Notes under the pieces: model-generated | What the model was told of the DNA's origin: nothing | The model's input: the letters and a program-made list of their open reading frames with translations, nothing else | The model's database searches: none | Source of the DNA: Chlorobiaceae bacterium | Lineage (GTDB): Bacteria > Bacteroidota > Chlorobiia > Chlorobiales > Chlorobiaceae | Direction: 5' to 3' | Assembly (NCBI GenBank): GCA_013334225.1 | Contig: JAAXXY010000001.1 | Span: 1 to 64,000 of the forward strand | Length of the DNA: 64,000 bases | Translations under genes and position numbers: made by a program | Part shown: positions 1 to 64,000 of the stretch, in pieces | Position numbering within the stretch: the first letter of the stretch is position 1 | Layout of the letters: the number at the start of each line of letters is the position of its first letter

Positions 1-306
1 GAAAAAAAAGAGGGGATGACAACGAAGCTCCTCGACGGTCGTCTGAAACATTATTCCTATGACAATACCGCTCAGCTTATCCAGAAAATGCAGCACTATT
101 CCACACTATGGGCCGAGGAAAACCTTGGCAGAAAAAAAACGACTCCGGTCAGAGCCTTGCTGAATGGATTGATTACTTTTTTTCAGTCATATGTACTGAA
201 AAACGGATGGTTGTACGGCTATGAAGGTTTGTTGATTTCGATTTCAAACGCAAATGGTGCGTTTTACAAATATATCAAGCTGTATGAAGCGGAACGATAC
301 CATTAA
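1..306 (+). CDS. Family 2 glycosyltransferase, C-terminal part (5' end outside window)
   Basis: The open frame runs from the first base, upstream of the ATG the ORF track uses, so this is the tail of a longer gene. The residues resemble the C-terminal region of WaaE/KdtX-type family 2 glycosyltransferases of lipopolysaccharide core synthesis: a segment like LHYSYD, an amphipathic stretch with HYSTLWAEE, then a hydrophobic helix around FFQSYVLKNGWL and a short tail YYKYIKLY-like. The catalytic GT-A domain lies outside the window, so donor and acceptor cannot be judged. The next glycosyltransferase overlaps its 3' end, which points to one operon of cell-surface glycan genes. The family call is fairly safe; the exact sugar is unknown. 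Confidence 0.7.
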   Translation, partial: EKKEGMTTKLLDGRLKHYSYDNTAQLIQKMQHYSTLWAEENLGRKKTTPVRALLNGLITFFQSYVLKNGWLYGYEGLLISISNANGAFYKYIKLYEAERYH

Positions 307-1093
307 TTGTAGTCTTGTCATAACTACTTACAACAGGCCGGAGGCGCTCGAACTGTCAATTCGTAGCGCGCTTTCACAATCAGTCCCTCCTTTTGAAATC
401 ATCATTGCCGATGACGGCAGTACGTGCGAAACGGCGTTTCTAATTGATAATCTCAGTCCCCTGTCTCATGTGCCGCTGATTCATGTCTGGCAGGAAGACC
501 TGGGCTTCAGGGCTGCCGCGTCGAGAAACAGGGCAATTGCCGAAACAAAAGGTAATTACATCGTTATCATCGATGGCGATATGCTGCTGGATACGGATTT
601 CATAAGGGATCACAGAAGCATGGCGCTTGAAGGATCTTTCATTCAGGGATCCCGGGTGCTTCTTTCACGTGAAAATTCCGATATGCGCCTCGAAACGAAG
701 GTTACCGATGTTTCTCCTTTTGAAAAAGGGCTCGGGAATCGCAAGAACACGTTGCGACTGCCGTGGTTGTCCGGTCGTCTGGCAATTAAAAACAGGTCAC
801 TCTCCGGTATCAGGAGTTGCAATATGTCTTTTTTCAGGAAAGACTGTATCCTTATCAATGGATTCAATGAGGATTTTGTCGGATGGGGCCGCGAGGACAG
901 CGAATTTGCTGTCAGGATGATGAACAAAGGGATTTTACGTCGTAATGTAAAGTTCAGCGCCATTGCCTACCATCTCTGGCATCCGGAAAATTCGAGAAAA
1001 CAGCTTGCTGAAAATGACCGGCTGCTTGAACGGGCCATCGATGAGCATGTGACTTTCTGCCGAAACGGCATCGATAAATATCTAAACCAGTAA
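284..1093 (+). CDS. Family 2 glycosyltransferase (galactosyltransferase-like C-terminus)
   Basis: A GT-A fold transferase begins at CSLVITTYNRPEAL, followed by the nucleotide-binding IIIADDGST and a DxD-like IIDGDM. The C-terminal part contains GFNEDFVGWGREDSEFAVRM, the acceptor-side motif of glycosyltransferases with a Glyco_transf_7C-like domain. I start it at the ATG that gives MKRNDTIN, because the conserved fold begins right after it. The ORF track offers an earlier ATG ten codons upstream. Either way the gene overlaps the preceding one by a short stretch, suggesting translational coupling in a lipopolysaccharide or surface-glycan operon. It probably acts on the cytoplasmic face of the inner membrane. 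The sugar specificity cannot be read. Confidence 0.85.
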   Translation: MKRNDTINCSLVITTYNRPEALELSIRSALSQSVPPFEIIIADDGSTCETAFLIDNLSPLSHVPLIHVWQEDLGFRAAASRNRAIAETKGNYIVIIDGDMLLDTDFIRDHRSMALEGSFIQGSRVLLSRENSDMRLETKVTDVSPFEKGLGNRKNTLRLPWLSGRLAIKNRSLSGIRSCNMSFFRKDCILINGFNEDFVGWGREDSEFAVRMMNKGILRRNVKFSAIAYHLWHPENSRKQLAENDRLLERAIDEHVTFCRNGIDKYLNQ

Positions 1094-1098
1094 GTGGC

Positions 1099-1965
1099 AT
1101 GAAAATCAGTGCGTTTACTTTTATCAGGAACGGCTCTATCTTCGGGTTTCCATACAGGGAATCGATTCGTTCAGTGCTGCCGATTGTCGACGAGTTTGTC
1201 GTCAATGTCGGATATGGTGATGACGATACTCTTGAAAAGATTAAGGAGATAGGTGACAGGAAGATTCGCATCATCGAATCATCCTGGAACGACAACATGA
1301 AAGTTTCCGGCTATGTCTACGGCCAGCAGAAAATGATCGCGCAGTTCAACTGCACCGGGGACTGGGCATTTTATCTTGAAGGCGATGAAATTGTTCATGA
1401 AAACGATCTCCAGAAAATTGTCGATGCCTGCCGGAGCAATCTGCACGACGAGCGAGTTGAAGTGCTTGCCTTCGATTATATACATTTTTATGGCAACGCG
1501 AACAGTTACCTCGACTCACCAGGCTGGTATCGGCAGGCGGCAAGGATTATAAGGACTTCCGTCAGGTCATATGCTCCAGACGGTCTGTTCTGGCATGTAC
1601 TTACTGATAAAAGCAAGGTCAGCCGCTATCCGCGGGCAGCGCATACTGGTGCGATGATTTATCATTACGGGTGGGCAAGGAGTGAAGAAGAAATGAACCG
1701 GAAATCGGCAAATGTGCAGAAGTACTGGGATAAAAACCATCAGAAGATTGATTACCGGGAAATTGACCAGATGATCATCCGGGAGTTTACCGGAACGCAC
1801 CCGGCGGTTATCAAAGATTGGCTGCCAAACGAAAAGGGAGTGTTCCGGGCCAATCCGGCTCACAACCTGACCCGACGGGAAAAGAAGCACAGATTGATGA
1901 AGCGCATAGAGGAGTTGTTCGGTCTGGATCTGAGCAAAAAACATTTTATTCCGTTGAAATCATGA
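1099..1965 (+). CDS. Family 2 glycosyltransferase
   Basis: The N-terminus MKISAFTFIRNG and the following segment with VDEFVVNVGYGDDDT match the compact family 2 glycosyltransferases that sense D-rich nucleotide-sugar sites. YLEGDEIVHE supplies the DxD-like metal site. The rest is charged and lacks membrane segments, so it should be a soluble or peripheral cytoplasmic enzyme. It starts five bases after the previous glycosyltransferase stops, so the two are very likely cotranscribed. Position in the cluster suggests addition of a core or O-chain sugar to lipopolysaccharide. The actual sugar and linkage are not determined. Confidence 0.82.
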   Translation: MKISAFTFIRNGSIFGFPYRESIRSVLPIVDEFVVNVGYGDDDTLEKIKEIGDRKIRIIESSWNDNMKVSGYVYGQQKMIAQFNCTGDWAFYLEGDEIVHENDLQKIVDACRSNLHDERVEVLAFDYIHFYGNANSYLDSPGWYRQAARIIRTSVRSYAPDGLFWHVLTDKSKVSRYPRAAHTGAMIYHYGWARSEEEMNRKSANVQKYWDKNHQKIDYREIDQMIIREFTGTHPAVIKDWLPNEKGVFRANPAHNLTRREKKHRLMKRIEELFGLDLSKKHFIPLKS

Positions 1966-2038
1966 ATCCGGCTAATGATGGTTTCGATGTTTACGGAAGG
2001 ACATCGAAAAAATATTGACAATCTGTTTATCGGTATAT

Positions 2039-2986
2039 ATGAATTCTTCAGTTGTTCTCATGCCAAACTGGATAGGAGATATGCTCCTTGCTCTTTCGAT
2101 TGTTGAGAGACTGCCTGAAAGACGCCGCTTGCAAACAACGCTGCTGGTGCCAGGTCATATGGGCGCTCTTGTCAGTCTGTTGAGTGACCTGCCCCAGATT
2201 GAGTTTGCCAGAACAGATGCGGATGAGAGGAACCGTACCGTGCATGACGTCCGCAGCAGGGGATTCCATACCATGTACCTGCTCCCGTTTTCATTCTCTT
2301 CCGCATGGTTCGCTATGAAGACAGGGGTTCCTGTCAGACGGGGTTTATCACTCGAAATGAGACGTTTTCTGCTCAACGAGCCTTTACCGGGAAAACTAAG
2401 AGACAAGTCAAGTCACATTACGCTTGAATATGCCAAAATCCTCGATACGCCATACAGCCCACCCGACGAGTGGATCGGTAAAAAGGTTAAGCCGGACCAT
2501 AGTCATGCCGGTTCAATTGTTTTCTGCCCTGGCGCGATTTACGGTCCGGCAAAAAAATGGCGTCATTTTCCCAATCTGGCATTGCTGAAGGAGCGGGACA
2601 AGATCGTAATCCTTGGAAAACCCGAAGACCGGGAATCGGCAATGGAGATTGTCCGCATCGCGCCAGGAAGGGTCACGGACCTGACTGGAAATACCTCATT
2701 GACAGAAGCGGCATCGATAATGGCTGGTGCTCGTGCGGTTGTTTCAAACGACTCCGGTCTGATGCATCTTGCGGCATTTATAGGCACTCCGGTCATCGGT
2801 CTGTTTGGTTCAACGAGCCCGATATGGACCCGACCACTTGGAAAGAAAAGCATTGCGATGAACTTTCCTGAACCCTGCGCTCCCTGTTTCGATCATAAAT
2901 GCAGATATGAACACTACAGGTGTCTTGAAAACATAACGCCGAATATCGTGGCAGAAGCGATAGATAAATTGTGCGTCTCGAATTGA
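2039..2986 (+). CDS. waaF: Family 9 glycosyltransferase, ADP-heptose:LPS heptosyltransferase II-like
   Basis: The N-terminus MNSSVVLMPNWIGDMLLAL is the classic start of WaaF-type GT-B enzymes, which transfer a heptose to the lipopolysaccharide inner core. Further on are the donor-site segment FCPGAIYGPAKKW, SNDSGLMHLAAFIGTPVIGL for nucleotide-sugar binding, and a Cys-rich tail (CAPCFDHKC) typical of heptosyltransferase II. The ORF track begins eight codons earlier at a TTG; I prefer the ATG because it aligns with the family start, but no clear ribosome binding site separates the two. It follows three family 2 transferases and closes the core-sugar part of the cluster. The family is confident; the heptose specificity is inferred. 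Confidence 0.82.
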   Translation: MNSSVVLMPNWIGDMLLALSIVERLPERRRLQTTLLVPGHMGALVSLLSDLPQIEFARTDADERNRTVHDVRSRGFHTMYLLPFSFSSAWFAMKTGVPVRRGLSLEMRRFLLNEPLPGKLRDKSSHITLEYAKILDTPYSPPDEWIGKKVKPDHSHAGSIVFCPGAIYGPAKKWRHFPNLALLKERDKIVILGKPEDRESAMEIVRIAPGRVTDLTGNTSLTEAASIMAGARAVVSNDSGLMHLAAFIGTPVIGLFGSTSPIWTRPLGKKSIAMNFPEPCAPCFDHKCRYEHYRCLENITPNIVAEAIDKLCVSN

Positions 2987-3023
2987 TAAAATCCTGTAAT
3001 ACGGTTTAATATAGAATAAATAG

Positions 3024-3488
3024 ATGTCTATATATATTCATCCTGTCTCTGATGTAAAAAGCGGGGATATTGGTCAAAATACAAAAATCTGGCAGTATAC
3101 AGTTGTTCTGGAAGGTGCAAAAATTGGAAATAATTGTAATATCTGTTCGCATTGCTTTATCGAGAATAATGTTATTATTGGCGATCGAGTAACCGTTAAA
3201 TCTGGCGTTCAGTTATGGGACGGAGTCAGGCTCGGTGATGATGTATTCGTTGGTCCGAATGTAACATTTACCAATGATAAATATCCCAAAAGCCGCAATG
3301 CGGAATACACATGTTTAGAAACATGGATTGAAAACGGGGCTGTAATTGGTGGAGGTGCTGTAATTCTTCCTGGTATTCGAATAGGTGCGGGTGCTGTTGT
3401 AGGTGCAGGTGCTGTTGTAACAAAAAATGTTCCCGGGGGAGTTACCGTTGTCGGTAATCCGGCAAAAGCAATTAAAATAGATAAATGA
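3024..3488 (+). CDS. fdtC: Hexapeptide-repeat N-acetyltransferase for dTDP-3-amino-3,6-dideoxyhexose (FdtC/QdtC-like)
   Basis: The protein is almost entirely left-handed beta-helix hexapeptide repeats, for example [29 protein letters not shown] and [13 protein letters not shown]. It ends in [10 protein letters not shown], the closing motif of WbbJ-type acetyltransferases. Enzymes of this size next to a sugar 3,4-ketoisomerase and a DegT aminotransferase acetylate the 3-amino group of a dTDP-6-deoxy sugar with acetyl-CoA. The start of the next gene overlaps its stop (ATGA), so the set is translationally coupled. Base composition is A+T-richer than the preceding transferase genes, a hint of separate acquisition. 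Whether the sugar is the galacto (Fuc3NAc) or gluco (Qui3NAc) form is unresolved. Confidence 0.83.
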
Positions 3489-3910
3489 TAACAATGTCGT
3501 TTACTCTTGATTTATGCAAATTTATCGATCTTCCAAAGATACACGATCCACGAGGCAATCTCACTTTTATTGAAGGAAATCAGCATGTTCCCTTCGATAT
3601 TCAGCGAGTTTATTATCTATATGACGTACCGGGAGGTTCCGAGAGGGGAGGGCATGCACACAAGGCTCTCCATCAATTAATTATTGCGATGTCCGGGAGT
3701 TTTGATGTTGTGCTTGATGATGGAAAAGATAAAAAGCGATTTCATCTGAACAGGTCTTACAATGGTCTTTATGTATGTCCCATGATCTGGCGAGAGCTTG
3801 ATAATTTTTCATCAGGTTCCGTATGTATGGTTCTTGCTTCAAACAGATACGAAGAAGGTGATTATTATCGTGATTATGCGGAATTTATGCGTGCGAGGTG
3901 GAAAGCATGA
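3485..3910 (+). CDS. fdtA: dTDP-4-keto-6-deoxyglucose 3,4-ketoisomerase (FdtA/QdtA-like, WxcM family)
   Basis: This single-domain cupin of 141 residues has the family signature [14 protein letters not shown], whose histidines form the active site. [13 protein letters not shown] near the N-terminus and [12 protein letters not shown] are also typical. The enzyme moves the keto group of dTDP-4-keto-6-deoxyglucose from C4 to C3, making the substrate for the aminotransferase encoded next. It overlaps the acetyltransferase gene by four bases at its start and the aminotransferase by four bases at its end, so all three are coupled. Family members differ in whether they also invert C4; the residues deciding this cannot be assigned confidently here. 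Confidence 0.87.
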
Positions 3911-5004
3911 TGATCCAGTTTCTTGATTTACGTGCAGCTTATATCGAATTGAAATCAGAGATAGATGAAGCTGTCAATCGTGTACTGAGTAGCGGTTGGT
4001 ATATACTTGGAGAGGAAGTTGACGCTTTTGAAAAAGAGTACGCTTCGTTTTGTGAAACGGACTATGCTGTTGGTGTTGGTAATGGACTTGATGCATTACA
4101 TTTGGCGTTGCTTGCAATGGGAATCGGCGAAGGTGATGAGGTTATCGCTCCTTCAAATACCTATATAGCGACCTGGCTTGCGATCAGTCAATGCGGCGCC
4201 ATTCCTGTTCCCGTAGAACCGTTAGAGCCAACATACAATATTGATCCCCGAAGAATAGAAGAGGCAATAACAAAAAAAACAAAAGCGATTATCCCTGTTC
4301 ATCTTTACGGCCAACCCGCTGATATTGATCCTGTTCTGGGTATAGCGAATAAATATGGATTGAAAGTTCTTGAAGATGCGGCGCAGGCACATGGGGCCCG
4401 TTATAAAGGAAAACGTATCGGCGGGCATGGAGATGCTGTCGCATGGAGTTTCTATCCCGGCAAGAATCTGGGCGCTATGGGTGATGCCGGGGCTGTGACA
4501 ACGAATGATCCTGAAATTGCCGATAGAATCCGTGTATTGAGAAATTACGGATCAAGAGTGAAGTATATCAATGAAATTAAAGGGTTCAACAGCCGGCTCG
4601 ATCCAGTTCAATCAGCGGTACTGCGAGTAAAGCTCAGGTACCTCGATGAATGGAATACCCGCCGTAAAAAAATAGCGGAGAAATATTTTGCTGTCTTGAA
4701 AGATTTTGATCTTGTCCTTCCGGATGTTCCGGAATGGGCAGATCCTGTCTGGCATCTTTATGTTGTTCAATCAGAAAATCGTGATGCAATACAACGTATT
4801 TTAAAAGAGTCGGGGGTTGAAACAATGTTGCATTATCCGATTCCACCTCATTTACAAGATGCATATGCTGACTCAGGATATAAAAACGGATCCTGCCCTA
4901 TAGCAGAAAAAATCAGTCAGCATGTATTCAGTCTGCCAATCGGTCCTCATTTAAAAGATATTGAGCAGGATTCTGTAGTGACTGCCATATCTCGTTATCC
5001 CTGA
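3907..5004 (+). CDS. fdtB: PLP-dependent sugar 3-aminotransferase (FdtB/QdtB-like, DegT/DnrJ/EryC1 family)
   Basis: The DegT/DnrJ/EryC1 fold is clear: [16 protein letters not shown] binds the PLP phosphate, [16 protein letters not shown] carries the conserved Asp, and [16 protein letters not shown] holds the Schiff-base Lys. It aminates C3 of the dTDP-3-keto-6-deoxyhexose made by the ketoisomerase, using glutamate as the usual donor. I choose the ATG that overlaps the previous stop as ATGA, with GAGGTGG just upstream; the ORF track starts three codons earlier at GTG. It completes the three-step module with the acetyltransferase and ketoisomerase. Upstream rmlA/rmlB genes are not in the window. 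Confidence 0.88.
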
Positions 5005-5479
5005 AATCCTGAAATGCCACGTTTTTCACTCAGTAACTGCTAAAAATATTCTTCAAGTCTGCCGGTCATTGCATTCATGGTGAAATTGTATTCACCCTTA
5101 TGTAACCGGCATTTCCAAAATCGGAAAGCTGTGGCATAATCATGCGGAATCGAAATGGAATCAGGTTTTTCAGCTCCGCTAATATTGATGGCTGAATTGC
5201 AATTTTCATACCGGCAAGGCTCAATTTCTCCGGTTCTGATGATGATACTTGCACAATGGTCTTGTTAAAACCGGGAATTGTTGTAACTGTTCAACTGCTT
5301 GTGTTATGCTGAATCCGGTTTGAAGAAAACAACTGTTTCTTTTCCGTTCGATGTTCTATTGAAAATAACGGTAAAATGATTTTCGATTTGTTTTTTCCTG
5401 CAGCAATGTCTATCTGTATATAAAGAAATCACTTCCGGATGTTTTAAATGTCATGGCATCCTGAATTCGCTGATCATCG
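5005..5479. other. Intergenic stretch with ambiguous minus-strand open frames
   Basis: No plus-strand gene is evident between the aminotransferase and the CPBP protease. On the minus strand one frame stays open for 74 codons (5264 down to a TAG at 5040) and ends NAMTGRLEEYF, but it has no initiation codon. A second frame over the same bases is open for about 59 codons. Neither has a recognisable family motif. It could be a decayed gene from the adjoining glycan cluster or chance openness in A+T-rich DNA. A promoter for the next gene should lie near its right end, but I see no clear consensus. Confidence 0.4.
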
Positions 5480-6433
5480 ATGCAAAACGTGCAACTATCT
5501 GACTCCTTTGCCGGAAAGCGGCCCTCCTTTATCGTCAATACCATCGTGCTGATCGGTATCATGGCACTCTATCTCGTTGCAGGAGCAATGATCCTGATTG
5601 TTACCGGCATCGGCAGCAGCGGAGAACAGGTTTCAGGGCTGACACCTGAACTTGTCTCCCGGCATCTCGCATCAATCCGTCTGGCTCAGGTCTTTGGACA
5701 GATAATTGTTCTTGCGATACCGGTTATACTGCTTTCCGCGTTTCATACTGGATCCGGAAATCCATTCTCCCGGAAAAGCCTGGCATTTTTAGGTGTCGGC
5801 CGCATTCCGGATGGTAAAGTGCTGTTACTTGGTGTTTCAGGAATATTTCTTCTTCAGCCGCTTCTGCATACGATTTCTTCGCTTGAGCAGCTCTTCCTCT
5901 GGCCTGCCCTTGGAAAGGCGGGAACGGAGGTTCTCCGGCAGCAGGAACAAATGGATGCATTTATCAGGGAACTTGCCCAGGTTCACAGCGTACCGGAATT
6001 TTTCCTGGTGATTTTTGTTCTGGCTCTTACTCCAGCCATATGCGAAGAGCTCCTGTTCAGGGGATATGTTCAGCAGAATTATACACGTTCGATGTCGTCC
6101 GGAAATGCGGTGCTGCTGACCGGGGTGGTGTTTGCATTCTTTCATATGAGTGCATTCAATATTCTTTCTCTTGCTTTGCTTGGGTGGTTTATTGGCTATA
6201 TTTATGCAAAAACAGGTAATCTTGCGGTTCCTGCTTTTGTGCATTTCGTGAACAATCTTGCCGCTCTGCTTGTCCTTTTTTTTACGGAGGGTACCGGCCC
6301 TGACAGTGTTTCAAATCCGGAGAAAGTCATTTATTCTGTCTGGTGGTGGCTTTTCCTTGCAGGGAGTTTATATCTTTTCATGACAGTGGTCCGGCGCCTG
6401 TCATCAGAAAATGTTACGAAGGGTTTTGTTTAA
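5480..6433 (+). CDS. CPBP family intramembrane metalloprotease (CAAX/Abi-like)
   Basis: A polytopic membrane protein of 317 residues. The three CPBP motifs are visible: EELLFRGYVQQ (Glu-Glu with distant Arg), FAFFHMSAFN (the metal-binding His), and a second His-Asn pair in FVHFVNNLAALL near the C-terminus. These residues bind zinc within the membrane in Rce1-like proteases. Substrates of bacterial members are mostly unknown; roles in prenyl-protein processing, bacteriocin immunity or stress have been shown for some. It precedes cdsA by 49 bases on the same strand, so the two may be cotranscribed. The family is secure and the function is open. Confidence 0.88.
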   Translation: MQNVQLSDSFAGKRPSFIVNTIVLIGIMALYLVAGAMILIVTGIGSSGEQVSGLTPELVSRHLASIRLAQVFGQIIVLAIPVILLSAFHTGSGNPFSRKSLAFLGVGRIPDGKVLLLGVSGIFLLQPLLHTISSLEQLFLWPALGKAGTEVLRQQEQMDAFIRELAQVHSVPEFFLVIFVLALTPAICEELLFRGYVQQNYTRSMSSGNAVLLTGVVFAFFHMSAFNILSLALLGWFIGYIYAKTGNLAVPAFVHFVNNLAALLVLFFTEGTGPDSVSNPEKVIYSVWWWLFLAGSLYLFMTVVRRLSSENVTKGFV

Positions 6434-6482
6434 GATTGTGTCAGGGTTGATCCGGAAAAATAGGCAGTAATAAATACACGAT

Positions 6483-7304
6483 ATGGGCAATCTGTTAAGC
6501 ATGAATCTCCTGCAGAGGGTTTTGGTGGCCCTTGTGGGAATTCCTTTTCTGTTATGGCTGATCCAGATTGGCGGAAGCTGGTTTTTCTGTTTTTTTCTTG
6601 TGCTTGCACTGGTCGCTGCTTTCGAGTTCCATCGTCTCTCTTGTCACAAGGCCAAACCGCCGTCATTATGGCTTGTCCTGTTCATAACATTATTGTTTCA
6701 ACTGAACTTCTATCTCCATGTTCTGGAGGTATGGGAGTTGCTGCTCGCTGTTGTGATTATCCTTCTCGTGATAGAACTTTTTTTAAAGGAAGGCTCGCCG
6801 CTGCTCAACCTTGGCTCGGCACTGCCCGGCCTGCTCTACGTGAACCTGTCATTCGGTTCACTGTTGAGACTCCGTCTCGATTCAGCAGATGAAACTGGCA
6901 GAACCATGGTTTTTCTCATGTTTCTCTGTGTCTGGGCTGCCGATATATCTGCTTTTTTCGGTGGCAGCCTGCTTGGCGGCAAATTTATCCGTCGCAAGCT
7001 CTTTGAACGTCTCAGTCCTCATAAAACGTGGGAGGGGTTTTTGTTCGGTCTTGCGGGCAGCATTATAGCATCGTTGATTTTTGCCAGCTATAATCCCCAT
7101 CTGGCATTGAAATCGGCATTTCTTACAGGTTCACTGATCGGGCTTGCAAGTCCGGCAGGCGACCTTATCGAGTCGATGTTCAAAAGAGATGCCGGTGTCA
7201 AGGATTCTTCAGCCCTGATCCCGGGCCACGGCGGAGTACTTGACCGGTTTGACACGATCATGTTTGTTTCTCCTTTCATTTACTTTATTACTTTTCGGCT
7301 TTAG
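6483..7304 (+). CDS. cdsA: Phosphatidate cytidylyltransferase
   Basis: CdsA makes CDP-diacylglycerol from phosphatidate and CTP, the branch point of phospholipid synthesis at the inner membrane. The protein has about seven to eight hydrophobic segments. It carries SPHKTWEGFLFGLAGS in the middle and the family signature DLIESMFKRDAGVKDSS followed by IPGHGGVLDRFDTI near the C-terminus, including the catalytic Asp residues. Length (273 residues) is normal. The first ATG is used, though an in-frame ATG six codons later (MNLLQRVLV) is possible; neither has an obvious Shine-Dalgarno. It follows the CPBP protease gene closely. Confidence 0.93.
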   Translation: MGNLLSMNLLQRVLVALVGIPFLLWLIQIGGSWFFCFFLVLALVAAFEFHRLSCHKAKPPSLWLVLFITLLFQLNFYLHVLEVWELLLAVVIILLVIELFLKEGSPLLNLGSALPGLLYVNLSFGSLLRLRLDSADETGRTMVFLMFLCVWAADISAFFGGSLLGGKFIRRKLFERLSPHKTWEGFLFGLAGSIIASLIFASYNPHLALKSAFLTGSLIGLASPAGDLIESMFKRDAGVKDSSALIPGHGGVLDRFDTIMFVSPFIYFITFRL

Positions 7305-7421
7305 ATTGAAGGGATTCCGGTTCAGGAAATGAGGAAAAAATGTTTTTATATATTAAGGGTTCGTTTTAGCTGAAGGTACTCTTTAACAGGCCGAAGTGAC
7401 TAACTGTATGAGGTTGTCAAC

Positions 7422-7892
7422 ATGAAAATAGAAGGTTTGCTTTCTGAAAAAAATATTGCTTTAAACCTTGACTTATCCTCGAAGAGTCAGGTGATCGATA
7501 CAATGCTTTCCATAATAGCCGATCATGAGGGAGTAAACAACATTCTCAAACTCAGGACTGATGTTTTCAAACGTGAAGAGGAGATGTCAACAGGTATTGG
7601 AAAGCAGATTGCCCTGCCACATGCAAAAACTGATGCCGTAAAAAGGCCGGTACTGGCTTTTGCAACACTTGGCAATGATGTCAACTTTGATTCGATTGAT
7701 AATTTGCCGGTCAGGCTTGTTTTTTTCCTTGCAACCCCGGAGAATATGCTTTCGGAGCATCTGAAACTGCTCGGACGAATAACGAGGTTAGCCGGTCGGG
7801 AAGAAGTCCGGCGGAAGCTTTTGCTTTCGCGATCACCTTCGGAAGTACTTGAATTGTTCAGAGAGGAAGAAAAAAACTTTCCTCAGATTTAA
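7422..7892 (+). CDS. PTS EIIA-like (PtsN/fructose type) domain protein
   Basis: One PTS_EIIA type 2 domain of 156 residues. The phosphorylatable histidine sits in [16 protein letters not shown], the signature of fructose/mannitol and PtsN-type EIIA. Green sulfur bacteria lack classical sugar PTS uptake as far as is generally known, so a regulatory role resembling the nitrogen-PTS EIIANtr is more likely than transport. That is inference; no EI, HPr or EIIBC is in the window. A GAGG-type ribosome binding site lies upstream. The gene sits 29 bases before hisS on the same strand and is probably cotranscribed with it. Confidence 0.85.
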
Positions 7893-7921
7893 TTTTTTTA
7901 CCAGCAGGAATCATTAAGAAT

Positions 7922-9214
7922 ATGCCGCAGTATCAGGCAGTCAAAGGCGCCAGGGACATATTTCCTGAAGAGGCCGCACAATGGAAATATGTTGAGGGTG
8001 TCGTTCATTCTGTAGCATCGCTGTATGGGTTCAGTGAAATCCGTACCCCGGTGTTCGAGTATACCGAGTTGTTTCAGAGAGGGATAGGGGCGACGACAGA
8101 TATTGTCGGGAAAGAGATGTTTTCTTTCCAGCCGGATCCTAACGGCCGTTCCATCACCCTTCGTCCGGAAATGACGGCAGGTGTCATGAGAGCTGTGCTC
8201 CAGAAAAACCTTCTTGCCTCGGCACCTTTGCACAAATTGTATTATATCAGCGAACTTTTTCGCAAGGAGAGGCCGCAGGCGGGCAGGCAGAGGCAGTTCT
8301 CCCAGTTCGGAGCGGAATTGCTCGGAGCATCTTCCCCTGCTGCGGTAGCTGAAGTTATTTCACTGATGATGCATGTATTCGAGTCCCTTGGTCTTCATGG
8401 CCTCAGGCTCAGGATCAATACCCTCGGAGGAACAGAAGACAGGATGCGTTACCGTGAAGCTCTGCGGGGTTATTTTTCGAATCACCATACAAGTCTTGAC
8501 GAAGCATCGAAAGAAAGGCTCGAAAAAAATCCGCTCAGAATCCTCGACTCGAAGAATCCAGGGATACAGGAGATTGTTTCCGGAGCTCCCCGTCTTTTTG
8601 ATTACCTCGGGGTGGAAGCTGTCGGCGATTTCGAGAAAGTTCTGTTCTACCTTGGAGAGCGGGGAATTGCCTTTGAAATTGATTACCGGCTTGTCAGAGG
8701 ACTGGATTATTATAGTTATACGGCGTTCGAGGTTACCAGTTCGGAGCTTGGAGCTCAGGATGCTGTAGGGGGCGGAGGGCGTTATGATGGTCTTTCCCGT
8801 GAGCTGGGCAGTTCTTCTGATATACCGGCCGTCGGATTTGCGGTAGGCATCGAAAGGCTGCTGATGACCATGGAAAAACAGGGGCTTTTTGCCGCTCTCA
8901 CACCTGATGCGCCTCTTGTTTATGTCATTCTGCAGCAGCAGGAATATTCGGACCATGCTATGCGGGTCGCCTATCGGTTGAGAAAGGCAGGAATCAGGAC
9001 TGAAGTGGATCTGGTGTCGAGGAGTATGAAATCCCAGATGAGGGAAGCGAACCGTGTCCGTTCATCCTATGCCCTTTTTATCGGAGAAAACGAGATAGGA
9101 ACAGGTCAATACACTTTGAAAAACCTTGTTACATCCGATCAGACAACCCTTTCACTGGATGCCATCATTGAAATTCTTCATGAACCGGCAATGAAGGAGT
9201 ACGTGAAATCATGA
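7922..9214 (+). CDS. hisS: Histidyl-tRNA synthetase
   Basis: A class II synthetase charging tRNA-His in the cytoplasm. The start [17 protein letters not shown] is family-typical. Motif 2 appears as [19 protein letters not shown], the histidine-specific loop as [13 protein letters not shown], and motif 3 as [12 protein letters not shown]. The C-terminal about 95 residues form the anticodon-binding domain (VYVILQQ onward). Length of 430 residues is standard. Its last codons overlap the next, glutaredoxin-like, gene by four bases (ATGA), so the two are translationally coupled. Confidence 0.96.
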
Positions 9215-9465
9215 CAGGCAAACGTCACGCCATAACCTTGTACGGCAAGAAAGAGTGCTGTCTCTGTGACGAGGCAATGGAGGTGCTCGAAAAAGTTGCC
9301 TTATCACTCCCTTTTGAGTTTGAAAAAAAAGATATCACGGAAGATCCGGAACTGCTCGAACGGTTCGGAACTGTTATCCCGGTGGTATTTGTCGATGGCG
9401 AGCAGGTTTTCAGATACAGGGTGAATGAAAACCGTCTCAGGGCATTGTTAAGCAAAGCGAGATAG
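9211..9465 (+). CDS. Glutaredoxin-like (DUF836) thiol-redox protein
   Basis: A small thioredoxin-fold protein of 84 residues. The N-terminal strand [19 protein letters not shown] carries the redox pair CLC directly after another Cys, and [12 protein letters not shown] supplies the cis-proline region. This matches glutaredoxin-like DUF836 proteins, which are widespread but of uncertain substrate. The ATG overlaps the hisS stop codon, so it should be expressed with hisS. No membrane segment or signal peptide is present, so it should be cytoplasmic. Confidence 0.82.
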
Positions 9466-9534
9466 AATACCCTGCGATTTTCGATTTTATTACTACGGCG
9501 ACATTAAGTCGAAAGGAAATCCATGCAACGGGAC

Positions 9535-9627
9535 TGTCATTCCGCAATGAAGCGAAGCGGAATGAAGGATCCATTTTATTACTATACAATAATTTATGGA
9601 TTCTTCGCCTTGCTCAGAATGATAAAA
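9535..9627. repeat. Nested inverted-repeat element (MITE-like, non-coding)
   Basis: The spacer between the glutaredoxin-like gene and the next small gene contains TCATTCCGC paired with GCGGAATGA (9537-9545 and 9557-9565). It then has GGATCCAT facing ATGGATTC, and ends with GGATTCTTCGCCTTGCTCAGAATGATA. The right end resembles GGGATTCTTCACTTCGTTCAGAATGAC near 55,340-55,370, so the ends look like one dispersed repeat family. The ORF at 9523-9729 reads through it and looks like repeat translation, not a gene. No transposase is present. Confidence 0.55.
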
Positions 9628-9750
9628 CCGCAGCTATTGTTGCTAACCAGGATCGACAGTATTAATTGCCATAGTAATAATAACATCAATCGTTCGGGGA
9701 CGATTGAGGAAGAATTTAGAAATGATTGAAATAGATTAGAGGCCTGCGTC

Positions 9751-9963
9751 ATGCTGAAATTCATTCTTTTTCTCATCGTTTTATTTCTTGTGATCCGACT
9801 GGTGTTGAGAACATTCGGACTAAGGGTTCTTTTTCGTCATGAAAACCTTCGCGATCCTTCCGGGCATTCTTCAACGACATTTTCTTCCGGAAAAAGAGTC
9901 GAGGAGACTGATTACGAAATTGTCGACAGCCACCTTAACGATCCTAAAAGGAATGGTGATTGA
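9751..9963 (+). CDS. Small single-pass membrane protein (DUF4834-like)
   Basis: A 70-residue protein with a hydrophobic N-terminal helix (LKFILFLIVLFLVIRLVLR) followed by a polar, charged tail containing ETDYEIVDSHLND. This architecture resembles small Bacteroidota/Chlorobiota proteins of the DUF4834 type, which have no known function. The helix followed by basic residues suggests an N-out or N-in single-pass inner-membrane anchor with a cytoplasmic tail. A possible promoter for the rimP operon overlaps its stop codon. Codon use looks like that of neighbouring genes, so it is probably real. Confidence 0.65.
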   Translation: MLKFILFLIVLFLVIRLVLRTFGLRVLFRHENLRDPSGHSSTTFSSGKRVEETDYEIVDSHLNDPKRNGD

Positions 9964-9987
9964 CATGTTTTGCTATTGCGATATTTT
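9960..9987 (+). promoter_or_regulatory. Candidate sigma70-type promoter of the rimP-nusA-infB operon
   Basis: TTGACA at 9960-9965 and TATTTT at 9982-9987 are separated by 16 bases. The hexamers overlap the stop codon of the preceding small gene and would start transcription about 95-100 bases before rimP. This is a consensus match read by eye; Chlorobiota promoter preferences are not well defined, so it is tentative. Confidence 0.4.
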
Positions 9988-10036
9988 TTGTACATTCATG
10001 TACTTGATTTGGCAGCATGTGGAATTCTTTTGAATG

Positions 10037-10059
10037 AAGTGGGGGATCCCCACTTTTTT
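10037..10059 (+). terminator. Rho-independent terminator or attenuator upstream of rimP
   Basis: GTGGGG GAT CCCCAC forms a six-base-pair G+C stem at 10039-10053, directly followed by TTTTTT. It is 31 bases before the rimP start. It could end transcripts from the upstream small gene. If the promoter at 9960 is real, it lies inside the operon leader and could act as an attenuator. A second small hairpin (GTACATTCATGTAC, 9990-10003) precedes it. Confidence 0.7.
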
Positions 10060-10090
10060 GTTTTCTGTTTATTGATTGTTGGAGGTGTTT

Positions 10091-10615
10091 ATGCAGGAAG
10101 AACGTATCAGGCAATTTGTTCTCCAGGTTTTTTCAGAGTTTTCCGGAACGAAAAGCGAAGCAGCCTATCTTGTCGATCTCAGGATAAAAGGTCCGCAGAG
10201 AGGTCGAAAAATCGAGATTGTCGTTGATACCGATGCAGGCATCAGAATCAGCCAGTGTGCCAGGTTCAGCAGGCGGATAAGGGAAATGATCGAAAACGAC
10301 AGTGAAGTGCTTTCCTGTGTCGGTGAAGATTTCGAGCTGATGGTTTCATCCCCGGGTCTTGGAGAGCCGTTGAAGTTTCCCAGGCAGTATATCAGACATA
10401 GCGGAAAACTGTTAAGAGTTACCTATACGGATGAATCAGGCGTTCAGTCGGAACTGTTCGGCCGTCTTGTCGATCTTTCACTCTCGGACGAGAGCAGGCA
10501 GTGGATTATGATCATGCCTGAAAAAACCCGCTCCAAAGGGGCAAAACATGATAAAAATCCGGTAACGCTGTACCTTGACCAGATTGTACGATCGGTTCCC
10601 GAAGCCGAATTATAA
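10091..10615 (+). CDS. rimP: Ribosome maturation factor RimP
   Basis: RimP binds the 30S subunit and helps fold the 16S rRNA central pseudoknot and recruit S12. The 174-residue protein has the family's N-terminal alpha/beta domain with KIEIVVDTDAGIRISQCARFSRRI and the conserved DFELMVSSPGLGEPLKFPRQY. A C-terminal SH3-like domain follows. GGAGG at 10081-10085 sits five bases before the ATG, which decides this start over the TTG five codons upstream used by the ORF track. It heads the classical rimP-nusA-infB order. Confidence 0.93.
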   Translation: MQEERIRQFVLQVFSEFSGTKSEAAYLVDLRIKGPQRGRKIEIVVDTDAGIRISQCARFSRRIREMIENDSEVLSCVGEDFELMVSSPGLGEPLKFPRQYIRHSGKLLRVTYTDESGVQSELFGRLVDLSLSDESRQWIMIMPEKTRSKGAKHDKNPVTLYLDQIVRSVPEAEL

Positions 10616-10671
10616 AGGGTGTTTAAGGGGAACTCAGGAATTTCTTTAAATAAGCACAATAAAGCAGAGAG

Positions 10672-12234
10672 ATGGTTAGAAAGCAGATAAAAGATGAGGT
10701 GCAGGACAGGAGGTCCCAGATCGCGACCGCTTTCGGTGAGATCGAACAGTCAAAAATCTTTCTGGATAAACGCACGGAGAGTGCGGCTGTAAAAATGGAT
10801 ATCGCAGATCTGCTCAAGGATATCATCCAGAAACAGCTCAGAAAGGATTATGATCCGGAAGTGGATGCCAACATCTTCATCAATCCTGAGCGAGGCGATT
10901 TCGAGGTCTACATCCTGAAGAAAATTGTGAAGGAAATTGATATTCCCGCTATCGAGATCACTATTGATGAGGTGAGGAAAATCGATGATTCACTTGAGGT
11001 CGGTGATTTCTATGAAGAAGGTCCGATTAAACTGGAAGATTATCTGAGCAGGAAATCGATACAGATTATCAAACAGTCTGTCCAGAAGAAAGTTCGGGAT
11101 CTTGAAAGGCTTGTGGTTTATGAAGAGTGCCTTGAGAAGGTCGGAGAAGTGGTTGCCGGGGAAGTTTACCAGATCCGCTCAAACGAGGTTATTTTCACCT
11201 ATAATACATCAAAGGATCATCGTGTGGAGCTTGTCCTTCCAAAATCGGAGATGATGAAGAAGGATAATCCGCGCCGGACACCGAGGATGAAGCTTTATGT
11301 CAAACGCATCGAACGTGAAAAAGTCAAGGTCAAGCTCGATGACGGATCGGTTGTTGAAAGGGAAAAGCCGGACGGCGGCATGAAAGTGATTGTGTCGAGA
11401 GTTGATGACCGCTTTTTATACAAGCTTTTTGAACAGGAAGTACCTGAAATTCTCGACGGTCTGATTGTTATCAAGGCAATTGCAAGGGTGCCCGGTGAAA
11501 GGGCCAAGGTTGCCGTTGAATCGACCAGTGCCAGGATTGATCCGGTTGGAGCGACGGTCGGGTACAGGGGAAAACGTATCCAGAGCATTGTCAAGGAGCT
11601 GAACAACGAGAATATCGATGTTATCTACTATGCGGATGAGCCGCAGATCTATATATCGAGGGCATTGCAACCTGCAAAAATTGATCCGCTTACCGTTCAT
11701 GCCGACATGAAAACCAGAAAGGCCAGGGTGATGCTGAAGCCCGACCAGATCAAATATGCCATCGGAAAGAATGGTAACAATATACATCTTGCTGAAAGAC
11801 TTACCGGCTACGAGATTGAAGTATATCGCGATGTCATCGACAAATCCATGGAAGATCCTACCGATATAGATATTATCGAGTTCCGCGAGGAGTTTGGTGA
11901 TGATATGATTTATCAGCTTCTCGATGGCGGTCTTGATACTGCGAAAAAGGTATTGAAGGCAGGGGTTGATGAGATCGAAAAATCTCTGATCGGACCTTCC
12001 AGGCAGGAAGAGACTGTTGTTTTCACCAAAGGCCGTAAAAATATTCAGAAGCCGAGAGAACGCAAATTGACCGATGACGAAAAGCGTTACTGGAGGAAAA
12101 TTGCGGAAAACATCTATAAAACCGTAAAGGAACAGTTTACCGAATCGGATTTTCAGGATATTTTCAAGGACGATGACTTTCCGGTATTTGATCAGCCGGA
12201 GTCGAACGAGTCCGGATCGCCTGACGAAGAGTGA
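10672..12234 (+). CDS. nusA: Transcription termination/antitermination factor NusA
   Basis: NusA binds RNA polymerase and nascent RNA to control pausing, termination and antitermination. The N-terminal RNA-polymerase-binding domain covers about residues 1-140. The S1 domain has GEVVAGEVYQIRSNEVIFTY. Two KH modules follow, with VGYRGKRIQSIVKELN and IGKNGNNIHLAERLTGYEIEV. The C-terminal part is acidic and lacks clear repeats like the E. coli AR domains. At 520 residues it is somewhat long for the family because of this tail. It lies between rimP and infB as in most bacteria. Confidence 0.95.
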   Translation: MVRKQIKDEVQDRRSQIATAFGEIEQSKIFLDKRTESAAVKMDIADLLKDIIQKQLRKDYDPEVDANIFINPERGDFEVYILKKIVKEIDIPAIEITIDEVRKIDDSLEVGDFYEEGPIKLEDYLSRKSIQIIKQSVQKKVRDLERLVVYEECLEKVGEVVAGEVYQIRSNEVIFTYNTSKDHRVELVLPKSEMMKKDNPRRTPRMKLYVKRIEREKVKVKLDDGSVVEREKPDGGMKVIVSRVDDRFLYKLFEQEVPEILDGLIVIKAIARVPGERAKVAVESTSARIDPVGATVGYRGKRIQSIVKELNNENIDVIYYADEPQIYISRALQPAKIDPLTVHADMKTRKARVMLKPDQIKYAIGKNGNNIHLAERLTGYEIEVYRDVIDKSMEDPTDIDIIEFREEFGDDMIYQLLDGGLDTAKKVLKAGVDEIEKSLIGPSRQEETVVFTKGRKNIQKPRERKLTDDEKRYWRKIAENIYKTVKEQFTESDFQDIFKDDDFPVFDQPESNESGSPDEE

Positions 12235-12282
12235 TCTTTCGGATAAAAAGTAATGAGTTTTTTCAATCCATAGGAGGATGTA

Positions 12283-15039
12283 ATGGCCGTTGAGGACATG
12301 GAAAAGAAATATCGGATCAGTGATATAGCGAGGGAACTTCAGGTTAGTCCGCAGGAAGTATTACTTTTTGTCAAGAAGGAAGGTGGCAAGGTGGCCTCTA
12401 CCTCCTCTATGGTCATTGAAGATATACGCGATTTGATTTTCGACCATTTCAGCGTAGAGAAGAAAATGGTCGATGAAACAAAAAAAATCAGAGCGGAAAA
12501 ACAGTTGAGATTATCGAGGCTCGAAGAGCAGTCCCGAAAAACATACGAGAAAGAGAAGCAGCTCAGTGAAACTCTTGCGCCGGCTGCAGTTGCTGTGCCT
12601 GTTGTTCATGAAGTTAAAAAAGATGCGGTTTCCCTTCCAGTCGCGCAGCCTCCTGTTGTGGAAAGTGTTCCCGAACCTGTCATCGAGCCTGAAATCCCGG
12701 ACGTTGAAGCAACGGTAGTCGAGGTGCCTGAACAGGAAGAGCCGGTACTGGTTGTTGTGGAAGTGCCTCAGGAACCCGAGAAGAAGCCTGAAAAAGAGGA
12801 ACCTCCAGTTAACGAGCAGCTTTTATCTTTTGATATTCCCCAGAATATCGGCGGCCTTACCGTACTTGGCACTCTTGATATGCAGGCAGGACGAAGTGCG
12901 GAATCGGAACGCCGCAAGAAAAACCGTAAAAAGAATTTCAAGGAATCGGCTGATGCGCTGAAAGATGAATTTGAGCCGAAAGTAGCTGAAGACCGTATAG
13001 AAGAGAAGGTAGTGCCGAAAAAGAAACCGGGCAAGCCGCCTGTTGAGGAAAAGCCCAAGGTTGCAACAACAATCGATGACAGTACCAGCCTGAGAAAGAA
13101 GAAAGGCAAGAAGAAAAAGAAACCTGAAGTGGATGACAAGGTGATTTCAGCAAACATCCGTTCCACGATCAGCGGCATGGATGATGCAGCAGGTTCAGGT
13201 TCCCGCCAGAAATTCCGCAGACAACGCCGTCTTGATCGTGAAAGGGAGTTGGAAGAAGCTGAAGCTTTCCGTGAATCACAGCAAAAAATTGTCAGGGTAA
13301 CTGAATTTGTTTCTCCGCATGAACTTGCCGAGCTGATGGGCATTACGGCGAAAGACATCATCCAGAAATGTTTTTCTCTTGGAAAATTTGTCACGATCAA
13401 CCAGCGTCTTGACAAGGAAACGATAGAGCTCATCGCACTTGAATTCGGTTTCGAGGCGGAATTCGTTTCTGAAATCGAAGCTACGGCCGTTTCCGTCGAG
13501 GAGGACGAAGACACCGATCTCCAGACCCGTCCGCCCGTTGTCACGATCATGGGACATGTCGACCACGGCAAGACCTCCCTGCTCGATTACATAAGGAGCA
13601 GCAAGGTTGTTGCCGGTGAATCCGGAGGCATCACCCAGCATATCGGCGCTTATGAAGTTACCGTGGAAGGCGACAGAAAAATAACGTTCCTCGACACCCC
13701 GGGTCATGAAGCATTCACGGCCATGAGGGCTCGAGGCGCACAGGTAACAGACATCGTTATTCTTGTGGTTGCTGCAGATGACAGCGTCATGCCCCAGACC
13801 ATCGAAGCTATCAACCATGCGAAGGCTGCAGGAGTGCCGATCGTTGTTGCAATCAATAAAATCGACAAGCCTGAAGCCAATCCTGAAAAAATAAAGACCC
13901 AGCTCTCCGAAGCAGGCGTGCTGGTTGAGGAGTGGGGTGGTGAGCATCAGTGTCAGGAAATCTCCGCGAAGAAAGGTATCGGTATTGCCGAACTTATGGA
14001 AAAAGTTCTGACCGAGGCTGAAATGAGGGAGCTCCAGGGCAATTACTCCGACTACGTCAATGCCCGGGGTATTATTGTCGAATCGGAACTTGACAAAGGA
14101 AAAGGTGTTATATCCACAGTGCTTGTTCAGCGTGGACTTCTCAAGGTCGGTGATCCTTTTGTAGCCGGGAACACGATGGGCAAGGTACGGGCACTGATGG
14201 ATGAAAGGGGCAAGAGAATTTCTTTTGCCGGTCCCTCCCAGCCTGTCAGGGTGCTTGGTTTCGAAGACCTGCCCCAATCCGGTGATGTGCTGACCGTAAT
14301 GGATTCTGACAGAGAGGCGCGTGAACTCGCTCAGAAACGTCAGATCATCAGGCGCGAGCATGATTTCCGGCGTAGTACAAGGGTAAAGCTCGACAGCATC
14401 GCACGCCAGATCAAGGAAGGTCTGATGAAGGAATTGAGTGTGATTATCAAAGCCGATACCGATGGTTCCATACAGGCCCTCGCAGACGGCCTCATGAAAA
14501 TCCAGAACGAAGAGGTGAAGGTTCAGATCATTCACCAGGGTGTCGGTCAGATCACCGAAACCGACGTGCTGCTTGCAGCAGCTTCCGATGCCATTATCAT
14601 CGGTTTCAGGGTAAGGCCGAACGTGAATGCCAAGAAGCTTGCCGAGAAAGAAGATCTCGATATCCGTTTCTACAGTGTTATCTACCATGTGCTTGAAGAT
14701 GTCGAAAAGGCACTCGAAGGGATGCTGTCACCGGAACTGCATGAAGAAAGTCTCGGTTCCATTGAAATCCGCCAGATTTTCAGAGTGCCGAAAGTCGGCA
14801 ATGTTGCCGGTTGCTATGTGCTCGAAGGAAAGATTTTCCGGGATTCAAAGGTTCGGCTGCTGCGTGATGGGGTCCAGATCTATGACGGACAGCTCGATAC
14901 GCTCAAGCGCTTCAAGGACGATGTCAAGGAGGTTGATGCCGGGTACGAGTGTGGATTGAGCATAAAGAATTTCGATGATATAAAAGTCGGTGATATTGTT
15001 GAAGCATACAAGATCGTTGAGAAGAAACGGAAACTGTGA
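12283..15039 (+). CDS. infB: Translation initiation factor IF-2
   Basis: IF-2 is the GTPase that places fMet-tRNA on the 30S subunit and promotes subunit joining. Residues 1-50 form an IF2N domain ([20 protein letters not shown]). A long linker rich in Val, Pro, Glu and Lys runs to about residue 330, followed by a second IF2N-like segment ([18 protein letters not shown]). The G domain has [20 protein letters not shown] and NKIDKPEAN. Domains II, III and C2 follow. AGGAGG lies just before the ATG. At 918 residues it is typical for Chlorobiota. A 470-codon antisense frame inside it is a shadow. Confidence 0.97.
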
Positions 15040-15056
15040 ACAGTGAAAGCTGAAGT

Positions 15057-15416
15057 ATGTCAATAAGAACAAATAAAGTTGCGTCGCTGCTCCAGCAGGA
15101 GCTCGGCGCGATTCTTGAAAAAGAGCTGCCGAGGAGCGGGCCGATCATTACTGTTGTGGATGTGAAGGTTACGGCTGATTTAGGTATCGCACGCATATAT
15201 GTTTCCATCATCGGTACTCCCGAAGAGAAGGAAGCAGCCATGGATTATCTGCATGAGGAAACCAAAAACATCAGAATGATTCTGTCTTCGAGAATCCGTC
15301 ATCAGTTCAGACGTATTCCCGAACTCGAATTCTATGAGGATCACCTGTATGAACAGGCGAGCAGGATCGAACAGCTTTTGAATGAGGTAAGGAAAGGTTC
15401 GGCCGACAGGAATTAA
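15057..15416 (+). CDS. rbfA: Ribosome-binding factor A
   Basis: RbfA is a KH-fold protein that binds the 30S subunit late in maturation, near the 5' helix of 16S rRNA. The 119-residue protein starts SIRTNKVASLLQQELGAILE and contains VTVDLGIARIYVSI-like and FRRIPELEFYEDHLYEQASRIEQLL sequences, all family-typical. It starts 17 bases after infB and precedes truB by 11, matching the common infB-rbfA-truB order, so a single transcript is likely. Confidence 0.94.
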   Translation: MSIRTNKVASLLQQELGAILEKELPRSGPIITVVDVKVTADLGIARIYVSIIGTPEEKEAAMDYLHEETKNIRMILSSRIRHQFRRIPELEFYEDHLYEQASRIEQLLNEVRKGSADRN

Positions 15417-15427
15417 CAGAGAATGAT

Positions 15428-16165
15428 TTGCAGATAGTGGTAAGAGATGAACAGCATATCGGGATGCCAATTCAGGATGAAGGTGCTATCCTGCTGATAG
15501 ACAAGCCTCTTGACTGGACATCGTTCGATGTCGTTGCAAAAATAAGGAATACCTACAATCGCAGCGGTTTAAAACGGAAAGTCGGGCATTGTGGTACACT
15601 CGATCCTAAAGCGACGGGATTGCTTATTCTTGCTTCAGGCAGGAAAACCAGGTCCATTCCCGACCTTGAAATTCTTGACAAGGTTTATGAAGGAACCATC
15701 AAGCTGGGTGTCATGACCGAAAGCCATGATACCGAAACGGGAGAGTATGGTCATTGTTCCATAGAGCATCTGACTGAAGATCAGATCATTTCAGCAGCTT
15801 CGACGTTTATCGGCGTCCGTCTGCAGCAGCCCCCCATGCATTCGGCTGCCTGGCACAACGGTAAACGCCTGTATGAACATGCCCGCAAGGGTGAGGTGAT
15901 CAAGGAGAGGAAAGCAAAACAGATAGTCGTACATCGTTTTGATATCACCCGGATCGAGCTGCCTCTCGTCAATTTCGAACTCCATGTTTCAAAGGGAGCC
16001 TATATCAGAGTTATTGCAGATGAATTAGGCAGGCTGCTTGGCGTAGGGGGGTACCTTCTGAGTCTCAGAAGGTTGTCGATAGGACAATATACCCTGCATT
16101 CGGCAAGATCAGTGACAGAGACCATAGACGGGATTCTCTGCCAGACTTCAACTTCCATAGGTTAA
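15428..16165 (+). CDS. truB: tRNA pseudouridine(55) synthase
   Basis: TruB converts U55 in the T loop of most tRNAs to pseudouridine. The catalytic Asp is in KVGHCGTLDPKATGLLIL, and YEGTIKLGVMTESHDTETG carries the substrate-binding Tyr. The sequence GAYIRVIADELGRLLGVGGYL is the conserved C-terminal catalytic-domain motif. The ORF track starts at a TTG; the ATG twelve codons later (MPIQDEGAILLIDKPLDW) is an equally good candidate, as the family homology begins around AILLIDKP. It lies between rbfA and ribF. Confidence 0.92.
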   Translation: MQIVVRDEQHIGMPIQDEGAILLIDKPLDWTSFDVVAKIRNTYNRSGLKRKVGHCGTLDPKATGLLILASGRKTRSIPDLEILDKVYEGTIKLGVMTESHDTETGEYGHCSIEHLTEDQIISAASTFIGVRLQQPPMHSAAWHNGKRLYEHARKGEVIKERKAKQIVVHRFDITRIELPLVNFELHVSKGAYIRVIADELGRLLGVGGYLLSLRRLSIGQYTLHSARSVTETIDGILCQTSTSIG

Positions 16166-16186
16166 GGGGAGGGGATACGGATAAGC

Positions 16187-17152
16187 ATGCTTATTGTTGA
16201 GTATGTCAATCATCAGGTTTTCACTTACGGTACCGGAGAACCGTCGGATCTGAAGCGTGAACCTTCTGCTGTAACGATCGGATCGTTTGACGGCGTCCAT
16301 GTAGGGCATCGCAGGATAATTTCAAGGATGCTTTCCGTTGCACGGCAACGTTCACTGAGAGGTGTGGTTATTACCTTCGAACCTCATCCACGGAAAGTAC
16401 TTAAAAATGAGGCGACCGGTTTTTTCGGATTATTGACTACCCTTGAGGAAAAAATTGAACTTCTGCGACAGCAGCAGGTCGATCTGCTTGTCATTGTACG
16501 TTTCACCAGGGAGTTTGCAGCAAGAAGTTCCGAAGATTTTATCTGTAACGTTCTTGTCAGGCTTATCGGCGCCAAAAGCATTGTGGTCGGGTATGATCAT
16601 GGTTTCGGCAGCAACAGGAGCGGAAGCGGAAAAACACTGGCACATCTTGGTGAAGAACTTGGGTTCGATGTCGATATTATCGATGAAGTTCGTATCGGGC
16701 AGGAACATTTCTCGAGCACAAGGATACGTCGACTGCTCGAAGCCGGTATGATCGCCGAAGCAAATGAATTTCTCGGTTCTCCCTATATGATAAGCGGAAC
16801 TGTCATAGACGGTGACAAAAGAGGACGGGAGATCGGGTTCCCGACCGTCAACCTGAAGTTGTCCGATCCGGACAAGCTGCTGCCACGTGCCGGAGTCTAT
16901 GCCGCCCGGACTATGGTTGAAGGGATTTCCTGCGTGGCTATGATGAATATAGGGTTCCGTCCTACGGTTTCTTCCGAAAACATCAGGACAATAGAAGCTT
17001 ATATTCTCGGTTTCAGCGGGGACCTTTACGGTGAACATCTTCGATTTACACTCTCTGGTTTTATCAGGGAGGAAAAGAAATTTGAGAATATCGAGGAGTT
17101 GAAAGCCCAGCTTGAAAAAGATAAAAAAACGGTGGAGTCGTATTATTATTAA
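16187..17152 (+). CDS. ribF: Bifunctional riboflavin kinase/FAD synthetase
   Basis: RibF phosphorylates riboflavin to FMN and adenylylates it to FAD. The N-terminal nucleotidyltransferase domain has TIGSFDGVHVGHRRII and later YDHGFGSNRSG and FSSTRIRRLLEAG. The C-terminal flavokinase domain begins with SGTVIDGDKRGREIGFPTVNL and includes GVYAAR. Length of 321 residues is standard. It follows truB directly and precedes rpsO, a common order in bacteria. The flavins would serve the etfAB and pyrK products encoded elsewhere in this window. Confidence 0.95.
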   Translation: MLIVEYVNHQVFTYGTGEPSDLKREPSAVTIGSFDGVHVGHRRIISRMLSVARQRSLRGVVITFEPHPRKVLKNEATGFFGLLTTLEEKIELLRQQQVDLLVIVRFTREFAARSSEDFICNVLVRLIGAKSIVVGYDHGFGSNRSGSGKTLAHLGEELGFDVDIIDEVRIGQEHFSSTRIRRLLEAGMIAEANEFLGSPYMISGTVIDGDKRGREIGFPTVNLKLSDPDKLLPRAGVYAARTMVEGISCVAMMNIGFRPTVSSENIRTIEAYILGFSGDLYGEHLRFTLSGFIREEKKFENIEELKAQLEKDKKTVESYYY

Positions 17153-17197
17153 TGCTATATTACAGGTCAACCGATTTAACATAACAAAAGAAGAGAT

Positions 17198-17467
17198 ATG
17201 AGTCTGACTAAAGAAGATAAAGGGCATGTTATCCAGCAGTTCGGCGGTTCTGAAGCGAATACCGGAAAATCAGAAGTCCAGGTGGCAATATACAGCCGCA
17301 GGATTACCGATCTTACCGCACACCTTCAGCTTCACCCGAAGGATAAGCATTCCCGCAGAGGGTTGCTCATGCTGGTAGCCAAGCGTAAAAGGCTGCTGAA
17401 TTACCTGAAAAATGTCGATATCGACAGGTATCGCAAGCTGATTGCCGATCTTGACCTTCGCAAATAA
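17198..17467 (+). CDS. rpsO: 30S ribosomal protein S15
   Basis: S15 is a primary binding protein of the 16S rRNA central domain. The 89-residue product has GSEANTGKSEVQVAIYSRRI, LQLHPKDKHSRRGLLMLVAKRKRLLNYL and YRKLIADLDLRK, all strongly conserved in the family. It starts 45 bases after ribF. AAGAAGAG before the ATG may act as ribosome binding site. A hairpin with a T run lies downstream. Confidence 0.97.
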   Translation: MSLTKEDKGHVIQQFGGSEANTGKSEVQVAIYSRRITDLTAHLQLHPKDKHSRRGLLMLVAKRKRLLNYLKNVDIDRYRKLIADLDLRK

Positions 17468-17483
17468 GACGGTAGTACGTTTT

Positions 17484-17526
17484 TTGCCAGATCTCTGCAG
17501 GGCTGCGCTCTGCAGGCTATCTTTTT
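17484..17526 (+). terminator. Probable terminator after rpsO
   Basis: CTGCAG is repeated around GGGCTGCGCT, forming a CTGCAG/CTGCAG stem with further partial pairing to GAT/ATC on the outside. The stem is followed by CTTTTT. The outer part has mismatches, so its strength is uncertain, but the position between rpsO and yicC fits a terminator or attenuator. Confidence 0.5.
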
Positions 17527-17552
17527 AACGAAGTAAGCAGCAGGGAGCCAGG

Positions 17553-18440
17553 ATGCTGGAAAGTATGACCGGATACGGCAGTGCGGAGACAGTTCACAGC
17601 GGCGTTCGGGCTCTTGTCGAGCTCCGGTCGGTGAACAACCGTTTTGCCGAGATCAACGTCAAGCTTCCCCGCCAGTTGCTCGCATATGAACTTGAAGTAC
17701 GTGAACTGATCAGGGCTCAGTTTCAGAGGGGAAAGATATCTGCTTTCGTACAGGTTCAGCTTGACGATGAACAACCTATTTCTGCCAGTGTCAATGCTTC
17801 TAAAGCGAGAGCTTATCGGACCCTGCTCGATGAGCTGCGAAATGAGGCCGGTATCGATACGCCTGTCAGTCTGGAGCATCTTCTCCGTTTTCCTGAAGTT
17901 TTTGACAATGGGGCTACTCCGCTCGATAATGCTGAGCAGATATGGCCAATGGTAAAGAACCTCATTCAGGATGCTGTTGCCCGCCTGAAGTCCATGCGAC
18001 GCCGTGAAGGCGAGGAGCTGTCCATTGATTTCACCAGCAGGATTACCGAGATTGAAAAAACGCTCGCTCTTATAAAAACACTTGCAGCTGATAATCTCGA
18101 GGCGATCAGAAAACGGCTTTCATCGAAAGTGGACGCAATCGCTGGAAAGGATCTTGCTTACAGCCGTGACCGTCTTGAAATGGAGCTGGTTCTTGCGGCG
18201 GACAAACTCGATATCACCGAAGAGCTTACCCGTTTTGCCAGCCATAACAAGTTTTTTCTTGATGAGCTGCACAATGATGAAGCCGGAACAGGCAGAAAGC
18301 TGAATTTTCTTCTTCAGGAGCAATTGAGAGAAGCAAACACCATTGCTTCAAAATCCCAGAATGCTGAAATTTCACAGAAAATTGTGCATGTCAAGGAAGA
18401 ACTCGAGAAAATCAGGGAGCAACTGCAAAATATAGAGTGA
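17553..18440 (+). CDS. yicC: YicC-type endoribonuclease family protein
   Basis: The start MLESMTGYGSAE and the sequence ELRSVNNRFAEINVKLP are hallmarks of the YicC family, recently linked to RNA cleavage and small-RNA decay. The C-terminal DUF1732 part includes RDRLEMELVLAADKLDITEELTRF, then LNFLLQEQLREANTIASKSQ, a near-invariant motif. At 295 residues it has normal length. It is followed within four bases by gmk, the usual yicC-gmk-rpoZ order, and is probably cytoplasmic. Confidence 0.93.
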   Translation: MLESMTGYGSAETVHSGVRALVELRSVNNRFAEINVKLPRQLLAYELEVRELIRAQFQRGKISAFVQVQLDDEQPISASVNASKARAYRTLLDELRNEAGIDTPVSLEHLLRFPEVFDNGATPLDNAEQIWPMVKNLIQDAVARLKSMRRREGEELSIDFTSRITEIEKTLALIKTLAADNLEAIRKRLSSKVDAIAGKDLAYSRDRLEMELVLAADKLDITEELTRFASHNKFFLDELHNDEAGTGRKLNFLLQEQLREANTIASKSQNAEISQKIVHVKEELEKIREQLQNIE

Positions 18441-18444
18441 TTTC

Positions 18445-19029
18445 ATGGCTGGAAAGAAAATACGGCAGGGGAAACTTATTGTTTTTTCAGCTCCTTCAGG
18501 TACGGGAAAGTCAACCATTGCGAAAATGGTGCTCAAGCGGTTACCCGATGTCAGGTTTTCAGTGTCGGCCACTACCCGCAAAAAGCGGGAAGGTGAGCAG
18601 GAAGGGGTCAACTACTATTTTCTGACGCACGGAGAGTTTGAAGAGAAAGTCAGGTGCGGCGGATTTATCGAGCACGAATATTTTTTCGGAAATCATTACG
18701 GAACCCTGCTCGATAAAACAAGGGAAGTTATCGAATCCGGAGCAAGTATTCTTCTTGATCTTGATGTCAAGGGTGCGATGAACCTGAAAAGGATTTTTTC
18801 CGATCAGGCGCTTCTCCTCTTTATCATGCCACCAGACATGGAGGTGCTGGAGCAGAGGCTTAAAAACCGGGACAGCGAAAACGAAGATGAGCTGAAAGTG
18901 CGTCTCGAACGTGCACGGCTTGAAATGGAATACGCTGATAAATTTGATAAAGTAATTGTCAATGATGATCTTGAGCAGGCAGTTGATGCGGTTACTTCTA
19001 TCATGAGTGAATTTATATCAAAAACGTAA
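18445..19029 (+). CDS. gmk: Guanylate kinase
   Basis: Gmk phosphorylates GMP to GDP with ATP. The P-loop is FSAPSGTGKSTIAKM. The GMP-binding region includes SATTRKKREGEQEGVNYYFL and FIEHEYFFGNHYGT, and LLDLDVKGAMNLK holds the conserved Asp residues. The 194-residue length fits the family. It lies directly after yicC and before rpoZ, a conserved arrangement, and is probably cotranscribed with both. Confidence 0.96.
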   Translation: MAGKKIRQGKLIVFSAPSGTGKSTIAKMVLKRLPDVRFSVSATTRKKREGEQEGVNYYFLTHGEFEEKVRCGGFIEHEYFFGNHYGTLLDKTREVIESGASILLDLDVKGAMNLKRIFSDQALLLFIMPPDMEVLEQRLKNRDSENEDELKVRLERARLEMEYADKFDKVIVNDDLEQAVDAVTSIMSEFISKT

Positions 19030-19041
19030 ATATATATTGTG

Positions 19042-19395
19042 ATGTCTGTTAAACCTGTTGATCTGAACAAGCTGAGAAATACTCACTCCAATTTGTACGA
19101 AACGGTGGTTGCCATTGCAAAAAGAGCAAAGAAAATTCATGACGAAGAGCGTTCGATGCTCGAAGAAAAACTGCTTCCATACAAGGAGATGATCCGCAAT
19201 CCGAGCAGTGAATCCGAATCAGACAAGATCTTTCCTGAGCAGATTGCAATCAGCCTTGAGTTTGAAGGGCGTGAAAAAGCATCACACAGGGCCATTGCTG
19301 AATATTTCGATCAGAAATATGACTATACGCTTGAAAAACCTGCTGAAAAAAAGATAATTCAATCTGAAGAAGATGATGAAGCTGACGGGGATTAA
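19042..19395 (+). CDS. rpoZ: DNA-directed RNA polymerase omega subunit (Chlorobiota type)
   Basis: A small charged protein of 117 residues. MSVKPVDLNKLRNTHSNLYETVVAIAKRAKKI fits the RpoZ/Rpb6 fold core (the helix with VVAIAKRA), and position right after gmk supports it. AIAEYFDQKYDY in the middle is typical of Bacteroidota/Chlorobiota omega. The tail is acidic. I use the ATG next to the GTG that the ORF track chose. Omega helps assemble and stabilise the beta' subunit. The last 23 bases overlap the next gene. Confidence 0.82.
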   Translation: MSVKPVDLNKLRNTHSNLYETVVAIAKRAKKIHDEERSMLEEKLLPYKEMIRNPSSESESDKIFPEQIAISLEFEGREKASHRAIAEYFDQKYDYTLEKPAEKKIIQSEEDDEADGD

Positions 19396-19870
19396 TCAGA
19401 TTACTCTTCGGGTCAATGACCTTCGTCTTGCCGAAGATTTTTACGGAACTATTCTTGGTCTCAAACTCGATCACCGGGTTGGTGCCAATATCAGTTATCT
19501 GAGAGTAAACTCCGATATGCTTGTGCTTGTCAAGGCGGAAACACCCGGTTCACCTGAAGCAAGGGACATCAGGGTTGATCATTTCGGTTTCAGGCTCTCT
19601 TCCGATGCAGAAGTGGATGCCGCTGCCGAATATCTTGACAGCAAGGGAGTGCACTTTGTAACACGTCCGGCGCATCGAAGGGAAGGAAGGGCTTTCTTTG
19701 TCATGGATCCCGACGGCAACCTTATTGAATTTTATTCGATGCATGAAACCGGGATATTGAAGGAGGGCCAGGGAATAGATTCATCATCCCCCGGAAGCGT
19801 TGCGACCGGCACCCGCAAGAAAATGAGTGATGACATAGCTGTCACAAAGCCCCGCCGTTCAAGAAAATAA
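19373..19870 (+). CDS. Glyoxalase/VOC superfamily protein
   Basis: One vicinal-oxygen-chelate domain: INQITLRVNDLRLAEDFYGTILGL at the start, VDHFGFRLS in the middle, and RAFFVMDPDGNLIEFYSM at the end of the fold. The conserved His and Glu could hold a divalent metal as in fosfomycin-resistance and dioxygenase relatives. A polar extension of about 40 residues follows. It overlaps rpoZ and ends just before a strong terminator. The substrate cannot be predicted; this superfamily is functionally diverse. Confidence 0.82.
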   Translation: MMKLTGINQITLRVNDLRLAEDFYGTILGLKLDHRVGANISYLRVNSDMLVLVKAETPGSPEARDIRVDHFGFRLSSDAEVDAAAEYLDSKGVHFVTRPAHRREGRAFFVMDPDGNLIEFYSMHETGILKEGQGIDSSSPGSVATGTRKKMSDDIAVTKPRRSRK

Positions 19871-19884
19871 GCATCTTTTCCTGT

Positions 19885-19919
19885 CAAGCAGGCATTTCAA
19901 TGATGCCTGCTTTTTTTTA
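19885..19919 (+). terminator. Strong rho-independent terminator
   Basis: AAGCAGGCAT is paired with ATGCCTGCTT around the loop TTCAATG, followed by a run of eight T. It ends the plus-strand run containing yicC, gmk and rpoZ, and abuts the stop codon of the convergent minus-strand uridyltransferase gene. Confidence 0.9.
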
Positions 19920-20666
19920 TGCAATCCGACCCTCTCTTGAACGAAGTTCCTGTTCGACTTCCTGAAGCTGTTCCGGCGTATTGATACCGAGGATTTCAGC
20001 AGGATTGTCTGTCTTGAACGCACACACTTTTTGACCGTTTCTGAAACAGATTCCGAAAACATCCGTCAGATAATACTCTTTCTGGGCGTTGTCGGTAGTG
20101 ATCTGGCCAAGTGCCCTGAACAGCATCCGTGCGTCAAAAACATAAACTCCCGAGTTGATCTCCTTTACCATCCGTTCTTCTTCGGAAGCATCTTTGTGTT
20201 CAATAATTTTAAGGACATGTTCCGTGCCGTTTTCCCGGATTATCCTTCCGTATCCTGCAGGATTTTCGAGATCGGCAGTCAGGACGGTGGCAACGGCATG
20301 ATCCGCACGATGCAGCGAGATCAGTTTTTCCAGTGTGTCCTTTCTGACCAGCGGTGCATCACCTGATAGAATAAGTATGTCGCCATTGAAATCGTGAAGG
20401 GTGTTTTCCGCCTGCATGACAGCATGACCTGTTCCAAGTTGCGGTTCCTGGACAACCGCGGCAACAGGGTACCGAGAAGTGGCATTTCTTACCAGTTCGG
20501 CAAGATGGCCGATAATCAGAACAGTTTGAGATGGTTCGAGAGATAGTGCCGTATCGATAACATATTCAATCAGGGGGCGACCGTTGGCAGAATGAAGAAC
20601 CTTTGGAAGGTCCGATTTCATTCTGGTTCCTTTGCCGGCCGCCATGATAATGACTGCAAGTGCCAT
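19917..20666 (-). CDS. GlmU-like uridyltransferase (single domain)
   Basis: A Rossmann-like nucleotidyltransferase with LAVIIMAAGKGTRMKSDLPKVL at the start, PQLGTGHAVMQ for uracil recognition, ILSGDAPLV with the metal-binding Asp, and EINSGVYVF. These match the N-terminal half of GlmU, which forms UDP-GlcNAc from GlcNAc-1-phosphate. At 249 residues it lacks the C-terminal hexapeptide acetyltransferase domain, so acetylation of GlcN-1-phosphate must be done by another protein. It is the last gene of the minus-strand block. Another sugar-1-phosphate cannot be ruled out. Confidence 0.82.
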   Translation of the reverse strand: MALAVIIMAAGKGTRMKSDLPKVLHSANGRPLIEYVIDTALSLEPSQTVLIIGHLAELVRNATSRYPVAAVVQEPQLGTGHAVMQAENTLHDFNGDILILSGDAPLVRKDTLEKLISLHRADHAVATVLTADLENPAGYGRIIRENGTEHVLKIIEHKDASEEERMVKEINSGVYVFDARMLFRALGQITTDNAQKEYYLTDVFGICFRNGQKVCAFKTDNPAEILGINTPEQLQEVEQELRSREGRIA

Positions 20667-20696
20667 TGATGAGGGAATTATGAAATTATTGATGTT

Positions 20697-21083
20697 TCAG
20701 GATAACGGTTCATCTTCCTCACCGATACGATGTCGTCTTTTTGGATTGTTCTGGCGGTCGACAATCAGTACCATTGGTTTGAAATTCCTGGCTTCTTCCT
20801 CGTCCAGGACAGCGAATGTCATGATAATGATTTCATCACCGACCAGGGCACATCTTGCAGCAGCTCCGTTCAGCTGGATCTCCCGGGAACCGGGTGCACC
20901 CTTGATAATGTATGTTTCGAAGCGCTCTCCGTTATTGTTGTTGACCACGAGCACTTTTTCATTGGGAATCATATCGGCAAGTTCAAGGAGCTCACTGTCA
21001 ATAGTGATGCTGCCTTCATATTCAAGGTCACCACTCGTTACGATAGCGTTATGGATTTTTGATTTTAACAGCTGTAATTTCAT
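20697..21083 (-). CDS. panD: Aspartate 1-decarboxylase
   Basis: PanD makes beta-alanine for pantothenate and coenzyme A. It is a pyruvoyl enzyme: the proenzyme cleaves itself between Gly and Ser in [10 protein letters not shown], near residues 24-25. [21 protein letters not shown] is the conserved core of the double-psi barrel. The length of 128 residues is usual. It lies 30 bases upstream (in transcription terms) of the uridyltransferase gene and follows lptC on the minus strand. Confidence 0.95.
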
Positions 21084-21103
21084 GAAAAGAATGACTTCAT
21101 TAT

Positions 21104-21664
21104 TTATTTATTGATAACTGCTTCTCCGCTGACCTGGAATATGCGGTATTTTTTCAACTCCTGATCACTTTCAAAACCTTTTCCGGATATAGTCTGATTG
21201 GGCCTCGTGATGGTAACCAGCCTGTTTGAGCGAATCATTTTGTCCTTGACTGTCCATATGGCATACTCTGTTTTTACAACGGTATTGTCCTTTGAAGTCA
21301 TGATAACATTACCAAGAATTTCGATATCCCGGTTATCATGAATCACGGCTTTTCGAGCGGTTAAGGTATTAGTAGTGAGACCGTTGACATCGAAAAAGGT
21401 TACTTTCAGCCCGTTTTCAAGGTGATGTTCCGTTCCTGCTTTTGTCCGGAATTCAGCTCCATACCCGGCTTCGACGACGGCACGCCTTAAACCCGACTTG
21501 GTTACGGTAAGCCGGAGGTTCCAGCTTTCATGCAAAGGATGATTGATCCCGATATATGAGGTTTCCTGAGACGGGCGATCCTTTTGCGGATCGCCGCATC
21601 CCGATACCGTTATCGAAACAACAGACAGAAGCAGAACGCAAGACCTTTTTAAAGCTGTCTGCAA
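21104..21664 (-). CDS. lptC: LPS export protein LptC-like lipoprotein
   Basis: The first 23 residues are a lipoprotein signal with VSITVSGC as lipobox, so it should be anchored at the periplasmic side of a membrane. The mature part has [34 protein letters not shown] and VVKTEYAIW, the beta-jellyroll repeat pattern of LptC/OstA-like proteins that pass lipopolysaccharide across the periplasm. Most LptC are single-pass membrane proteins; lipoprotein forms are typical of Bacteroidota and Chlorobiota. It abuts the skp gene, another outer-membrane biogenesis factor. Confidence 0.82.
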
Positions 21665-22216
21665 TTACTTGACGTTCAAGCGGTTCATTACCTTGTAAGT
21701 GAGGTCATTTTCAGGCAGTACGTAGAGTGAAACACCTTTGTCCACAATAACTGCATATCCTTCCTGCTGGGCAATAGCCTCAATGGCGCCGAACTCTTTC
21801 TGACGTATTGGAGCAAGCAGTTCCTGCTGCTTTTTCTCAACAACTCCGCCACGGCCGAACTTTTCCAACTGGTATTTTTCAATAGCCTGTCCTTTTCCGA
21901 TAAGCTCTTTTTCTTTCTGATCCCTGGCGGGTTTCGCCATGGATGCAGCCTGCTGCTTATAAGCCGCAACTGCTTTCTGGTATTCAATTTGCATGCGCTC
22001 GAGCTCTTTCTGAAGAGGTGCAACTGTCGCATCAAGTGTAGCTTTGGCCTGTTTTGTTTCCGGCATGAGCTGCATGATTTTTTCTGCATCTACAACACCG
22101 ACTTTTTCAGCTCCCTGGGCAGCAAATGTTTGAGGAACTGCAAAGACAAAGCTCGTGACAATCCCCATAATGATACGGCGTGACTTGGTCATAATTCTTT
22201 CTGAATTGTTCATCAA
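21665..22216 (-). CDS. skp: Skp/OmpH family periplasmic chaperone
   Basis: A signal peptide (IIMGIVTSFVFAVPQTFAAQG) precedes VGVVDAEKIMQLMPETKQAK, the OmpH start, then a long predicted coiled coil rich in Lys, Gln and Glu. The end returns to a small beta core with YAVIVDKGVSLYV. Skp holds unfolded outer-membrane proteins in the periplasm, so it would feed the BamA encoded at 38.4-40.9 kb. The start may be at MTKSRRIIMG, eight codons later. It sits directly upstream of lptC. Confidence 0.88.
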   Translation of the reverse strand: MMNNSERIMTKSRRIIMGIVTSFVFAVPQTFAAQGAEKVGVVDAEKIMQLMPETKQAKATLDATVAPLQKELERMQIEYQKAVAAYKQQAASMAKPARDQKEKELIGKGQAIEKYQLEKFGRGGVVEKKQQELLAPIRQKEFGAIEAIAQQEGYAVIVDKGVSLYVLPENDLTYKVMNRLNVK

Positions 22217-22362
22217 TAATCCTGTTTAAGGTGTTTTCATGTTATTTGGCCAAATTCGTATAACGTTTAAGTGATCACAATTATACATTCAAAAGTAATA
22301 ATTCCCCATAAAAAAACTATAAAAAGCCGAAAGAGCCTTGAAGTTGGCTATCAGAGTATTGG

Positions 22363-23496
22363 TCAACGGTATTTTTTCTGGAAAAACTGTCCGGGCAATT
22401 GGGTAATGGTACCTTTCAATTCCAGTTCGAAAAGATGGACAAGGAGAGTCGGGATATCAATGCCTGATTCAGCGGCGAGCACATCGATATGAAGGCAGTT
22501 TTTATCCATATGGCCAACGATTTCCTTTTCCAGGGGAGTAAGGCTCTCATCCGGCCGGGTGGTTAGCCGCTCCTGCTGCCCGGCAATACCTGTGCCGAAT
22601 TGCGGACCAAGTTCGGTTATAATGTCTGCGACGCTCACAACGGCTTTCGCTATACCTTTCTGGATAAGGTCGTTCGTTCCTCTCGATGTTTTTGAAAAAA
22701 TGTTACCCGGAACAGCAAATACTTCCCGGTTCTGTTCGAGCGCAGCAGCAGCGGTTATCAGTGAGCCACCTTTCAGATCGGATTCTATTACGAGTGTTCC
22801 TGAAGTCAATCCTGAAATGATTCGGTTCCTTTTAGGGAATTTTGCAGGTATAATTTCAGAACCGAGCCATTCTTCCGAAACAAGTGCACCCTGCTCGATG
22901 ATTTTCGGCCACAATGTGCCTTTCGGATCGGTATAGACACTGTCCACACCTCCGGCAAGGACGGCGACTGTGGTTCCTCCCGTTTCAAGAGCTGCAGCGT
23001 GTGCTGTCATGTCGATACCGTATGCCAGCCCGCTGAATATGACAAATCCTCTGCCGGTAAGCTCCCGGCAGAACATCGAGGTGCACTGTTTTCCGTATGG
23101 AGTCGCTTTTCTTGTTCCTACCACGGCTATTCCGGCTTTACCGAGGCATTGAGGATTTCCCCGGACAAAGAGACAGGGAGGAGGATCGTAAATTTCCCTG
23201 AGCAGGGAGGGGTAGAAAGGGTCGGACAGCGTCAGCAGACCGGCACCGATACGATCAAGCTTTACAAGCTGTTCTTCCGCGGCTTTTTCAGCATTGTCGA
23301 GCAGTTGCCGGTTACGGAAAAAATCATGGACCTGACGGGCCAGTGGCTCGCCGATTCCGTGTATCCGGGCAAGCATCCTGATATCGGCGAAAGGCAGGTC
23401 TTTCAGGTCAGGGAAATGGCTGGCAATAGCCTTGATTCTTGCCGGTCCGATGCCCGGAACAAGAGAGAGTAAAAGAAAGCGTTTACTGGTTTCCAT
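22363..23496 (-). CDS. dprA: DNA processing protein DprA
   Basis: DprA binds incoming single-stranded DNA and loads RecA during transformation. The N-terminal helix-hairpin-helix has LVPGIGPARIKAIASHFPDL. The Rossmann core carries VVGTRKATPYG, IFSGLAYGIDMTAHAAAL and PAKFPKRNRIISGL with VIESDLKGGSLITA. A C-terminal winged-helix region follows around PLEKEIVGHMD. One oddity: the usual YP-N-L segment reads YTDPKGTLWPKI. It lies between skp and the prenyl synthase gene on the minus strand. Confidence 0.93.
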   Translation of the reverse strand: METSKRFLLLSLVPGIGPARIKAIASHFPDLKDLPFADIRMLARIHGIGEPLARQVHDFFRNRQLLDNAEKAAEEQLVKLDRIGAGLLTLSDPFYPSLLREIYDPPPCLFVRGNPQCLGKAGIAVVGTRKATPYGKQCTSMFCRELTGRGFVIFSGLAYGIDMTAHAAALETGGTTVAVLAGGVDSVYTDPKGTLWPKIIEQGALVSEEWLGSEIIPAKFPKRNRIISGLTSGTLVIESDLKGGSLITAAAALEQNREVFAVPGNIFSKTSRGTNDLIQKGIAKAVVSVADIITELGPQFGTGIAGQQERLTTRPDESLTPLEKEIVGHMDKNCLHIDVLAAESGIDIPTLLVHLFELELKGTITQLPGQFFQKKYR

Positions 23497-23526
23497 GTCA
23501 ACATATGCCTGTCACGAACAAGCTTT

Positions 23527-24525
23527 TCAGAAATCCCTTTTCATGAGCATATTGGCAAACCCTTTAAGATACTCCCGGCCTTCCGCGTAGGGCAGCGAGT
23601 CAATTGCGCAGAGAGCTTCCTCGGTTGTGCGGTTGATGAGCTCCGCCGTTTCTTCAAGCACCCCGCAGCGCTCATAGACCGATTTCACTTCGGAAACTTT
23701 GTCCGGACTTATTCCCTTGTTGGTGAACACGGATTGCAGAAGATCATGGTCTTTGCCTGAAGTCAGCTCGAGAGAACGGAGCAGGAGGCAGGTTTTTTTA
23801 CCGTTTATGGTATCTCCGCCGGCAATTTTTCCTGATTTTCCGTCAGCTGCCATAATGTCAAGGTAATCATCCTGGATCTGGAAAGCTTTGCCGATATTTT
23901 CTCCGAAAATGACAAGGTTCCGCAGCTGTTCGTCAGTTCCATTTCCGGCTACGCCGCCGGCTTCGAGGGCAGCGGAAATAAGGCGCCCCGTTTTTTTTGC
24001 GATCATGTCGAGATAATCCGAGATGGTTGCATCCTGCTTGTTTTCAAGCTCCATATCGAGCGCCTGACCTTCGCAGATCGTGATATTGGCATGGTTGAGG
24101 ATATGGATCAGTTCCCTGTGCCTGCTGCTTTCCGCCTTGAGGGCAAGATCATAGGCATATGCGATCATCATGTCCCCGGTCAGGATAGCGGTATTGACAT
24201 TCCACTGCTTGTGAACGGTCGGTCTGCCGTGGCGAAGATCAGCCTGGTCCATGATATCGTCATGGATAAGGGTAAAATTATGCAGGATTTCTACTGCGAG
24301 GGCAACATTAATGGCATTTTCCGACGATCCGCACACCGCTTCCGAAGCGAGTAACGTCAGGAACGGTCGGATTCTCTTGCCCTTTCCATCGAGAATATAC
24401 CTTGCAGGGGCATATAGTGTATCAGGTTTTTCTATATCGAAGCAACGTGTGAGCGCCGAATTTATTCGAGCATGATAGAGGCGGTATTTCTGTTCGACGA
24501 GATCCTGTGTTATATGCATGTTCAT
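23527..24525 (-). CDS. Isoprenyl diphosphate synthase (GGPP/FPP type)
   Basis: Trans-prenyltransferase with the first Asp-rich motif in LIHDDIMDQADLRHGRPT and the second in QIQDDYLDIMAAD. Both bind Mg-diphosphate. An aromatic Phe sits five residues before the first motif, which in this family favours short chains (C15-C20), but I cannot fix the product. In green sulfur bacteria GGPP feeds carotenoids and bacteriochlorophyll a tails, and FPP the farnesyl tail of bacteriochlorophyll c. It lies seven bases after the type 2 IPP isomerase gene, so both isoprenoid enzymes are coexpressed. Confidence 0.9.
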   Translation of the reverse strand: MNMHITQDLVEQKYRLYHARINSALTRCFDIEKPDTLYAPARYILDGKGKRIRPFLTLLASEAVCGSSENAINVALAVEILHNFTLIHDDIMDQADLRHGRPTVHKQWNVNTAILTGDMMIAYAYDLALKAESSRHRELIHILNHANITICEGQALDMELENKQDATISDYLDMIAKKTGRLISAALEAGGVAGNGTDEQLRNLVIFGENIGKAFQIQDDYLDIMAADGKSGKIAGGDTINGKKTCLLLRSLELTSGKDHDLLQSVFTNKGISPDKVSEVKSVYERCGVLEETAELINRTTEEALCAIDSLPYAEGREYLKGFANMLMKRDF

Positions 24526-24532
24526 ACTGAAA

Positions 24533-25606
24533 TCAAGGTTTTATAAAAAGGTGTTTATTCCTGAGCTGTTCTATTGTGGCTGCACCGCTGAGGAACATGA
24601 CCGCTCTGAGATCGTTCAGCCAGGTTTCAATGGTTTTTTCGAGGTTCTCCGCATGGAGGGCCTTGAGTATCTGTCCGGCGGATGCCGCGATACGGGCACC
24701 GAGCACCAGGGATTTTGCTATATCGATTCCCGATGAAATGCCGCCTGAAGCTACAACTTCAAAACCGGCGTGTTCCGGAAACTCATTTTTCAGTTCATTC
24801 ATGGCAGCCAGGCATTGTGCCGTAGGTATGCCCCAGTTCAGCAGTTCATCGAGAGCTTCGAGGCTGAAACGGCTTTCCTGGCCGAACTGTCTGGTATAAC
24901 GGACCTCCTCGACTTTCTGCCAGCTGATCCCCCCGGCTCCGGCAACATCGATAACCTTTACGCCTGCCTGCAGAAGTTTATGTGCGGCTGATTTGGAAAT
25001 ACCGCAGCCGACCTCTTTGGCAATGACAGGTACCGGAATGGTGGCGGTGATATTGCCCAGTTGTTCGAGAACATGCCGGAAATCGGTATTTCCTTCGGGT
25101 TGAAAAAGCTCCTGGGCGGGGTTCAGATGCACAATCAGGCCATCGGCTTCCAGCATGTCGAGCATGGTGCTGATTTCCTCCCTGCTCAATCCCCTTGCAA
25201 CCTCGGGCGCACCGATATTGGCGAAAATCTGGACGGAAGGAGCGTATTTCCGGACAATCGAAAAACTTTCCCGGTATGATGCATTTTCAAGTGCCTGGCG
25301 CATACTGCCGACACCGAGAGGAATACGGAAATGTTCGGCAGCCTCGGCGAGGCGCTGATTGAGACGGGAGGCAGCACTGTATCCACCGGTCATTGACGAG
25401 ATCATGAAAGGTGCGCCGATTTTTCTTCCGAGAAATGTTGTCGAGAGATCTATTTGAGCGAAAGAAATTTCAGGAAGGGCATTATGAACGAATTCATATC
25501 GTTCAAAGCCGGTGGTTTTGCCATTGAATCCAACATCCTGATGCAGGCATATTTCAACATGGCTATGCTTCCGTTCGATTGTTATATTGTCCGTTCTCTC
25601 TATCAT
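24533..25606 (-). CDS. fni: Isopentenyl-diphosphate delta-isomerase, type 2
   Basis: The FMN-dependent type 2 isomerase interconverts IPP and DMAPP. Family marks are [22 protein letters not shown], the flavin and phosphate sites [15 protein letters not shown] and [21 protein letters not shown], and [17 protein letters not shown] with the catalytic Gln. I use the internal ATG ([14 protein letters not shown]), 39 codons after the ORF-track start, as homology begins there and the longer form would run into the divergent ABC gene's promoter region. It precedes the prenyl synthase in one transcript. Confidence 0.94.
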
Positions 25607-25710
25607 GCGGACGGGATATGTTAAGCTTGTTGGATTTGTTATACTTGTGGAAAAATAAAAGGTAATAAAAATATCCGATATCTTTCTCTGCATCAACATA
25701 TACGCCGAGA

Positions 25711-26979
25711 ATGCTGAAAACATTGTTCAATATCGCCGTCCGTCACCTGGTCGGCCGCCGCAGGCAGACACTGACAACTATTTTTGGTGTTGCGGTCAGC
25801 ACCATGGTACTTATCACGACCAATTCACTGACCCGTGGTCTGCTTGATTCTTTCATAGATACGATTGTCAACGTGGCGCCCCACATCACGATCAAAGGGG
25901 AAAAAATTAATCCCGTGCCGGTCAATGTCATCGAGGCTGTCAAACCCTCATCGATAGCGTTTGTCGATAACAATATCAAAAAACAGGATCGTGATGAAGT
26001 GATCAATTACCGCCAGATCCTCGGTCTGCTGGGATCGCGGGAATACAGTAAACGCGTGCTTGCAGCTTCGCCTTACGTCGATTCACAGGTAATGGCTGTC
26101 AAAGGAAGCCTCAATGAGTCTCTGCTTCTGAAAGGTATTCTCTTAGAAAAGGAAGATGCTATCAGCGGAATCCGGAAAAAACTGGTTCGTGGAGAGATCT
26201 CCATGTTCGAGAAAACGCCAAACGCTCTCCTTGTCGGCCGTACTGTTGCGAATAATATGGGCCTTGAGGTCAATGACAACATTACAATTATTCCTTCTTC
26301 GGGAAAAAGCCTGCAGTGTAAAGTAGCCGGTATCTTTTTTTCAGGTGTCAATGTTGTCGACAACAGTGTTTTTGTCTCCCTCAAGCTCGGGCAGATCATT
26401 GAAGGAATGCCGGTAAACAAGGTTACCGGGATTTCTCTCAAGGTCAGTACTCCACTCGACGACGAACCCCTGGCAAAGGAACTGGAACATGCTACGGGTT
26501 ACCGCTGCATAACCTGGCAGGAAGAGAGCGCAAGCATTCTTTCTCTCTTCGCTCGTATCGGATATATCGTCTTTTCGCTGGTGGCTTTTGTGGGAGTTGT
26601 TTCCGGATTCGGAGTGGCCAATATTCTTGTCACTACGGTATTCGAGAAGAGCAGGGACATTGCCATCATGAAATCATTCGGATTTTCAGCTTCACAGATT
26701 ATTTTCCTCTTCGTTCTTGAAGGTTTCATGGTCGGTCTGGCCGGAGCGCTTACGGGAGGAGTGCTGGCTGTCGGTTCCATAAGCGTGTTGGCTAACCTTC
26801 CCATCGAAAGTTCACAGGGACCTCTTACCAAAACAGGCTTCAGCATGTCTTACAACCCGATCTATTTTTTGCTTGTCATAGGGGTGACTGTTCTCATCAG
26901 CACGCTTGCCGCTATTCTGCCTTCTGCACGGGCTGCAAGGCTTGAACCGGTCAGTGTACTCAGGGACAGCAGTCTGTAG
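25711..26979 (+). CDS. ABC transporter permease, FtsX/LolC-MacB type
   Basis: Four membrane helices: one at the N-terminus (around [19 protein letters not shown]) and three in the C-terminal FtsX domain ([61 protein letters not shown]). A periplasmic domain of about 230 residues lies between. This is the pattern of lipoprotein-releasing LolC/E or MacB-type permeases. The ending [13 protein letters not shown] is family-typical. No matching ATPase is adjacent; the following exporter gene is convergent and carries its own ATPase. The substrate is unknown. Confidence 0.85.
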
Positions 26980-28789
26980 ATACCGTCTGTTCAGGATGCT
27001 GCAGGAGGTAAAGTTTATAATAGAGACCTCTTTTTGCAAGCAGTTCCTGGTGGTTTCCCGTTTCCCTGATGACTCCCTTGTGCAGGACGATAATCCTGTC
27101 GGCTTTCTGAACGGTGGATAGCCTGTGTGCGATGATGATCGATGTCCGGTTGCTCATGAGGTGCGCGGTTGCCGCATCGATCAGGATTTCCGTTTCGGTA
27201 TCGACCGAACTGGTAGCTTCATCCAGCACAAGAATCTGTGGATTGTACAGAAGCGCGCGGACAAATGCGATCAACTGTTTCTGTCCTGATGAGAGGCCGG
27301 TTCCGTTTTCAAGGACGCGGTAATCATAGCCGCCGGGTAGTTGACTGATAAAACGGTCGGCGCCGACTATCCGTGCAGCCTCGCGTATTTTTTCTTCCGG
27401 AATATCAGGGTTTCCGAATGCGAGGTTTTCCCTGATGGTTCCTGAAAAAAGAAATACATCCTGCATGACCACACCTACCAGTTTTCTCAGGGCGTGTTCT
27501 TCAATGTCCTGCAGATGAATGCCGTCGAACGTTACTGATCCTTTTGAATACGTGTAAAGTTTCGAGAGAATATTGATAATAGTGGTTTTCCCGCTTCCGG
27601 TTGCCCCGACTATCGCAATTTTTTCCCCATGCCTGATTTCGAACGAAATGTCTTTAAGAACCCAGTTTTCCTCGTCGTAAGCGAACCAGACATTTTCGAA
27701 CCTGATACACTCGCAAAAAGACGAAGGAGCGGCAAGGCTGATACGGCTCTCAATACCCTGTTTTTCATCAAGCAGTTTGATAATGCGGTCGGAACTTGCG
27801 ATAGCGGTCTGAATGACGTTGAACCTGTCGGACAGATGCTGCAGAGGGCGGAAAAAAAGCCAGATATACTGAACGAAAGAGATAACCACCCCGATGGTGA
27901 GATCGGCCTTTATCAGGCGGATGCCGCTGTACCATATCACCAGAGCTGCCGCAATGGAGCTGAGCACTTCAATAAGCGGGTAATAGATCGAAAAGTACAT
28001 GACGGTCCTGATATTTGCGTCCCTGTAGTCTCCGACTATAGCCGCATATTTTTCCGATTCCCGGTGTTCCCTGTTGAACAGCTGAACTATGGACATACCG
28101 GTAATATGTTCCTGGAAAAAGGTATTCATTCTTGCAAGGTGGGTGAGTACATCCTGAAAAGCAACCCTGACTTTATTTTTGAATGTTATGGTTGCATAAA
28201 CCATGAGAGGAAGGATTGAGAGCACGATCAGGGTAAGCTGCCAATCGATCCAGATCATCAGGACTACGATGAAAAAGAGCTGCAGGAGGTCTCCGAGAAT
28301 GGTGATGATGCCGCTCGACAGCATCTCGTTCAGCGATTCGACATCATTGGTGGTTCTGGTAATCAGTCTTCCGATCGGGTTCCGGTCGAAAAACCTTGCC
28401 GGCAGTTTCTGCAGATGGCTGAATATATCCCTGCGAAGATCAAAAACGGCTTTCTGGCCGATTATCGATGTCAGCCACGTCACGATATACTGCCTGAAAC
28501 CATCAAGAACAATAACCCCTGCAAGAATGACGCTGATCATTGTCAGGCCCCGGATATTACCGTGTGCCATATAGTTGTCAACAGCGATCTTCGTAAGATA
28601 AGGCCTGAGCGGCCCGAGGAAGGAGCCTGCGATGGTGACTGCTATCGCCGTGGCAACAAGCGTTCTGTATGGTTTGATATAGGTTATCAGGCGCGAAATG
28701 ATATAAAGGTCCACCGACCCTTTTTTCTTCTTTTGAAGGGTATCGTCCTGCTGGGTTGTGAAACTTTTCCTTTTCGGGCTCTGGCTCAT
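26960..28789 (-). CDS. ABC exporter, MsbA-like (fused membrane and ATPase domains)
   Basis: The N-terminal half holds six hydrophobic helices of an ABC type 1 exporter. The C-terminal half has the Walker A VGATGSGKTTIINILS, Q-loop VMQDVFLFSGTIREN, signature LSSGQKQLIAFVRAL and Walker B ILVLDEATSSVD, then the H-loop IIAHRLST. At 609 residues it is a half-transporter that would work as a homodimer. MsbA flips lipid A; many relatives export lipids or drugs, so the substrate is open. Its 3' end overlaps the convergent permease gene by 20 bases. Confidence 0.9.
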   Translation of the reverse strand: MSQSPKRKSFTTQQDDTLQKKKKGSVDLYIISRLITYIKPYRTLVATAIAVTIAGSFLGPLRPYLTKIAVDNYMAHGNIRGLTMISVILAGVIVLDGFRQYIVTWLTSIIGQKAVFDLRRDIFSHLQKLPARFFDRNPIGRLITRTTNDVESLNEMLSSGIITILGDLLQLFFIVVLMIWIDWQLTLIVLSILPLMVYATITFKNKVRVAFQDVLTHLARMNTFFQEHITGMSIVQLFNREHRESEKYAAIVGDYRDANIRTVMYFSIYYPLIEVLSSIAAALVIWYSGIRLIKADLTIGVVISFVQYIWLFFRPLQHLSDRFNVIQTAIASSDRIIKLLDEKQGIESRISLAAPSSFCECIRFENVWFAYDEENWVLKDISFEIRHGEKIAIVGATGSGKTTIINILSKLYTYSKGSVTFDGIHLQDIEEHALRKLVGVVMQDVFLFSGTIRENLAFGNPDIPEEKIREAARIVGADRFISQLPGGYDYRVLENGTGLSSGQKQLIAFVRALLYNPQILVLDEATSSVDTETEILIDAATAHLMSNRTSIIIAHRLSTVQKADRIIVLHKGVIRETGNHQELLAKRGLYYKLYLLQHPEQTVSTDCCP

Positions 28790-28826
28790 GTATTTCTTTC
28801 TAAGCGATCTGTTCTGTTCCCGGCGA

Positions 28827-30251
28827 TCATTTCACGGGGATTCTCTCTTCAATGTTCCGTTTCAGCAGGCAGGCAAGTTCTTCTGCCCGGGCTTTCGAAG
28901 GAGCTTCCGCATAGATCCGGACAATCGGTTCCGTATTTGAAGGCCTCAGATGCACCCAGCTGTCCTCGAAATCAAGTTTCAGTCCGTCGATGGTACTGGT
29001 TTCCGCAGAAGGATACAGACCGGCAATCTCGGAAAAAATAGTTTCGAGCGAATCCCGGCCTTTCGATCCGATATCGATTTTCTGCTTTGACATGAAATAG
29101 TCAGGGAACTTTTGTCTGAACTGTGAAAGCTTTCCGCCTCTGTTTTCCTCGCGCCAGAGAGTGAATGCCTGGACAAACAATGCTATTCCGGCAAGGGCAT
29201 CACGGCCGTAATGGAGCTCGGGCAGGATAACTCCGCCGTTACCTTCTCCGCCAATGACCGCCTGTTTTTCCTTCATGACTTCAGTGACATTGGCTTCGCC
29301 GACTTTTGCGCTGTAGCAAGGGACCCCATGCCATGCCGCGATATCCCGAAGCGCGCGGCTGCTGGAAAGATTGTTCGCGACAGGTCCGTTTCTGTGCCTG
29401 AGATAGAAATCGGCACAGGTAACCAGGGTATACTCTTCTCCGAATAACGATCCGTCTTCACAAATCAAGGCAAGCCGGTCTACATCCGGATCGACGACAA
29501 GGGCAAAATCGCAGCCGCTTTCCCTCAGCGTCGCGATCGTTGCCGTAAGGTTTTCCTCTATCGGCTCAGGGTTGCGGGGGAACAGGCCGTTTCCTTTGCA
29601 GGCAACTTCCCTGACCTGTTCAATACCGAGCTTCCTGCAGAGCCTGGGGACGATCGAATATCCCGCCCCTTCCACACAATCCACCAGAACCCTGAAATGC
29701 TGGGCGGCGATAGCATCAGTGTCAACCCACGGGCGTTCAAGGATTTTATCGATATGTACATCATCATACCGGTCGCTCTGCTGCACGGAGCCGATTTTAT
29801 CCCATGAGGCAGTGTAAAAAAGTTCTTTTTCAGCAATATCGAGCAGTTCCCCGAGCTCTTCGGCATTCAGGAATTCTCCCTTGTGGTTCAGCATTTTCAG
29901 TGCGTTCCATGCAACGGGGTTGTGCGAAGCTGTAATGATCAGTCCTCCATCCGCATTTTCTCCGGGCACAGCCAGTTCGACTGTCGGTGTCGTTGCAATA
30001 CCGAGGTCCGTCACATCGCATCCACAAAGTACAAGGGCATTGCTGACAAGATCGCCGATCGCCTTGCCGGTAGGCCTCGTGTCCCGACCGATAACGATCC
30101 TCGGTTTTGCGGTCTCGGGTGCATTTATACGCTGCTGTTTCCTGCGGGTAACCCAGGATGCGAAAGCCATGGCAAATGCCGTGAGATTTTTCGGGGTCAG
30201 GCTTTCGCCTACAATACCCCTGATACCGGAAACGCTGATCATCAGGCTCAT
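28827..30251 (-). CDS. glmM: Phosphohexomutase, phosphoglucosamine mutase-like
   Basis: The alpha-D-phosphohexomutase fold shows [17 protein letters not shown] at the N-terminus, the phosphoserine loop [16 protein letters not shown], the metal site [11 protein letters not shown], the sugar loop GGEGNGGVI and the phosphate-binding [14 protein letters not shown]. The GEGNGG and RPSNTEP forms suit GlmM or phosphomannomutase/phosphoglucomutase; substrate is not settled. As GlmM it would form GlcN-1-phosphate for UDP-GlcNAc, pairing with the GlmU-like enzyme in this window. I start at [12 protein letters not shown], 35 codons inside the ORF-track frame, because homology begins there. Confidence 0.85.
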
Positions 30252-30512
30252 AACGGTTCGATTAATTGTGTTGGAATAATGCAGCCAAATATACTGAAAA
30301 AGTGGGGGAAAGTCACCGGAGGTATATAGATGTATACGATATCGACTGTTCTCCATTGCATGACGGAGGAGACCGGAGAATGTCCTGATATCCGTCCGGA
30401 TTTTTGTTGTTTAACTTTTGATTTCTTGCTTGTTTCTTATATATTGAAAGCCTTTTGTTATGGATCAAGTATTCCTTGATAAAAATTCTATTTATTTTAA
30501 CAGCAACCGTAT

Positions 30513-30788
30513 ATGCCTTTACACAAATCCGCTGAAAAAAGACTGCGGCAGTCGGAAAGAAGAAATGCCAGGAACAGAGCGAGAAAGAAAGAACTCAAGG
30601 TCCTTGTGAAAAATATGCAGAAGCTCATTGACACCCGTGCAGACAAGGCGGACGTTGAAGTTGCTTATCGCTCGGTTGTTCAGAAGCTCGATCGCCTCGG
30701 TGTGAAAAATTACATTCATGCGAACAAGGCATCCCGAAAAAAATCCCAGTTGACCCGTCTTTTCAATAATTACACGAAAGCCGAGTAA
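30513..30788 (+). CDS. rpsT: 30S ribosomal protein S20
   Basis: S20 binds the 5' domain and helix 44 region of 16S rRNA. The 91-residue product is highly basic, starts [20 protein letters not shown] and contains [29 protein letters not shown], the family core. The spacing of lysines in the first helix matches S20. It stands alone between the divergent mutase gene and ruvA. A small inverted repeat ATCAAG/CTTGAT lies about 35 bases upstream. Confidence 0.96.
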
Positions 30789-30836
30789 GAGCTTGCAATC
30801 GTTGTACGGTCGCTACTGATTTTCATTCTCAGACAT

Positions 30837-30884
30837 CCTGCATGAAAATACTGCACCCTGAAGTGTGCGGTTTTCTTATGCAGG
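30837..30884 (+). other. Long imperfect hairpin between rpsT and ruvA
   Basis: CCTGCAT pairs with ATGCAGG at the ends, and inside it AAAA faces TTTT and GCAC faces GTGC. The whole 48-base stretch can fold into one extended stem. No T run follows, so it is not a classical terminator. It could stabilise or end the rpsT message or affect ruvA translation, 19 bases downstream. Confidence 0.4.
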
Positions 30885-30902
30885 GTTTCCATATCAGCTC
30901 TC

Positions 30903-31508
30903 ATGTTTGCATATTTTCGAGGCAGGCTGGTTTCGGTCCTGCCGGAAGAGGCTGTCGTGGAAGTTTCCGGTATCGGTTACCGCTTCCTGATTTCCGCCAA
31001 CACAAAACGACGCTTGCCTGAACCCGGCAATGAAGTCTTTTTGTTTTCTCATCTTGCCGTCAGGGAGGATGCCTTTCAGCTTTACGGCTTTTCAACCCAG
31101 GAAGAACGGCAATTGTTCCGCTTGTTGCTGCTTACATCAGGAGTTGGCCCCAAGCTTGCTCTTGCCGTATTGTCGGGACTGGAAGTACAGGCAGTTCATG
31201 AGGCTATCCTTGCAAATACACCCGAACGGCTTTATGGAATAAGCGGTGTAGGTAAAAAAACCGCGGCAAGGATAATTCTGGAACTGCGCGATAAAATCCT
31301 GAAACTATCTCCGCTTTCGGGTATTTCAGCCGCCGGATCGGCACAAGCTTCACAGATGAGAGACGATGCCGTCAATGCACTGGTCACTCTCGGGTTTTCC
31401 CGTACCGTCGTTCAGAAAGCAGTTACCGCAATCCTTGAACAGAATGCCGGGCACACGGTCGAAGATATCATCAAGTCCACTCTTGTTTCAATTCACAATG
31501 CTCAGTAA
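30903..31508 (+). CDS. ruvA: Holliday junction DNA helicase subunit RuvA
   Basis: RuvA is the tetramer that binds four-way junctions and recruits the RuvB motor. The N-terminal OB fold begins [28 protein letters not shown]. Two helix-hairpin-helix motifs are visible: [17 protein letters not shown] and [19 protein letters not shown]. Domain III ([20 protein letters not shown]) follows, separated by a short linker. Length of 201 residues is usual. folC follows after six bases, so they are likely cotranscribed. Confidence 0.96.
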
Positions 31509-31514
31509 ACACCG

Positions 31515-32795
31515 GTGACTTATCAGGAAGCTCTCGATTTTCTTTTTCCCCTTCACAGGTTCGGCATGAAACCCGGTCTCGAGCGTGTTCTGGAACTCAT
31601 GGAAGTTCTCTGCTCGCCTCACGAACGTCTTGGTAAGGTTATACATATCGCAGGGACCAACGGGAAAGGTACCGTGGCAGCTGCAACAGCCTCTATTTTT
31701 CAGACAGCAGGCAGGAAGACGGCTTTGTATACTTCACCTCATTTCGTCGATTTTACCGAAAGGATCCGCATTGACGGGCAACAGATCCCGAGGGAAAAGG
31801 TTGCATATTATTGCTCAAAGCTCAGAGAAAGCGTGATTGAAAAGCATGCAACTTTTTTTGAGGCAACGACCGCGATCGCGTTTGCCTGGTTTGCCGATGA
31901 GGGGGTAGAGTGTTCAGTGATCGAAACGGGTATGGGCGGCCGTCTCGATGCAACCAATATCGTCAGGTCAGATTATGCGGTTATTACAAGTATTGGGCTT
32001 GACCATACAGCCTGGCTGGGCGGCACCGTTTCAGATATAGCAGCAGAAAAAGCCGCCATTATCAAAAAAGGGTGCCGTGTATTTACGGCTGTTGAAAATC
32101 CGGATGCGTTTCAGCCGATTGCCCGGCAGGCTGCCATGTGCGATGCCCCGATATGTATTGCCGGAAGGGATGCTGTCTACCGTGTCGTCAATTCGGAAGA
32201 AATATCGATTGAGATCGCAATCAGAACAGCCAGACAGAATTATAATACATTGAGAGCGCCTCTTACAGGATCATTTCATGCTGCCAACCTTACCCTTGCC
32301 GTTATGGTGGCTGAAGATGCCGGTATCGATCCCGTGCATATTCAAGCCGGAATTGAACGGCTGAAACAGACCGGCTACAGGGGGCGGCTTGAAAAGATAA
32401 GTAAAAATCCGGCACTGTTTCTCGATGTTTCGCATAATCCGGATGGCATGCGCGAGACAGTCAATGCACTGCTTCCGTTCCGGCATGCCTATCAGGAGGT
32501 TTACATCATGCTCGGGTTGGCTTCCGACAAGGATGCGCTGTCGATTGTAAAAGAGCTGTGCCGTCTCGGCGGTTCGTTTGTCACAGTTGCCATTCCTTCC
32601 GAACGAAGCATTTCCCCGGATGAACTTGGTGCAATATGCAGAAACGAGAGGGTTCCCGCGGTTGTCTTTGAAAGCGGAAAGGAAGGTTTGCACTATCTCA
32701 ATGAAAAGGCGAAGCCCGGAGATCTGGTTCTCGTGACAGGTTCGTTTTATCTTGCAGGAGATATTATTTCACAATATGATAAAGCGATTTGTTGA
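31515..32795 (+). CDS. folC: Folylpolyglutamate/dihydrofolate synthase
   Basis: FolC adds glutamate to dihydropteroate and to folates. The Mur-ligase-type ATP loop is HIAGTNGKGTVAAATAS, the second ATP motif is VIETGMGGRLDATNIV, and FLDVSHNPDGMRET holds the start of the C-terminal domain. TALYTSPHFVDFTERI is the folate-binding stretch. It begins with GTG six bases after ruvA. At 426 residues it is standard. folK and folB, earlier steps of the same pathway, lie at the right end of the window. Confidence 0.94.
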   Translation: MTYQEALDFLFPLHRFGMKPGLERVLELMEVLCSPHERLGKVIHIAGTNGKGTVAAATASIFQTAGRKTALYTSPHFVDFTERIRIDGQQIPREKVAYYCSKLRESVIEKHATFFEATTAIAFAWFADEGVECSVIETGMGGRLDATNIVRSDYAVITSIGLDHTAWLGGTVSDIAAEKAAIIKKGCRVFTAVENPDAFQPIARQAAMCDAPICIAGRDAVYRVVNSEEISIEIAIRTARQNYNTLRAPLTGSFHAANLTLAVMVAEDAGIDPVHIQAGIERLKQTGYRGRLEKISKNPALFLDVSHNPDGMRETVNALLPFRHAYQEVYIMLGLASDKDALSIVKELCRLGGSFVTVAIPSERSISPDELGAICRNERVPAVVFESGKEGLHYLNEKAKPGDLVLVTGSFYLAGDIISQYDKAIC

Positions 32796-33093
32796 GTCGT
32801 ATTTTTTTATGGAAATATTTTATATTGGAAGCAGGCTCACAAAAATATCCATTTGCGACAGGGAACATCCCGTTGCTTTAATCCTTGTTTGTGCTTATCC
32901 CTTTTACAAGAATAGATTGTCATCCCCTGTCATCTTCTTTGTCCTGCTTTCATGTTATATCGCAAGGCGTTACAAATGCTGTCCGTTAATTATTCCGGGC
33001 ATGCCCTTCTGAATTCCTGAATGTTCAGTAATGGTGTGCTTGCCGGCTTATATTTCGTTGCTTATCAAATAACAAGCGTTGAAAACAAATACA
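32796..33093 (+). promoter_or_regulatory. Long pyrimidine-rich leader region of rho
   Basis: About 298 bases separate folC from rho. Much of it is rich in C and T with few strong stems (for example CTTATCCCTTTTAC and GTCATCCCCTGTCATC). It ends with a small CTGAA/TTCAG inverted repeat near 33,012-33,031. Rho regulates its own gene in several bacteria through such unstructured leader RNA. The 86-codon ORF crossing this part has no convincing protein features. Confidence 0.35.
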
Positions 33094-34383
33094 ATGTCTA
33101 ACAATTCGGTTGTTAAAGGTCTGGACATCAACATGCTCCAGAAAAAGAAAGTTCATGAGCTGCATGCTCTGGCAAAAGAGATCGGCGTCAGTGCAGCAGG
33201 TTTGCGCAAAGAAGAGCTGATTTTCAAGATTATCGAAGCACAGTCACAAAAGAATACCGACACGGAAAACGCTACGGTGATGGTCAATACCGGCGTACTC
33301 CAGGTTATACCGGAGGGCTATGGATTTCTGCGGTCAGCCAATTACAACTACCTCTCCTCACCTGACGATATTTATGTCTCTCCTTCGCAGATCAAGCGCT
33401 TCAATATGCGTACCGGCGACACGGTTTCCGGGCAGGTGCGGGCACCCAAGGAGGGTGAACGGTTTTTCGCCCTGTTGAAGATCAATACGATTGATGGAAA
33501 CGATCCGGAAATTACCCGTGAGCGGCCTTATTTTGAGAACCTGACCCCGCTTTTTCCACGCGAGCGTCTCAAACTCGAAACCAAGCAGTCTGAATATTGC
33601 GGTCGTATCATGGACATTTTCACTCCTATAGGGAAAGGACAGAGAGGCTTGATCGTCGCTCAGCCTAAAACCGGTAAAACCATGCTGCTTCAGATGATTG
33701 CAAACGCTATCATCAAAAATCACCCGGAAGTCTTTCTGATCGTTCTCCTGATTGACGAGCGACCGGAAGAGGTTACCGACATGGCGCGCAGCGTCGAAGC
33801 GGAAGTCGTGAGCTCTACATTCGACGAGGACCCTGAACGGCATGTGCTTGTTGCCGATATGGTCCTTGAAAAAGCAAAACGGCTTGTCGAGGTCGGAAGG
33901 GATGTTGTCGTACTGCTCGATTCGATAACAAGGCTTGCAAGGGCGCATAATACCATTATTCCTCATTCCGGCAAGATCCTTTCAGGTGGTATCGATGCCA
34001 ATGCTCTTACCAAGCCTAAGCGTTTCTTCGGCGCAGCCCGAAACATCGAGGAAGGCGGTAGTCTTACAATTATAGCTACTGCACTTGTCGATACCGGATC
34101 GAGGATGGATGATGTTATTTTTGAAGAGTTCAAGGGTACCGGCAACATGGAGCTTTTACTGGACCGAAGGCTTTCAGAACGCAGGATTTTTCCGTCGATC
34201 GATATTCTTCGTTCCGGAACGAGAAAAGAAGAGCTGCTGTTTACACAGGAAGAGCTTTCGCGGACCTGGCTGCTCAGAAAATACCTTGCTGACAAAAACC
34301 CGATTGAATGTATGGAGTTCATGCGGGAGAAAATGGCCGAGACGAAAGACAACAGGGAGTTTTTCAAATATATGAATGCCTGA
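33094..34383 (+). CDS. rho: Transcription termination factor Rho
   Basis: Rho is the hexameric RNA-dependent ATPase that ends transcription. The N-terminal Rho_N helix bundle includes [23 protein letters not shown]. The RNA-binding cold-shock-like domain has [21 protein letters not shown]. The ATPase has P-loop [15 protein letters not shown], Walker [16 protein letters not shown] and [14 protein letters not shown]. The secondary RNA site includes [21 protein letters not shown] prefer the ATG five codons inside the ORF-track TTG. At 429 residues it lacks large insertions found in some phyla. Confidence 0.97.
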
Positions 34384-34505
34384 CCTTTTTACCGGTATTC
34401 ATTTCATTACAATGAATTACGGTCCGCTCAGAATAAAAGTTTGCGGATTAGAAAAAACTTCCTATATTATCAGCCTTTAAAACAAGCGCAAAGAGATTTT
34501 AATAC

Positions 34506-34613
34506 ATGCCCTGCGGAAAAAAGAGAAAACGTCATAAAATGGCGGTGCACAAGCGCAAGAAGGCGCGCCGTAAGAACCGGCACAAGAAGCGTCAGAGATA
34601 CCAGAACAAATAA
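34506..34613 (+). CDS. 35-residue basic ribosomal-type protein (AURKAIP1/COX24, bS22/mS38-like)
   Basis: Too short for the ORF track. The frame ATGCCCTGCGGA...TAA encodes 35 residues starting MPCGKKRKRHKMAVHKRKK and ending RQRYQNK; more than half are Lys or Arg. Short proteins with GKKRKRHKMA-HKRKK are conserved in Bacteroidota and Chlorobiota and carry the AURKAIP1/COX24 domain, related to mitochondrial mS38 and mycobacterial bS22, which bind helix 44 of the small ribosomal subunit. The family link is from memory; ribosome binding here is inferred. It sits between rho and two tRNA genes, an apt place for a translation gene. Confidence 0.8.
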   Translation: MPCGKKRKRHKMAVHKRKKARRKNRHKKRQRYQNK

Positions 34614-34648
34614 GTTCCGGTAGCGTTGCTGTACCCTGGTCATTGGTT

Positions 34649-34721
34649 GAGAATATAGCTCAGTCGGTAGAGCATCTGCCTTTTAAGCAGAGGGTCGAAG
34701 GTTCGAGTCCTTCTATTCTCA
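34649..34721 (+). tRNA. tRNA-Lys (UUU)
   Basis: The cloverleaf is complete: acceptor GAGAATA pairs with TATTCTC, the D arm contains GCTCAGTCGGTAGAGC, the anticodon arm is CTGCC-TTTTAA-GCAG with anticodon TTT, and the T arm has GGTTCGAGTCC. CCA is not encoded. The discriminator base is A. It precedes tRNA-Leu by 26 bases. Confidence 0.96.
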
Positions 34722-34747
34722 CTGGATTATTCATATCCTGTATTGTA

Positions 34748-34829
34748 GCCCGAGTGGTGAAACTGGTAGACACACCATCTTGAGGGGGTGGCGCCGAAAG
34801 GTGTAGGAGTTCGAATCTCCTCTCGGGCA
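34748..34829 (+). tRNA. tRNA-Leu (GAG)
   Basis: A class II tRNA with acceptor GCCCGAG pairing CTCGGGC, D arm with TGGTGAAACTGGTAGACA, anticodon stem CCATC/GGTGG around loop TTGAGGG giving anticodon GAG, a short variable arm, and T arm GAGTTCGAATCTC. The discriminator is A, as expected for leucine. CCA is not encoded. A terminator follows directly. Confidence 0.94.
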
Positions 34830-34835
34830 CATATG

Positions 34836-34863
34836 GAAAAAGTCGCTTACGGCGGCTTTTTTT
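34836..34863 (+). terminator. Terminator after the two tRNA genes
   Basis: GTCGC pairs with GCGGC around TTACG (one G-T pair), flanked by AAAAA on the left and TTTTTTT on the right, which extend the stem. It lies seven bases after tRNA-Leu and should end the tRNA transcript. Confidence 0.85.
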
Positions 34864-34989
34864 GTTTCCGTTCTCCGTTTGCCGTTTTCCTTCACTGCTT
34901 TCAATCCTTTCCGAGGTGCATATTTCCCATAAACTGCTTATTTTATAAGCAAAGCTGGAAAAAACGTTTATCCAGAATGAAGAGATGAT

Positions 34990-35736
34990 ATGAATATAGC
35001 AGTAACTGTCTGTTTTGTTCCGGATACCGCTTCCGTTATTGAAATATCCAATGGAGAGCTGGACCGTTCGAGGATAAACGATGTAATCAATCCCTATGAC
35101 GAATATGCGCTTGAGGAAGCCGTGAGATGCAAGGAACGTGCAGGAAATGGCATGGTGACGGTATTCAGCGTCGCCTCGGAGTCCTCGAAGGAGCTTTTGC
35201 GCAAAACACTTGCAAAAGGAGCTGACAGAGCTGTTCTGGTCAATAATGCAGCACCAGCGGATCCCGGTGAGACAGCACTTATCCTGAGCCGTGCAATTAT
35301 GTCTGTTTACAGAGGAACATTGCCGCACCTGATATTTTGCGGCAAGCAGTCCACTGATTTTCAAAGTTCGCAGGTCCCTCCGATGCTTGCGGAACTGCTC
35401 GGCATCAATTCTGCCAGCGGAGCGAGTGTTGTGAAGCTTTCCGGCGACAATCTTGAAACAGAACGGGAAATTGAAGGGGGCATTGAATATACTGACCTGA
35501 AACTTCCCGCATTGCTCAGTATTGAAAAAGGTCTGAACACCCCCCGCAACACCACCATGAAAGCAGTCATGGAGGCAAGAAAAAAGCCTATTGACCTTGT
35601 AACTGTTGAAGTGGATGCTAAACCGTTTGTACGTCTTGAAAGACTTGATGCTCACGATCAAAAAAGAAAATGCCTTTTTTTATCCGGCGAGCAGGAACTT
35701 GTCCGCCTTCTCATTCAGGAACGGAAGCTGATGTGA
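34990..35736 (+). CDS. etfB: Electron transfer flavoprotein, beta subunit
   Basis: EtfB binds AMP or a second FAD and pairs with EtfA to carry electrons between dehydrogenases and quinone or ferredoxin partners. MNIAVTVCFVPDTASVIEI at the start, INPYDEYALEEAVR and LIFCGKQSTDFQSSQVPPMLAELLG are family-typical, as is LPALLSIEKGLNTPR in the EtfB signature. The 248-residue length fits. etfA starts six bases after it. No acyl-CoA dehydrogenase or fixABCX-type genes are next to the pair, so the partner is unknown. Confidence 0.93.
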   Translation: MNIAVTVCFVPDTASVIEISNGELDRSRINDVINPYDEYALEEAVRCKERAGNGMVTVFSVASESSKELLRKTLAKGADRAVLVNNAAPADPGETALILSRAIMSVYRGTLPHLIFCGKQSTDFQSSQVPPMLAELLGINSASGASVVKLSGDNLETEREIEGGIEYTDLKLPALLSIEKGLNTPRNTTMKAVMEARKKPIDLVTVEVDAKPFVRLERLDAHDQKRKCLFLSGEQELVRLLIQERKLM

Positions 35737-35742
35737 GAAACA

Positions 35743-36750
35743 ATGACGGCAGGAAATGTTGTAACAATGAAAAATATTCTGGTATTTCTCGAACAGCGCA
35801 ATGGCATTGTGAAACAGGCCGCTATTGAAGCCTGGAATGTTATTAAGGCATGTGCCGGAACGGAACCGGGCAATATAAAGATATTCGGTATCATTGCAGG
35901 ACCTGCTGAAACAGGAGGCCTCGAAAGCCTGCTTGCCGGCGAAGGCATAATACACCATGCGGAAGAGGATGATCTGGCGCTTTATAATTCTGAAAACTAT
36001 ATCGGTATTGTATCGGAGCTTTTTGAAAGGGAATCCTGTTCCGCGCTGTATTTTGCCGATTCCGCAATGAGCAGGGACCTTGCACCAAGGCTTTCCATAC
36101 GTCTTCAGGCCGCTCTTCTTTCCGGATGTGAGCCGGAGCACCCCTTAGTTATGGGTATTTGCCATCGTCCTGTTTATTCCGGTACGGCTATGGCTGTATT
36201 TACCGCACAATCCGACCGGACAATTTATACCCTGGCATCTACGTCAGGAAATACAAAAACACTGACTGATGGCAAAATCGTTTTCAAAAAGTATAAGAAA
36301 GGTTGTGTAACAGACCTGCATCCAGCTTCGATTGTCCGCAACGTTGTCATGAATCAGGACAGGCCGGATATAGCGGAAGCCCGGATCATTGTAGCAGGCG
36401 GACGGGGAATGGGCAGCAAGGAAAGCTTTGGCGTGCTCGAAGAACTTGCAGATGTGCTGGGTGGTGCAGTCGGTGCAAGCCGTTCCGTCGTTGATGAAGG
36501 CTGGAGACCTCATGCCGGGCAGATCGGGCAGACAGGGAAAACGGTGGCACCGTTTCTGTATATCGCATGCGGTATATCAGGAGCGGTCCAGCATCTTGCC
36601 GGAATCGGATCGGCCGGAACAGTGGTCGCCATCAACAACGATCCTCATGCACCGATTTTCACCAGGGCCGATTATGGTATTGTCGGTGATGTACATACGG
36701 TTATCCCCAATATAATCGGAGAATTCCGGGATATTTTGAAGAAGAAATGA
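35743..36750 (+). CDS. etfA: Electron transfer flavoprotein, alpha subunit
   Basis: EtfA carries the redox-active FAD of the complex. The FAD domain is clear: [65 protein letters not shown], and the end [20 protein letters not shown]. The N-terminal domain is the EtfB-like fold. A possible alternate ATG lies eight codons later (MKNILVFLE). It directly follows etfB. The 335-residue length is normal. Confidence 0.94.
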
Positions 36751-36775
36751 TTAACGCTACATTTCTGTTTAAGAA

Positions 36776-36806
36776 CAGGGAATTATGCATCATATAACCT
36801 TCCCTG
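36776..36806. promoter_or_regulatory. Inverted repeat upstream of the bifunctional nuclease gene
   Basis: CAGGGAA (36776-36782) and TTCCCTG (36800-36806) form a perfect seven-base inverted repeat with a 17-base A+T-rich spacer, 26 bases before the start codon. It could be an operator for a dimeric regulator or a weak hairpin ending the etfBA message. Nothing further supports either reading. Confidence 0.35.
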
Positions 36807-36831
36807 TGCAATACAACATAGTTATCAGACA

Positions 36832-37425
36832 ATGGGTAAAATTCAGGTAGATATTCTCGGGCTTTCCACAAGCCCCCATACGAACGGAGCATATGCCCTT
36901 ATACTTTATGAACTTGACGGAAAACGCAAGCTTCCCATCATCATCGGCGGTTTTGAAGCCCAGGCAATAGCACTGAAGCTTGAAAATATCAAGCCGCCCC
37001 GTCCGTTCACTCACGATCTCTTCAAAAATATAGCCGATGTTTTTCACCTGCATGTCAACGAGGTCATTATCGATGAACTGCACAATGAGACTTTCTATGC
37101 CAAGGTGGTTTGTGAAGCCAACGGTGAGGTTCATGAAATCGATGCCCGTCCGAGCGATGCAATCGCTATTGCCGTTCGTTTCAATGCACCGCTTTATGTC
37201 ACGGAAGAGATCATGAACGAGGCAGGAATCCGCGAAGAGCAGAAGGAAGAAGGCGAGGAGAGCGAGATCCCCCAGGAAGTCGAAAAGCCGGTATCTCTTC
37301 CGGTAACATCCGAAACGAAGCTCGATGAACTGCAGAACGCCCTCAGCGATGCTATCAGCAATGAGAACTATGAAGAAGCTGCAAGGCTCCGCGATGAAAT
37401 CACCAGGCTGAAAAGCAGTTCATGA
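36832..37425 (+). CDS. Bifunctional nuclease (BFN/DUF151) with UVR motif
   Basis: The BFN domain covers about residues 1-135: VDILGLSTSPHTNGAYALIL, LPIIIGGFEAQAIALKLENIKPPRPFTHDL and EIDARPSDAIAIAVRFNAPLYV. A linker rich in Glu leads to a UVR motif (LDELQNALSDAISNENYEEAARLRDEI), the module by which UvrB, UvrC and ClpC subunits bind partners. BFN-domain proteins show RNase and DNase activity in plants; the bacterial role is unclear. The gene stands between etfA and a bidirectional terminator. Confidence 0.88.
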   Translation: MGKIQVDILGLSTSPHTNGAYALILYELDGKRKLPIIIGGFEAQAIALKLENIKPPRPFTHDLFKNIADVFHLHVNEVIIDELHNETFYAKVVCEANGEVHEIDARPSDAIAIAVRFNAPLYVTEEIMNEAGIREEQKEEGEESEIPQEVEKPVSLPVTSETKLDELQNALSDAISNENYEEAARLRDEITRLKSSS

Positions 37426-37448
37426 AGGTAATGTTTTCCTGAACAGGA

Positions 37449-37482
37449 CAAAAAAAAGGAGGCGGTTGCCTCCTTTTTTTTT
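37449..37482. terminator. Bidirectional terminator between convergent genes
   Basis: AAAAAAGGAGGC and GCCTCCTTTTTT pair around GGTT, with A and T runs on both sides, so the hairpin works on either strand. It serves both the bifunctional nuclease gene and the convergent beta-barrel gene. Confidence 0.92.
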
Positions 37483-37501
37483 GTGAACATCAAAGCATGT
37501 C

Positions 37502-38230
37502 TCAGATGTTGACTCTCAGGCCGAGCAGGACGCTGTGGCTGGAGATGTTTGTATTTGTTTCATAGTAGTATGGAACAAAATCACCGTGCCAGTCCATAAA
37601 ACCGCCAGAACCTGCCATTGTAAAGTCGGTTGTTGCAAAGTAACGGTATTTGGCATCAAGCATAACACCCTTGCTGATGGGGACTGCGATACCTGCACCG
37701 AACTGATAGGCAAGTGTTGTTTCATGAGTGTCATGATGGGTAGGGATGTAATCAGTGACCCACGTTCCATTATTGTTAAATGATTTTACCTCTGAGTTGT
37801 TTGGTACATAATGATGCCATACTTCCTCATCATCACCGCAGATGTTAACCTGAGCTACACCAACACCAGCCATGCCGTAAATTTCAACACCCTTTCCGAG
37901 AGGGATATCGTAGTAACCGTTAGCCATCAGGGAGTAAACACTTGCTTTGCCGGTATCCCAGTCCTTGATAGTGTTTCTCTGGTAGCCCATTTCAGCTTCC
38001 AGCCTGGTGGAGCCGTAGTCGCAGCCAATAGCTGCGGTTGCGGTAAAGCCAGCATCAAAAGCTATTTTATCAGCGGTATAAGAAATTGGCTGATAAATCA
38101 GTTTGGTGTCGCTGTCCTGGAACCAGGAAATACCTGCGGCTGCGCTGACATAACGCTGTGAAGCGTGTGCCGGTGCTGCGACGATACCTGCGGCAGCAAC
38201 GACAGCCAGTATTGCAAGAGTCTTTTTCAT
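37502..38230 (-). CDS. Outer membrane beta-barrel protein
   Basis: A clean signal peptide (MKKTLAILAVVAAAGIVAAPAHA) is followed by about 220 residues alternating polar and hydrophobic: YVSAAAGISWFQDSD, LEAEMGYQRN, VEIYGMAGVGVAQV, YQFGAGIAVPISKGVMLDAKYRYF and a final strand SVLLGLRVNI. This is an eight-stranded OmpA/OmpW-like porin fold without a peptidoglycan-binding domain. GGAGG precedes the ATG. The ligand is unknown. A long inverted repeat and an AC dinucleotide run lie in its 5' region. Confidence 0.87.
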   Translation of the reverse strand: MKKTLAILAVVAAAGIVAAPAHASQRYVSAAAGISWFQDSDTKLIYQPISYTADKIAFDAGFTATAAIGCDYGSTRLEAEMGYQRNTIKDWDTGKASVYSLMANGYYDIPLGKGVEIYGMAGVGVAQVNICGDDEEVWHHYVPNNSEVKSFNNNGTWVTDYIPTHHDTHETTLAYQFGAGIAVPISKGVMLDAKYRYFATTDFTMAGSGGFMDWHGDFVPYYYETNTNISSHSVLLGLRVNI

Positions 38231-38269
38231 TATAACCTCCGTATTTTGTGTGTGTGTGTTCGTATACGA

Positions 38270-38310
38270 TAGTTCTTTGTAAAACGAACGTAAAAAACAA
38301 TAAAGAACTA
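38270..38310 (-). promoter_or_regulatory. Inverted repeat in the upstream region of the beta-barrel gene
   Basis: TAGTTCTTT (38270-38278) and AAAGAACTA (38302-38310) form a perfect nine-base inverted repeat around a 23-base spacer. It is 40-80 bases upstream of the minus-strand start codon, followed by CGTATACG and an (AC)n run at about 38,249-38,259. The repeat might be an operator or fold in the leader RNA. The exact transcription start is not known. Confidence 0.4.
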
Positions 38311-38366
38311 TGATTAATAATAATATAAATCAATGCGTTATCCAACCGAAACATGGAAATTTTTTA

Positions 38367-40865
38367 TCAATCTTCCTGAGTGCCGAAGCTGAATGTAAAT
38401 TTCCATCCCGATTTGGAGTTGTTGTTGCTTTCGACGGAATCAAAACCGTAACCGTAATCGAAACCGATTTGTCCTATAATCGGGATGAAAAGGCGCAAGC
38501 CAAGACCGGCAGACTTTTTCAAATCTCCATAGCTTATCGATTTCGCATTTTCCCAGAGCCCGCCGGCTTCCGCAAATGCAAGCCCGTAAATGCTGACATC
38601 TCCGGACAGAGTAAGAGGGTAGCGCAGTTCCGTTGTAAACTTTGAGTAAACTCTTCCGGCATAGAGGGTTGATGTCGTATTGGATGGATCGAGTTTAACG
38701 CCGAGGCTGCGGTCATCATATCCGCGCAGAGGAATGGTCGGAAGAGTTGACATACCGCTTCCACCCATATAGAAGTAGTCCGTATAGGGTATGTAATCAT
38801 CATTTTTGAACGTTGCGAGATAACCGTGCTGGGTTGAAACGTTCAGTACAAGTGCTCTTGTAATCGGGAAAAACCAGCTTGAACCTCCGGTGAACTTGTA
38901 GAAATCGACCGTGCCGGGGAGCGGTCCGCCTGAAAGCTGGGCGGTGATCCAGTTGTTGCTTCCTCTCCTTGGAAAGATGGGACTGTCGATACTGTTCCGG
39001 CGAATGGTCTGCGAGATGGAAACTTCGTCAGATTGGTCCGGCGCATTGGTGGGGTTCTGAATAAAGGCAAGCAATCCACCATCCGTATGGAGGTATTTCA
39101 GTTTCCAGCCGATGCTTGTGTAGTTGTCGGGCCAGGTAAGACGCCGTCCGATGCCAAGCGTTGTACCATATTGCTTGATAGTGGTCGGGTTATCTTTACT
39201 GTCATTGGTAAAATCATATGCCATGCTCGTTTTAAAGGCGGTAAACCCGAGAGAGGTTGGTCCTCCGAATGCCCATGGCTCGGTAAACGAAAGCGACAAG
39301 GTGTTATAATTATTGCTTCCGAACTGCCACTGGAACCCAAGCTTCTGTCCGTCACCATGCGGAAGCGGTTTGTAAGCACTCCGGTCGAACACATCCTTCA
39401 GAGAGAAATTGTTGAAGGTTACGCCGAGCGCACCCATGAAACCGGTACTGCTGTATCCAACAGAAGCATTAAAGGTATCACTCTGTTTTTCTGTGACATT
39501 GTAGGAGATGTCGACCGTATTGTTCTCCATGTGCGGGTCGATATCAGGGTCGAGCTTTGACGGGTCAAAGTAGTTGAGCATGCTGATTTCCCGGAGGCTG
39601 CGTACAACATTCTTCCGGCTGAACATCTCTCCGGGTATCGTGTAAAGTTCGCGCCGTATGACATGATCTTTCGTTTTTATGTTGCCCTTGATGCTGACGG
39701 TATTGATCTCGAAAGCGTCACCTTCTCTCATGGTGATATTGAGATCGACCGTATCGGGATTGACAATCTGCTCCTCGATTGTCGCTTTGTAGGCAAGATA
39801 ACCCCGATCGAGATAAAGTGAGGTCACGTCGGTGTTGTCCTGTGCAAAGTTCAGCCTGTCCTGAATCAGCTTTGCATTGTAAATATCGCCTTTTTTGACC
39901 CTGAATGTTTTTTCAAGAATTTCAGTCGTGGCAAAATCTTTTGTGTTTCCGGACCAGGAAATGTTTCCGATATGGTAAACAGGCCCCTCCTCGATATAAA
40001 TATCCAGAAGGATCCCTTTTTTGTCGGGAGTGTAGCTTATCTCGTCGCGCACAACCTTTGCATCACGGTATCCGTTGTTCCGGTAAAATTCGACCAGAAG
40101 GTTTTTATCCTGGTTGAATTTGTCTTTATCGAGTTTTGGAGAGCCGAAAATTTTACGCCACCATGAATTCTGGTTCGTTTCCTTGAAAACGCTTCTCAGC
40201 TTGTTCTGCTTGAATGCGGTATTGCCATGGAATGTTATTTTTTCAATCGACATTTTCGATCCTTCGGTGATCGAAAAAACAACCTTGACATGGTTTTTGC
40301 CATTCTCCAGCAGCTTGTATTCGGCCCCTGCAGTCAGAAACCCTTTTGATGCATAATGTTTTTCAATCTTGTTGCAGGCAGTGATCAGATCCTGTTCGAC
40401 AATCTTTTTGCCGGTCACCAGCGGGGTGATGCGCTTCAGCTCATCAGATTTGAACTTATGGTTTCCGTTGAATGTGACATCATCAAGGACCGGAAGTTCG
40501 GTAACGATAAATTTCAGGGAGATCCTGTTCTCGCCGAGATCGGTTTTTTCGACTGCAATATCGCTGAAAAGCTGGAGTTGCCAGAGGTATTGCATTGCTC
40601 CGCTCAGTTCCATGCCAGGAATTGTAATCCGGCTGCTGGTTTTAAGCGGTATGCTGTTGATCAGCTCTTCTTCCTTGACGGATTCAAGACCGCTGAAAGA
40701 AATATCCGTTACGGTATAGAGTTCTTTTTTTGCAGCTGTTGTTTCAGTCTGTTCAGTTTTGTCTGTTTTTTTCGTGGGGCGAGTTTTAGCTTCGACGTTG
40801 CTTGCTTCTGTGTTCAGGGCAACGGCAACCAGGAGTAAAGGAATCAGTTTTTGTGAATTTTTCAT
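38367..40865 (-). CDS. bamA: Outer membrane protein assembly factor BamA
   Basis: BamA inserts beta-barrel proteins into the outer membrane. After a signal peptide (LIPLLLVAVALNTEASNVEA) come five POTRA-like repeats, recognisable by ITFHGNTAFKQNKLRSVF, ISWSGNTKDFATTEIL and VSIKGNIKTKDHVIRRELY. The C-terminal 16-stranded barrel includes GSNNWITAQLSGG, PLRGYDDRSLG (the conserved VRGF/Y-type loop) and ends FTFSFGTQED. I start at MKNSQKLIP rather than the ORF-track Met, which lies inside uppS. uppS is 22 bases upstream. Skp encoded at 22 kb is a natural partner. Confidence 0.94.
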   Translation of the reverse strand: MKNSQKLIPLLLVAVALNTEASNVEAKTRPTKKTDKTEQTETTAAKKELYTVTDISFSGLESVKEEELINSIPLKTSSRITIPGMELSGAMQYLWQLQLFSDIAVEKTDLGENRISLKFIVTELPVLDDVTFNGNHKFKSDELKRITPLVTGKKIVEQDLITACNKIEKHYASKGFLTAGAEYKLLENGKNHVKVVFSITEGSKMSIEKITFHGNTAFKQNKLRSVFKETNQNSWWRKIFGSPKLDKDKFNQDKNLLVEFYRNNGYRDAKVVRDEISYTPDKKGILLDIYIEEGPVYHIGNISWSGNTKDFATTEILEKTFRVKKGDIYNAKLIQDRLNFAQDNTDVTSLYLDRGYLAYKATIEEQIVNPDTVDLNITMREGDAFEINTVSIKGNIKTKDHVIRRELYTIPGEMFSRKNVVRSLREISMLNYFDPSKLDPDIDPHMENNTVDISYNVTEKQSDTFNASVGYSSTGFMGALGVTFNNFSLKDVFDRSAYKPLPHGDGQKLGFQWQFGSNNYNTLSLSFTEPWAFGGPTSLGFTAFKTSMAYDFTNDSKDNPTTIKQYGTTLGIGRRLTWPDNYTSIGWKLKYLHTDGGLLAFIQNPTNAPDQSDEVSISQTIRRNSIDSPIFPRRGSNNWITAQLSGGPLPGTVDFYKFTGGSSWFFPITRALVLNVSTQHGYLATFKNDDYIPYTDYFYMGGSGMSTLPTIPLRGYDDRSLGVKLDPSNTTSTLYAGRVYSKFTTELRYPLTLSGDVSIYGLAFAEAGGLWENAKSISYGDLKKSAGLGLRLFIPIIGQIGFDYGYGFDSVESNNNSKSGWKFTFSFGTQED

Positions 40866-40887
40866 GGAATTTCTGGTATCAATCAAG

Positions 40888-41736
40888 TTAAAGCTTGCTG
40901 GCTGCGATTGTCTGTTTATGAATCTGCTCGCTTGTCTGTCCGAATCTGCGTTCCCTGTTCTGGAATTCCCTGATGGCATCGTAAAGCTGGGAACGACGAA
41001 AATCGGGCCAGTAGGTATTGGTAACGTAAATTTCGGAATATGCAGTTTGCCACAGCATGAAATTGCTTACCCTGAACTCACCGCTGGTTCGGATGAGAAG
41101 TTCCGGGTCGGGGGTGGTGGAGGTGGAGAGATAAGATGTAAAGAGCTGTTCATTGACAGACGCAGGATCGAGGCGACCGGCCGATACTTCATAAGCTATT
41201 GATTTACAGGCCTGTACGATATCCCATTTACCGCTGTAACTGAGAGCTATATTGAGAGCAAGTTTGCTGTTGTTTTTCGTGAGCTCGATGGTCCCGTTCA
41301 GAACTTTGCGTACTTTTTCAGAAAGCTGGTTCATGTCTCCGATGACATTGAATCGGATGTTGTTATCGTGCAGTTCCCTGGTTTCTCTTCCGATAACTTT
41401 GATGAGAAGCTGCATCAGTGCAGAAACTTCTTTTTCAGGCCTTTTCCAGTTTTCCGTTGAAAAGGTGAACAGCGTAAGGTAGCCGACACCAAGTTCGGCA
41501 CATGCTTCAACAACATCTCTTACGGAATCGACTCCGGCTATATGCCCTTCAATCCTTGTTTTGCCTTTCATGCGCGCCCAACGGCCATTGCCATCCATGA
41601 TAATTGCAACATGCCTCGGGATTTCACAAGTTGCTTTCAGCTCTTCCTGGATTCTTTTATCGGCAGCGTCAGGTCCAGATGAAAACCAGTGGGGTTTAAA
41701 CGTCGACACTAAATCCATTTGTTTTATCAATGCCAT
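40888..41736 (-). CDS. uppS: Isoprenyl transferase (undecaprenyl diphosphate synthase)
   Basis: UppS is a cis-prenyltransferase that makes the C55 carrier lipid for peptidoglycan and O-antigen. HVAIIMDGNGRWARMKGKTRIEGH is the hallmark FPP and Mg site. Further conserved stretches are TLFTFSTENWKRP, ALSYSGKWDIV and PELLIRTSGEFRVSNFMLWQTAYSEIY. Length of 282 residues includes an N-terminal extension of about 35. It is cotranscribed with bamA, an order common among bacteria, and divergent from gatA. Confidence 0.96.
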   Translation of the reverse strand: MALIKQMDLVSTFKPHWFSSGPDAADKRIQEELKATCEIPRHVAIIMDGNGRWARMKGKTRIEGHIAGVDSVRDVVEACAELGVGYLTLFTFSTENWKRPEKEVSALMQLLIKVIGRETRELHDNNIRFNVIGDMNQLSEKVRKVLNGTIELTKNNSKLALNIALSYSGKWDIVQACKSIAYEVSAGRLDPASVNEQLFTSYLSTSTTPDPELLIRTSGEFRVSNFMLWQTAYSEIYVTNTYWPDFRRSQLYDAIREFQNRERRFGQTSEQIHKQTIAASKL

Positions 41737-41931
41737 AAATCATTTTACATCTTGTCACAAGGTCATTGGACCCCAAATATACCATACGTGGAGCTTCTTC
41801 CAGGGTAAACAGCCTAAATTGAATAATATGCAGTTATTTCTTATTATACAAACTTTAGACGGAACGGAAATCCTGCATCGACAGAAAGACAGGCCCCGGA
41901 TATTCTTATCTTAAAACAATTCAAAGACAAC

Positions 41932-43359
41932 GTGCATTTAAGTAGTTATGAAGAGCTGCGTTACAGGCTGCTGACCCAGGCTGTCACATGTGAAGAGGCG
42001 GTGCGTTTCTACCTTGATCGTATCGATGACAATCGCCATGACAATATTTTTATAACCGTTTTTCATGAAAAAGCACTTGAGCGGGCAAGAAGTCTCGACA
42101 GGAAGCTCAGGGATGGAGGCGAGCCCGGAATACTTTTCGGCATGCCGGTTGCGATAAAGGACAATATCGCCATGAAAGGCGGCCGGTTGACCTGCGCATC
42201 GAAAATCCTGAGCAATTACGAGAGCGTGTATGACGCTACTGCGGTTTTAAGGCTCGAAGAGGAAGATGCTGTTTTTCTTGGCAAAACAAATATGGATGAG
42301 TTTGCCATGGGCAGCTCAAACGAAAATTCCGCTTTCGGTACCGTGCCGAATCCTTTCGACAAAACCAGAGTCCCCGGCGGCAGCTCGGGAGGTTCCGCTG
42401 CCGCTGTGGCCAACGGCCTTGCCATGGTAGCCCTTGGTTCCGATACTGGAGGGTCTGTCCGTCAGCCGGCAGGTTTTTGCGATATTGTCGGGCTTAAGCC
42501 CACGTACGGGAGGATTTCCAGGTACGGGCTCGTCGCGTTCGCATCTTCGTTCGACCAGATCGGCGTGCTTGCCCGCAACAGTGATGATGCGGCTCTTGTA
42601 CTTGGAGTTCTGGCGGGCAGGGACAACCATGATGCCACCTGTTCCCTGCGTGATGTTCCGGATTACGGTACCGAAATGACCAGTGTTCGTGTTGAAGGAT
42701 TGAAGATCGGTGTGCCGAAAGCTTTTTTTCCTGAAAACCTCAATTCAGACGTTTCCCGGATCGTAATGGGAAAACTGCATGAACTGCGCGAAAGGGGAGC
42801 GGAGCTTGTCGATATCACCCTTCCCGAAAGTGATTATGCTATTGCGGCCTATTACATTCTTGTTACTGCTGAAGCTTCATCGAATCTTGCCCGTTTCGAT
42901 GGAGCACGTTACGGTTACCGTTCATCAGAGTCAGGAGACCTGTCGTCCATGTACGTGAATTCGAGGACCGAGGGATTCGGCAGGGAGGTTAAACGCAGGA
43001 TAATGCTTGGAACTTATGTGCTGTCTGCCGGATATTACGATACATACTATAAAAAAGCCCAGCAGGTAAGGCGGGTATTTCAGGACAGGTACCGCGAAGC
43101 TCTGGAAAAAGTCGATGTTATTGCCGGCCCCACCTCACCTTTTCCGCCTTTTGGTATCGGCGACAAGATGGCCGATCCTCTTGAAATGTACCTTGCAGAT
43201 GTTTTTACCGTACCGGCAAGTATTGTGGGTATGCCGGCTGTCAGTGTACCGGTCGGGATGGATTCTCTCAATCTTCCGGTAGGTATGCACCTTATCTGTA
43301 ATTTTTTCGAAGAGGGAAAACTTCTCGGCATCGCAAAAATGATGCAGCGAAACGACTGA
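41932..43359 (+). CDS. gatA: Glu/Asp-tRNA amidotransferase subunit A
   Basis: GatA supplies ammonia from glutamine for conversion of Glu-tRNA-Gln (and Asp-tRNA-Asn) to the cognate amide. The amidase signature is intact: [12 protein letters not shown] with the catalytic Lys, [14 protein letters not shown] and [25 protein letters not shown] with the Ser-cisSer pair. The 475-residue length is standard. The start is GTG. gatB and gatC are not in the window, as is often the case in Chlorobiota. sucD follows on the same strand. Confidence 0.95.
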
Positions 43360-43403
43360 TTTTCAGGGATTTAATTCGTAACCATTTAATCAACGCTTCC
43401 ATT

Positions 43404-44303
43404 ATGAGTGTTTTAGTCAACAAGGATACCCGTCTGCTTGTTCAGGGTATAACCGGTTCTGAGGGCACCTTTCATACCTCCCAGATACTTGAGTACGGCA
43501 CCAACGTGGTTGCCGGTGTGACCCCCGGAAAGGGTGGAATCCTCTACAACGGAAACGACAGGGACAAATTCTGCCGGCCGGTGCCGCTTTTCAATACCGT
43601 CAAGGAGGCTGTCGAAAAAACAGAAGCCAATGCATCGGTTATTTTCGTTCCTGCAGCATTTGCCGCAGATGCCGTCATGGAAGCTGCAGATGCAGGGCTG
43701 AAAGTGATCATCTGTATCACGGAAGGAATTCCGGTCAATGATATGATGAAAGCCTATGCTTTCGTCAAGGCAAAGGGCGCAGTGCTTGTCGGGCCGAACT
43801 GTCCTGGCGTTATCACCCCGGGAGAAGCGAAAGTCGGCATCATGCCGGGCTTTATCCATAAAAAAGGCACCATCGGCGTGGTATCGCGAAGCGGAACCCT
43901 TACTTATGAAGCTGTCCACCAGCTGACAAACGTCGGTCTCGGCCAGTCTACCTGTATCGGTATAGGCGGTGATCCGATAATCGGCACCAGGTTTATCGAT
44001 GCCGTCAAATTGTTTGCCGAAGACGAAGAGACGGAAGGTCTTATCATGATCGGAGAAATCGGCGGAAGCGCCGAGGAAGAGGCTGCCGAGTATATCAGGG
44101 AGCATTTCCGCAAACCGGTTGTCGGATTCATCGCAGGCAGGACAGCTCCTCCGGGCCGAAGAATGGGCCATGCAGGCGCTATCGTGTCCGGCGGCAAAGG
44201 GACTGCAGAAGATAAAATAAAGGTTATGGAAGCCGCGGGCATCCATGTAGTCGAGAGCCCGGCCGATCTTGGTGAAGCAATGCTCAAGGCACTGGGCAGA
44301 TAA
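43404..44303 (+). CDS. sucD: Succinyl-CoA synthetase, alpha subunit
   Basis: SucD forms and cleaves succinyl-CoA with the beta subunit; in green sulfur bacteria this runs in the reductive direction of the TCA cycle for CO2 fixation. The CoA-binding domain has [20 protein letters not shown] and [10 protein letters not shown]. The ligase domain has [21 protein letters not shown], and [19 protein letters not shown] carries the phosphohistidine. Length of 299 residues is normal. sucC is not present. A terminator-like hairpin follows. Confidence 0.96.
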
Positions 44304-44332
44304 ATGTTGGGTTTCAGGTGTTGGATATAGCG

Positions 44333-44361
44333 AAAAGGCTGCCGGAAAAGGTGGCCTTTTT
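44333..44361 (+). terminator. Probable terminator after sucD
   Basis: AAAAGGC and GCCTTTT pair around TGCCGGAAAAGGTG, followed by a further T. It is 29 bases after the sucD stop. Confidence 0.7.
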
Positions 44362-44369
44362 GCTTTGCA

Positions 44370-44450
44370 GGGTAATGGGTAATGGGGAATGGGTAGTGGG
44401 GAATGGGTAGTGGGTAATGGGTAATGGGTAGTGGGTAATGGGTAATGGGT
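44370..44450 (+). repeat. Heptamer tandem array 1 (GGGTAAT type)
   Basis: Eleven successive seven-base units, GGGTAAT, GGGTAGT or GGGGAAT, then a partial GGGT. The plus strand is G-rich with GGG runs every seven bases, a pattern able to form G-quadruplexes in single-stranded DNA or RNA. It lies between the sucD terminator and a set of small palindromes. Confidence 0.9.
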
Positions 44451-44668
44451 TCAGCCCCGGAGGGGCGGAATATGGGTAGCCGGGGGTGAACCCCCCGGTA
44501 AAAGATAAATAAAAAACGGGTTTCAGCTCCGAAGGAGCGGCATTTCGGTTTTCTGGAGAGATTTGTCCGATTGTTCCCATCGGAACCGATCAGTCCGATT
44601 AATTATTCGCTATCGCCACGAAACGATGCTGCCCCGGTTTTGCTTCCGGGGCAACAGATCTGTGGGAT
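44451..44668. repeat. Cluster of G+C-rich palindromes between the heptamer arrays
   Basis: Several short perfect hairpins occur in a row: GCCCC-GGA-GGGGC, CCGGGGG-TGAA-CCCCC, GCTCC-GAA-GGAGC, and TGCCCCGG/CCGGGGCA around TTTTGCTT (44630-44653). The wording TCAGCCCCGGAGGGGCGG is of a kind often dispersed in Chlorobiota and related genomes, from memory. No ORF or transposase is associated. Confidence 0.65.
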
Positions 44669-44669
44669 T

Positions 44670-44746
44670 GGGTACTGGGTACTGGGTACTGGGTACTGGA
44701 TACTGGGTACTGGATACTGGGTACTGGATACTGGATACTGGGTACT
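44670..44746 (+). repeat. Heptamer tandem array 2 (GGGTACT/GGATACT)
   Basis: Eleven perfect seven-base units, seven GGGTACT and four GGATACT, followed by GGGGGGG-like sequence. The first four GGG runs with four-base loops meet the G-quadruplex pattern. A reverse copy of the unit (CCCAGTACCC) occurs at about 44,813-44,822, just before the bchH stop. ORFs of 67-72 codons here simply translate the repeat (TGYWVLGTGYWVL). Confidence 0.93.
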
Positions 44747-44824
44747 GGGGGGGCTGCCTGATTTCAGCACTTAAAACTTAGCACATTCCACCCCTCTCAC
44801 CACTTTCCAGACCCCAGTACCCAT

Positions 44825-47800
44825 TCACACCTCGATGCCTTCGAGGCGGTCTTCCAGGTCGGAATAGATTTCCTGAAGTTTTTCGATCATGTCCGGGTCA
44901 GCATTCCACATGCCTCGACCGCTTGCTTCGAGCATTCTGCCTACAATGTTCTTGAAGGCTTTCGGGTTCACCTTCATGAGTCGCTCGCGCATTTTCGGAT
45001 CAAATGCGTAAGTCTCGGCAGCTTCCTTGTATACCCAGTCGTCGACGCCTTTTGTGACAGCGTCCCAGCCAAGCATGTAAGTGAAACGGTTGCTGATCTC
45101 TGTTGCACCGCTGTGCCCCTGTTCCAGCATGGTCTCGAACCATTTCGGATTGAGCAGCTTGCTGCGGAACTCGACCTTGAGTGCTTTGTCGGCATCGTCA
45201 ATCTTGACATCGGCTGTAAATGTTTCCACGTAGTTCAGCTTCACACTGTCGCCTTTAGGGTTGCGACGGCGGGCTGAGAGCTGGAGAGCTCCCGATGAGG
45301 AGAAGTAACGGTCGATGTCTGTTATCCCGAACTCGGCAGAATCGACCTGTTGCACGACACGGTCCACGGTTCCGAGAAGGCCTTTCAGAATGTCGGTCTG
45401 CTGGTCGCCGTAACGGTTGCCGCCGTAGGCGAATCCGGTACGTTTGATGAACATGTTGTCGAGATCTTCCTCGGACTCCCATGCTGAATCCTCGACAAGC
45501 TCTTCCACCTGTGAGCCGTATGCGCCTGGGGCCTGCGTGAAGAGGCGTGAAGTGGCGCTTTCGAAATCCTTGCCCTCTTTAATGGCGGCATCGACATGCT
45601 TGCGGATGCTGTTCATCTCGTATGGCTCGATCGCTTTTGCTGCATCCTTGACCAGTTTGTCGAGGTGATCGACAAGTACGCCGAAGGTGTCGCGGAAGAT
45701 GGAGCTGATCTGGATCAGTACGTCGATCCTCGGACGTCCGAGCTTTTCGAGAGGGATGAGCCGGTAATGGCTGATTTTGCCCTGGGCATCGTAAGCTGGT
45801 TCCGCTCCGACGAGGCTGATGATGACCGCAACGGCTTCACCTTTGCTTTTGATGGTATCGAGGCCCCAGAGCACCTGGGCGATGGTTTCCGGGTACTGGC
45901 CGTTGTTTTCCTCGAGATGGCGCTGGATGATGGTGTTCGCTATCTGCCAGCCGCGCTTGAAAGCCAGTTCGGAAGGAATTCTCCACGGATCGATGGCATG
46001 GATGTTGCGGCCGGTCGGCAGGATGCCTGCGCCGTCTCGCACAAGGTCCCCACCGGCTCCTGACGGGATGTATTCTCCGCAGAGGGCACGAAGGAAGTTC
46101 TGCATCTCATGTCTGTTGTCCTGCAGGGCACGTTTCAGTGCCAGGCCATCCTGAAGTGCAGCGTTGATCGCGTCGACCATTTCCGTTGTGGGTTTCGTTC
46201 CACCCGCAATCTGGTTGAAGACGCTTGAGGGGTTGCTGTTACCGAAGATAGTGCCTTCGATGAAAACCCTGGTATGTTCGTCGATCTTCTCGCGAACTTT
46301 CATTGCCTGCGGTTCACCTTTGCGGGCGCGGGTTGCAAGTGCGGCGTAATCGCCGAATGATGTGCTTGCGCCGGTCGCCTGCATGATGATCGAGGGAAGG
46401 GACTTTTCGTTGCCGCGAACTTTCAGGTATTCGGTGATGGTGGTGACCTGCGTGTCGAGTTTCGGTGTTTCACCGAAGACGTGCAGAGAGTTGGAGATCA
46501 GTCGTCCCTCGAGTTCCATGAGGTAGGTGTAGAGGCGGCTGATGTAGTTCATGAAGGTCTCTCCCTCCACGCGTGGGCAGTCGTCTGTGAGGTTGAGCTG
46601 CTGCGCCTTGTTGATGATGACCTCCTCGGTTTCAATATCCACAATCTTCTCGAGCCCGCGCTCGCGGTAGTCGTTGAGCATCTCCTTGAACGCCGGAAGC
46701 TCCTTGTAGAGGCCTGCGCGGGCGAGCGGAGGGATGTTGTGCGATATCATGGTTGCGTAGCCGCGGCGCTTTGCGATGTTGGCCTCGCTCGGGTTGTTGA
46801 TCGGGTAGATATAGAAATGCGGGACTTCGCCGAGCAGCGCGTCCGACCAGCAGTCGCCTGTTACGCCGAGTTGAAGGCCCGGCATCCATTCGACCGTGCC
46901 GTGCATGCCGACATGCACCATGGCGCTGGCGTTGAAGACACGGCTGATCCAGCGGTAGAAGCCGATATACTGGTGGTGCGGCGTGTTCTCCTTGTCGAAA
47001 AGCAGGCGCATCGGGTCGCCCTGGATGCCGAGGCGGGGCTGGACGCCGATGAAGATGTTGCCGAGGGTGACGCCGCCGATAAAACAGTTGTCCGGCTTGA
47101 CAGGAGCGACCTCGCCAGGGAACCCTCCCCAGCGGGCTTCGATGCGTTCGCGCTCGCGCACGGAGGTTATCGAATTGTATGTTTCGCGGTTGATCGAGAA
47201 GCAGTCCGGTTCATGGGCCTGGATCTCGAAATCGGTCGCCTTGTCGAGCATGGCGAGCAGGGCTTCGGGCGATTCCGGAATCTCTCCGACGTTATAGCCT
47301 TCTGCACGCAGGGAGAGCAGTATATTGTAAATGCTCTTCGGGACGTCGAGCAGTGCAGCGCTGGCTTTCTTGCCCATACCCGGCGGATAGTCATAAACGA
47401 CGATGGCCAGTTTTTTATCCCTGTTCGGCATTTGTCGAAGGTCCGAAAACTTTTTCGCTATCCCCGAAAGCCTTTCGAGGCGGTCCGGAACGGTCTGCAG
47501 ACGACCGTCCTTGATTGCGCCGAGCACGACCGGGCAGACGGCGCCGTCCATTTCAGGAAGCGAGTAGGTCATGGCCGACTGCAGCGGTACGACGCCCTGT
47601 GACTTCCATGAGTTGAAATCCTGTATGAAAAGGGGTTGCGAAACCACGTATGGAGCGTTGATCTTGCCGAGGATCTCGTCGCGTGCCGCGGCTGAAGCTC
47701 CAGGCGTGGTCGCGCCGGCCGGACCGCCAACGAAACCGAACCCCATCATGTTCACAAGCATGTCGATGTTAGCATGCGTGAACCACTCACGCGCAGCGAC

Positions 47801-48628
47801 GTGACCTTCCACACCCATCACGAATACCGGCAGGGGGTTCAAGCCCTTTGCCTCGATGGCCCGGATGGTGTTGTCGATATACTCCTTTTCCTGAAGCAGG
47901 TGCTTGCGGAAAAAGAGCATGCCTATATTTCTTCTTTTAGAAGAGTTTTTATCGCGTTTATGCAGCCACTTTTCGTAGTGGTGCAGATCTTTCTGGTATT
48001 CCGGCGCATCGGGATGGTAAAATCCCATGGTCGGGACTTCCTGCACTTTCTCTGCTTTAATGCCCACCTCGAAATACTCGGCCATGATGTAGTTGAACAT
48101 CGAAGCGAGATTGTCTGCAGTGGGGTGCATCCAGTAGGTGTAAACCTGCATCCAGTTCTTGAAATCCTTCGCTTTTTTCGGGATCAGCGGCAGCATGGTG
48201 CGCATGATCTTCAAAAGCTTCATGTATCCGTAGAGCGCATCCTCGTCGCGCCCTTTCACCAGCATTTTGGCGACTTTCTTCACGATATCGGGCATTCCGC
48301 TTCCATCCCCGGCTACGACGTAGTTGCCTACTTTCGTCATCTGCATCACTTCCGGCATCGACTCGTAGGCAAAAATAACTTTCACCCGAGACTGGTCGAG
48401 CTGTTCCTTCATCCAGTCGGCCTGTCCCTTGAACTGGATCAGGGTGGTGAAGACACAGTCAGCATTGTGGATCGCATCGGCTGCTGCCGGGTTCTGATGC
48501 TCCAGGTCCTGATCGGTCCATTGAGTGAGTTCGGCATGAGCGGAGATTTTCTCGGTCACCTCGCGCCAGACCCGCTGGTTGCATTGCTCCATCCCGACAA
48601 TTGCGGCAATTCTGATTTTATCGTGCAT
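44825..48628 (-). CDS. bchH: Magnesium chelatase subunit H family (BchH/BchS/BchT)
   Basis: The H subunit binds protoporphyrin IX and, with BchI and BchD, inserts Mg2+ as the first committed step to bacteriochlorophyll. The N-terminal DUF3479-type domain (IRIAAIVGMEQCNQRVW, KVIFAYESMPEVMQMTKVG) is found in BchH/ChlH and distinguishes it from CobN. The CobN-Mg_chel body has KKLAIVVYDYPPGMGKKASAA, SAMVHVGMHGTVEWMPG and GDCWSDALLGEVPHFYIYPI. Green sulfur bacteria carry three paralogs (BchH, BchS, BchT); I cannot assign which. At 1267 residues it is full length. A TonB-dependent receptor gene lies upstream with its own terminator. Confidence 0.9.
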   Translation of the reverse strand: MHDKIRIAAIVGMEQCNQRVWREVTEKISAHAELTQWTDQDLEHQNPAAADAIHNADCVFTTLIQFKGQADWMKEQLDQSRVKVIFAYESMPEVMQMTKVGNYVVAGDGSGMPDIVKKVAKMLVKGRDEDALYGYMKLLKIMRTMLPLIPKKAKDFKNWMQVYTYWMHPTADNLASMFNYIMAEYFEVGIKAEKVQEVPTMGFYHPDAPEYQKDLHHYEKWLHKRDKNSSKRRNIGMLFFRKHLLQEKEYIDNTIRAIEAKGLNPLPVFVMGVEGHVAAREWFTHANIDMLVNMMGFGFVGGPAGATTPGASAAARDEILGKINAPYVVSQPLFIQDFNSWKSQGVVPLQSAMTYSLPEMDGAVCPVVLGAIKDGRLQTVPDRLERLSGIAKKFSDLRQMPNRDKKLAIVVYDYPPGMGKKASAALLDVPKSIYNILLSLRAEGYNVGEIPESPEALLAMLDKATDFEIQAHEPDCFSINRETYNSITSVRERERIEARWGGFPGEVAPVKPDNCFIGGVTLGNIFIGVQPRLGIQGDPMRLLFDKENTPHHQYIGFYRWISRVFNASAMVHVGMHGTVEWMPGLQLGVTGDCWSDALLGEVPHFYIYPINNPSEANIAKRRGYATMISHNIPPLARAGLYKELPAFKEMLNDYRERGLEKIVDIETEEVIINKAQQLNLTDDCPRVEGETFMNYISRLYTYLMELEGRLISNSLHVFGETPKLDTQVTTITEYLKVRGNEKSLPSIIMQATGASTSFGDYAALATRARKGEPQAMKVREKIDEHTRVFIEGTIFGNSNPSSVFNQIAGGTKPTTEMVDAINAALQDGLALKRALQDNRHEMQNFLRALCGEYIPSGAGGDLVRDGAGILPTGRNIHAIDPWRIPSELAFKRGWQIANTIIQRHLEENNGQYPETIAQVLWGLDTIKSKGEAVAVIISLVGAEPAYDAQGKISHYRLIPLEKLGRPRIDVLIQISSIFRDTFGVLVDHLDKLVKDAAKAIEPYEMNSIRKHVDAAIKEGKDFESATSRLFTQAPGAYGSQVEELVEDSAWESEEDLDNMFIKRTGFAYGGNRYGDQQTDILKGLLGTVDRVVQQVDSAEFGITDIDRYFSSSGALQLSARRRNPKGDSVKLNYVETFTADVKIDDADKALKVEFRSKLLNPKWFETMLEQGHSGATEISNRFTYMLGWDAVTKGVDDWVYKEAAETYAFDPKMRERLMKVNPKAFKNIVGRMLEASGRGMWNADPDMIEKLQEIYSDLEDRLEGIEV

Positions 48629-48711
48629 AGAATTACAAAAAAGATGTGCGGTTGTTGGTTTTAACAGGATTGCGAAATGTAATAAAATCCTCTGATGATT
48701 GCTAAAGATTA

Positions 48712-48746
48712 AAAAAAGAGCCGGCCCCCTTGCGGGAGCCGGCTGT
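48712..48746 (-). terminator. Terminator after the TonB-dependent receptor gene
   Basis: On the minus strand AGCCGGCTCCCGC pairs with GGGGGCCGGCT around AAG and is followed by CTTTTTTT. It ends the receptor transcript before bchH, so the two genes are not simply one operon. Confidence 0.88.
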
Positions 48747-48777
48747 GGTTTAGCGAATGTACTACGTCGGTCTTGCG

Positions 48778-51306
48778 TCAGAACGTAAAGTCAACACCTG
48801 CTACATAGCTGCGGTTAGGAGCACGGAACCACTCGGACTCTTCATACAGTACGTTGCCGATGTTCTTGCAAAGCAGGCTGAATGTAACTTCTTTCACTGG
48901 CTGGTATTTCAGGCCGGCGTCAAATATGATGAAATCGCCAGGATAATATTTTCCCTGAGGATTAGTATAGACGCTTACAGCTTTGTACTTGCCGACATAC
49001 CGGCCACCGACATTCATTGAGAGCTTGCTGACGGGCTTCCAGGTTATACTTGCGGAAGCGGTGTGTTCTGGTCTGTAGGGAAGCCATTTCGGATCGGGGT
49101 TGTTGTCAAGCGTTGCATCCTGGCCCTTGACATACGAAGTGTTCTGGGCATTCAGATACGTGTAACCAAGATTCATGCTCCAGTGGCTGGAAGGCCTGAT
49201 GTTCAGGCTTGTTTCGATACCCCAGATACGTGCTTTCGTGACGTTCCGGTACATGAATGTGTTTGTTTTCGTATCAATAATTGACTGGATAAGGTTATCG
49301 TAATCATTGATGAATCCTGCAATGTCAAACGATACCTTGTCACCAAACTGTTTGAACATACCAATTTCATAAGCGGTCATGGTTTCCTTTGTAAGATCAG
49401 GATTCGGCGCACCGATGAATATTCCACCCTCTCTCACGAATCGCTCATAGAGTGTTGGTGCACGGAAACTCCTGCCCCAGGAGGCGCGGAAGGACATGTC
49501 ATCAGTTGCCTTGTAATTCAACGCAACACGAGGGCTGATGGCATCGACACTCTTGTTATTGAGATTGATCCATGTTCCGGGTGATGTTTCTGCCCGATCA
49601 GCATTGATTCCGCTCCAGTCGTAACGAGCAGAGAGCAAGGCGGTAATTCTATCAGACAGTTTCCATTCGTCCTGCAGGAAAACCGAGAAATTTTTTTCCT
49701 GGATATCATGGAAAATATTTGTTACAGGAAACTCAGCGGCAACCTGAGTTGTCGAAACATTGACGATATTGCCATCGACACCGAAGAGGAGCCTGTGATT
49801 GTCGGTTGCGCGCCAATCCAGTTTAACTCCAGCTCCATAACGGTTGGCATCGGTATCATTGAATTGACCAGGCACCCTCATGCTGGGGTATCCGGGACCA
49901 TTAAAGGGATAAGGTAAAAAGCCTCCACCTGTCGGATACATCTGAGGTGCTGATGTCAGGTTGTAATCAATCCGGCTGCTGTTGAAGGTATAGTAAAGCT
50001 TCGAATCAACACTCAGACGGTCACTGATCATATTGACATAGTTAAATCCGACAAGTGCGTTGCTTCTCTTTATCCTGTCGTCTTTATAGACATCATAAAG
50101 CGGGCTATAGAAAGCAGGAACCAAACCGGTACTACTGGTAAATGTTCTGTATACATCAAAAGAGCGGTTTGGTATAGGAGTGAATGTGATCGTAGGCGGC
50201 GGCGGGCCAAACATCGAGACATCGGTATTGAATGGCCACTGATAGGCATAACCGCCGATTGTTTGATCATAGAAAGCGGTCAGCTGGATATACTGCCTGG
50301 AATCGATCTCATATCTTGCTTTCAGTTTGATATCGTTCATGTAGTTCTCGGCGTTTTGCCTGTAACCATCATCACTTGCATGGGAATACAAGGTGCTGTA
50401 CTGCCATTTGCCGCTTTTATTGCCGATACCCACATAGCTGTTCCACATCCAGGGAGTGTAATCTTTTCTGTATTCGCTTTTATCGCTGGATGGAGGGGCA
50501 TCATAAAATCCAACGCTTGCCCCTGCTTTTACCTCGAATGTTTCCGGCAGATGACCGAAAACGTTAACAACACCACCCATCGCACCCGATCCATAGAGTG
50601 TTGCAGCAGCGCCTTTCATCACTTCGACTTTATCGGCGGCATTCATATTCACAGTCTGCCATACGATTTCTCCGCTTTCCGGACTGTTGATCGGGAACCC
50701 GTCATAAAGGCATTGTACCCTCGTACCGATACCTCCGCCCTGGAACGTGTTTGAGCCCCTGATCTGTATAGTGGATGTGGCTACACCGCCAGCACGATTT
50801 ACAACAACGCCAGGGACGTCTTCTATTACCTTGTCAAGTGTCGGGTTTGGTGCCTGCCTGATCTTTTCTCTTGAAACCACGTTTGTGGTTACAGGAACTT
50901 CAAGCCTGTCCTGCTTGTAGAGAGCGGCACCGACAACGACTTCCGAAGCCATGATGGTGGTCTGTCCGATAGTGATGTTGAGGGAGGCTGTCTGGCCGGG
51001 GTTGACGGTTACGATCTGGCTGGCCGGGGTATAGCCGACGATGGAGACGGAGATTTTCTGCTGCTTTGCGGGAACATTCTGCAGGGTGAAGTTACCGTTC
51101 ATGTCCGTAGCCGTGCCGAGAGTTGTCCCGGCGACCTGGACAGAGGCTCCGAATACGCCTTCGCCGTCAGCCTTGTCGGTAATCTTGCCTTTTACCGTAC
51201 CGGTATCGGCCCCGTAAGAGGGCAGAGGAACCAGCATGGTCATAAGACAGAGTGCCGAAAAGACAAAACGGAAGGCGCGGTACAGATGCGCGTGTTTTGC
51301 TTTCAT
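48778..51306 (-). CDS. TonB-dependent outer-membrane receptor with N-terminal carboxypeptidase-like domain
   Basis: A signal peptide (FSALCLMTMLVPLPSYGA) leads to a CarboxypepD_reg-like domain (VKGKITDKADGEGVFGASVQVAGTT, NGNFTLQNVPA), typical of Bacteroidota/Chlorobiota receptors. The plug follows with LDKVIEDVPGVVVN and IQIRGSN. A 22-strand barrel fills the rest and ends in VAGVDFTF with the required terminal aromatic. Such receptors import iron chelates, cobalamin, corrins or glycans with TonB energy. The substrate is not clear; the neighbouring BchH-family chelatase makes a metal or tetrapyrrole link tempting but unproven. A 12-base-period direct repeat lies upstream. Confidence 0.9.
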   Translation of the reverse strand: MKAKHAHLYRAFRFVFSALCLMTMLVPLPSYGADTGTVKGKITDKADGEGVFGASVQVAGTTLGTATDMNGNFTLQNVPAKQQKISVSIVGYTPASQIVTVNPGQTASLNITIGQTTIMASEVVVGAALYKQDRLEVPVTTNVVSREKIRQAPNPTLDKVIEDVPGVVVNRAGGVATSTIQIRGSNTFQGGGIGTRVQCLYDGFPINSPESGEIVWQTVNMNAADKVEVMKGAAATLYGSGAMGGVVNVFGHLPETFEVKAGASVGFYDAPPSSDKSEYRKDYTPWMWNSYVGIGNKSGKWQYSTLYSHASDDGYRQNAENYMNDIKLKARYEIDSRQYIQLTAFYDQTIGGYAYQWPFNTDVSMFGPPPPTITFTPIPNRSFDVYRTFTSSTGLVPAFYSPLYDVYKDDRIKRSNALVGFNYVNMISDRLSVDSKLYYTFNSSRIDYNLTSAPQMYPTGGGFLPYPFNGPGYPSMRVPGQFNDTDANRYGAGVKLDWRATDNHRLLFGVDGNIVNVSTTQVAAEFPVTNIFHDIQEKNFSVFLQDEWKLSDRITALLSARYDWSGINADRAETSPGTWINLNNKSVDAISPRVALNYKATDDMSFRASWGRSFRAPTLYERFVREGGIFIGAPNPDLTKETMTAYEIGMFKQFGDKVSFDIAGFINDYDNLIQSIIDTKTNTFMYRNVTKARIWGIETSLNIRPSSHWSMNLGYTYLNAQNTSYVKGQDATLDNNPDPKWLPYRPEHTASASITWKPVSKLSMNVGGRYVGKYKAVSVYTNPQGKYYPGDFIIFDAGLKYQPVKEVTFSLLCKNIGNVLYEESEWFRAPNRSYVAGVDFTF

Positions 51307-51391
51307 GGTTGTGTGTTGTGTGTGTTTGCAATGTTAGAACAAAAAAAAGGTTTAAGCCTCGTTTGCTTTCCATGATCATCAACACTCTCTG

Positions 51392-51413
51392 TATGTAACC
51401 GTATATGTAACCG
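51392..51413. promoter_or_regulatory. Direct repeat TATGTAACCG upstream of the TonB receptor
   Basis: TATGTAACCG occurs at 51392-51401 and again at 51404-51413, a 12-base period. It lies about 86-107 bases before the receptor start codon. Tandem half-sites of this kind often bind a regulator, but I recognise no known box. Confidence 0.35.
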
Positions 51414-51540
51414 TGAATTTCATCCGCTCATCCGTAGTCATTCCGGTAAATCTATTAAAAAAAAATAAAAAGGCGCAACAATTAACGTGAAAATGTCCTT
51501 TGGCGGGACGTAATTTCTTTTGGTATGTGTGTGATTACCG

Positions 51541-51574
51541 GAAAAACCTGTTCCCCTTTCAGCCAGGGGAACAG
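51541..51574 (-). terminator. Terminator after the alpha-oxoamine synthase gene
   Basis: CTGTTCCCC and GGGGAACAG form a perfect nine-base stem around a nine-base loop. On the minus strand a GTTTTTCC stretch follows, so it terminates the gene ending at 51,587. Confidence 0.83.
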
Positions 51575-51586
51575 ATGTGAGGATGG

Positions 51587-52801
51587 TTATATAACGCCGA
51601 TTTCGCGGCCGATGGTGCAGAATTCCGTGACGACTTTATCGAGATGTTCGCGTTCGTGGGTGGCCATGAAACTGGTGCGAAGCGCTTCATGACCGGGCAT
51701 TACACCGGGACGGATGAATGCGTTGACATAAACGCCTGCCTCGAAAAGTTTTTTCCAGAAAAAGAGCGTCTTCATCTGGTCGCCGATCAGGACAGTGACG
51801 ATGGCTGTTCGTGAGGGCATAAGGGTGAATCCGGCATCGAGCAAATGCTGTCTGACATATTCAGTGTTTGATATGACCTTTGCCTGAAGTTCCGGCTGGG
51901 TGCGAATGATGTCAAGAGTGGCAAGAACTGCCGCAACGCTTGCCGGAGTCGGGGAAGCGCTGAAAATAAGCGATGGAGCGTGATGTTTTATGTAATTGAT
52001 GACACTGCGGTCGGCTGCCACGTATCCGCCAAGCGAGCCGAAGGTCTTCGAGAAAGTGCCCATGATAAGGTCGACCTCGCTGACAAGTCCGAATTCGGAA
52101 GGCGTTCCCCGGCCGCCTTTGCCGATGATGCCGACAGCATGGGCGTCATCGATAAGGACCCTTGCGTTGTATTTCTGTGCAAGCTCTACAAGGTTCGGAA
52201 GGTCAACGATTTCACCGGAAACGGAGAAAACGCCGTCGGATACGATAAGCCTGCCTGCAGAATCGGGAATTTTCTGAAGCACCCGCTCCAGGTCTTCCAT
52301 ATTGTTATGGTTGTAACGCAGTAAATTTGCTCCGGCGCCCTGTGCCATGATGGATGCGGCAACAAGACTTGCATGGTTGTCACGGTCGGAAATGATATAC
52401 TCACCGCGCTGGACGAGGGTCGGGATTATGCCCTGGCCGGTCTGGTAACCGGTACTGAAAAGCAGGCACCGCTCTTTTTCAAAAAAGTCGGCAAGCTTCT
52501 CTTCAAGCTCGATGTGCAGGTTTACGGTACCGGTCATGTAACGGGAACCGCTGCAGCTGGTTCCGTATTTGTTGATGGCGTTGATCGATGCGGCCTTGAC
52601 TCTTGGATCGGCGGTAAGTCCCAGATAGTTGTTGGAGCCGGCCATGACAAGTTTCTTGCCGGCAAAACAGACCACAGGGCCTTCATTTTCATCTATCGGC
52701 TGAAAAAACGGATATAGGCCCTGAGCCTTAACCTCGTCGGCCAGGGTAAAGTCAAAGCATTTTTTAAACAAATCTTTTGTTATTTCCACAGTAGCAAACA
52801 T
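51587..52801 (-). CDS. spt: Alpha-oxoamine synthase, serine palmitoyltransferase-like
   Basis: A PLP enzyme joining an amino acid to an acyl-CoA with decarboxylation. The Lys-containing motif is [45 protein letters not shown] and [18 protein letters not shown] are family signatures. The start [24 protein letters not shown] resembles Bacteroidota serine palmitoyltransferases more than Kbl or BioF, in my reading. If so it makes 3-ketosphinganine for sphingolipids, which some Chlorobium are reported to contain. The divergent SDR gene next door supports this. Glycine C-acetyltransferase (kbl) remains an alternative. Confidence 0.78.
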
Positions 52802-53015
52802 TTACTTCAGCTTTCGCAATCAGAGCTGGAATTTCTTGTTTATACGGTCATCTGTCTCAGCTGTGACCGGGTTTAAGAATAGAAGGGCTATGCCCGGAAG
52901 ACGTAAAGAACCGCAATATATTTATTTTTTTAAAAAATCACGATGCGGTTTTTTCTTGCCTATAGTCTTTATCGGAAATAGCGGCGAGTATTATAAAAGT
53001 AAATAATGGTCTTAA

Positions 53016-54008
53016 ATGAGTGAAAAAATATTGGTAACCGGCTCGACAGGTTTCATAGGCGCAAGGCTTCTGCAATACCTTGCCGGAGAGGGAACAAGGG
53101 TAAGGGTGCTGCTCCGGCCTGAGAGTACCGGAGATGCATTGCCGGGTACGGTCGAGATTGCAAGGGGGAGTTACTTTGATATGCAGGCGCTGGGACAGGC
53201 TGTAAAGGGTGTTGACCGGATTATCCATCTTGCCGGAGTTACAAAAGCTCTTGACGAGGCAGGATACGATGCCGGGAACATCATGCCTGCAGGGAACCTG
53301 CTTGCTGCGGTTCAAAAAGAAAACCCCGGACTGCAGCGTTTTCTTTTTGTATCGTCGCTTGCTGCAGCCGGTCCTGCGGCGGAAGGAATAAAGGGTGTCA
53401 GCGAGTCGGACGACCCGAGACCGGTAAGCGCCTACGGGCGAAGCAAATTGCGTGCGGAAGCGCTTTGTTTCGATAACGCGGGGGACGTTCCGGTGACAGT
53501 TGTGCGTCCGCCGGCTGTTTACGGTCCCGGCGACAGGGATATTCTGCAGGTTTTTCAAATGCTTGCAAAGGGTGTGCTGGTATCGCCGGGAGATGTGATG
53601 AGGCAGCGCTTCAGCATGATTCATGTCGATGATCTTGTCCGGGGAATCATGATGGCGGCCCGTTCGGATAAAACGGCAGGAAGTACCTATTATATCACCT
53701 CATCAGCCGCACTTTCATGGAACGATGTTATTGAAGCGGCCCGGCCCGTTCTCGGATTCAAAAAACTTCATACGATTTCCCTGCCGAAGCAGCTTGTATT
53801 TCTTGCAGGTTTCATGGCAGGTGCGGCGGGCACACTGTCACGAAAGCCTTCGATCATCAACCGTGACAAGGCATATGAACTGGTACAGGATTACTGGGTA
53901 TGCCAGTCAATACAGGCGCGACTCGATTTTGATTTTGAAGCAGAGATTCCGCTCGAAGAAGGGATAGCAGAAACGATAGCGTGGTACAGGAACAAGGGGT
54001 GGATGTAG
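53016..54008 (+). CDS. NAD(P)-dependent epimerase/dehydratase (extended SDR, possible ceramide-pathway reductase)
   Basis: The N-terminal Rossmann motif is ILVTGSTGFIGARLL; DRIIHLAGVTKA and SAYGRSKLRAEAL (YxxxK catalytic pair) mark an extended short-chain dehydrogenase. VVRPPAVYGPGDRDIL is typical of the family. The C-terminus has no membrane segment longer than LVFLAGFMAGAAGTL. SDRs of this type reduce flavonol-like ketones, steroids or ceramides. Divergent placement against an Spt-like gene resembles sphingolipid loci where an SDR (CerR type) acts with serine palmitoyltransferase; that role is inferred. Confidence 0.82.
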   Translation: MSEKILVTGSTGFIGARLLQYLAGEGTRVRVLLRPESTGDALPGTVEIARGSYFDMQALGQAVKGVDRIIHLAGVTKALDEAGYDAGNIMPAGNLLAAVQKENPGLQRFLFVSSLAAAGPAAEGIKGVSESDDPRPVSAYGRSKLRAEALCFDNAGDVPVTVVRPPAVYGPGDRDILQVFQMLAKGVLVSPGDVMRQRFSMIHVDDLVRGIMMAARSDKTAGSTYYITSSAALSWNDVIEAARPVLGFKKLHTISLPKQLVFLAGFMAGAAGTLSRKPSIINRDKAYELVQDYWVCQSIQARLDFDFEAEIPLEEGIAETIAWYRNKGWM

Positions 54009-54034
54009 AATATCGAATAGAGAAATATGCCGGT

Positions 54035-55075
54035 TTATCCGAGCAGCTTCTGCATAAGCCGGAGGAGCAGGTATTTTTCATCCGGATAAGGCTTTAAGCC
54101 CTTCAGAGAGGCATCCGTTTCTCTCAGCGCTGCGATAGCCTGCTCCGTATCGCGTTGCGAAAAGGATTTTGTATAGGCGAGATAGTTTTTAACGAAATAT
54201 TCCTGCTTGCCGTACATGCCGAGAATTCTGGCAATCTCTGAAGGTGGCAGCTGCCGGACTTCAGGGAGTGAAAGTTTCCATAAACGGATATAGAATGTTG
54301 TAAGGAAACGAACGATATTGCCCAGCCCTTCCTTTTGTCCCTCCTGGTCCATGATCATGAGAGAAATACCACTGCAGAGCCTCAGGTTCCTGGCCGCGAG
54401 AGCTTTTTCGAGTTCAAAGACATTATAGTTGCGCGAGATGCCGACACAGTCGTAGACATCGTTTGCCGTAATCCGTCTCTCTCCGTCTCGTGCGGAAGCG
54501 TAGATGATCAGCTTTTCGATTTCCTGGCATAATTCCCTCGAGGACGGTTGTATATAGGCGATCAAAGCCTTGAGAGCATCCGGATCGAATGCCCATCCGG
54601 CCATTTCAGCCCGTTCCGATGCAAAGATATCTGGGTTCTGGATAAGGGGGAAATCATGACGGTATTGTTTCAGTGCGCTGAAAGGAAATTTTTCAAGTTC
54701 TTTTTTGTCAGCCGGCTCCGCGTCCAATACGAGTACGGTGAATTCGGCCGGGTTCTGTACATAGCGCATGAATTTTTCTTCGTGCTCCTGCTGCAGTTGC
54801 TTTGATCCGGGTTTTTTGATTTTTTCGGACTGCCGGACAATGATGAGCTGTTTCGGGGAAAACATGGGGTACTCGGAAGCCTTCGATATCAGTTCGCCCG
54901 GAGTTGTTTCGGAACCGTAAATAATATGGGTGTTGAAGGAAGCATCGCTTTCCGAAGGAAAAAGCACTTTTCTGAGGCATTCGGCAATTTCCTCCTTGAG
55001 ATAGCTTTCAGGGCCGGAAAGAAAATAGATCGGAGCGATTGCGCCGGAAAGAATATTTTTTTTCAGTTTGTCCAT
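54035..55075 (-). CDS. holA: DNA polymerase III delta subunit
   Basis: HolA is the clamp-loader subunit that opens the beta sliding clamp. IYFLSGPESYLKEEIAECL at the N-terminus is the Walker-like region of domain I, and PMFSPKQLIIVRQSEKIKK and FELEKALAARN match the family. Overall similarity within HolA proteins is low, but length (346 residues) and order of conserved blocks agree. It is convergent with the SDR gene and has no detectable terminator between them. Confidence 0.88.
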   Translation of the reverse strand: MDKLKKNILSGAIAPIYFLSGPESYLKEEIAECLRKVLFPSESDASFNTHIIYGSETTPGELISKASEYPMFSPKQLIIVRQSEKIKKPGSKQLQQEHEEKFMRYVQNPAEFTVLVLDAEPADKKELEKFPFSALKQYRHDFPLIQNPDIFASERAEMAGWAFDPDALKALIAYIQPSSRELCQEIEKLIIYASARDGERRITANDVYDCVGISRNYNVFELEKALAARNLRLCSGISLMIMDQEGQKEGLGNIVRFLTTFYIRLWKLSLPEVRQLPPSEIARILGMYGKQEYFVKNYLAYTKSFSQRDTEQAIAALRETDASLKGLKPYPDEKYLLLRLMQKLLG

Positions 55076-55438
55076 CGGGTAAATAAAGGGAATTAGGCTG
55101 TCTCAAAAGCATGTCCAGGGTATCTTTTTGGTTACAATCCATTTGCCCTCCGGTCATTCTGAGCCCCCTGTATCCGGCCGCTACCGTACACCGACCATGA
55201 ACAATAAATCCGTAAATTCTGGGCAGTGAATATGCTAAAAGCAGTACTTGTTCATGGAACGTCTGATGAAGTCGGTTGAAGAGTCCGGAGAATTCCAGTA
55301 AGATATTATCGGTTGATCAGATAATGTTGCTGTCAGAATACGGGATTCTTCACTTCGTTCAGAATGACAATCAGATCGAATCATAGATAACTCATGGCAT
55401 AAATCCATTTTGAAACAGCATCGCCGGAATAAGGATAT
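55076..55438. other. Gene-free stretch with a terminal-inverted-repeat element
   Basis: No credible gene is present between holA and ssb. GTCATTCTGA (55153-55162) and TCAGAATGAC (55359-55368) form a perfect ten-base inverted repeat bounding about 216 bases; the right end contains GGGATTCTTCACTTCGTTCAGAATGAC, similar to the element at 9.6 kb. A short AGGCTGTCTCAAAA also occurs near 55,093 and resembles the terminator stem at 62.8 kb. No transposase is seen. Confidence 0.5.
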
Positions 55439-55921
55439 TCAGAAAGGCAGATCGTCCTTGTCGCTCTCAAGCATTGCTCCCGATGATGATTCGGACTGCT
55501 GGTAAAAATTGGAACCGGATGGCTGGAAGTCCCGGCGATTCTGGCCGTAACCCTGCATACTACCTTCATTGCCGCTCTGATCCCTCTGTCCGCCAAGCAT
55601 CTGCATATCGGAGCAGACAATTTCCGTGGCATATTTTTTTTCACCGCTTTTCGTATCGTCCCAGCTTCTTGTCTGGAGGCGACCTTCAATATATACCTGT
55701 CTTCCTTTTTTCAGGTACTGGCTGCAGATTTCGGCAAGTTTTCCCCAGACAACGATCCTGTGCCATTCGGTTCTTTCCTGAAGATTTCCGCTGCTGTCCT
55801 TGAAATTTTCGTTGGTTGCCACCGTGAAATTGACTACCGACTGACCTGACGCGATTGTCCTCAGTTCGGGATCGTTTCCGAGATGGCCGATAAGCATTAC
55901 CTTATTTAGTCCTTTTGCCAT
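55439..55921 (-). CDS. ssb: Single-stranded DNA-binding protein
   Basis: SSB coats single-stranded DNA. The OB fold runs from [21 protein letters not shown] through [48 protein letters not shown] to [14 protein letters not shown]. The tail is rich in Gly, Gln, Asn and Ser and ends [11 protein letters not shown], the acidic tip that recruits replication and repair partners. I use the internal ATG (codon 19 of the ORF-track frame), because homology begins exactly there. Length then is 160 residues, standard for the family. Confidence 0.96.
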
Positions 55922-55994
55922 GATATATCTTCTTCTGTTTTCTGTTCGGAGAAACTTTTCAGTAATATTGCTCAATATAATATAGTTCGGGCGT

Positions 55995-56789
55995 TTATTC
56001 TACAAGCAGCTCTGCATCGATAACCGGTCCTTCCCTGCAGAGCAGGATCGTGCGTTTGCCTCCATCCGGACCGTTGATTTCCACGCTGCATCCGTAACAT
56101 ATGCCAATACCGCAGCCCATGACCGATTCGAGCGAAAGTTCGCAGGCAAGGTTCCGTTCACGGCAGAACCGGGCAAGTGCTTTCAGCATGGGAGTGGGGC
56201 CGCAGGCGAACACTTTAATGCTGCTATCTTTTTCAAAATCCGGCAGTGTATTGCCAAGCAGTTCCACGACGGTTCCCCTGAATCCTTCGGAGCCGTCATC
56301 GGTTGAAACCCTGCAGTTTGAAAGATTGCCGGTGAGCAGATCTTCCGCGGAACGTCCTCCGATCAGATTGACCACTTTTTTGCCGTACTTCGCGAGGGTT
56401 GTTTCAAGGAAACGCATGGGTGCAGTTCCTATTCCTCCGGAAACAAGTACAGCGGTATCGAACCTGTTTTTTTCCAGATTGAAGCAATTGCCGAGAGGTC
56501 CGAGCACCATCACGCTGGAACCTTCGGGAGCATTACAGAAAAGCGCAGTGCCGCATCCTACGGATTTCACCATTATGTCGATATTGGGCCCTTCGACATG
56601 ATGTATGGAGAAAGGCCTCCTCAGAAGCGGTTGGGTGGAACTGTTGATTTTTACATTGACGAAGTTACCCGGCTTTGCATTGATTGCAATTTCAGGACAG
56701 TGGAGGGTTATGATGCTGACATCCCTGCTTATGCAGCGGTTTTGTATGACTGTTGACCGGATATCGGTGATAAGGTTTGTTTCTTGCAT
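55995..56789 (-). CDS. pyrK: Dihydroorotate dehydrogenase electron transfer subunit (PyrK-like)
   Basis: PyrK links class 1B dihydroorotate dehydrogenase (PyrD) to NAD+ through FAD and a 2Fe-2S centre. The FAD domain has [16 protein letters not shown] and [26 protein letters not shown] is the NAD-binding end. The cluster ligands appear as [15 protein letters not shown] and a later Cys in [10 protein letters not shown] start at MQETNLITD, twelve codons into the ORF-track frame. pyrD is not in the window. The family also includes hydrogenase and sulfide dehydrogenase subunits, which I consider less likely. Confidence 0.88.
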
Positions 56790-57275
56790 GACATTGTCTT
56801 CAATTTGGCAGCGAGATGATAACACCGGAAATCAGTCAGCAATTAAACGAGCCTTTCGTTCATTTGCAAACGCATAAGGATTTATTGATCCTGCAGCATG
56901 ACTTACCGGATACAAAGTTTTTGATAGGTAGTGTGAATCCTTGTTTTTCCGTGGCATTTTGCAGTTGGACAATAATGACCGGGCATAAAAAGTGAAAAAC
57001 TGTCTCAAAGAAAAAAAAGAAAATCTTTGTTTATTGTCTTCAGTCTAAATTCATTGTCGCATCCATGTTTTTTAATGGATTATGGTTATCATGGATTTAA
57101 ACGGTGCAGTGTGACCCTCACGATTTCATCTTAATTGTATGTATTTCTGTTCACTATATTTTTTTACTGCAGAAGGATGAACTATATATGATACATCTTT
57201 TGCAGAGTCAGAAGAGAGTCATATCTTAAACCTCTATGATTTTCCTTGTAGTCCAAACATTTCAATATCCGGTTC
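56790..57275. other. Long A+T-rich spacer before the chlorosome cluster
   Basis: About 486 bases with no credible ORF. It must hold the divergent promoters of pyrK (left) and of the ArsA-like gene (right). I see ATCCAT/ATGGAT inverted repeat copies at 57061-57080 but no convincing -35/-10 pair. AAACTGTCTCAAAG at about 56,996 resembles the AGGCTGTCTCA motif elsewhere. Confidence 0.5.
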
Positions 57276-58523
57276 ATGCGTATTTTAACGTTCACAGGTA
57301 AGGGTGGAGTAGGAAAAACAAGCGTTTCTGCAGCTACAGCTGTCAGATTGTCTCAGATGGGATATCGTACGCTTGTTTTATCAACAGACCCTGCTCACAG
57401 TCTCTCGGATTCTTTTAACCTTCCTCTCGGTGCAGAACCCACCAAAATCAGGGAAAATCTTCAGGCTATCGAAGTCAATCCTTATGTCGATCTCAAACAG
57501 AACTGGCAGTCGGTACAGAAATACTATACCAGGATTTTCATGGCCCAGGGGGTATCTGGAATCATGGCAGATGAAATGACAATCCTGCCCGGTATGGAAG
57601 AGCTCTTTTCACTCCTGAGGATCAAACGTTACAAGGCTTCCGGATTTTATGACGTACTGGTTCTCGATACAGCCCCAACCGGTGAAACCCTGAGATTGCT
57701 TTCGCTTCCTGATACGCTTTCCTGGGGCATGAAAGCCGTGAAGAACGTTAATAAATATATCGTCAGGCCCCTCAGCAAGCCGTTGTCGAAGATGTCCGAC
57801 AAAATAGCGAATTTCATTCCACCTGCGGATGCTATTGATTCGGTTGATCAGGTTTTCGACGAACTTGAAGACATCCGTGAAATTCTCACAGACAATGCCA
57901 AATCCACAGTCCGTCTGGTTATGAACGCCGAGAAAATGTCGATCAAGGAAACCATGCGAGCGCTGACGTATCTTAACCTGTACGGATTCAAAGTTGATAT
58001 GGTACTTGTCAACCGCCTGCTTGATACAAAAGAAAACAGCGGATATCTGGAACACTGGAAAAGCATCCAGCAGAAATATCTTGGAGAGATAGAAGAGGGA
58101 TTTTCACCGTTGCCGGTCAAAAAGCTCAGGATGTACGAACAGGAAATTGTCGGTCTCAAATCACTCGATCAGTTCGCTCATGACATGTATGGTGAAAGCG
58201 ATCCGTCGGATATGATGTATGACGAACCGCCGATCAAGTTTGTACGCAATGGCGATGTCTATGAGGTGCAGATGAAGCTCATGTTTGCCAACCCGGTCGA
58301 TATCGATGTCTGGGTTACCGGGGATGAACTCTTCGTGCAGATAGGAAATCAGCGCAAGATCATTACCTTGCCGATAAGCCTGACCGGCCTTGAACCGGGC
58401 GATGCCGTTTTCAAGGATAAATGGCTGCACATTCCGTTCGATCTCGACAAGACCGAACAGAGCCGCCTGCAGAAGGTACAGAGGGAGTCACACGAATCAA
58501 GGGAACAGAAAGTCTGTCATTAG
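57276..58523 (+). CDS. ArsA/Get3-like ATPase with HSP20-like C-terminus (upstream copy)
   Basis: The SIMIBI P-loop is [20 protein letters not shown], with switch I VLSTDPAHSLSDSF and switch II VLDTAPTGETLRLL, all intact. The C-terminal about 90 residues (YEVQMKLMFANPVDIDVWV to LHIPF) form an ArsA_HSP20-like beta domain. It has only one Cys, in the last three residues, so it lacks the three metal-binding cysteines of ArsA arsenite pumps and the CxxC of Get3. No ars genes are nearby. csmC follows after 135 bases. A targeting or chaperone role for chlorosome proteins is inferred from this position. Confidence 0.88.
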   Translation: MRILTFTGKGGVGKTSVSAATAVRLSQMGYRTLVLSTDPAHSLSDSFNLPLGAEPTKIRENLQAIEVNPYVDLKQNWQSVQKYYTRIFMAQGVSGIMADEMTILPGMEELFSLLRIKRYKASGFYDVLVLDTAPTGETLRLLSLPDTLSWGMKAVKNVNKYIVRPLSKPLSKMSDKIANFIPPADAIDSVDQVFDELEDIREILTDNAKSTVRLVMNAEKMSIKETMRALTYLNLYGFKVDMVLVNRLLDTKENSGYLEHWKSIQQKYLGEIEEGFSPLPVKKLRMYEQEIVGLKSLDQFAHDMYGESDPSDMMYDEPPIKFVRNGDVYEVQMKLMFANPVDIDVWVTGDELFVQIGNQRKIITLPISLTGLEPGDAVFKDKWLHIPFDLDKTEQSRLQKVQRESHESREQKVCH

Positions 58524-58581
58524 ACTGTTTTATTACTCTGAAGAAGAGTACTTGATTTGATTGTTTTTTATGTTTAACTTT

Positions 58582-58609
58582 TTGCAATTAATATTCTTGG
58601 CTTTACAAT
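58582..58609 (+). promoter_or_regulatory. Candidate promoter of csmC
   Basis: TTGCAA (58582-58587) and TACAAT (58604-58609) with a 16-base spacer lie 50 bases before the csmC start. This is a good eye-match to a sigma70 promoter and would allow csmC and csmA expression independent of the ATPase gene. Confidence 0.45.
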
Positions 58610-58658
58610 CAACAACAGGGGCTTCGTTCATGCAAGCCTCATTTCCAGGGAGAGTAAC

Positions 58659-59078
58659 ATGTCGGAATCGTACCAGAATCTGCGTAAGGATTTCAAGGAA
58701 CTTGAGTTGACAGACCGCCTTACGTTTCTTGCTGAAAGCGTTCTGTTGACCGGGCAAAGCGCTGTCGTCAGTGGTTTGAATCTTGCCGGCAGTGTTTTTG
58801 ATACCGTAACCGGAACTGTCGGCGCTCTTGTCGATGCAACCGGAGTCGGAAGGATTTTTGGAAGCAGCACCGGTGTTGTCGGCGAGACCATCGATCGGGT
58901 AGCCATTACCGTCAAGGATGCTTCGAGAACAGCTAACGAGCTCTATACCAATGCTGTCGAGACTGTGGAAAATGCTGCAGGTAACATGGCTACAGCTGTC
59001 GGTGATGCAGGACAGTCAGCATCAGAAGTGGTCAAGAATTTTGCCGGGTCTTTCCAGAAAGGTCCAATTAAAAAATAA
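58659..59078 (+). CDS. csmC: Chlorosome envelope protein C
   Basis: The 139-residue product begins [28 protein letters not shown] and has a glycine/alanine-rich middle with [32 protein letters not shown]. These match CsmC of Chlorobium chlorosomes as I recall it: it sits in the lipid monolayer surrounding bacteriochlorophyll c aggregates. The tail is amphipathic, with [17 protein letters not shown]. csmA lies 143 bases downstream on the same strand, and in other green sulfur bacteria the two share a message. No signal peptide is seen, fitting cytoplasmic chlorosome assembly. Confidence 0.93.
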
Positions 59079-59221
59079 GTGAGCGTTCCTTTTTTTTAAA
59101 CAAACTGTTTTTCAAAGGGCAATCTTTTTCTTGTGTTTTTTTATTTATTGCTGTAAATTAACGTAAGGTAACTATTCTGAATTATTAAAACTTTCCAATA
59201 ATTAAATCCCAAGGAGGAATT

Positions 59222-59464
59222 ATGAGTGGTGGTGGCGTTTTTACCGATATCCTGGCAGCAGCCGGCCGCATCTTTGAGGTAATGGTTGAAGGTCACTGGG
59301 AAACCGTCGGTATGCTGTTTGATTCTTTAGGCAAAGGTACCATGAGAATCAACCGCAATGCTTATGGCAGCATGGGCGGTGGCGGAAGCCTTCGTGGCGG
59401 ATCACCAGAAGTAACAGGATATGCTGTTCCTTCTAAAGAGGTTGCTTCAAAATTTGCAAAATAA
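59222..59464 (+). CDS. csmA: Chlorosome baseplate protein CsmA (precursor)
   Basis: The sequence [20 protein letters not shown] followed by [19 protein letters not shown] is unmistakably CsmA. CsmA binds bacteriochlorophyll a, with the single His25 as ligand, and forms the baseplate that passes energy from the chlorosome to the FMO protein. The product of 80 residues is made as a precursor; in other species about 20 C-terminal residues are removed, leaving 59. GGAGG lies seven bases before the ATG, as expected for a highly expressed gene. A strong terminator follows. Confidence 0.98.
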
Positions 59465-59486
59465 GCAAATCAGGGTTCCATTTATT

Positions 59487-59526
59487 CAAGGCAGTGAAAA
59501 GCTTGTGTTTCACTGCCTTTTTTTTT
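59487..59526 (+). terminator. Strong terminator after csmA
   Basis: AAGGCAGTGAAA and TTTCACTGCCTT pair perfectly around AGCTTGTG, with a run of nine T after the stem. It should end the csmA message and limit read-through to the next gene. Confidence 0.95.
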
Positions 59527-59734
59527 ACCGTAAAGCCAGCCTTCAGTAACATCCTTCTTTTCCGGTTATCTTGAACACAGTACTCGGCGATTGTATTTCT
59601 CATGCTTTCTGATCGGTGTCTGATCTTTAGAAAGAGTGCTCGCAGGCTGATTAGCAATTTCTGTTTCTTCTAAAATTTTAATAGATTTCATTTCAATTTG
59701 CCGGTAAGAAGTGTTAAGTGAAAAGCAATAGCTA

Positions 59735-61567
59735 ATGGCTAATTTATCTTTGTACATATCAGGACAGACTGAAGAGAATGATGTAGCTGAATTTTTCCAG
59801 AAAAACCTCATGAGCGCCGGTGAAAATCCGATCGCTTTTTTTGACGGGGTTTTTTATGAGTCACATCAGGAACGTGTTGGCAATATTGCTTTTCAGGACT
59901 ATCTGATCTATTCCGACAAGGCGGTTTATCTTTGGGCAAGAGGGACGACAAAGGATTATCTCGACCGATTTGAACTCGGTTCGGTCTCCGTTAACAGCCG
60001 GAATAAGGATTACGATTTCGCAACCGTAAATCTCAAGGTTCGCCGTGAAGGCAAGGAACCTGTCTATGTGATATTCGATATGGTCGAGTTACGGGAAGCC
60101 GATCTGATTGTCAGACTGCATACCGTTATAGAATCGGTCATTGAACAATATATGGGCCTGAATTACCGGGCAACACTTCCCGACAACGTCGCAGACATTG
60201 TTCTTCAGGAAGCGAGGAGCGTCTGTATTCCCCAGGCCATTTCACTTCGTCTCGATGCTCCCGGTGCTACTCAGCAGCAGACCAATATCGGATATGGTCA
60301 GGACCTGCTTGAGCAGTACAAGGCCTCCATCGGTTACGGCGGTACCGAGAGGCAGCCGCAACAGGCTCCCCAGAGGTCACAACCTCAGCAGCAGGCAGGG
60401 TACAATCCTGTTCCTGCATCGCCGGGCGGCACACCGTATCCGGAAGGCTTTTCTCCAACCGAAGTGTTCAAAAAAATTGAAGGCATGCTTCCCGGTGCTG
60501 ATTCCGGTTCTCTGAAAAAAGTTGCCGAATCGATCAAGGACATGCTTGGTGAGGTTCCCATGAAGCTTCGGGACCAGTTCGTCAGTGATATGCAGCATGT
60601 CCCGGGTATGCTTTCCGCCCTCAATGAGCTTCTGACAAACCTTTCGGATAATCCCCAGGCAGAACGTTTTGTGATGAATATCGTCAAAACGGCAGTTCGG
60701 AATGACGGGATGATCGGGTCGGTAAGCAAGCTTATCAAGCTCTCTTCCAATTTTGGCTCATCAGGCAAGAAAAAAACTGCTCAGCGTCCAGCGCAGAGAC
60801 CGGCTTCAGGAGCTCCTGCCTCTCAGAAGGAGAAGGATAATTCCTTCGATGATTTTGACAGTCCTGTAAGGAAAAAGAAAATTCAGATCAAAAACGATAG
60901 TGAGTCCTCTTTCAGTCGGGATTTTTTCAGCGACGATATGACAATGGATTTGCCGGAAAGCGGATCGGATTCACCTGAAAAGAGAAGACCTGTAATTGAG
61001 GATATGGACGATGCAGATACACCTAAACGAAAGAAGATATCGGTCAAGGCATCTGAAGATCACATGTCTTCCCTTGTGAAGGACATGATGGACATGGATG
61101 ATACCGATTCCGGAATTTCCGCCAGGAAGCTGGTAGAGGATGAAAAACCGGCCGTAATGTCAATGGAAAACGGACAGGCGCCGGTAACCACAAAAAAAAT
61201 CAGAATTGTTCCTGAAGCCATTCCGTCAGAACTTCCTGAAATAGAGTTTTCGGAAGAGGAACTCCTGCAGGTAATGGCTCCGGATATTGAAGTTCCCGAA
61301 CTTGAGGCACCAGGACATGAGGATCCTGAGGCGGATTTACCTGAAGTTGAAGCTCCCGCCATGGAAGAACCGGAACCACCGGTAGTAGAAGAACAAAAAG
61401 CTGAAATACTAAAGACAGAAGTCAGACCATCTGAAAGCAGTGCTGCGGAAAAACCGGATGTGCAAATTCCAACTGCACCGGTTATGCAGACAAAAAAATC
61501 GGATTTTACCGGTAACAGTGCTCAAAGGAAGAAGTTCAACGCACCGGGAAAACACGGAAGGCGGTGA
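59735..61567 (+). CDS. Large unrecognised protein with PH-like N-terminus, in chlorosome cluster
   Basis: I do not recognise the family with confidence. Residues 1-150 look like a bacterial PH-type beta domain (FQDYLIYSDKAVYLWARG, FATVNLKVRREGKEPVYVIFDM). A Gln/Pro-rich linker follows (PQQAPQRSQPQQQ), then a helical region of about 100 residues (FKKIEGMLPGADSGSLKKVAES). From about residue 345 it is low complexity, with three basic KKI motifs (RKKKIQIK, KRKKISVK, TKKIRIV) spaced by acidic stretches, then a Pro/Glu-rich part and a basic tail. No signal peptide. It lies between csmA and the second ArsA-like gene; its role is unknown. Confidence 0.85.
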   Translation: MANLSLYISGQTEENDVAEFFQKNLMSAGENPIAFFDGVFYESHQERVGNIAFQDYLIYSDKAVYLWARGTTKDYLDRFELGSVSVNSRNKDYDFATVNLKVRREGKEPVYVIFDMVELREADLIVRLHTVIESVIEQYMGLNYRATLPDNVADIVLQEARSVCIPQAISLRLDAPGATQQQTNIGYGQDLLEQYKASIGYGGTERQPQQAPQRSQPQQQAGYNPVPASPGGTPYPEGFSPTEVFKKIEGMLPGADSGSLKKVAESIKDMLGEVPMKLRDQFVSDMQHVPGMLSALNELLTNLSDNPQAERFVMNIVKTAVRNDGMIGSVSKLIKLSSNFGSSGKKKTAQRPAQRPASGAPASQKEKDNSFDDFDSPVRKKKIQIKNDSESSFSRDFFSDDMTMDLPESGSDSPEKRRPVIEDMDDADTPKRKKISVKASEDHMSSLVKDMMDMDDTDSGISARKLVEDEKPAVMSMENGQAPVTTKKIRIVPEAIPSELPEIEFSEEELLQVMAPDIEVPELEAPGHEDPEADLPEVEAPAMEEPEPPVVEEQKAEILKTEVRPSESSAAEKPDVQIPTAPVMQTKKSDFTGNSAQRKKFNAPGKHGRR

Positions 61568-61648
61568 TGGCTGTATGCAGTTTCCGGCAAAGAATTCAAT
61601 CGGACGTTCAGTCAAGATCAAATCTACTTAATAGCTTTTATCACAAAC

Positions 61649-62803
61649 ATGAGAATTATTCTTTACCTGGGTAAAGGGGGTGTCGGTAAGACCACCGTTT
61701 CAGCCTCGACCGCAACATCAATTGCACGGAGAGGCCAGAGGGTGCTTATCATGAGCACGGATGTGGCTCACAGTCTTGCCGATGCATTCAGCGTTGAGCT
61801 TTCATCTACCCCTCTCGAGGTAGAAAAAAACCTTTTTGCCATGGAGGTCAATGTCCTTGCTGAAATCAGGGAAAACTGGAATGAGCTGTATTCCTATTTC
61901 TCTTCGATTCTCATGCATGACGGTGCCAATGAAATCGTGGCCGAGGAGCTTGCTATCATGCCGGGTATGGAAGAGATGATCAGTCTCCGCTATATCTGGA
62001 AGGCTGCGAAATCAGGTGATTATGATGTTGTCATTGTTGATGCAGCACCGACCGGAGAAACCATGCGCCTGCTCGGCATGCCTGAATCGTATGGCTGGTA
62101 TTCTGACAAGATCGGTGGCTGGCATTCGAAAGCCATTGGTTTTGCAGCACCGCTCCTGACCAAGTTCATGCCGAAAAAGAATATTTTCAAGCTCATGCCT
62201 GAAGTGAACGAGCATATGAAAGAGCTTCACGCCATGCTGCAGGACAAGAGCATAACGACATTCAGGGTTGTCCTGAACCCCGAGAACATGGTTATCAAGG
62301 AAGCTCTCAGGGTACAGACCTACCTGAACCTTTTCGGGTACAAGCTTGATGCTGCCATAGTCAACAAGATTCTGCCGCCGAGTTCAGCTGACAGTTACCT
62401 GCAGAGCCTTATCGATACCCAGGCAAAATACCTCAGGATCATCGAGAACTGTTTTTATCCGGTTCCTATTTTCCGCGCACAGCTTTCTACCGAAGAAATT
62501 ATCAATACGGACAAGCTGGACAACCTCAGCAAGCAGATATTCGGCGATAAAAATCCTGCCGAGGTGCTTTACATCAACGACAAAACACAGGTGCTCGCCA
62601 AAGTCGACGGCAAATATGTTTTGAGCCTTTATCTGCCGAATGTTGAGGTAAAGAAACTGAACGTCAACATTAAAGGCGACGAACTGCTGGTCGATATCAA
62701 CAATTTCCGCAAGAGCATTATTCTTCCCAATGTGCTTATTGGCCGCAAAACAGAGGGCGCGGATTTTTCAGAGGGCAATCTCAGCATCACATTCTCAAGC
62801 TGA
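61649..62803 (+). CDS. ArsA/Get3-like ATPase with HSP20-like C-terminus (downstream copy)
   Basis: P-loop [18 protein letters not shown], switch [15 protein letters not shown] (Val where Pro is usual) and switch [17 protein letters not shown] are intact enough for ATP hydrolysis. The last 85 residues ([19 protein letters not shown] to LSITFSS) form an HSP20-like domain. It shares architecture and motifs with the upstream copy but is clearly divergent. Only one Cys (IIENCFYP) is present, so neither the ArsA metal site nor the Get3 zinc CxxC can form. It starts 81 bases after the large unrecognised gene and ends before a terminator, closing the chlorosome cluster. Confidence 0.88.
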
Positions 62804-62827
62804 ACCGTTTTCCCCGGAAATTAAAAA

Positions 62828-62872
62828 ATAAAGAGGCTGTCCCGGTTGCAAAACTGAGACAGCCTCTTTTTA
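62828..62872. terminator. Bidirectional terminator after the second ArsA-like gene
   Basis: AAAGAGGCTGTC and GACAGCCTCTTT pair perfectly around a 16-base loop with A and T runs on either side. It separates the convergent folK gene. Its stem AGGCTGTCTCA resembles motifs near 55,093 and 56,999. Confidence 0.9.
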
Positions 62873-63424
62873 TGTATAGGACCGATCGGGCTGAACAGTC
62901 AGATCAGGCCGATTCTTTTTTATGGTGAGTTTTTTTTTCAGCTTTATCAGTACAGAGCGGTCGCTGCAGCTATCCAGAAGCTGTACTGCAGTTTGCCCGA
63001 TAGAGGGATGGAGCGGATTGGCGATATCGAGCAGGGGAACAAGCACGAATTTGCGGTTATGCATTTCATGGTGTGGAATGGAAAGCGTTTCGCTCCTTAC
63101 GCACCAGTCATCATAGAGGATGATATCGAGATCGATCACTCGCGGACTCCAGCGCCTGTAGGCTTCGGGTCTTCCAAGTTCCCGTTCGATTGTTTTGCAG
63201 TACGATCTGAGTTCTTCCGGAGGAAGCAAGGTTTCTATCAGTACAACTCCATTGAAAAACCTTTCCTGCCCTGTTTCACCAACCGGTTCGGTCATATAAA
63301 CCGCAGAAATTTCCAATACCGTCGTATGTTCGTTAAGGCTGAGTCTATCAACTGCTTCCCGAAGATTTTCCAGCCGGTTGCCGATGTTGGAGCCGAGCGC
63401 GATAAATGCTTTGTGTAATCTCAT
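62870..63424 (-). CDS. folK: 2-Amino-4-hydroxy-6-hydroxymethyldihydropteridine pyrophosphokinase
   Basis: FolK transfers pyrophosphate from ATP to 6-hydroxymethyl-dihydropterin in folate synthesis. HKAFIALGSNIGNRLENLREAVDRL is the N-terminal signature; VYMTEPVGETGQERFFNGVV and RRWSPRVIDLDIILYDD carry the Mg-binding Asp pair; SIPHHEMHNRKFVLVPL follows. I start at MRLHKAFIALG, five bases after the folB stop, not at the ORF-track Met inside folB. The tail of about 30 residues past the core is basic. With folB and the distant folC it belongs to folate synthesis. Confidence 0.94.
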   Translation of the reverse strand: MRLHKAFIALGSNIGNRLENLREAVDRLSLNEHTTVLEISAVYMTEPVGETGQERFFNGVVLIETLLPPEELRSYCKTIERELGRPEAYRRWSPRVIDLDIILYDDWCVRSETLSIPHHEMHNRKFVLVPLLDIANPLHPSIGQTAVQLLDSCSDRSVLIKLKKKLTIKKNRPDLTVQPDRSYT

Positions 63425-63428
63425 TTGT

Positions 63429-63806
63429 TCAGCCGCGGGATGCGCTGTATGAGGCTTCTGCATAATCACAGATACCGTCAACCGGCGGGTTTCGTTTTCT
63501 GACTTTTATAACGGCATGATTCACAACGGGAAATTCTCTCAGAAGGTCGATTGCAATTTCATAAGCGACCGTCTCGATAAGGAAATATTTTCCAAGTGTG
63601 AGAGCTTCCCTGATTTTTCTGTAAACAGCGCTGTAATCGACTGTTTTAGTGAGGTCGTCATTTTTTGCCGCTTCTGAGAAATCGAAATAGAGTTCAGCGT
63701 CGACTTCATATTTTGCTCCAACAGCATGTTCTTCCTTAAGTACCCCATGAAAGGCGTAAAATACCATGTTGATAAGCCTGACGCATGAAAGAGAGGGAGA
63801 CATCAT
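63429..63806 (-). CDS. folB: Dihydroneopterin aldolase
   Basis: FolB cleaves dihydroneopterin to 6-hydroxymethyl-dihydropterin and glycolaldehyde. The 125-residue protein has VRLINMVFYAFHGVLKEEHAVGAKYEVDAELYF at the start, with the active-site Glu in the EEHAVG segment, VDYSAVYRKIREAL and IETVAYEIAIDLL further on, and ends with VKVRKRNPPVDGICDYAEASYSA-like sequence including the conserved Lys. It is five bases upstream of folK in the same transcript. The start may be either of two adjacent ATGs. Confidence 0.92.
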   Translation of the reverse strand: MMSPSLSCVRLINMVFYAFHGVLKEEHAVGAKYEVDAELYFDFSEAAKNDDLTKTVDYSAVYRKIREALTLGKYFLIETVAYEIAIDLLREFPVVNHAVIKVRKRNPPVDGICDYAEASYSASRG

Positions 63807-63845
63807 ATAGTTATCAGGATCAGCGAGGAATTAGAGATTTCTTGA

Positions 63846-64000
63846 GGTTTTACAAGACCGACAATCACTCCAATCGGTCCGATCGGTCATATCTGGTTAC
63901 ATCTTCACGTTCTTGTCGAACTTGCTGCCGATTATTTCACAGTCCGGGATGCAGTACCAGAGGAAGAGGTCGGAATTCCCATCATGAAGGGCTTTGAAAC
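63846..64000 (+). CDS. Open frame running off the right edge (possible archaemetzincin-like start)
   Basis: A plus-strand frame opens after a TGA at 63843-63845 and continues to the window end. It reads as RPTITPIGPIGHIWLHLHVL then VELAADYFTVRD and EEEVGIPIMKGFE. The pattern is more protein-like than the frame listed in the ORF track. It faintly resembles the N-terminus of archaemetzincin-type metalloproteases (xxPIGxx then an amphipathic helix), but the diagnostic HExxH site would lie outside. No ATG, GTG or TTG is present near its start, so a non-standard start or a frameshift is possible. Low certainty. Confidence 0.35.

Follow-up and report, generated by a model that had tools for sequence, protein, structure and literature searches.

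The ArsA-type ATPases and the 610-residue protein encoded beside the chlorosome genes csmC and csmA in this Chlorobiaceae genome probably belong to the apparatus that assembles the chlorosome, a sac in which green bacteria harvest light. This role is proposed because the genes recur beside csm genes in two distant phyla and are absent from the sampled chlorosome-less relatives. We read the block as encoding chlorosome parts (CsmC and CsmA) together with ATP-driven assembly factors, and we assign this reading a probability of about 0.55. A dedicated chlorosome role is well supported for ArsA1 and less so for ArsA2, because the A2 subfamily also occurs in chlorosome-less Chloroflexia. We observed the gene content of the block, its conserved order, its co-occurrence with csmA, its domain make-up and the intact nucleotide-binding motifs of its ATPases.

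The block occupies positions 57276–62803 of the window, the whole 64,000-nucleotide stretch of DNA that was analysed, and its genes lie on the forward strand in the order ArsA1, csmC, csmA, ORF610 and ArsA2. The initial annotation described same-strand ATPases with intact P-loops and HSP20-like tails around csmC, csmA and an unrecognised open reading frame, and our analysis agrees with it on the coordinates, strand, P-loops and PF17886 tails. The features are as follows.

57276..58523, + strand: ArsA1, type A Get3d-like ATPase, 415 amino acids (aa) (PF02374, 2e-116; PF17886, 1.3e-19)
58254..58439, + strand: HSP20/α-crystallin-like domain of ArsA1, aa 327–388 (PF17886 stretch; β strands in the model)
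58659..59078, + strand: csmC, chlorosome envelope protein C (PF11098, 8e-61)
59222..59464, + strand: csmA, bacteriochlorophyll (BChl) a-binding chlorosome baseplate protein (PF02043, 5e-33)
59488..59519, + strand: terminator-like hairpin and T tract right after csmA (12-bp stem, T run)
59735..61567, + strand: ORF610, chlorosome-linked PH-domain protein, 610 aa (homologous to two csmA-adjacent Chloroflexota proteins)
59735..60250, + strand: predicted N-terminal PH-like domain of ORF610, aa 1–172 (AlphaFold2, Foldseek)
60875..60892, + strand: KKIQIK, basic I-x-I/V motif in the ORF610 tail (motif scan with shuffles)
61031..61048, + strand: KKISVK, basic I-x-I/V motif in the ORF610 tail (motif scan with shuffles)
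61193..61210, + strand: KKIRIV, basic I-x-I/V motif in the ORF610 tail (motif scan with shuffles)
61649..62803, + strand: ArsA2, A2-subfamily Get3d-like ATPase, 384 aa (PF02374, 4e-84; PF17886, 1.8e-19)
62606..62794, + strand: HSP20/α-crystallin-like domain of ArsA2, aa 320–382 (PF17886 stretch)

The magnesium chelatase H subunit gene bchH (TIGR02025, 1566 bits) lies on the opposite strand at 44825-48628, about 9 kb upstream of the block. Apart from csmA, a second, CsmE-like PF02043 gene was found at C65:10066-10305 in the same genome and at L229:11838-12092, and in genome G015 a CsmE-like PF02043 gene lies close to an extra type A ATPase.

Two Get3d-like ATPases

In both ATPases, an ArsA_ATPase domain (PF02374) is followed by a C-terminal ArsA_HSP20 domain (PF17886), which is the architecture of Get3d, and both retain the P-loop GKGGVGKT and conserved switch I and II motifs. 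ArsA1 and ArsA2 score 281 and 238 bits against TIGR00345 (cut-off 135), whereas against the NCBIfam NosAFP equivalog, which represents cyanobacterial Get3d and has a cut-off of 325 bits, they reach 149 and 144. On these profile scores, we assign the two proteins to the broad Get3d family and not to the cyanobacterial NosAFP equivalog. The best Foldseek matches of the ArsA1 model, which contains a helical insert at lower confidence, are Get3 and Get3d structures, and the model aligns with 8egk and 8elf over 400–419 columns at about 22–24% identity.

As the initial annotation stated, each ATPase has a single cysteine (C414 in ArsA1 and C268 in ArsA2). Neither contains a CxxC motif, so the Get3 zinc site cannot form, and the three-cysteine metal site of ArsA is likewise impossible. 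We rejected a canonical Get3/TRC40 assignment because the CxxC zinc site is absent, and a role in arsenic resistance on the cysteine content and architecture of the proteins. The Pfam name 'Anion-transporting ATPase' is the one point in favour of the idea that they energise an ArsA-type pump for arsenite or a metal anion, and we consider that idea extremely improbable: each has one ATPase domain and fails the two-half ArsA model (TIGR04291, 119 and 91 bits versus 650), the cysteine triad is ruled out, and no ars gene, arsB and acr3 included, was recognised by eye among the listed open reading frames near the block. Moreover, other ArsA homologues also lack the metal-site cysteines (Castillo and Saier 2010, PMC2963123).

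The description of the ATPases as twins did not hold, as they share 36% identity and belong to separate, well-supported subfamilies; the genome contains seven full-length ArsA-type genes, not two. In a tree of 51 proteins, with cyanobacterial and other bacterial homologues left out, the type A clade (support 98/96) unites ArsA1, its extra copy and another Chlorobi paralogue with the ATPases upstream of csmA in Chloroflexales and in genomes G330 and G339. The type B clade (100/100) comprises a Chlorobi paralogue that lies far from csmA in the present genome and the ATPase downstream of csmA in Chloroflexales. The gene neighbours of this paralogue (a FabI-like reductase, and others judged by eye) show no link to photosynthesis. 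The A2 clade (100/100) contains ArsA2, a Chloroflexales copy at another genomic site and lone copies from Chloroflexia without chlorosomes; the presence of the last rejects a chlorosome-only ArsA2 subfamily. Among 222 Bacteroidota genomes outside Chlorobiales, ten hold one ArsA/Get3 ATPase each, and the three of these ten included in the tree group with none of types A, B and A2. Two more copies in the type A clade, at C95:41059 and C92:13151 of the present genome, are 97% identical to each other; one of them may not belong to this organism, because the assembly is reported to be 6.9% contaminated.

Conservation of the csmA neighbourhood

The initial annotation proposed a comparison of gene order, which showed the linkage to csmA to be conserved in Chlorobiales and in Chloroflexota, members of two phyla. 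The complete five-gene order and strand were found in 16 fully read Chlorobiales loci, which represent three family groups. A genome of a fourth family (G027, MAG ES-bin-17, 97% complete) keeps ArsA1-csmC-csmA-ORF610 and lacks ArsA2; about 1 kb of the G027 contig (C364, L098) is left beyond ORF610, and that remainder contains no ArsA2. The flanking genes, which from reading we take to be pyrK, ssb and holA, and folK and folB, are conserved in Chlorobiaceae; the Chloroherpeton family retains part of them and the third group none. In 66 of the 71 Chlorobiales genomes in which both ATPases could be placed, ArsA1 precedes ArsA2 on the same strand at a distance of 2.6–3.6 kb, and the arrangement of the block is thus not due to chance. 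Of the five exceptions, four appear to be contig breaks, and in the other (G057) the ATPases are on different contigs. A PF02043 gene is present in 96 of 98 Chlorobiales genomes, and an ArsA2 match at E ≤ 1e-80 in 95 of 98, some of these matches being at paralogue level, so that the figure is not an orthologue count. One genome (G021, 96% complete) has a PF02043 gene and no ArsA1, ArsA2 or ORF610 orthologue, which may reflect an assembly gap or a real loss.

The block is not one simple operon in Chlorobiaceae, because a terminator separates csmA from ORF610-ArsA2; its conservation led us to reject a single five-gene operon in this family. Equivalent hairpins (−16 to −23 kcal/mol, 44–57 nt after csmA) occur in five other Chlorobiaceae loci and in one of two Chloroherpeton-family loci tested, and were not found in the tested loci of other families or of Chloroflexota. 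A stem with a conserved GCAGTG directly follows csmA in all six Chlorobiaceae loci tested. This layout suggests lower production of ORF610 and ArsA2, or their transcription from a separate promoter, either of which would fit assembly factors. A promoter scan gave matches no more numerous than in shuffled sequences.

Matching a CsmA-derived DNA pattern to genome contigs gave 37 loci (29 from Chloroflexota, seven from Chlorobiales and one chance match); the pattern excluded G-initial codons after GHW, and its lack of Chloracidobacterium matches carries no information on that genus. In 28 of the 29 Chloroflexota loci, csmA is directly preceded by an ATPase 45–51% identical to ArsA1, and the sequence of the remaining locus stops at this point. 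Where enough sequence is available, two ORF610 homologues come after csmA, followed by a type B ATPase about 34% identical to ArsA1, and the cluster often ends in a third, degenerate ATPase without a P-loop. G330 and G339 show the order ATPase, csmA, ORF610-like, ORF610-like. With the Chlorobi ORF610 profile, the majority of the Chloroflexota proteins score between 1e-10 and 1e-24, and the remaining few, partial ones among them, give weaker matches. The third ATPase-like gene (L115:1595-2710, with equivalents in other Chloroflexales) has lost both its P-loop and its switch motifs and, from its sequence, is a possible pseudo-ATPase.

The same genes also co-occur with csmA at the level of whole genomes. 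Among 150 Chloroflexia genomes, csmA is present in 33 and the ORF610 family in exactly those 33 (Fisher, 6e-34, from counts that are not phylogenetically independent). Type A (at least 61% identity) was found in the same 33 genomes and in G463, and type B (at least 56% identity) in 33 genomes, namely 32 of those with csmA and G463. In G435, the csmA genome without type B, the csmA contig stops inside an ORF610 homologue, and in G463 the type A and type B genes lie at two contig ends, exactly where csmA would be expected. In chlorosome-less Chloroflexia, the best match to type A is at most 45% identical. Across 297 genomes, the ORF610 family occurs in 71 of 75 Chlorobiales versus none of 222 other Bacteroidota; the four Chlorobiales without it are G013 (no PF02043 match), G001 (a CsmE-like PF02043 gene only), G057 and G021. 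Thus, in Chloroflexia the ORF610 family and types A and B are present with csmA and absent without it, Chlorobiales show exceptions, and the ArsA2 subfamily does not follow this pattern. Restriction to chlorosome bearers refers here to the Chloroflexia sample for types A and B, and to the Bacteroidota sample for the ORF610 family. The independent part of the co-occurrence is that separate lineages share the gene order and that non-chlorosome lineages are without the set.

These distributions bear on whether the ATPases serve chlorosomes specifically. They could instead be general Get3d housekeeping factors with many membrane and photosynthetic clients, adjacent to csmA only through co-regulation of photosynthesis. 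The seven ArsA-type genes of this genome and the A2 subfamily in chlorosome-less Chloroflexia would fit such a function, but we consider it unlikely, given that in Chloroflexia the distribution of types A and B and of the ORF610 family very nearly matches that of csmA and that the csmA neighbourhood is conserved in two phyla. Get3d-like proteins also occur in chlorosome-less bacteria, and the closest relatives of ArsA2 include such proteins, which counts against our reading of the block as chlorosome parts with assembly factors. The initial annotation stated that the same ATPase pair in chlorosome-less relatives would speak against its reading, and the Chloroflexia sample did not refute it: chlorosome-less genomes there contain neither type A or B ATPases nor the ORF610 family, but they do contain lone A2-subfamily copies. 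Its chaperone or targeting interpretation is partly supported; it gains from the csmA linkage in two phyla, and is weakened by these A2 copies and by the G027 block without ArsA2.

Some 25.5 kb past ArsA2, outside the window but on the same contig (C41:88342-89547; L223:8309-9547), is a further type A ATPase gene whose product shares 89% identity with ArsA1; it lies between two B12-radical SAM genes and adjoining bchU, which passes its equivalog cut-off. The bchU gene encodes the BChl c C-20 methyltransferase. This location would suit a role in pigment handling, in which a hydrophobic chamber of the ATPase would bind bacteriochlorophyll or its precursors and hand them over either to CsmA, which is a BChl a-binding protein, or to the BChl c aggregate as it grows. 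Unidentified densities are present in the chamber of NosGet3d (PMC10248533). Such a role is nevertheless quite unlikely, as the conserved neighbour in Chloroflexota is csmA, within short loci in which pigment genes fall outside the comparison.

ORF610 and a proposed assembly cycle

ORF610 has no match in NCBIfam or in Pfam (at 0.01), nor did any relevant Pfam family, PH models included, match in five ORF610 homologues at 0.1. An AlphaFold2 model of residues 1–172 has a pLDDT of about 90 or more over most of its length and contains seven strands and a helix, and its best Foldseek matches are PH and PH-like domains. The N-terminus is therefore a predicted PH-superfamily domain with a seven-stranded sheet and a C-terminal helix. 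The middle of the protein is modelled as helical with low confidence, the tail is disordered, and no membrane span is evident (top 19-residue hydropathy, 1.02).

Each of the 18 distinct Chlorobi proteins examined has between one and four basic I-x-I/V motifs in its tail, with none in the first 170 residues, and the motif count exceeds that in shuffles at p ≤ 0.04 in 12 of 13 Chlorobi proteins tested. Among the Chloroflexota homologues tested, 4 of 14 have a tail motif. Small heat-shock proteins bind I-x-I/V motifs in the groove of the α-crystallin domain, and the ORF610 motifs could engage the α-crystallin-like domains of the neighbouring ATPases, which we offer as an idea and not as a result.

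A PH domain with a long disordered tail could also belong to the adaptor of a ParA/MinD-like system that sets the spacing of chlorosomes, or of patches of baseplate, along the membrane, and the ATPases are of the same SIMIBI P-loop class and have weak MinD/ParA matches in the NCBIfam scan. We judge such positioning very improbable, however, as the TIGR00345 scores and the fold recovered by Foldseek are those of Get3/ArsA, and ArsA1 and ArsA2 carry an α-crystallin-like tail that we know of in no ParA or MinD.

For the block as chlorosome parts with assembly factors, we infer the cargo, the direction of delivery and the contact between ORF610 and the ATPases as follows. ArsA1, and less certainly ArsA2, would bind hydrophobic or amphipathic chlorosome components (CsmA, CsmC and possibly pigment), with binding and release driven by an ATP-dependent, Get3-like cycle, and the cargo would be released at the growing lipid monolayer of the chlorosome. 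ORF610 may act as a soluble, peripheral partner or docking factor, with its PH domain contacting a lipid or protein surface and its disordered basic I-x-I/V tail contacting the α-crystallin-like domains of the ATPases. Only tentatively do we extend this to an ancient, dedicated two-phylum apparatus, in which type A and B ATPases would load a client, the ORF610 family would be a PH-domain tether with a basic I-x-I/V tail that holds the α-crystallin domains of these ATPases at the growing monolayer, and the whole would have moved with csmA as chlorosomes spread between phyla.

Comparison with known systems

Chlorosome assembly has yet to be settled between budding and aggregation models, and CsmA has been described as the only chlorosome protein whose sequence is similar in all three phyla (PMC9316378). 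Our analysis adds one more protein family and two ATPase subfamilies that accompany csmA in two of the three chlorosome phyla, and it provides named genes for knock-out and pull-down. Of the genes in the block, csmA is reported to be essential and csmC to be dispensable. New here are the retention of the five-gene order across Chlorobiales while the flanks change, the position of Chloroflexota csmA after a type A ATPase and before ORF610 homologues, the co-occurrence of the ORF610 family and types A and B with csmA apart from contig breaks, and the second type A copy beside bchU. If the proposed role is true, bacterial Get3d, whose cellular role is so far unknown, would gain a concrete pathway. 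Literature searches on Get3 with chlorosomes, and on the C. tepidum and Chloroflexus locus tags, returned nothing relevant.

In the yeast GET pathway, Get2 captures Get3 through a disordered basic tail. The present block shares with that pathway a Get3-fold ATPase, and the ORF610 tail loosely resembles that of Get2; by contrast, ArsA1 and ArsA2 lack CxxC, and ORF610 carries a PH domain, with no membrane span evident. The gas-vesicle proteins of cluster 4 (PMC2963123) offer another parallel, in that an ArsA-like ATPase is encoded with genes for an intracellular organelle, often with a separate hsp20, but these proteins are two-domain, of about 637 aa, and belong to a different organelle without csm genes. 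In length and membership, types A, A2 and B agree with clusters 8 and 11 as defined by Castillo and Saier 2010 (PMC2963123), a study that examined operon context and whose text does not mention chlorosomes. The members of cluster 11 include Chloroherpeton, C. tepidum, Chloroflexus and Chloracidobacterium (PMC2963123), all of them chlorosome bearers.

The closest likeness in architecture is to Get3d itself. The Get3d proteins of Arabidopsis (AtGet3d) and Nostoc (NosGet3d, All4481) hydrolyse ATP, form a hydrophobic chamber and bind a tail-anchored protein, and the family was published with green sulfur bacteria included and chlorosomes nowhere mentioned (PMC10248533). ArsA1 and ArsA2 share with them the Get3/ArsA fold, the C-terminal α-crystallin domain and the lack of CxxC; they differ in their low identity in structure alignments and in missing the NosAFP cut-off, and their linkage to csmA is the new element.
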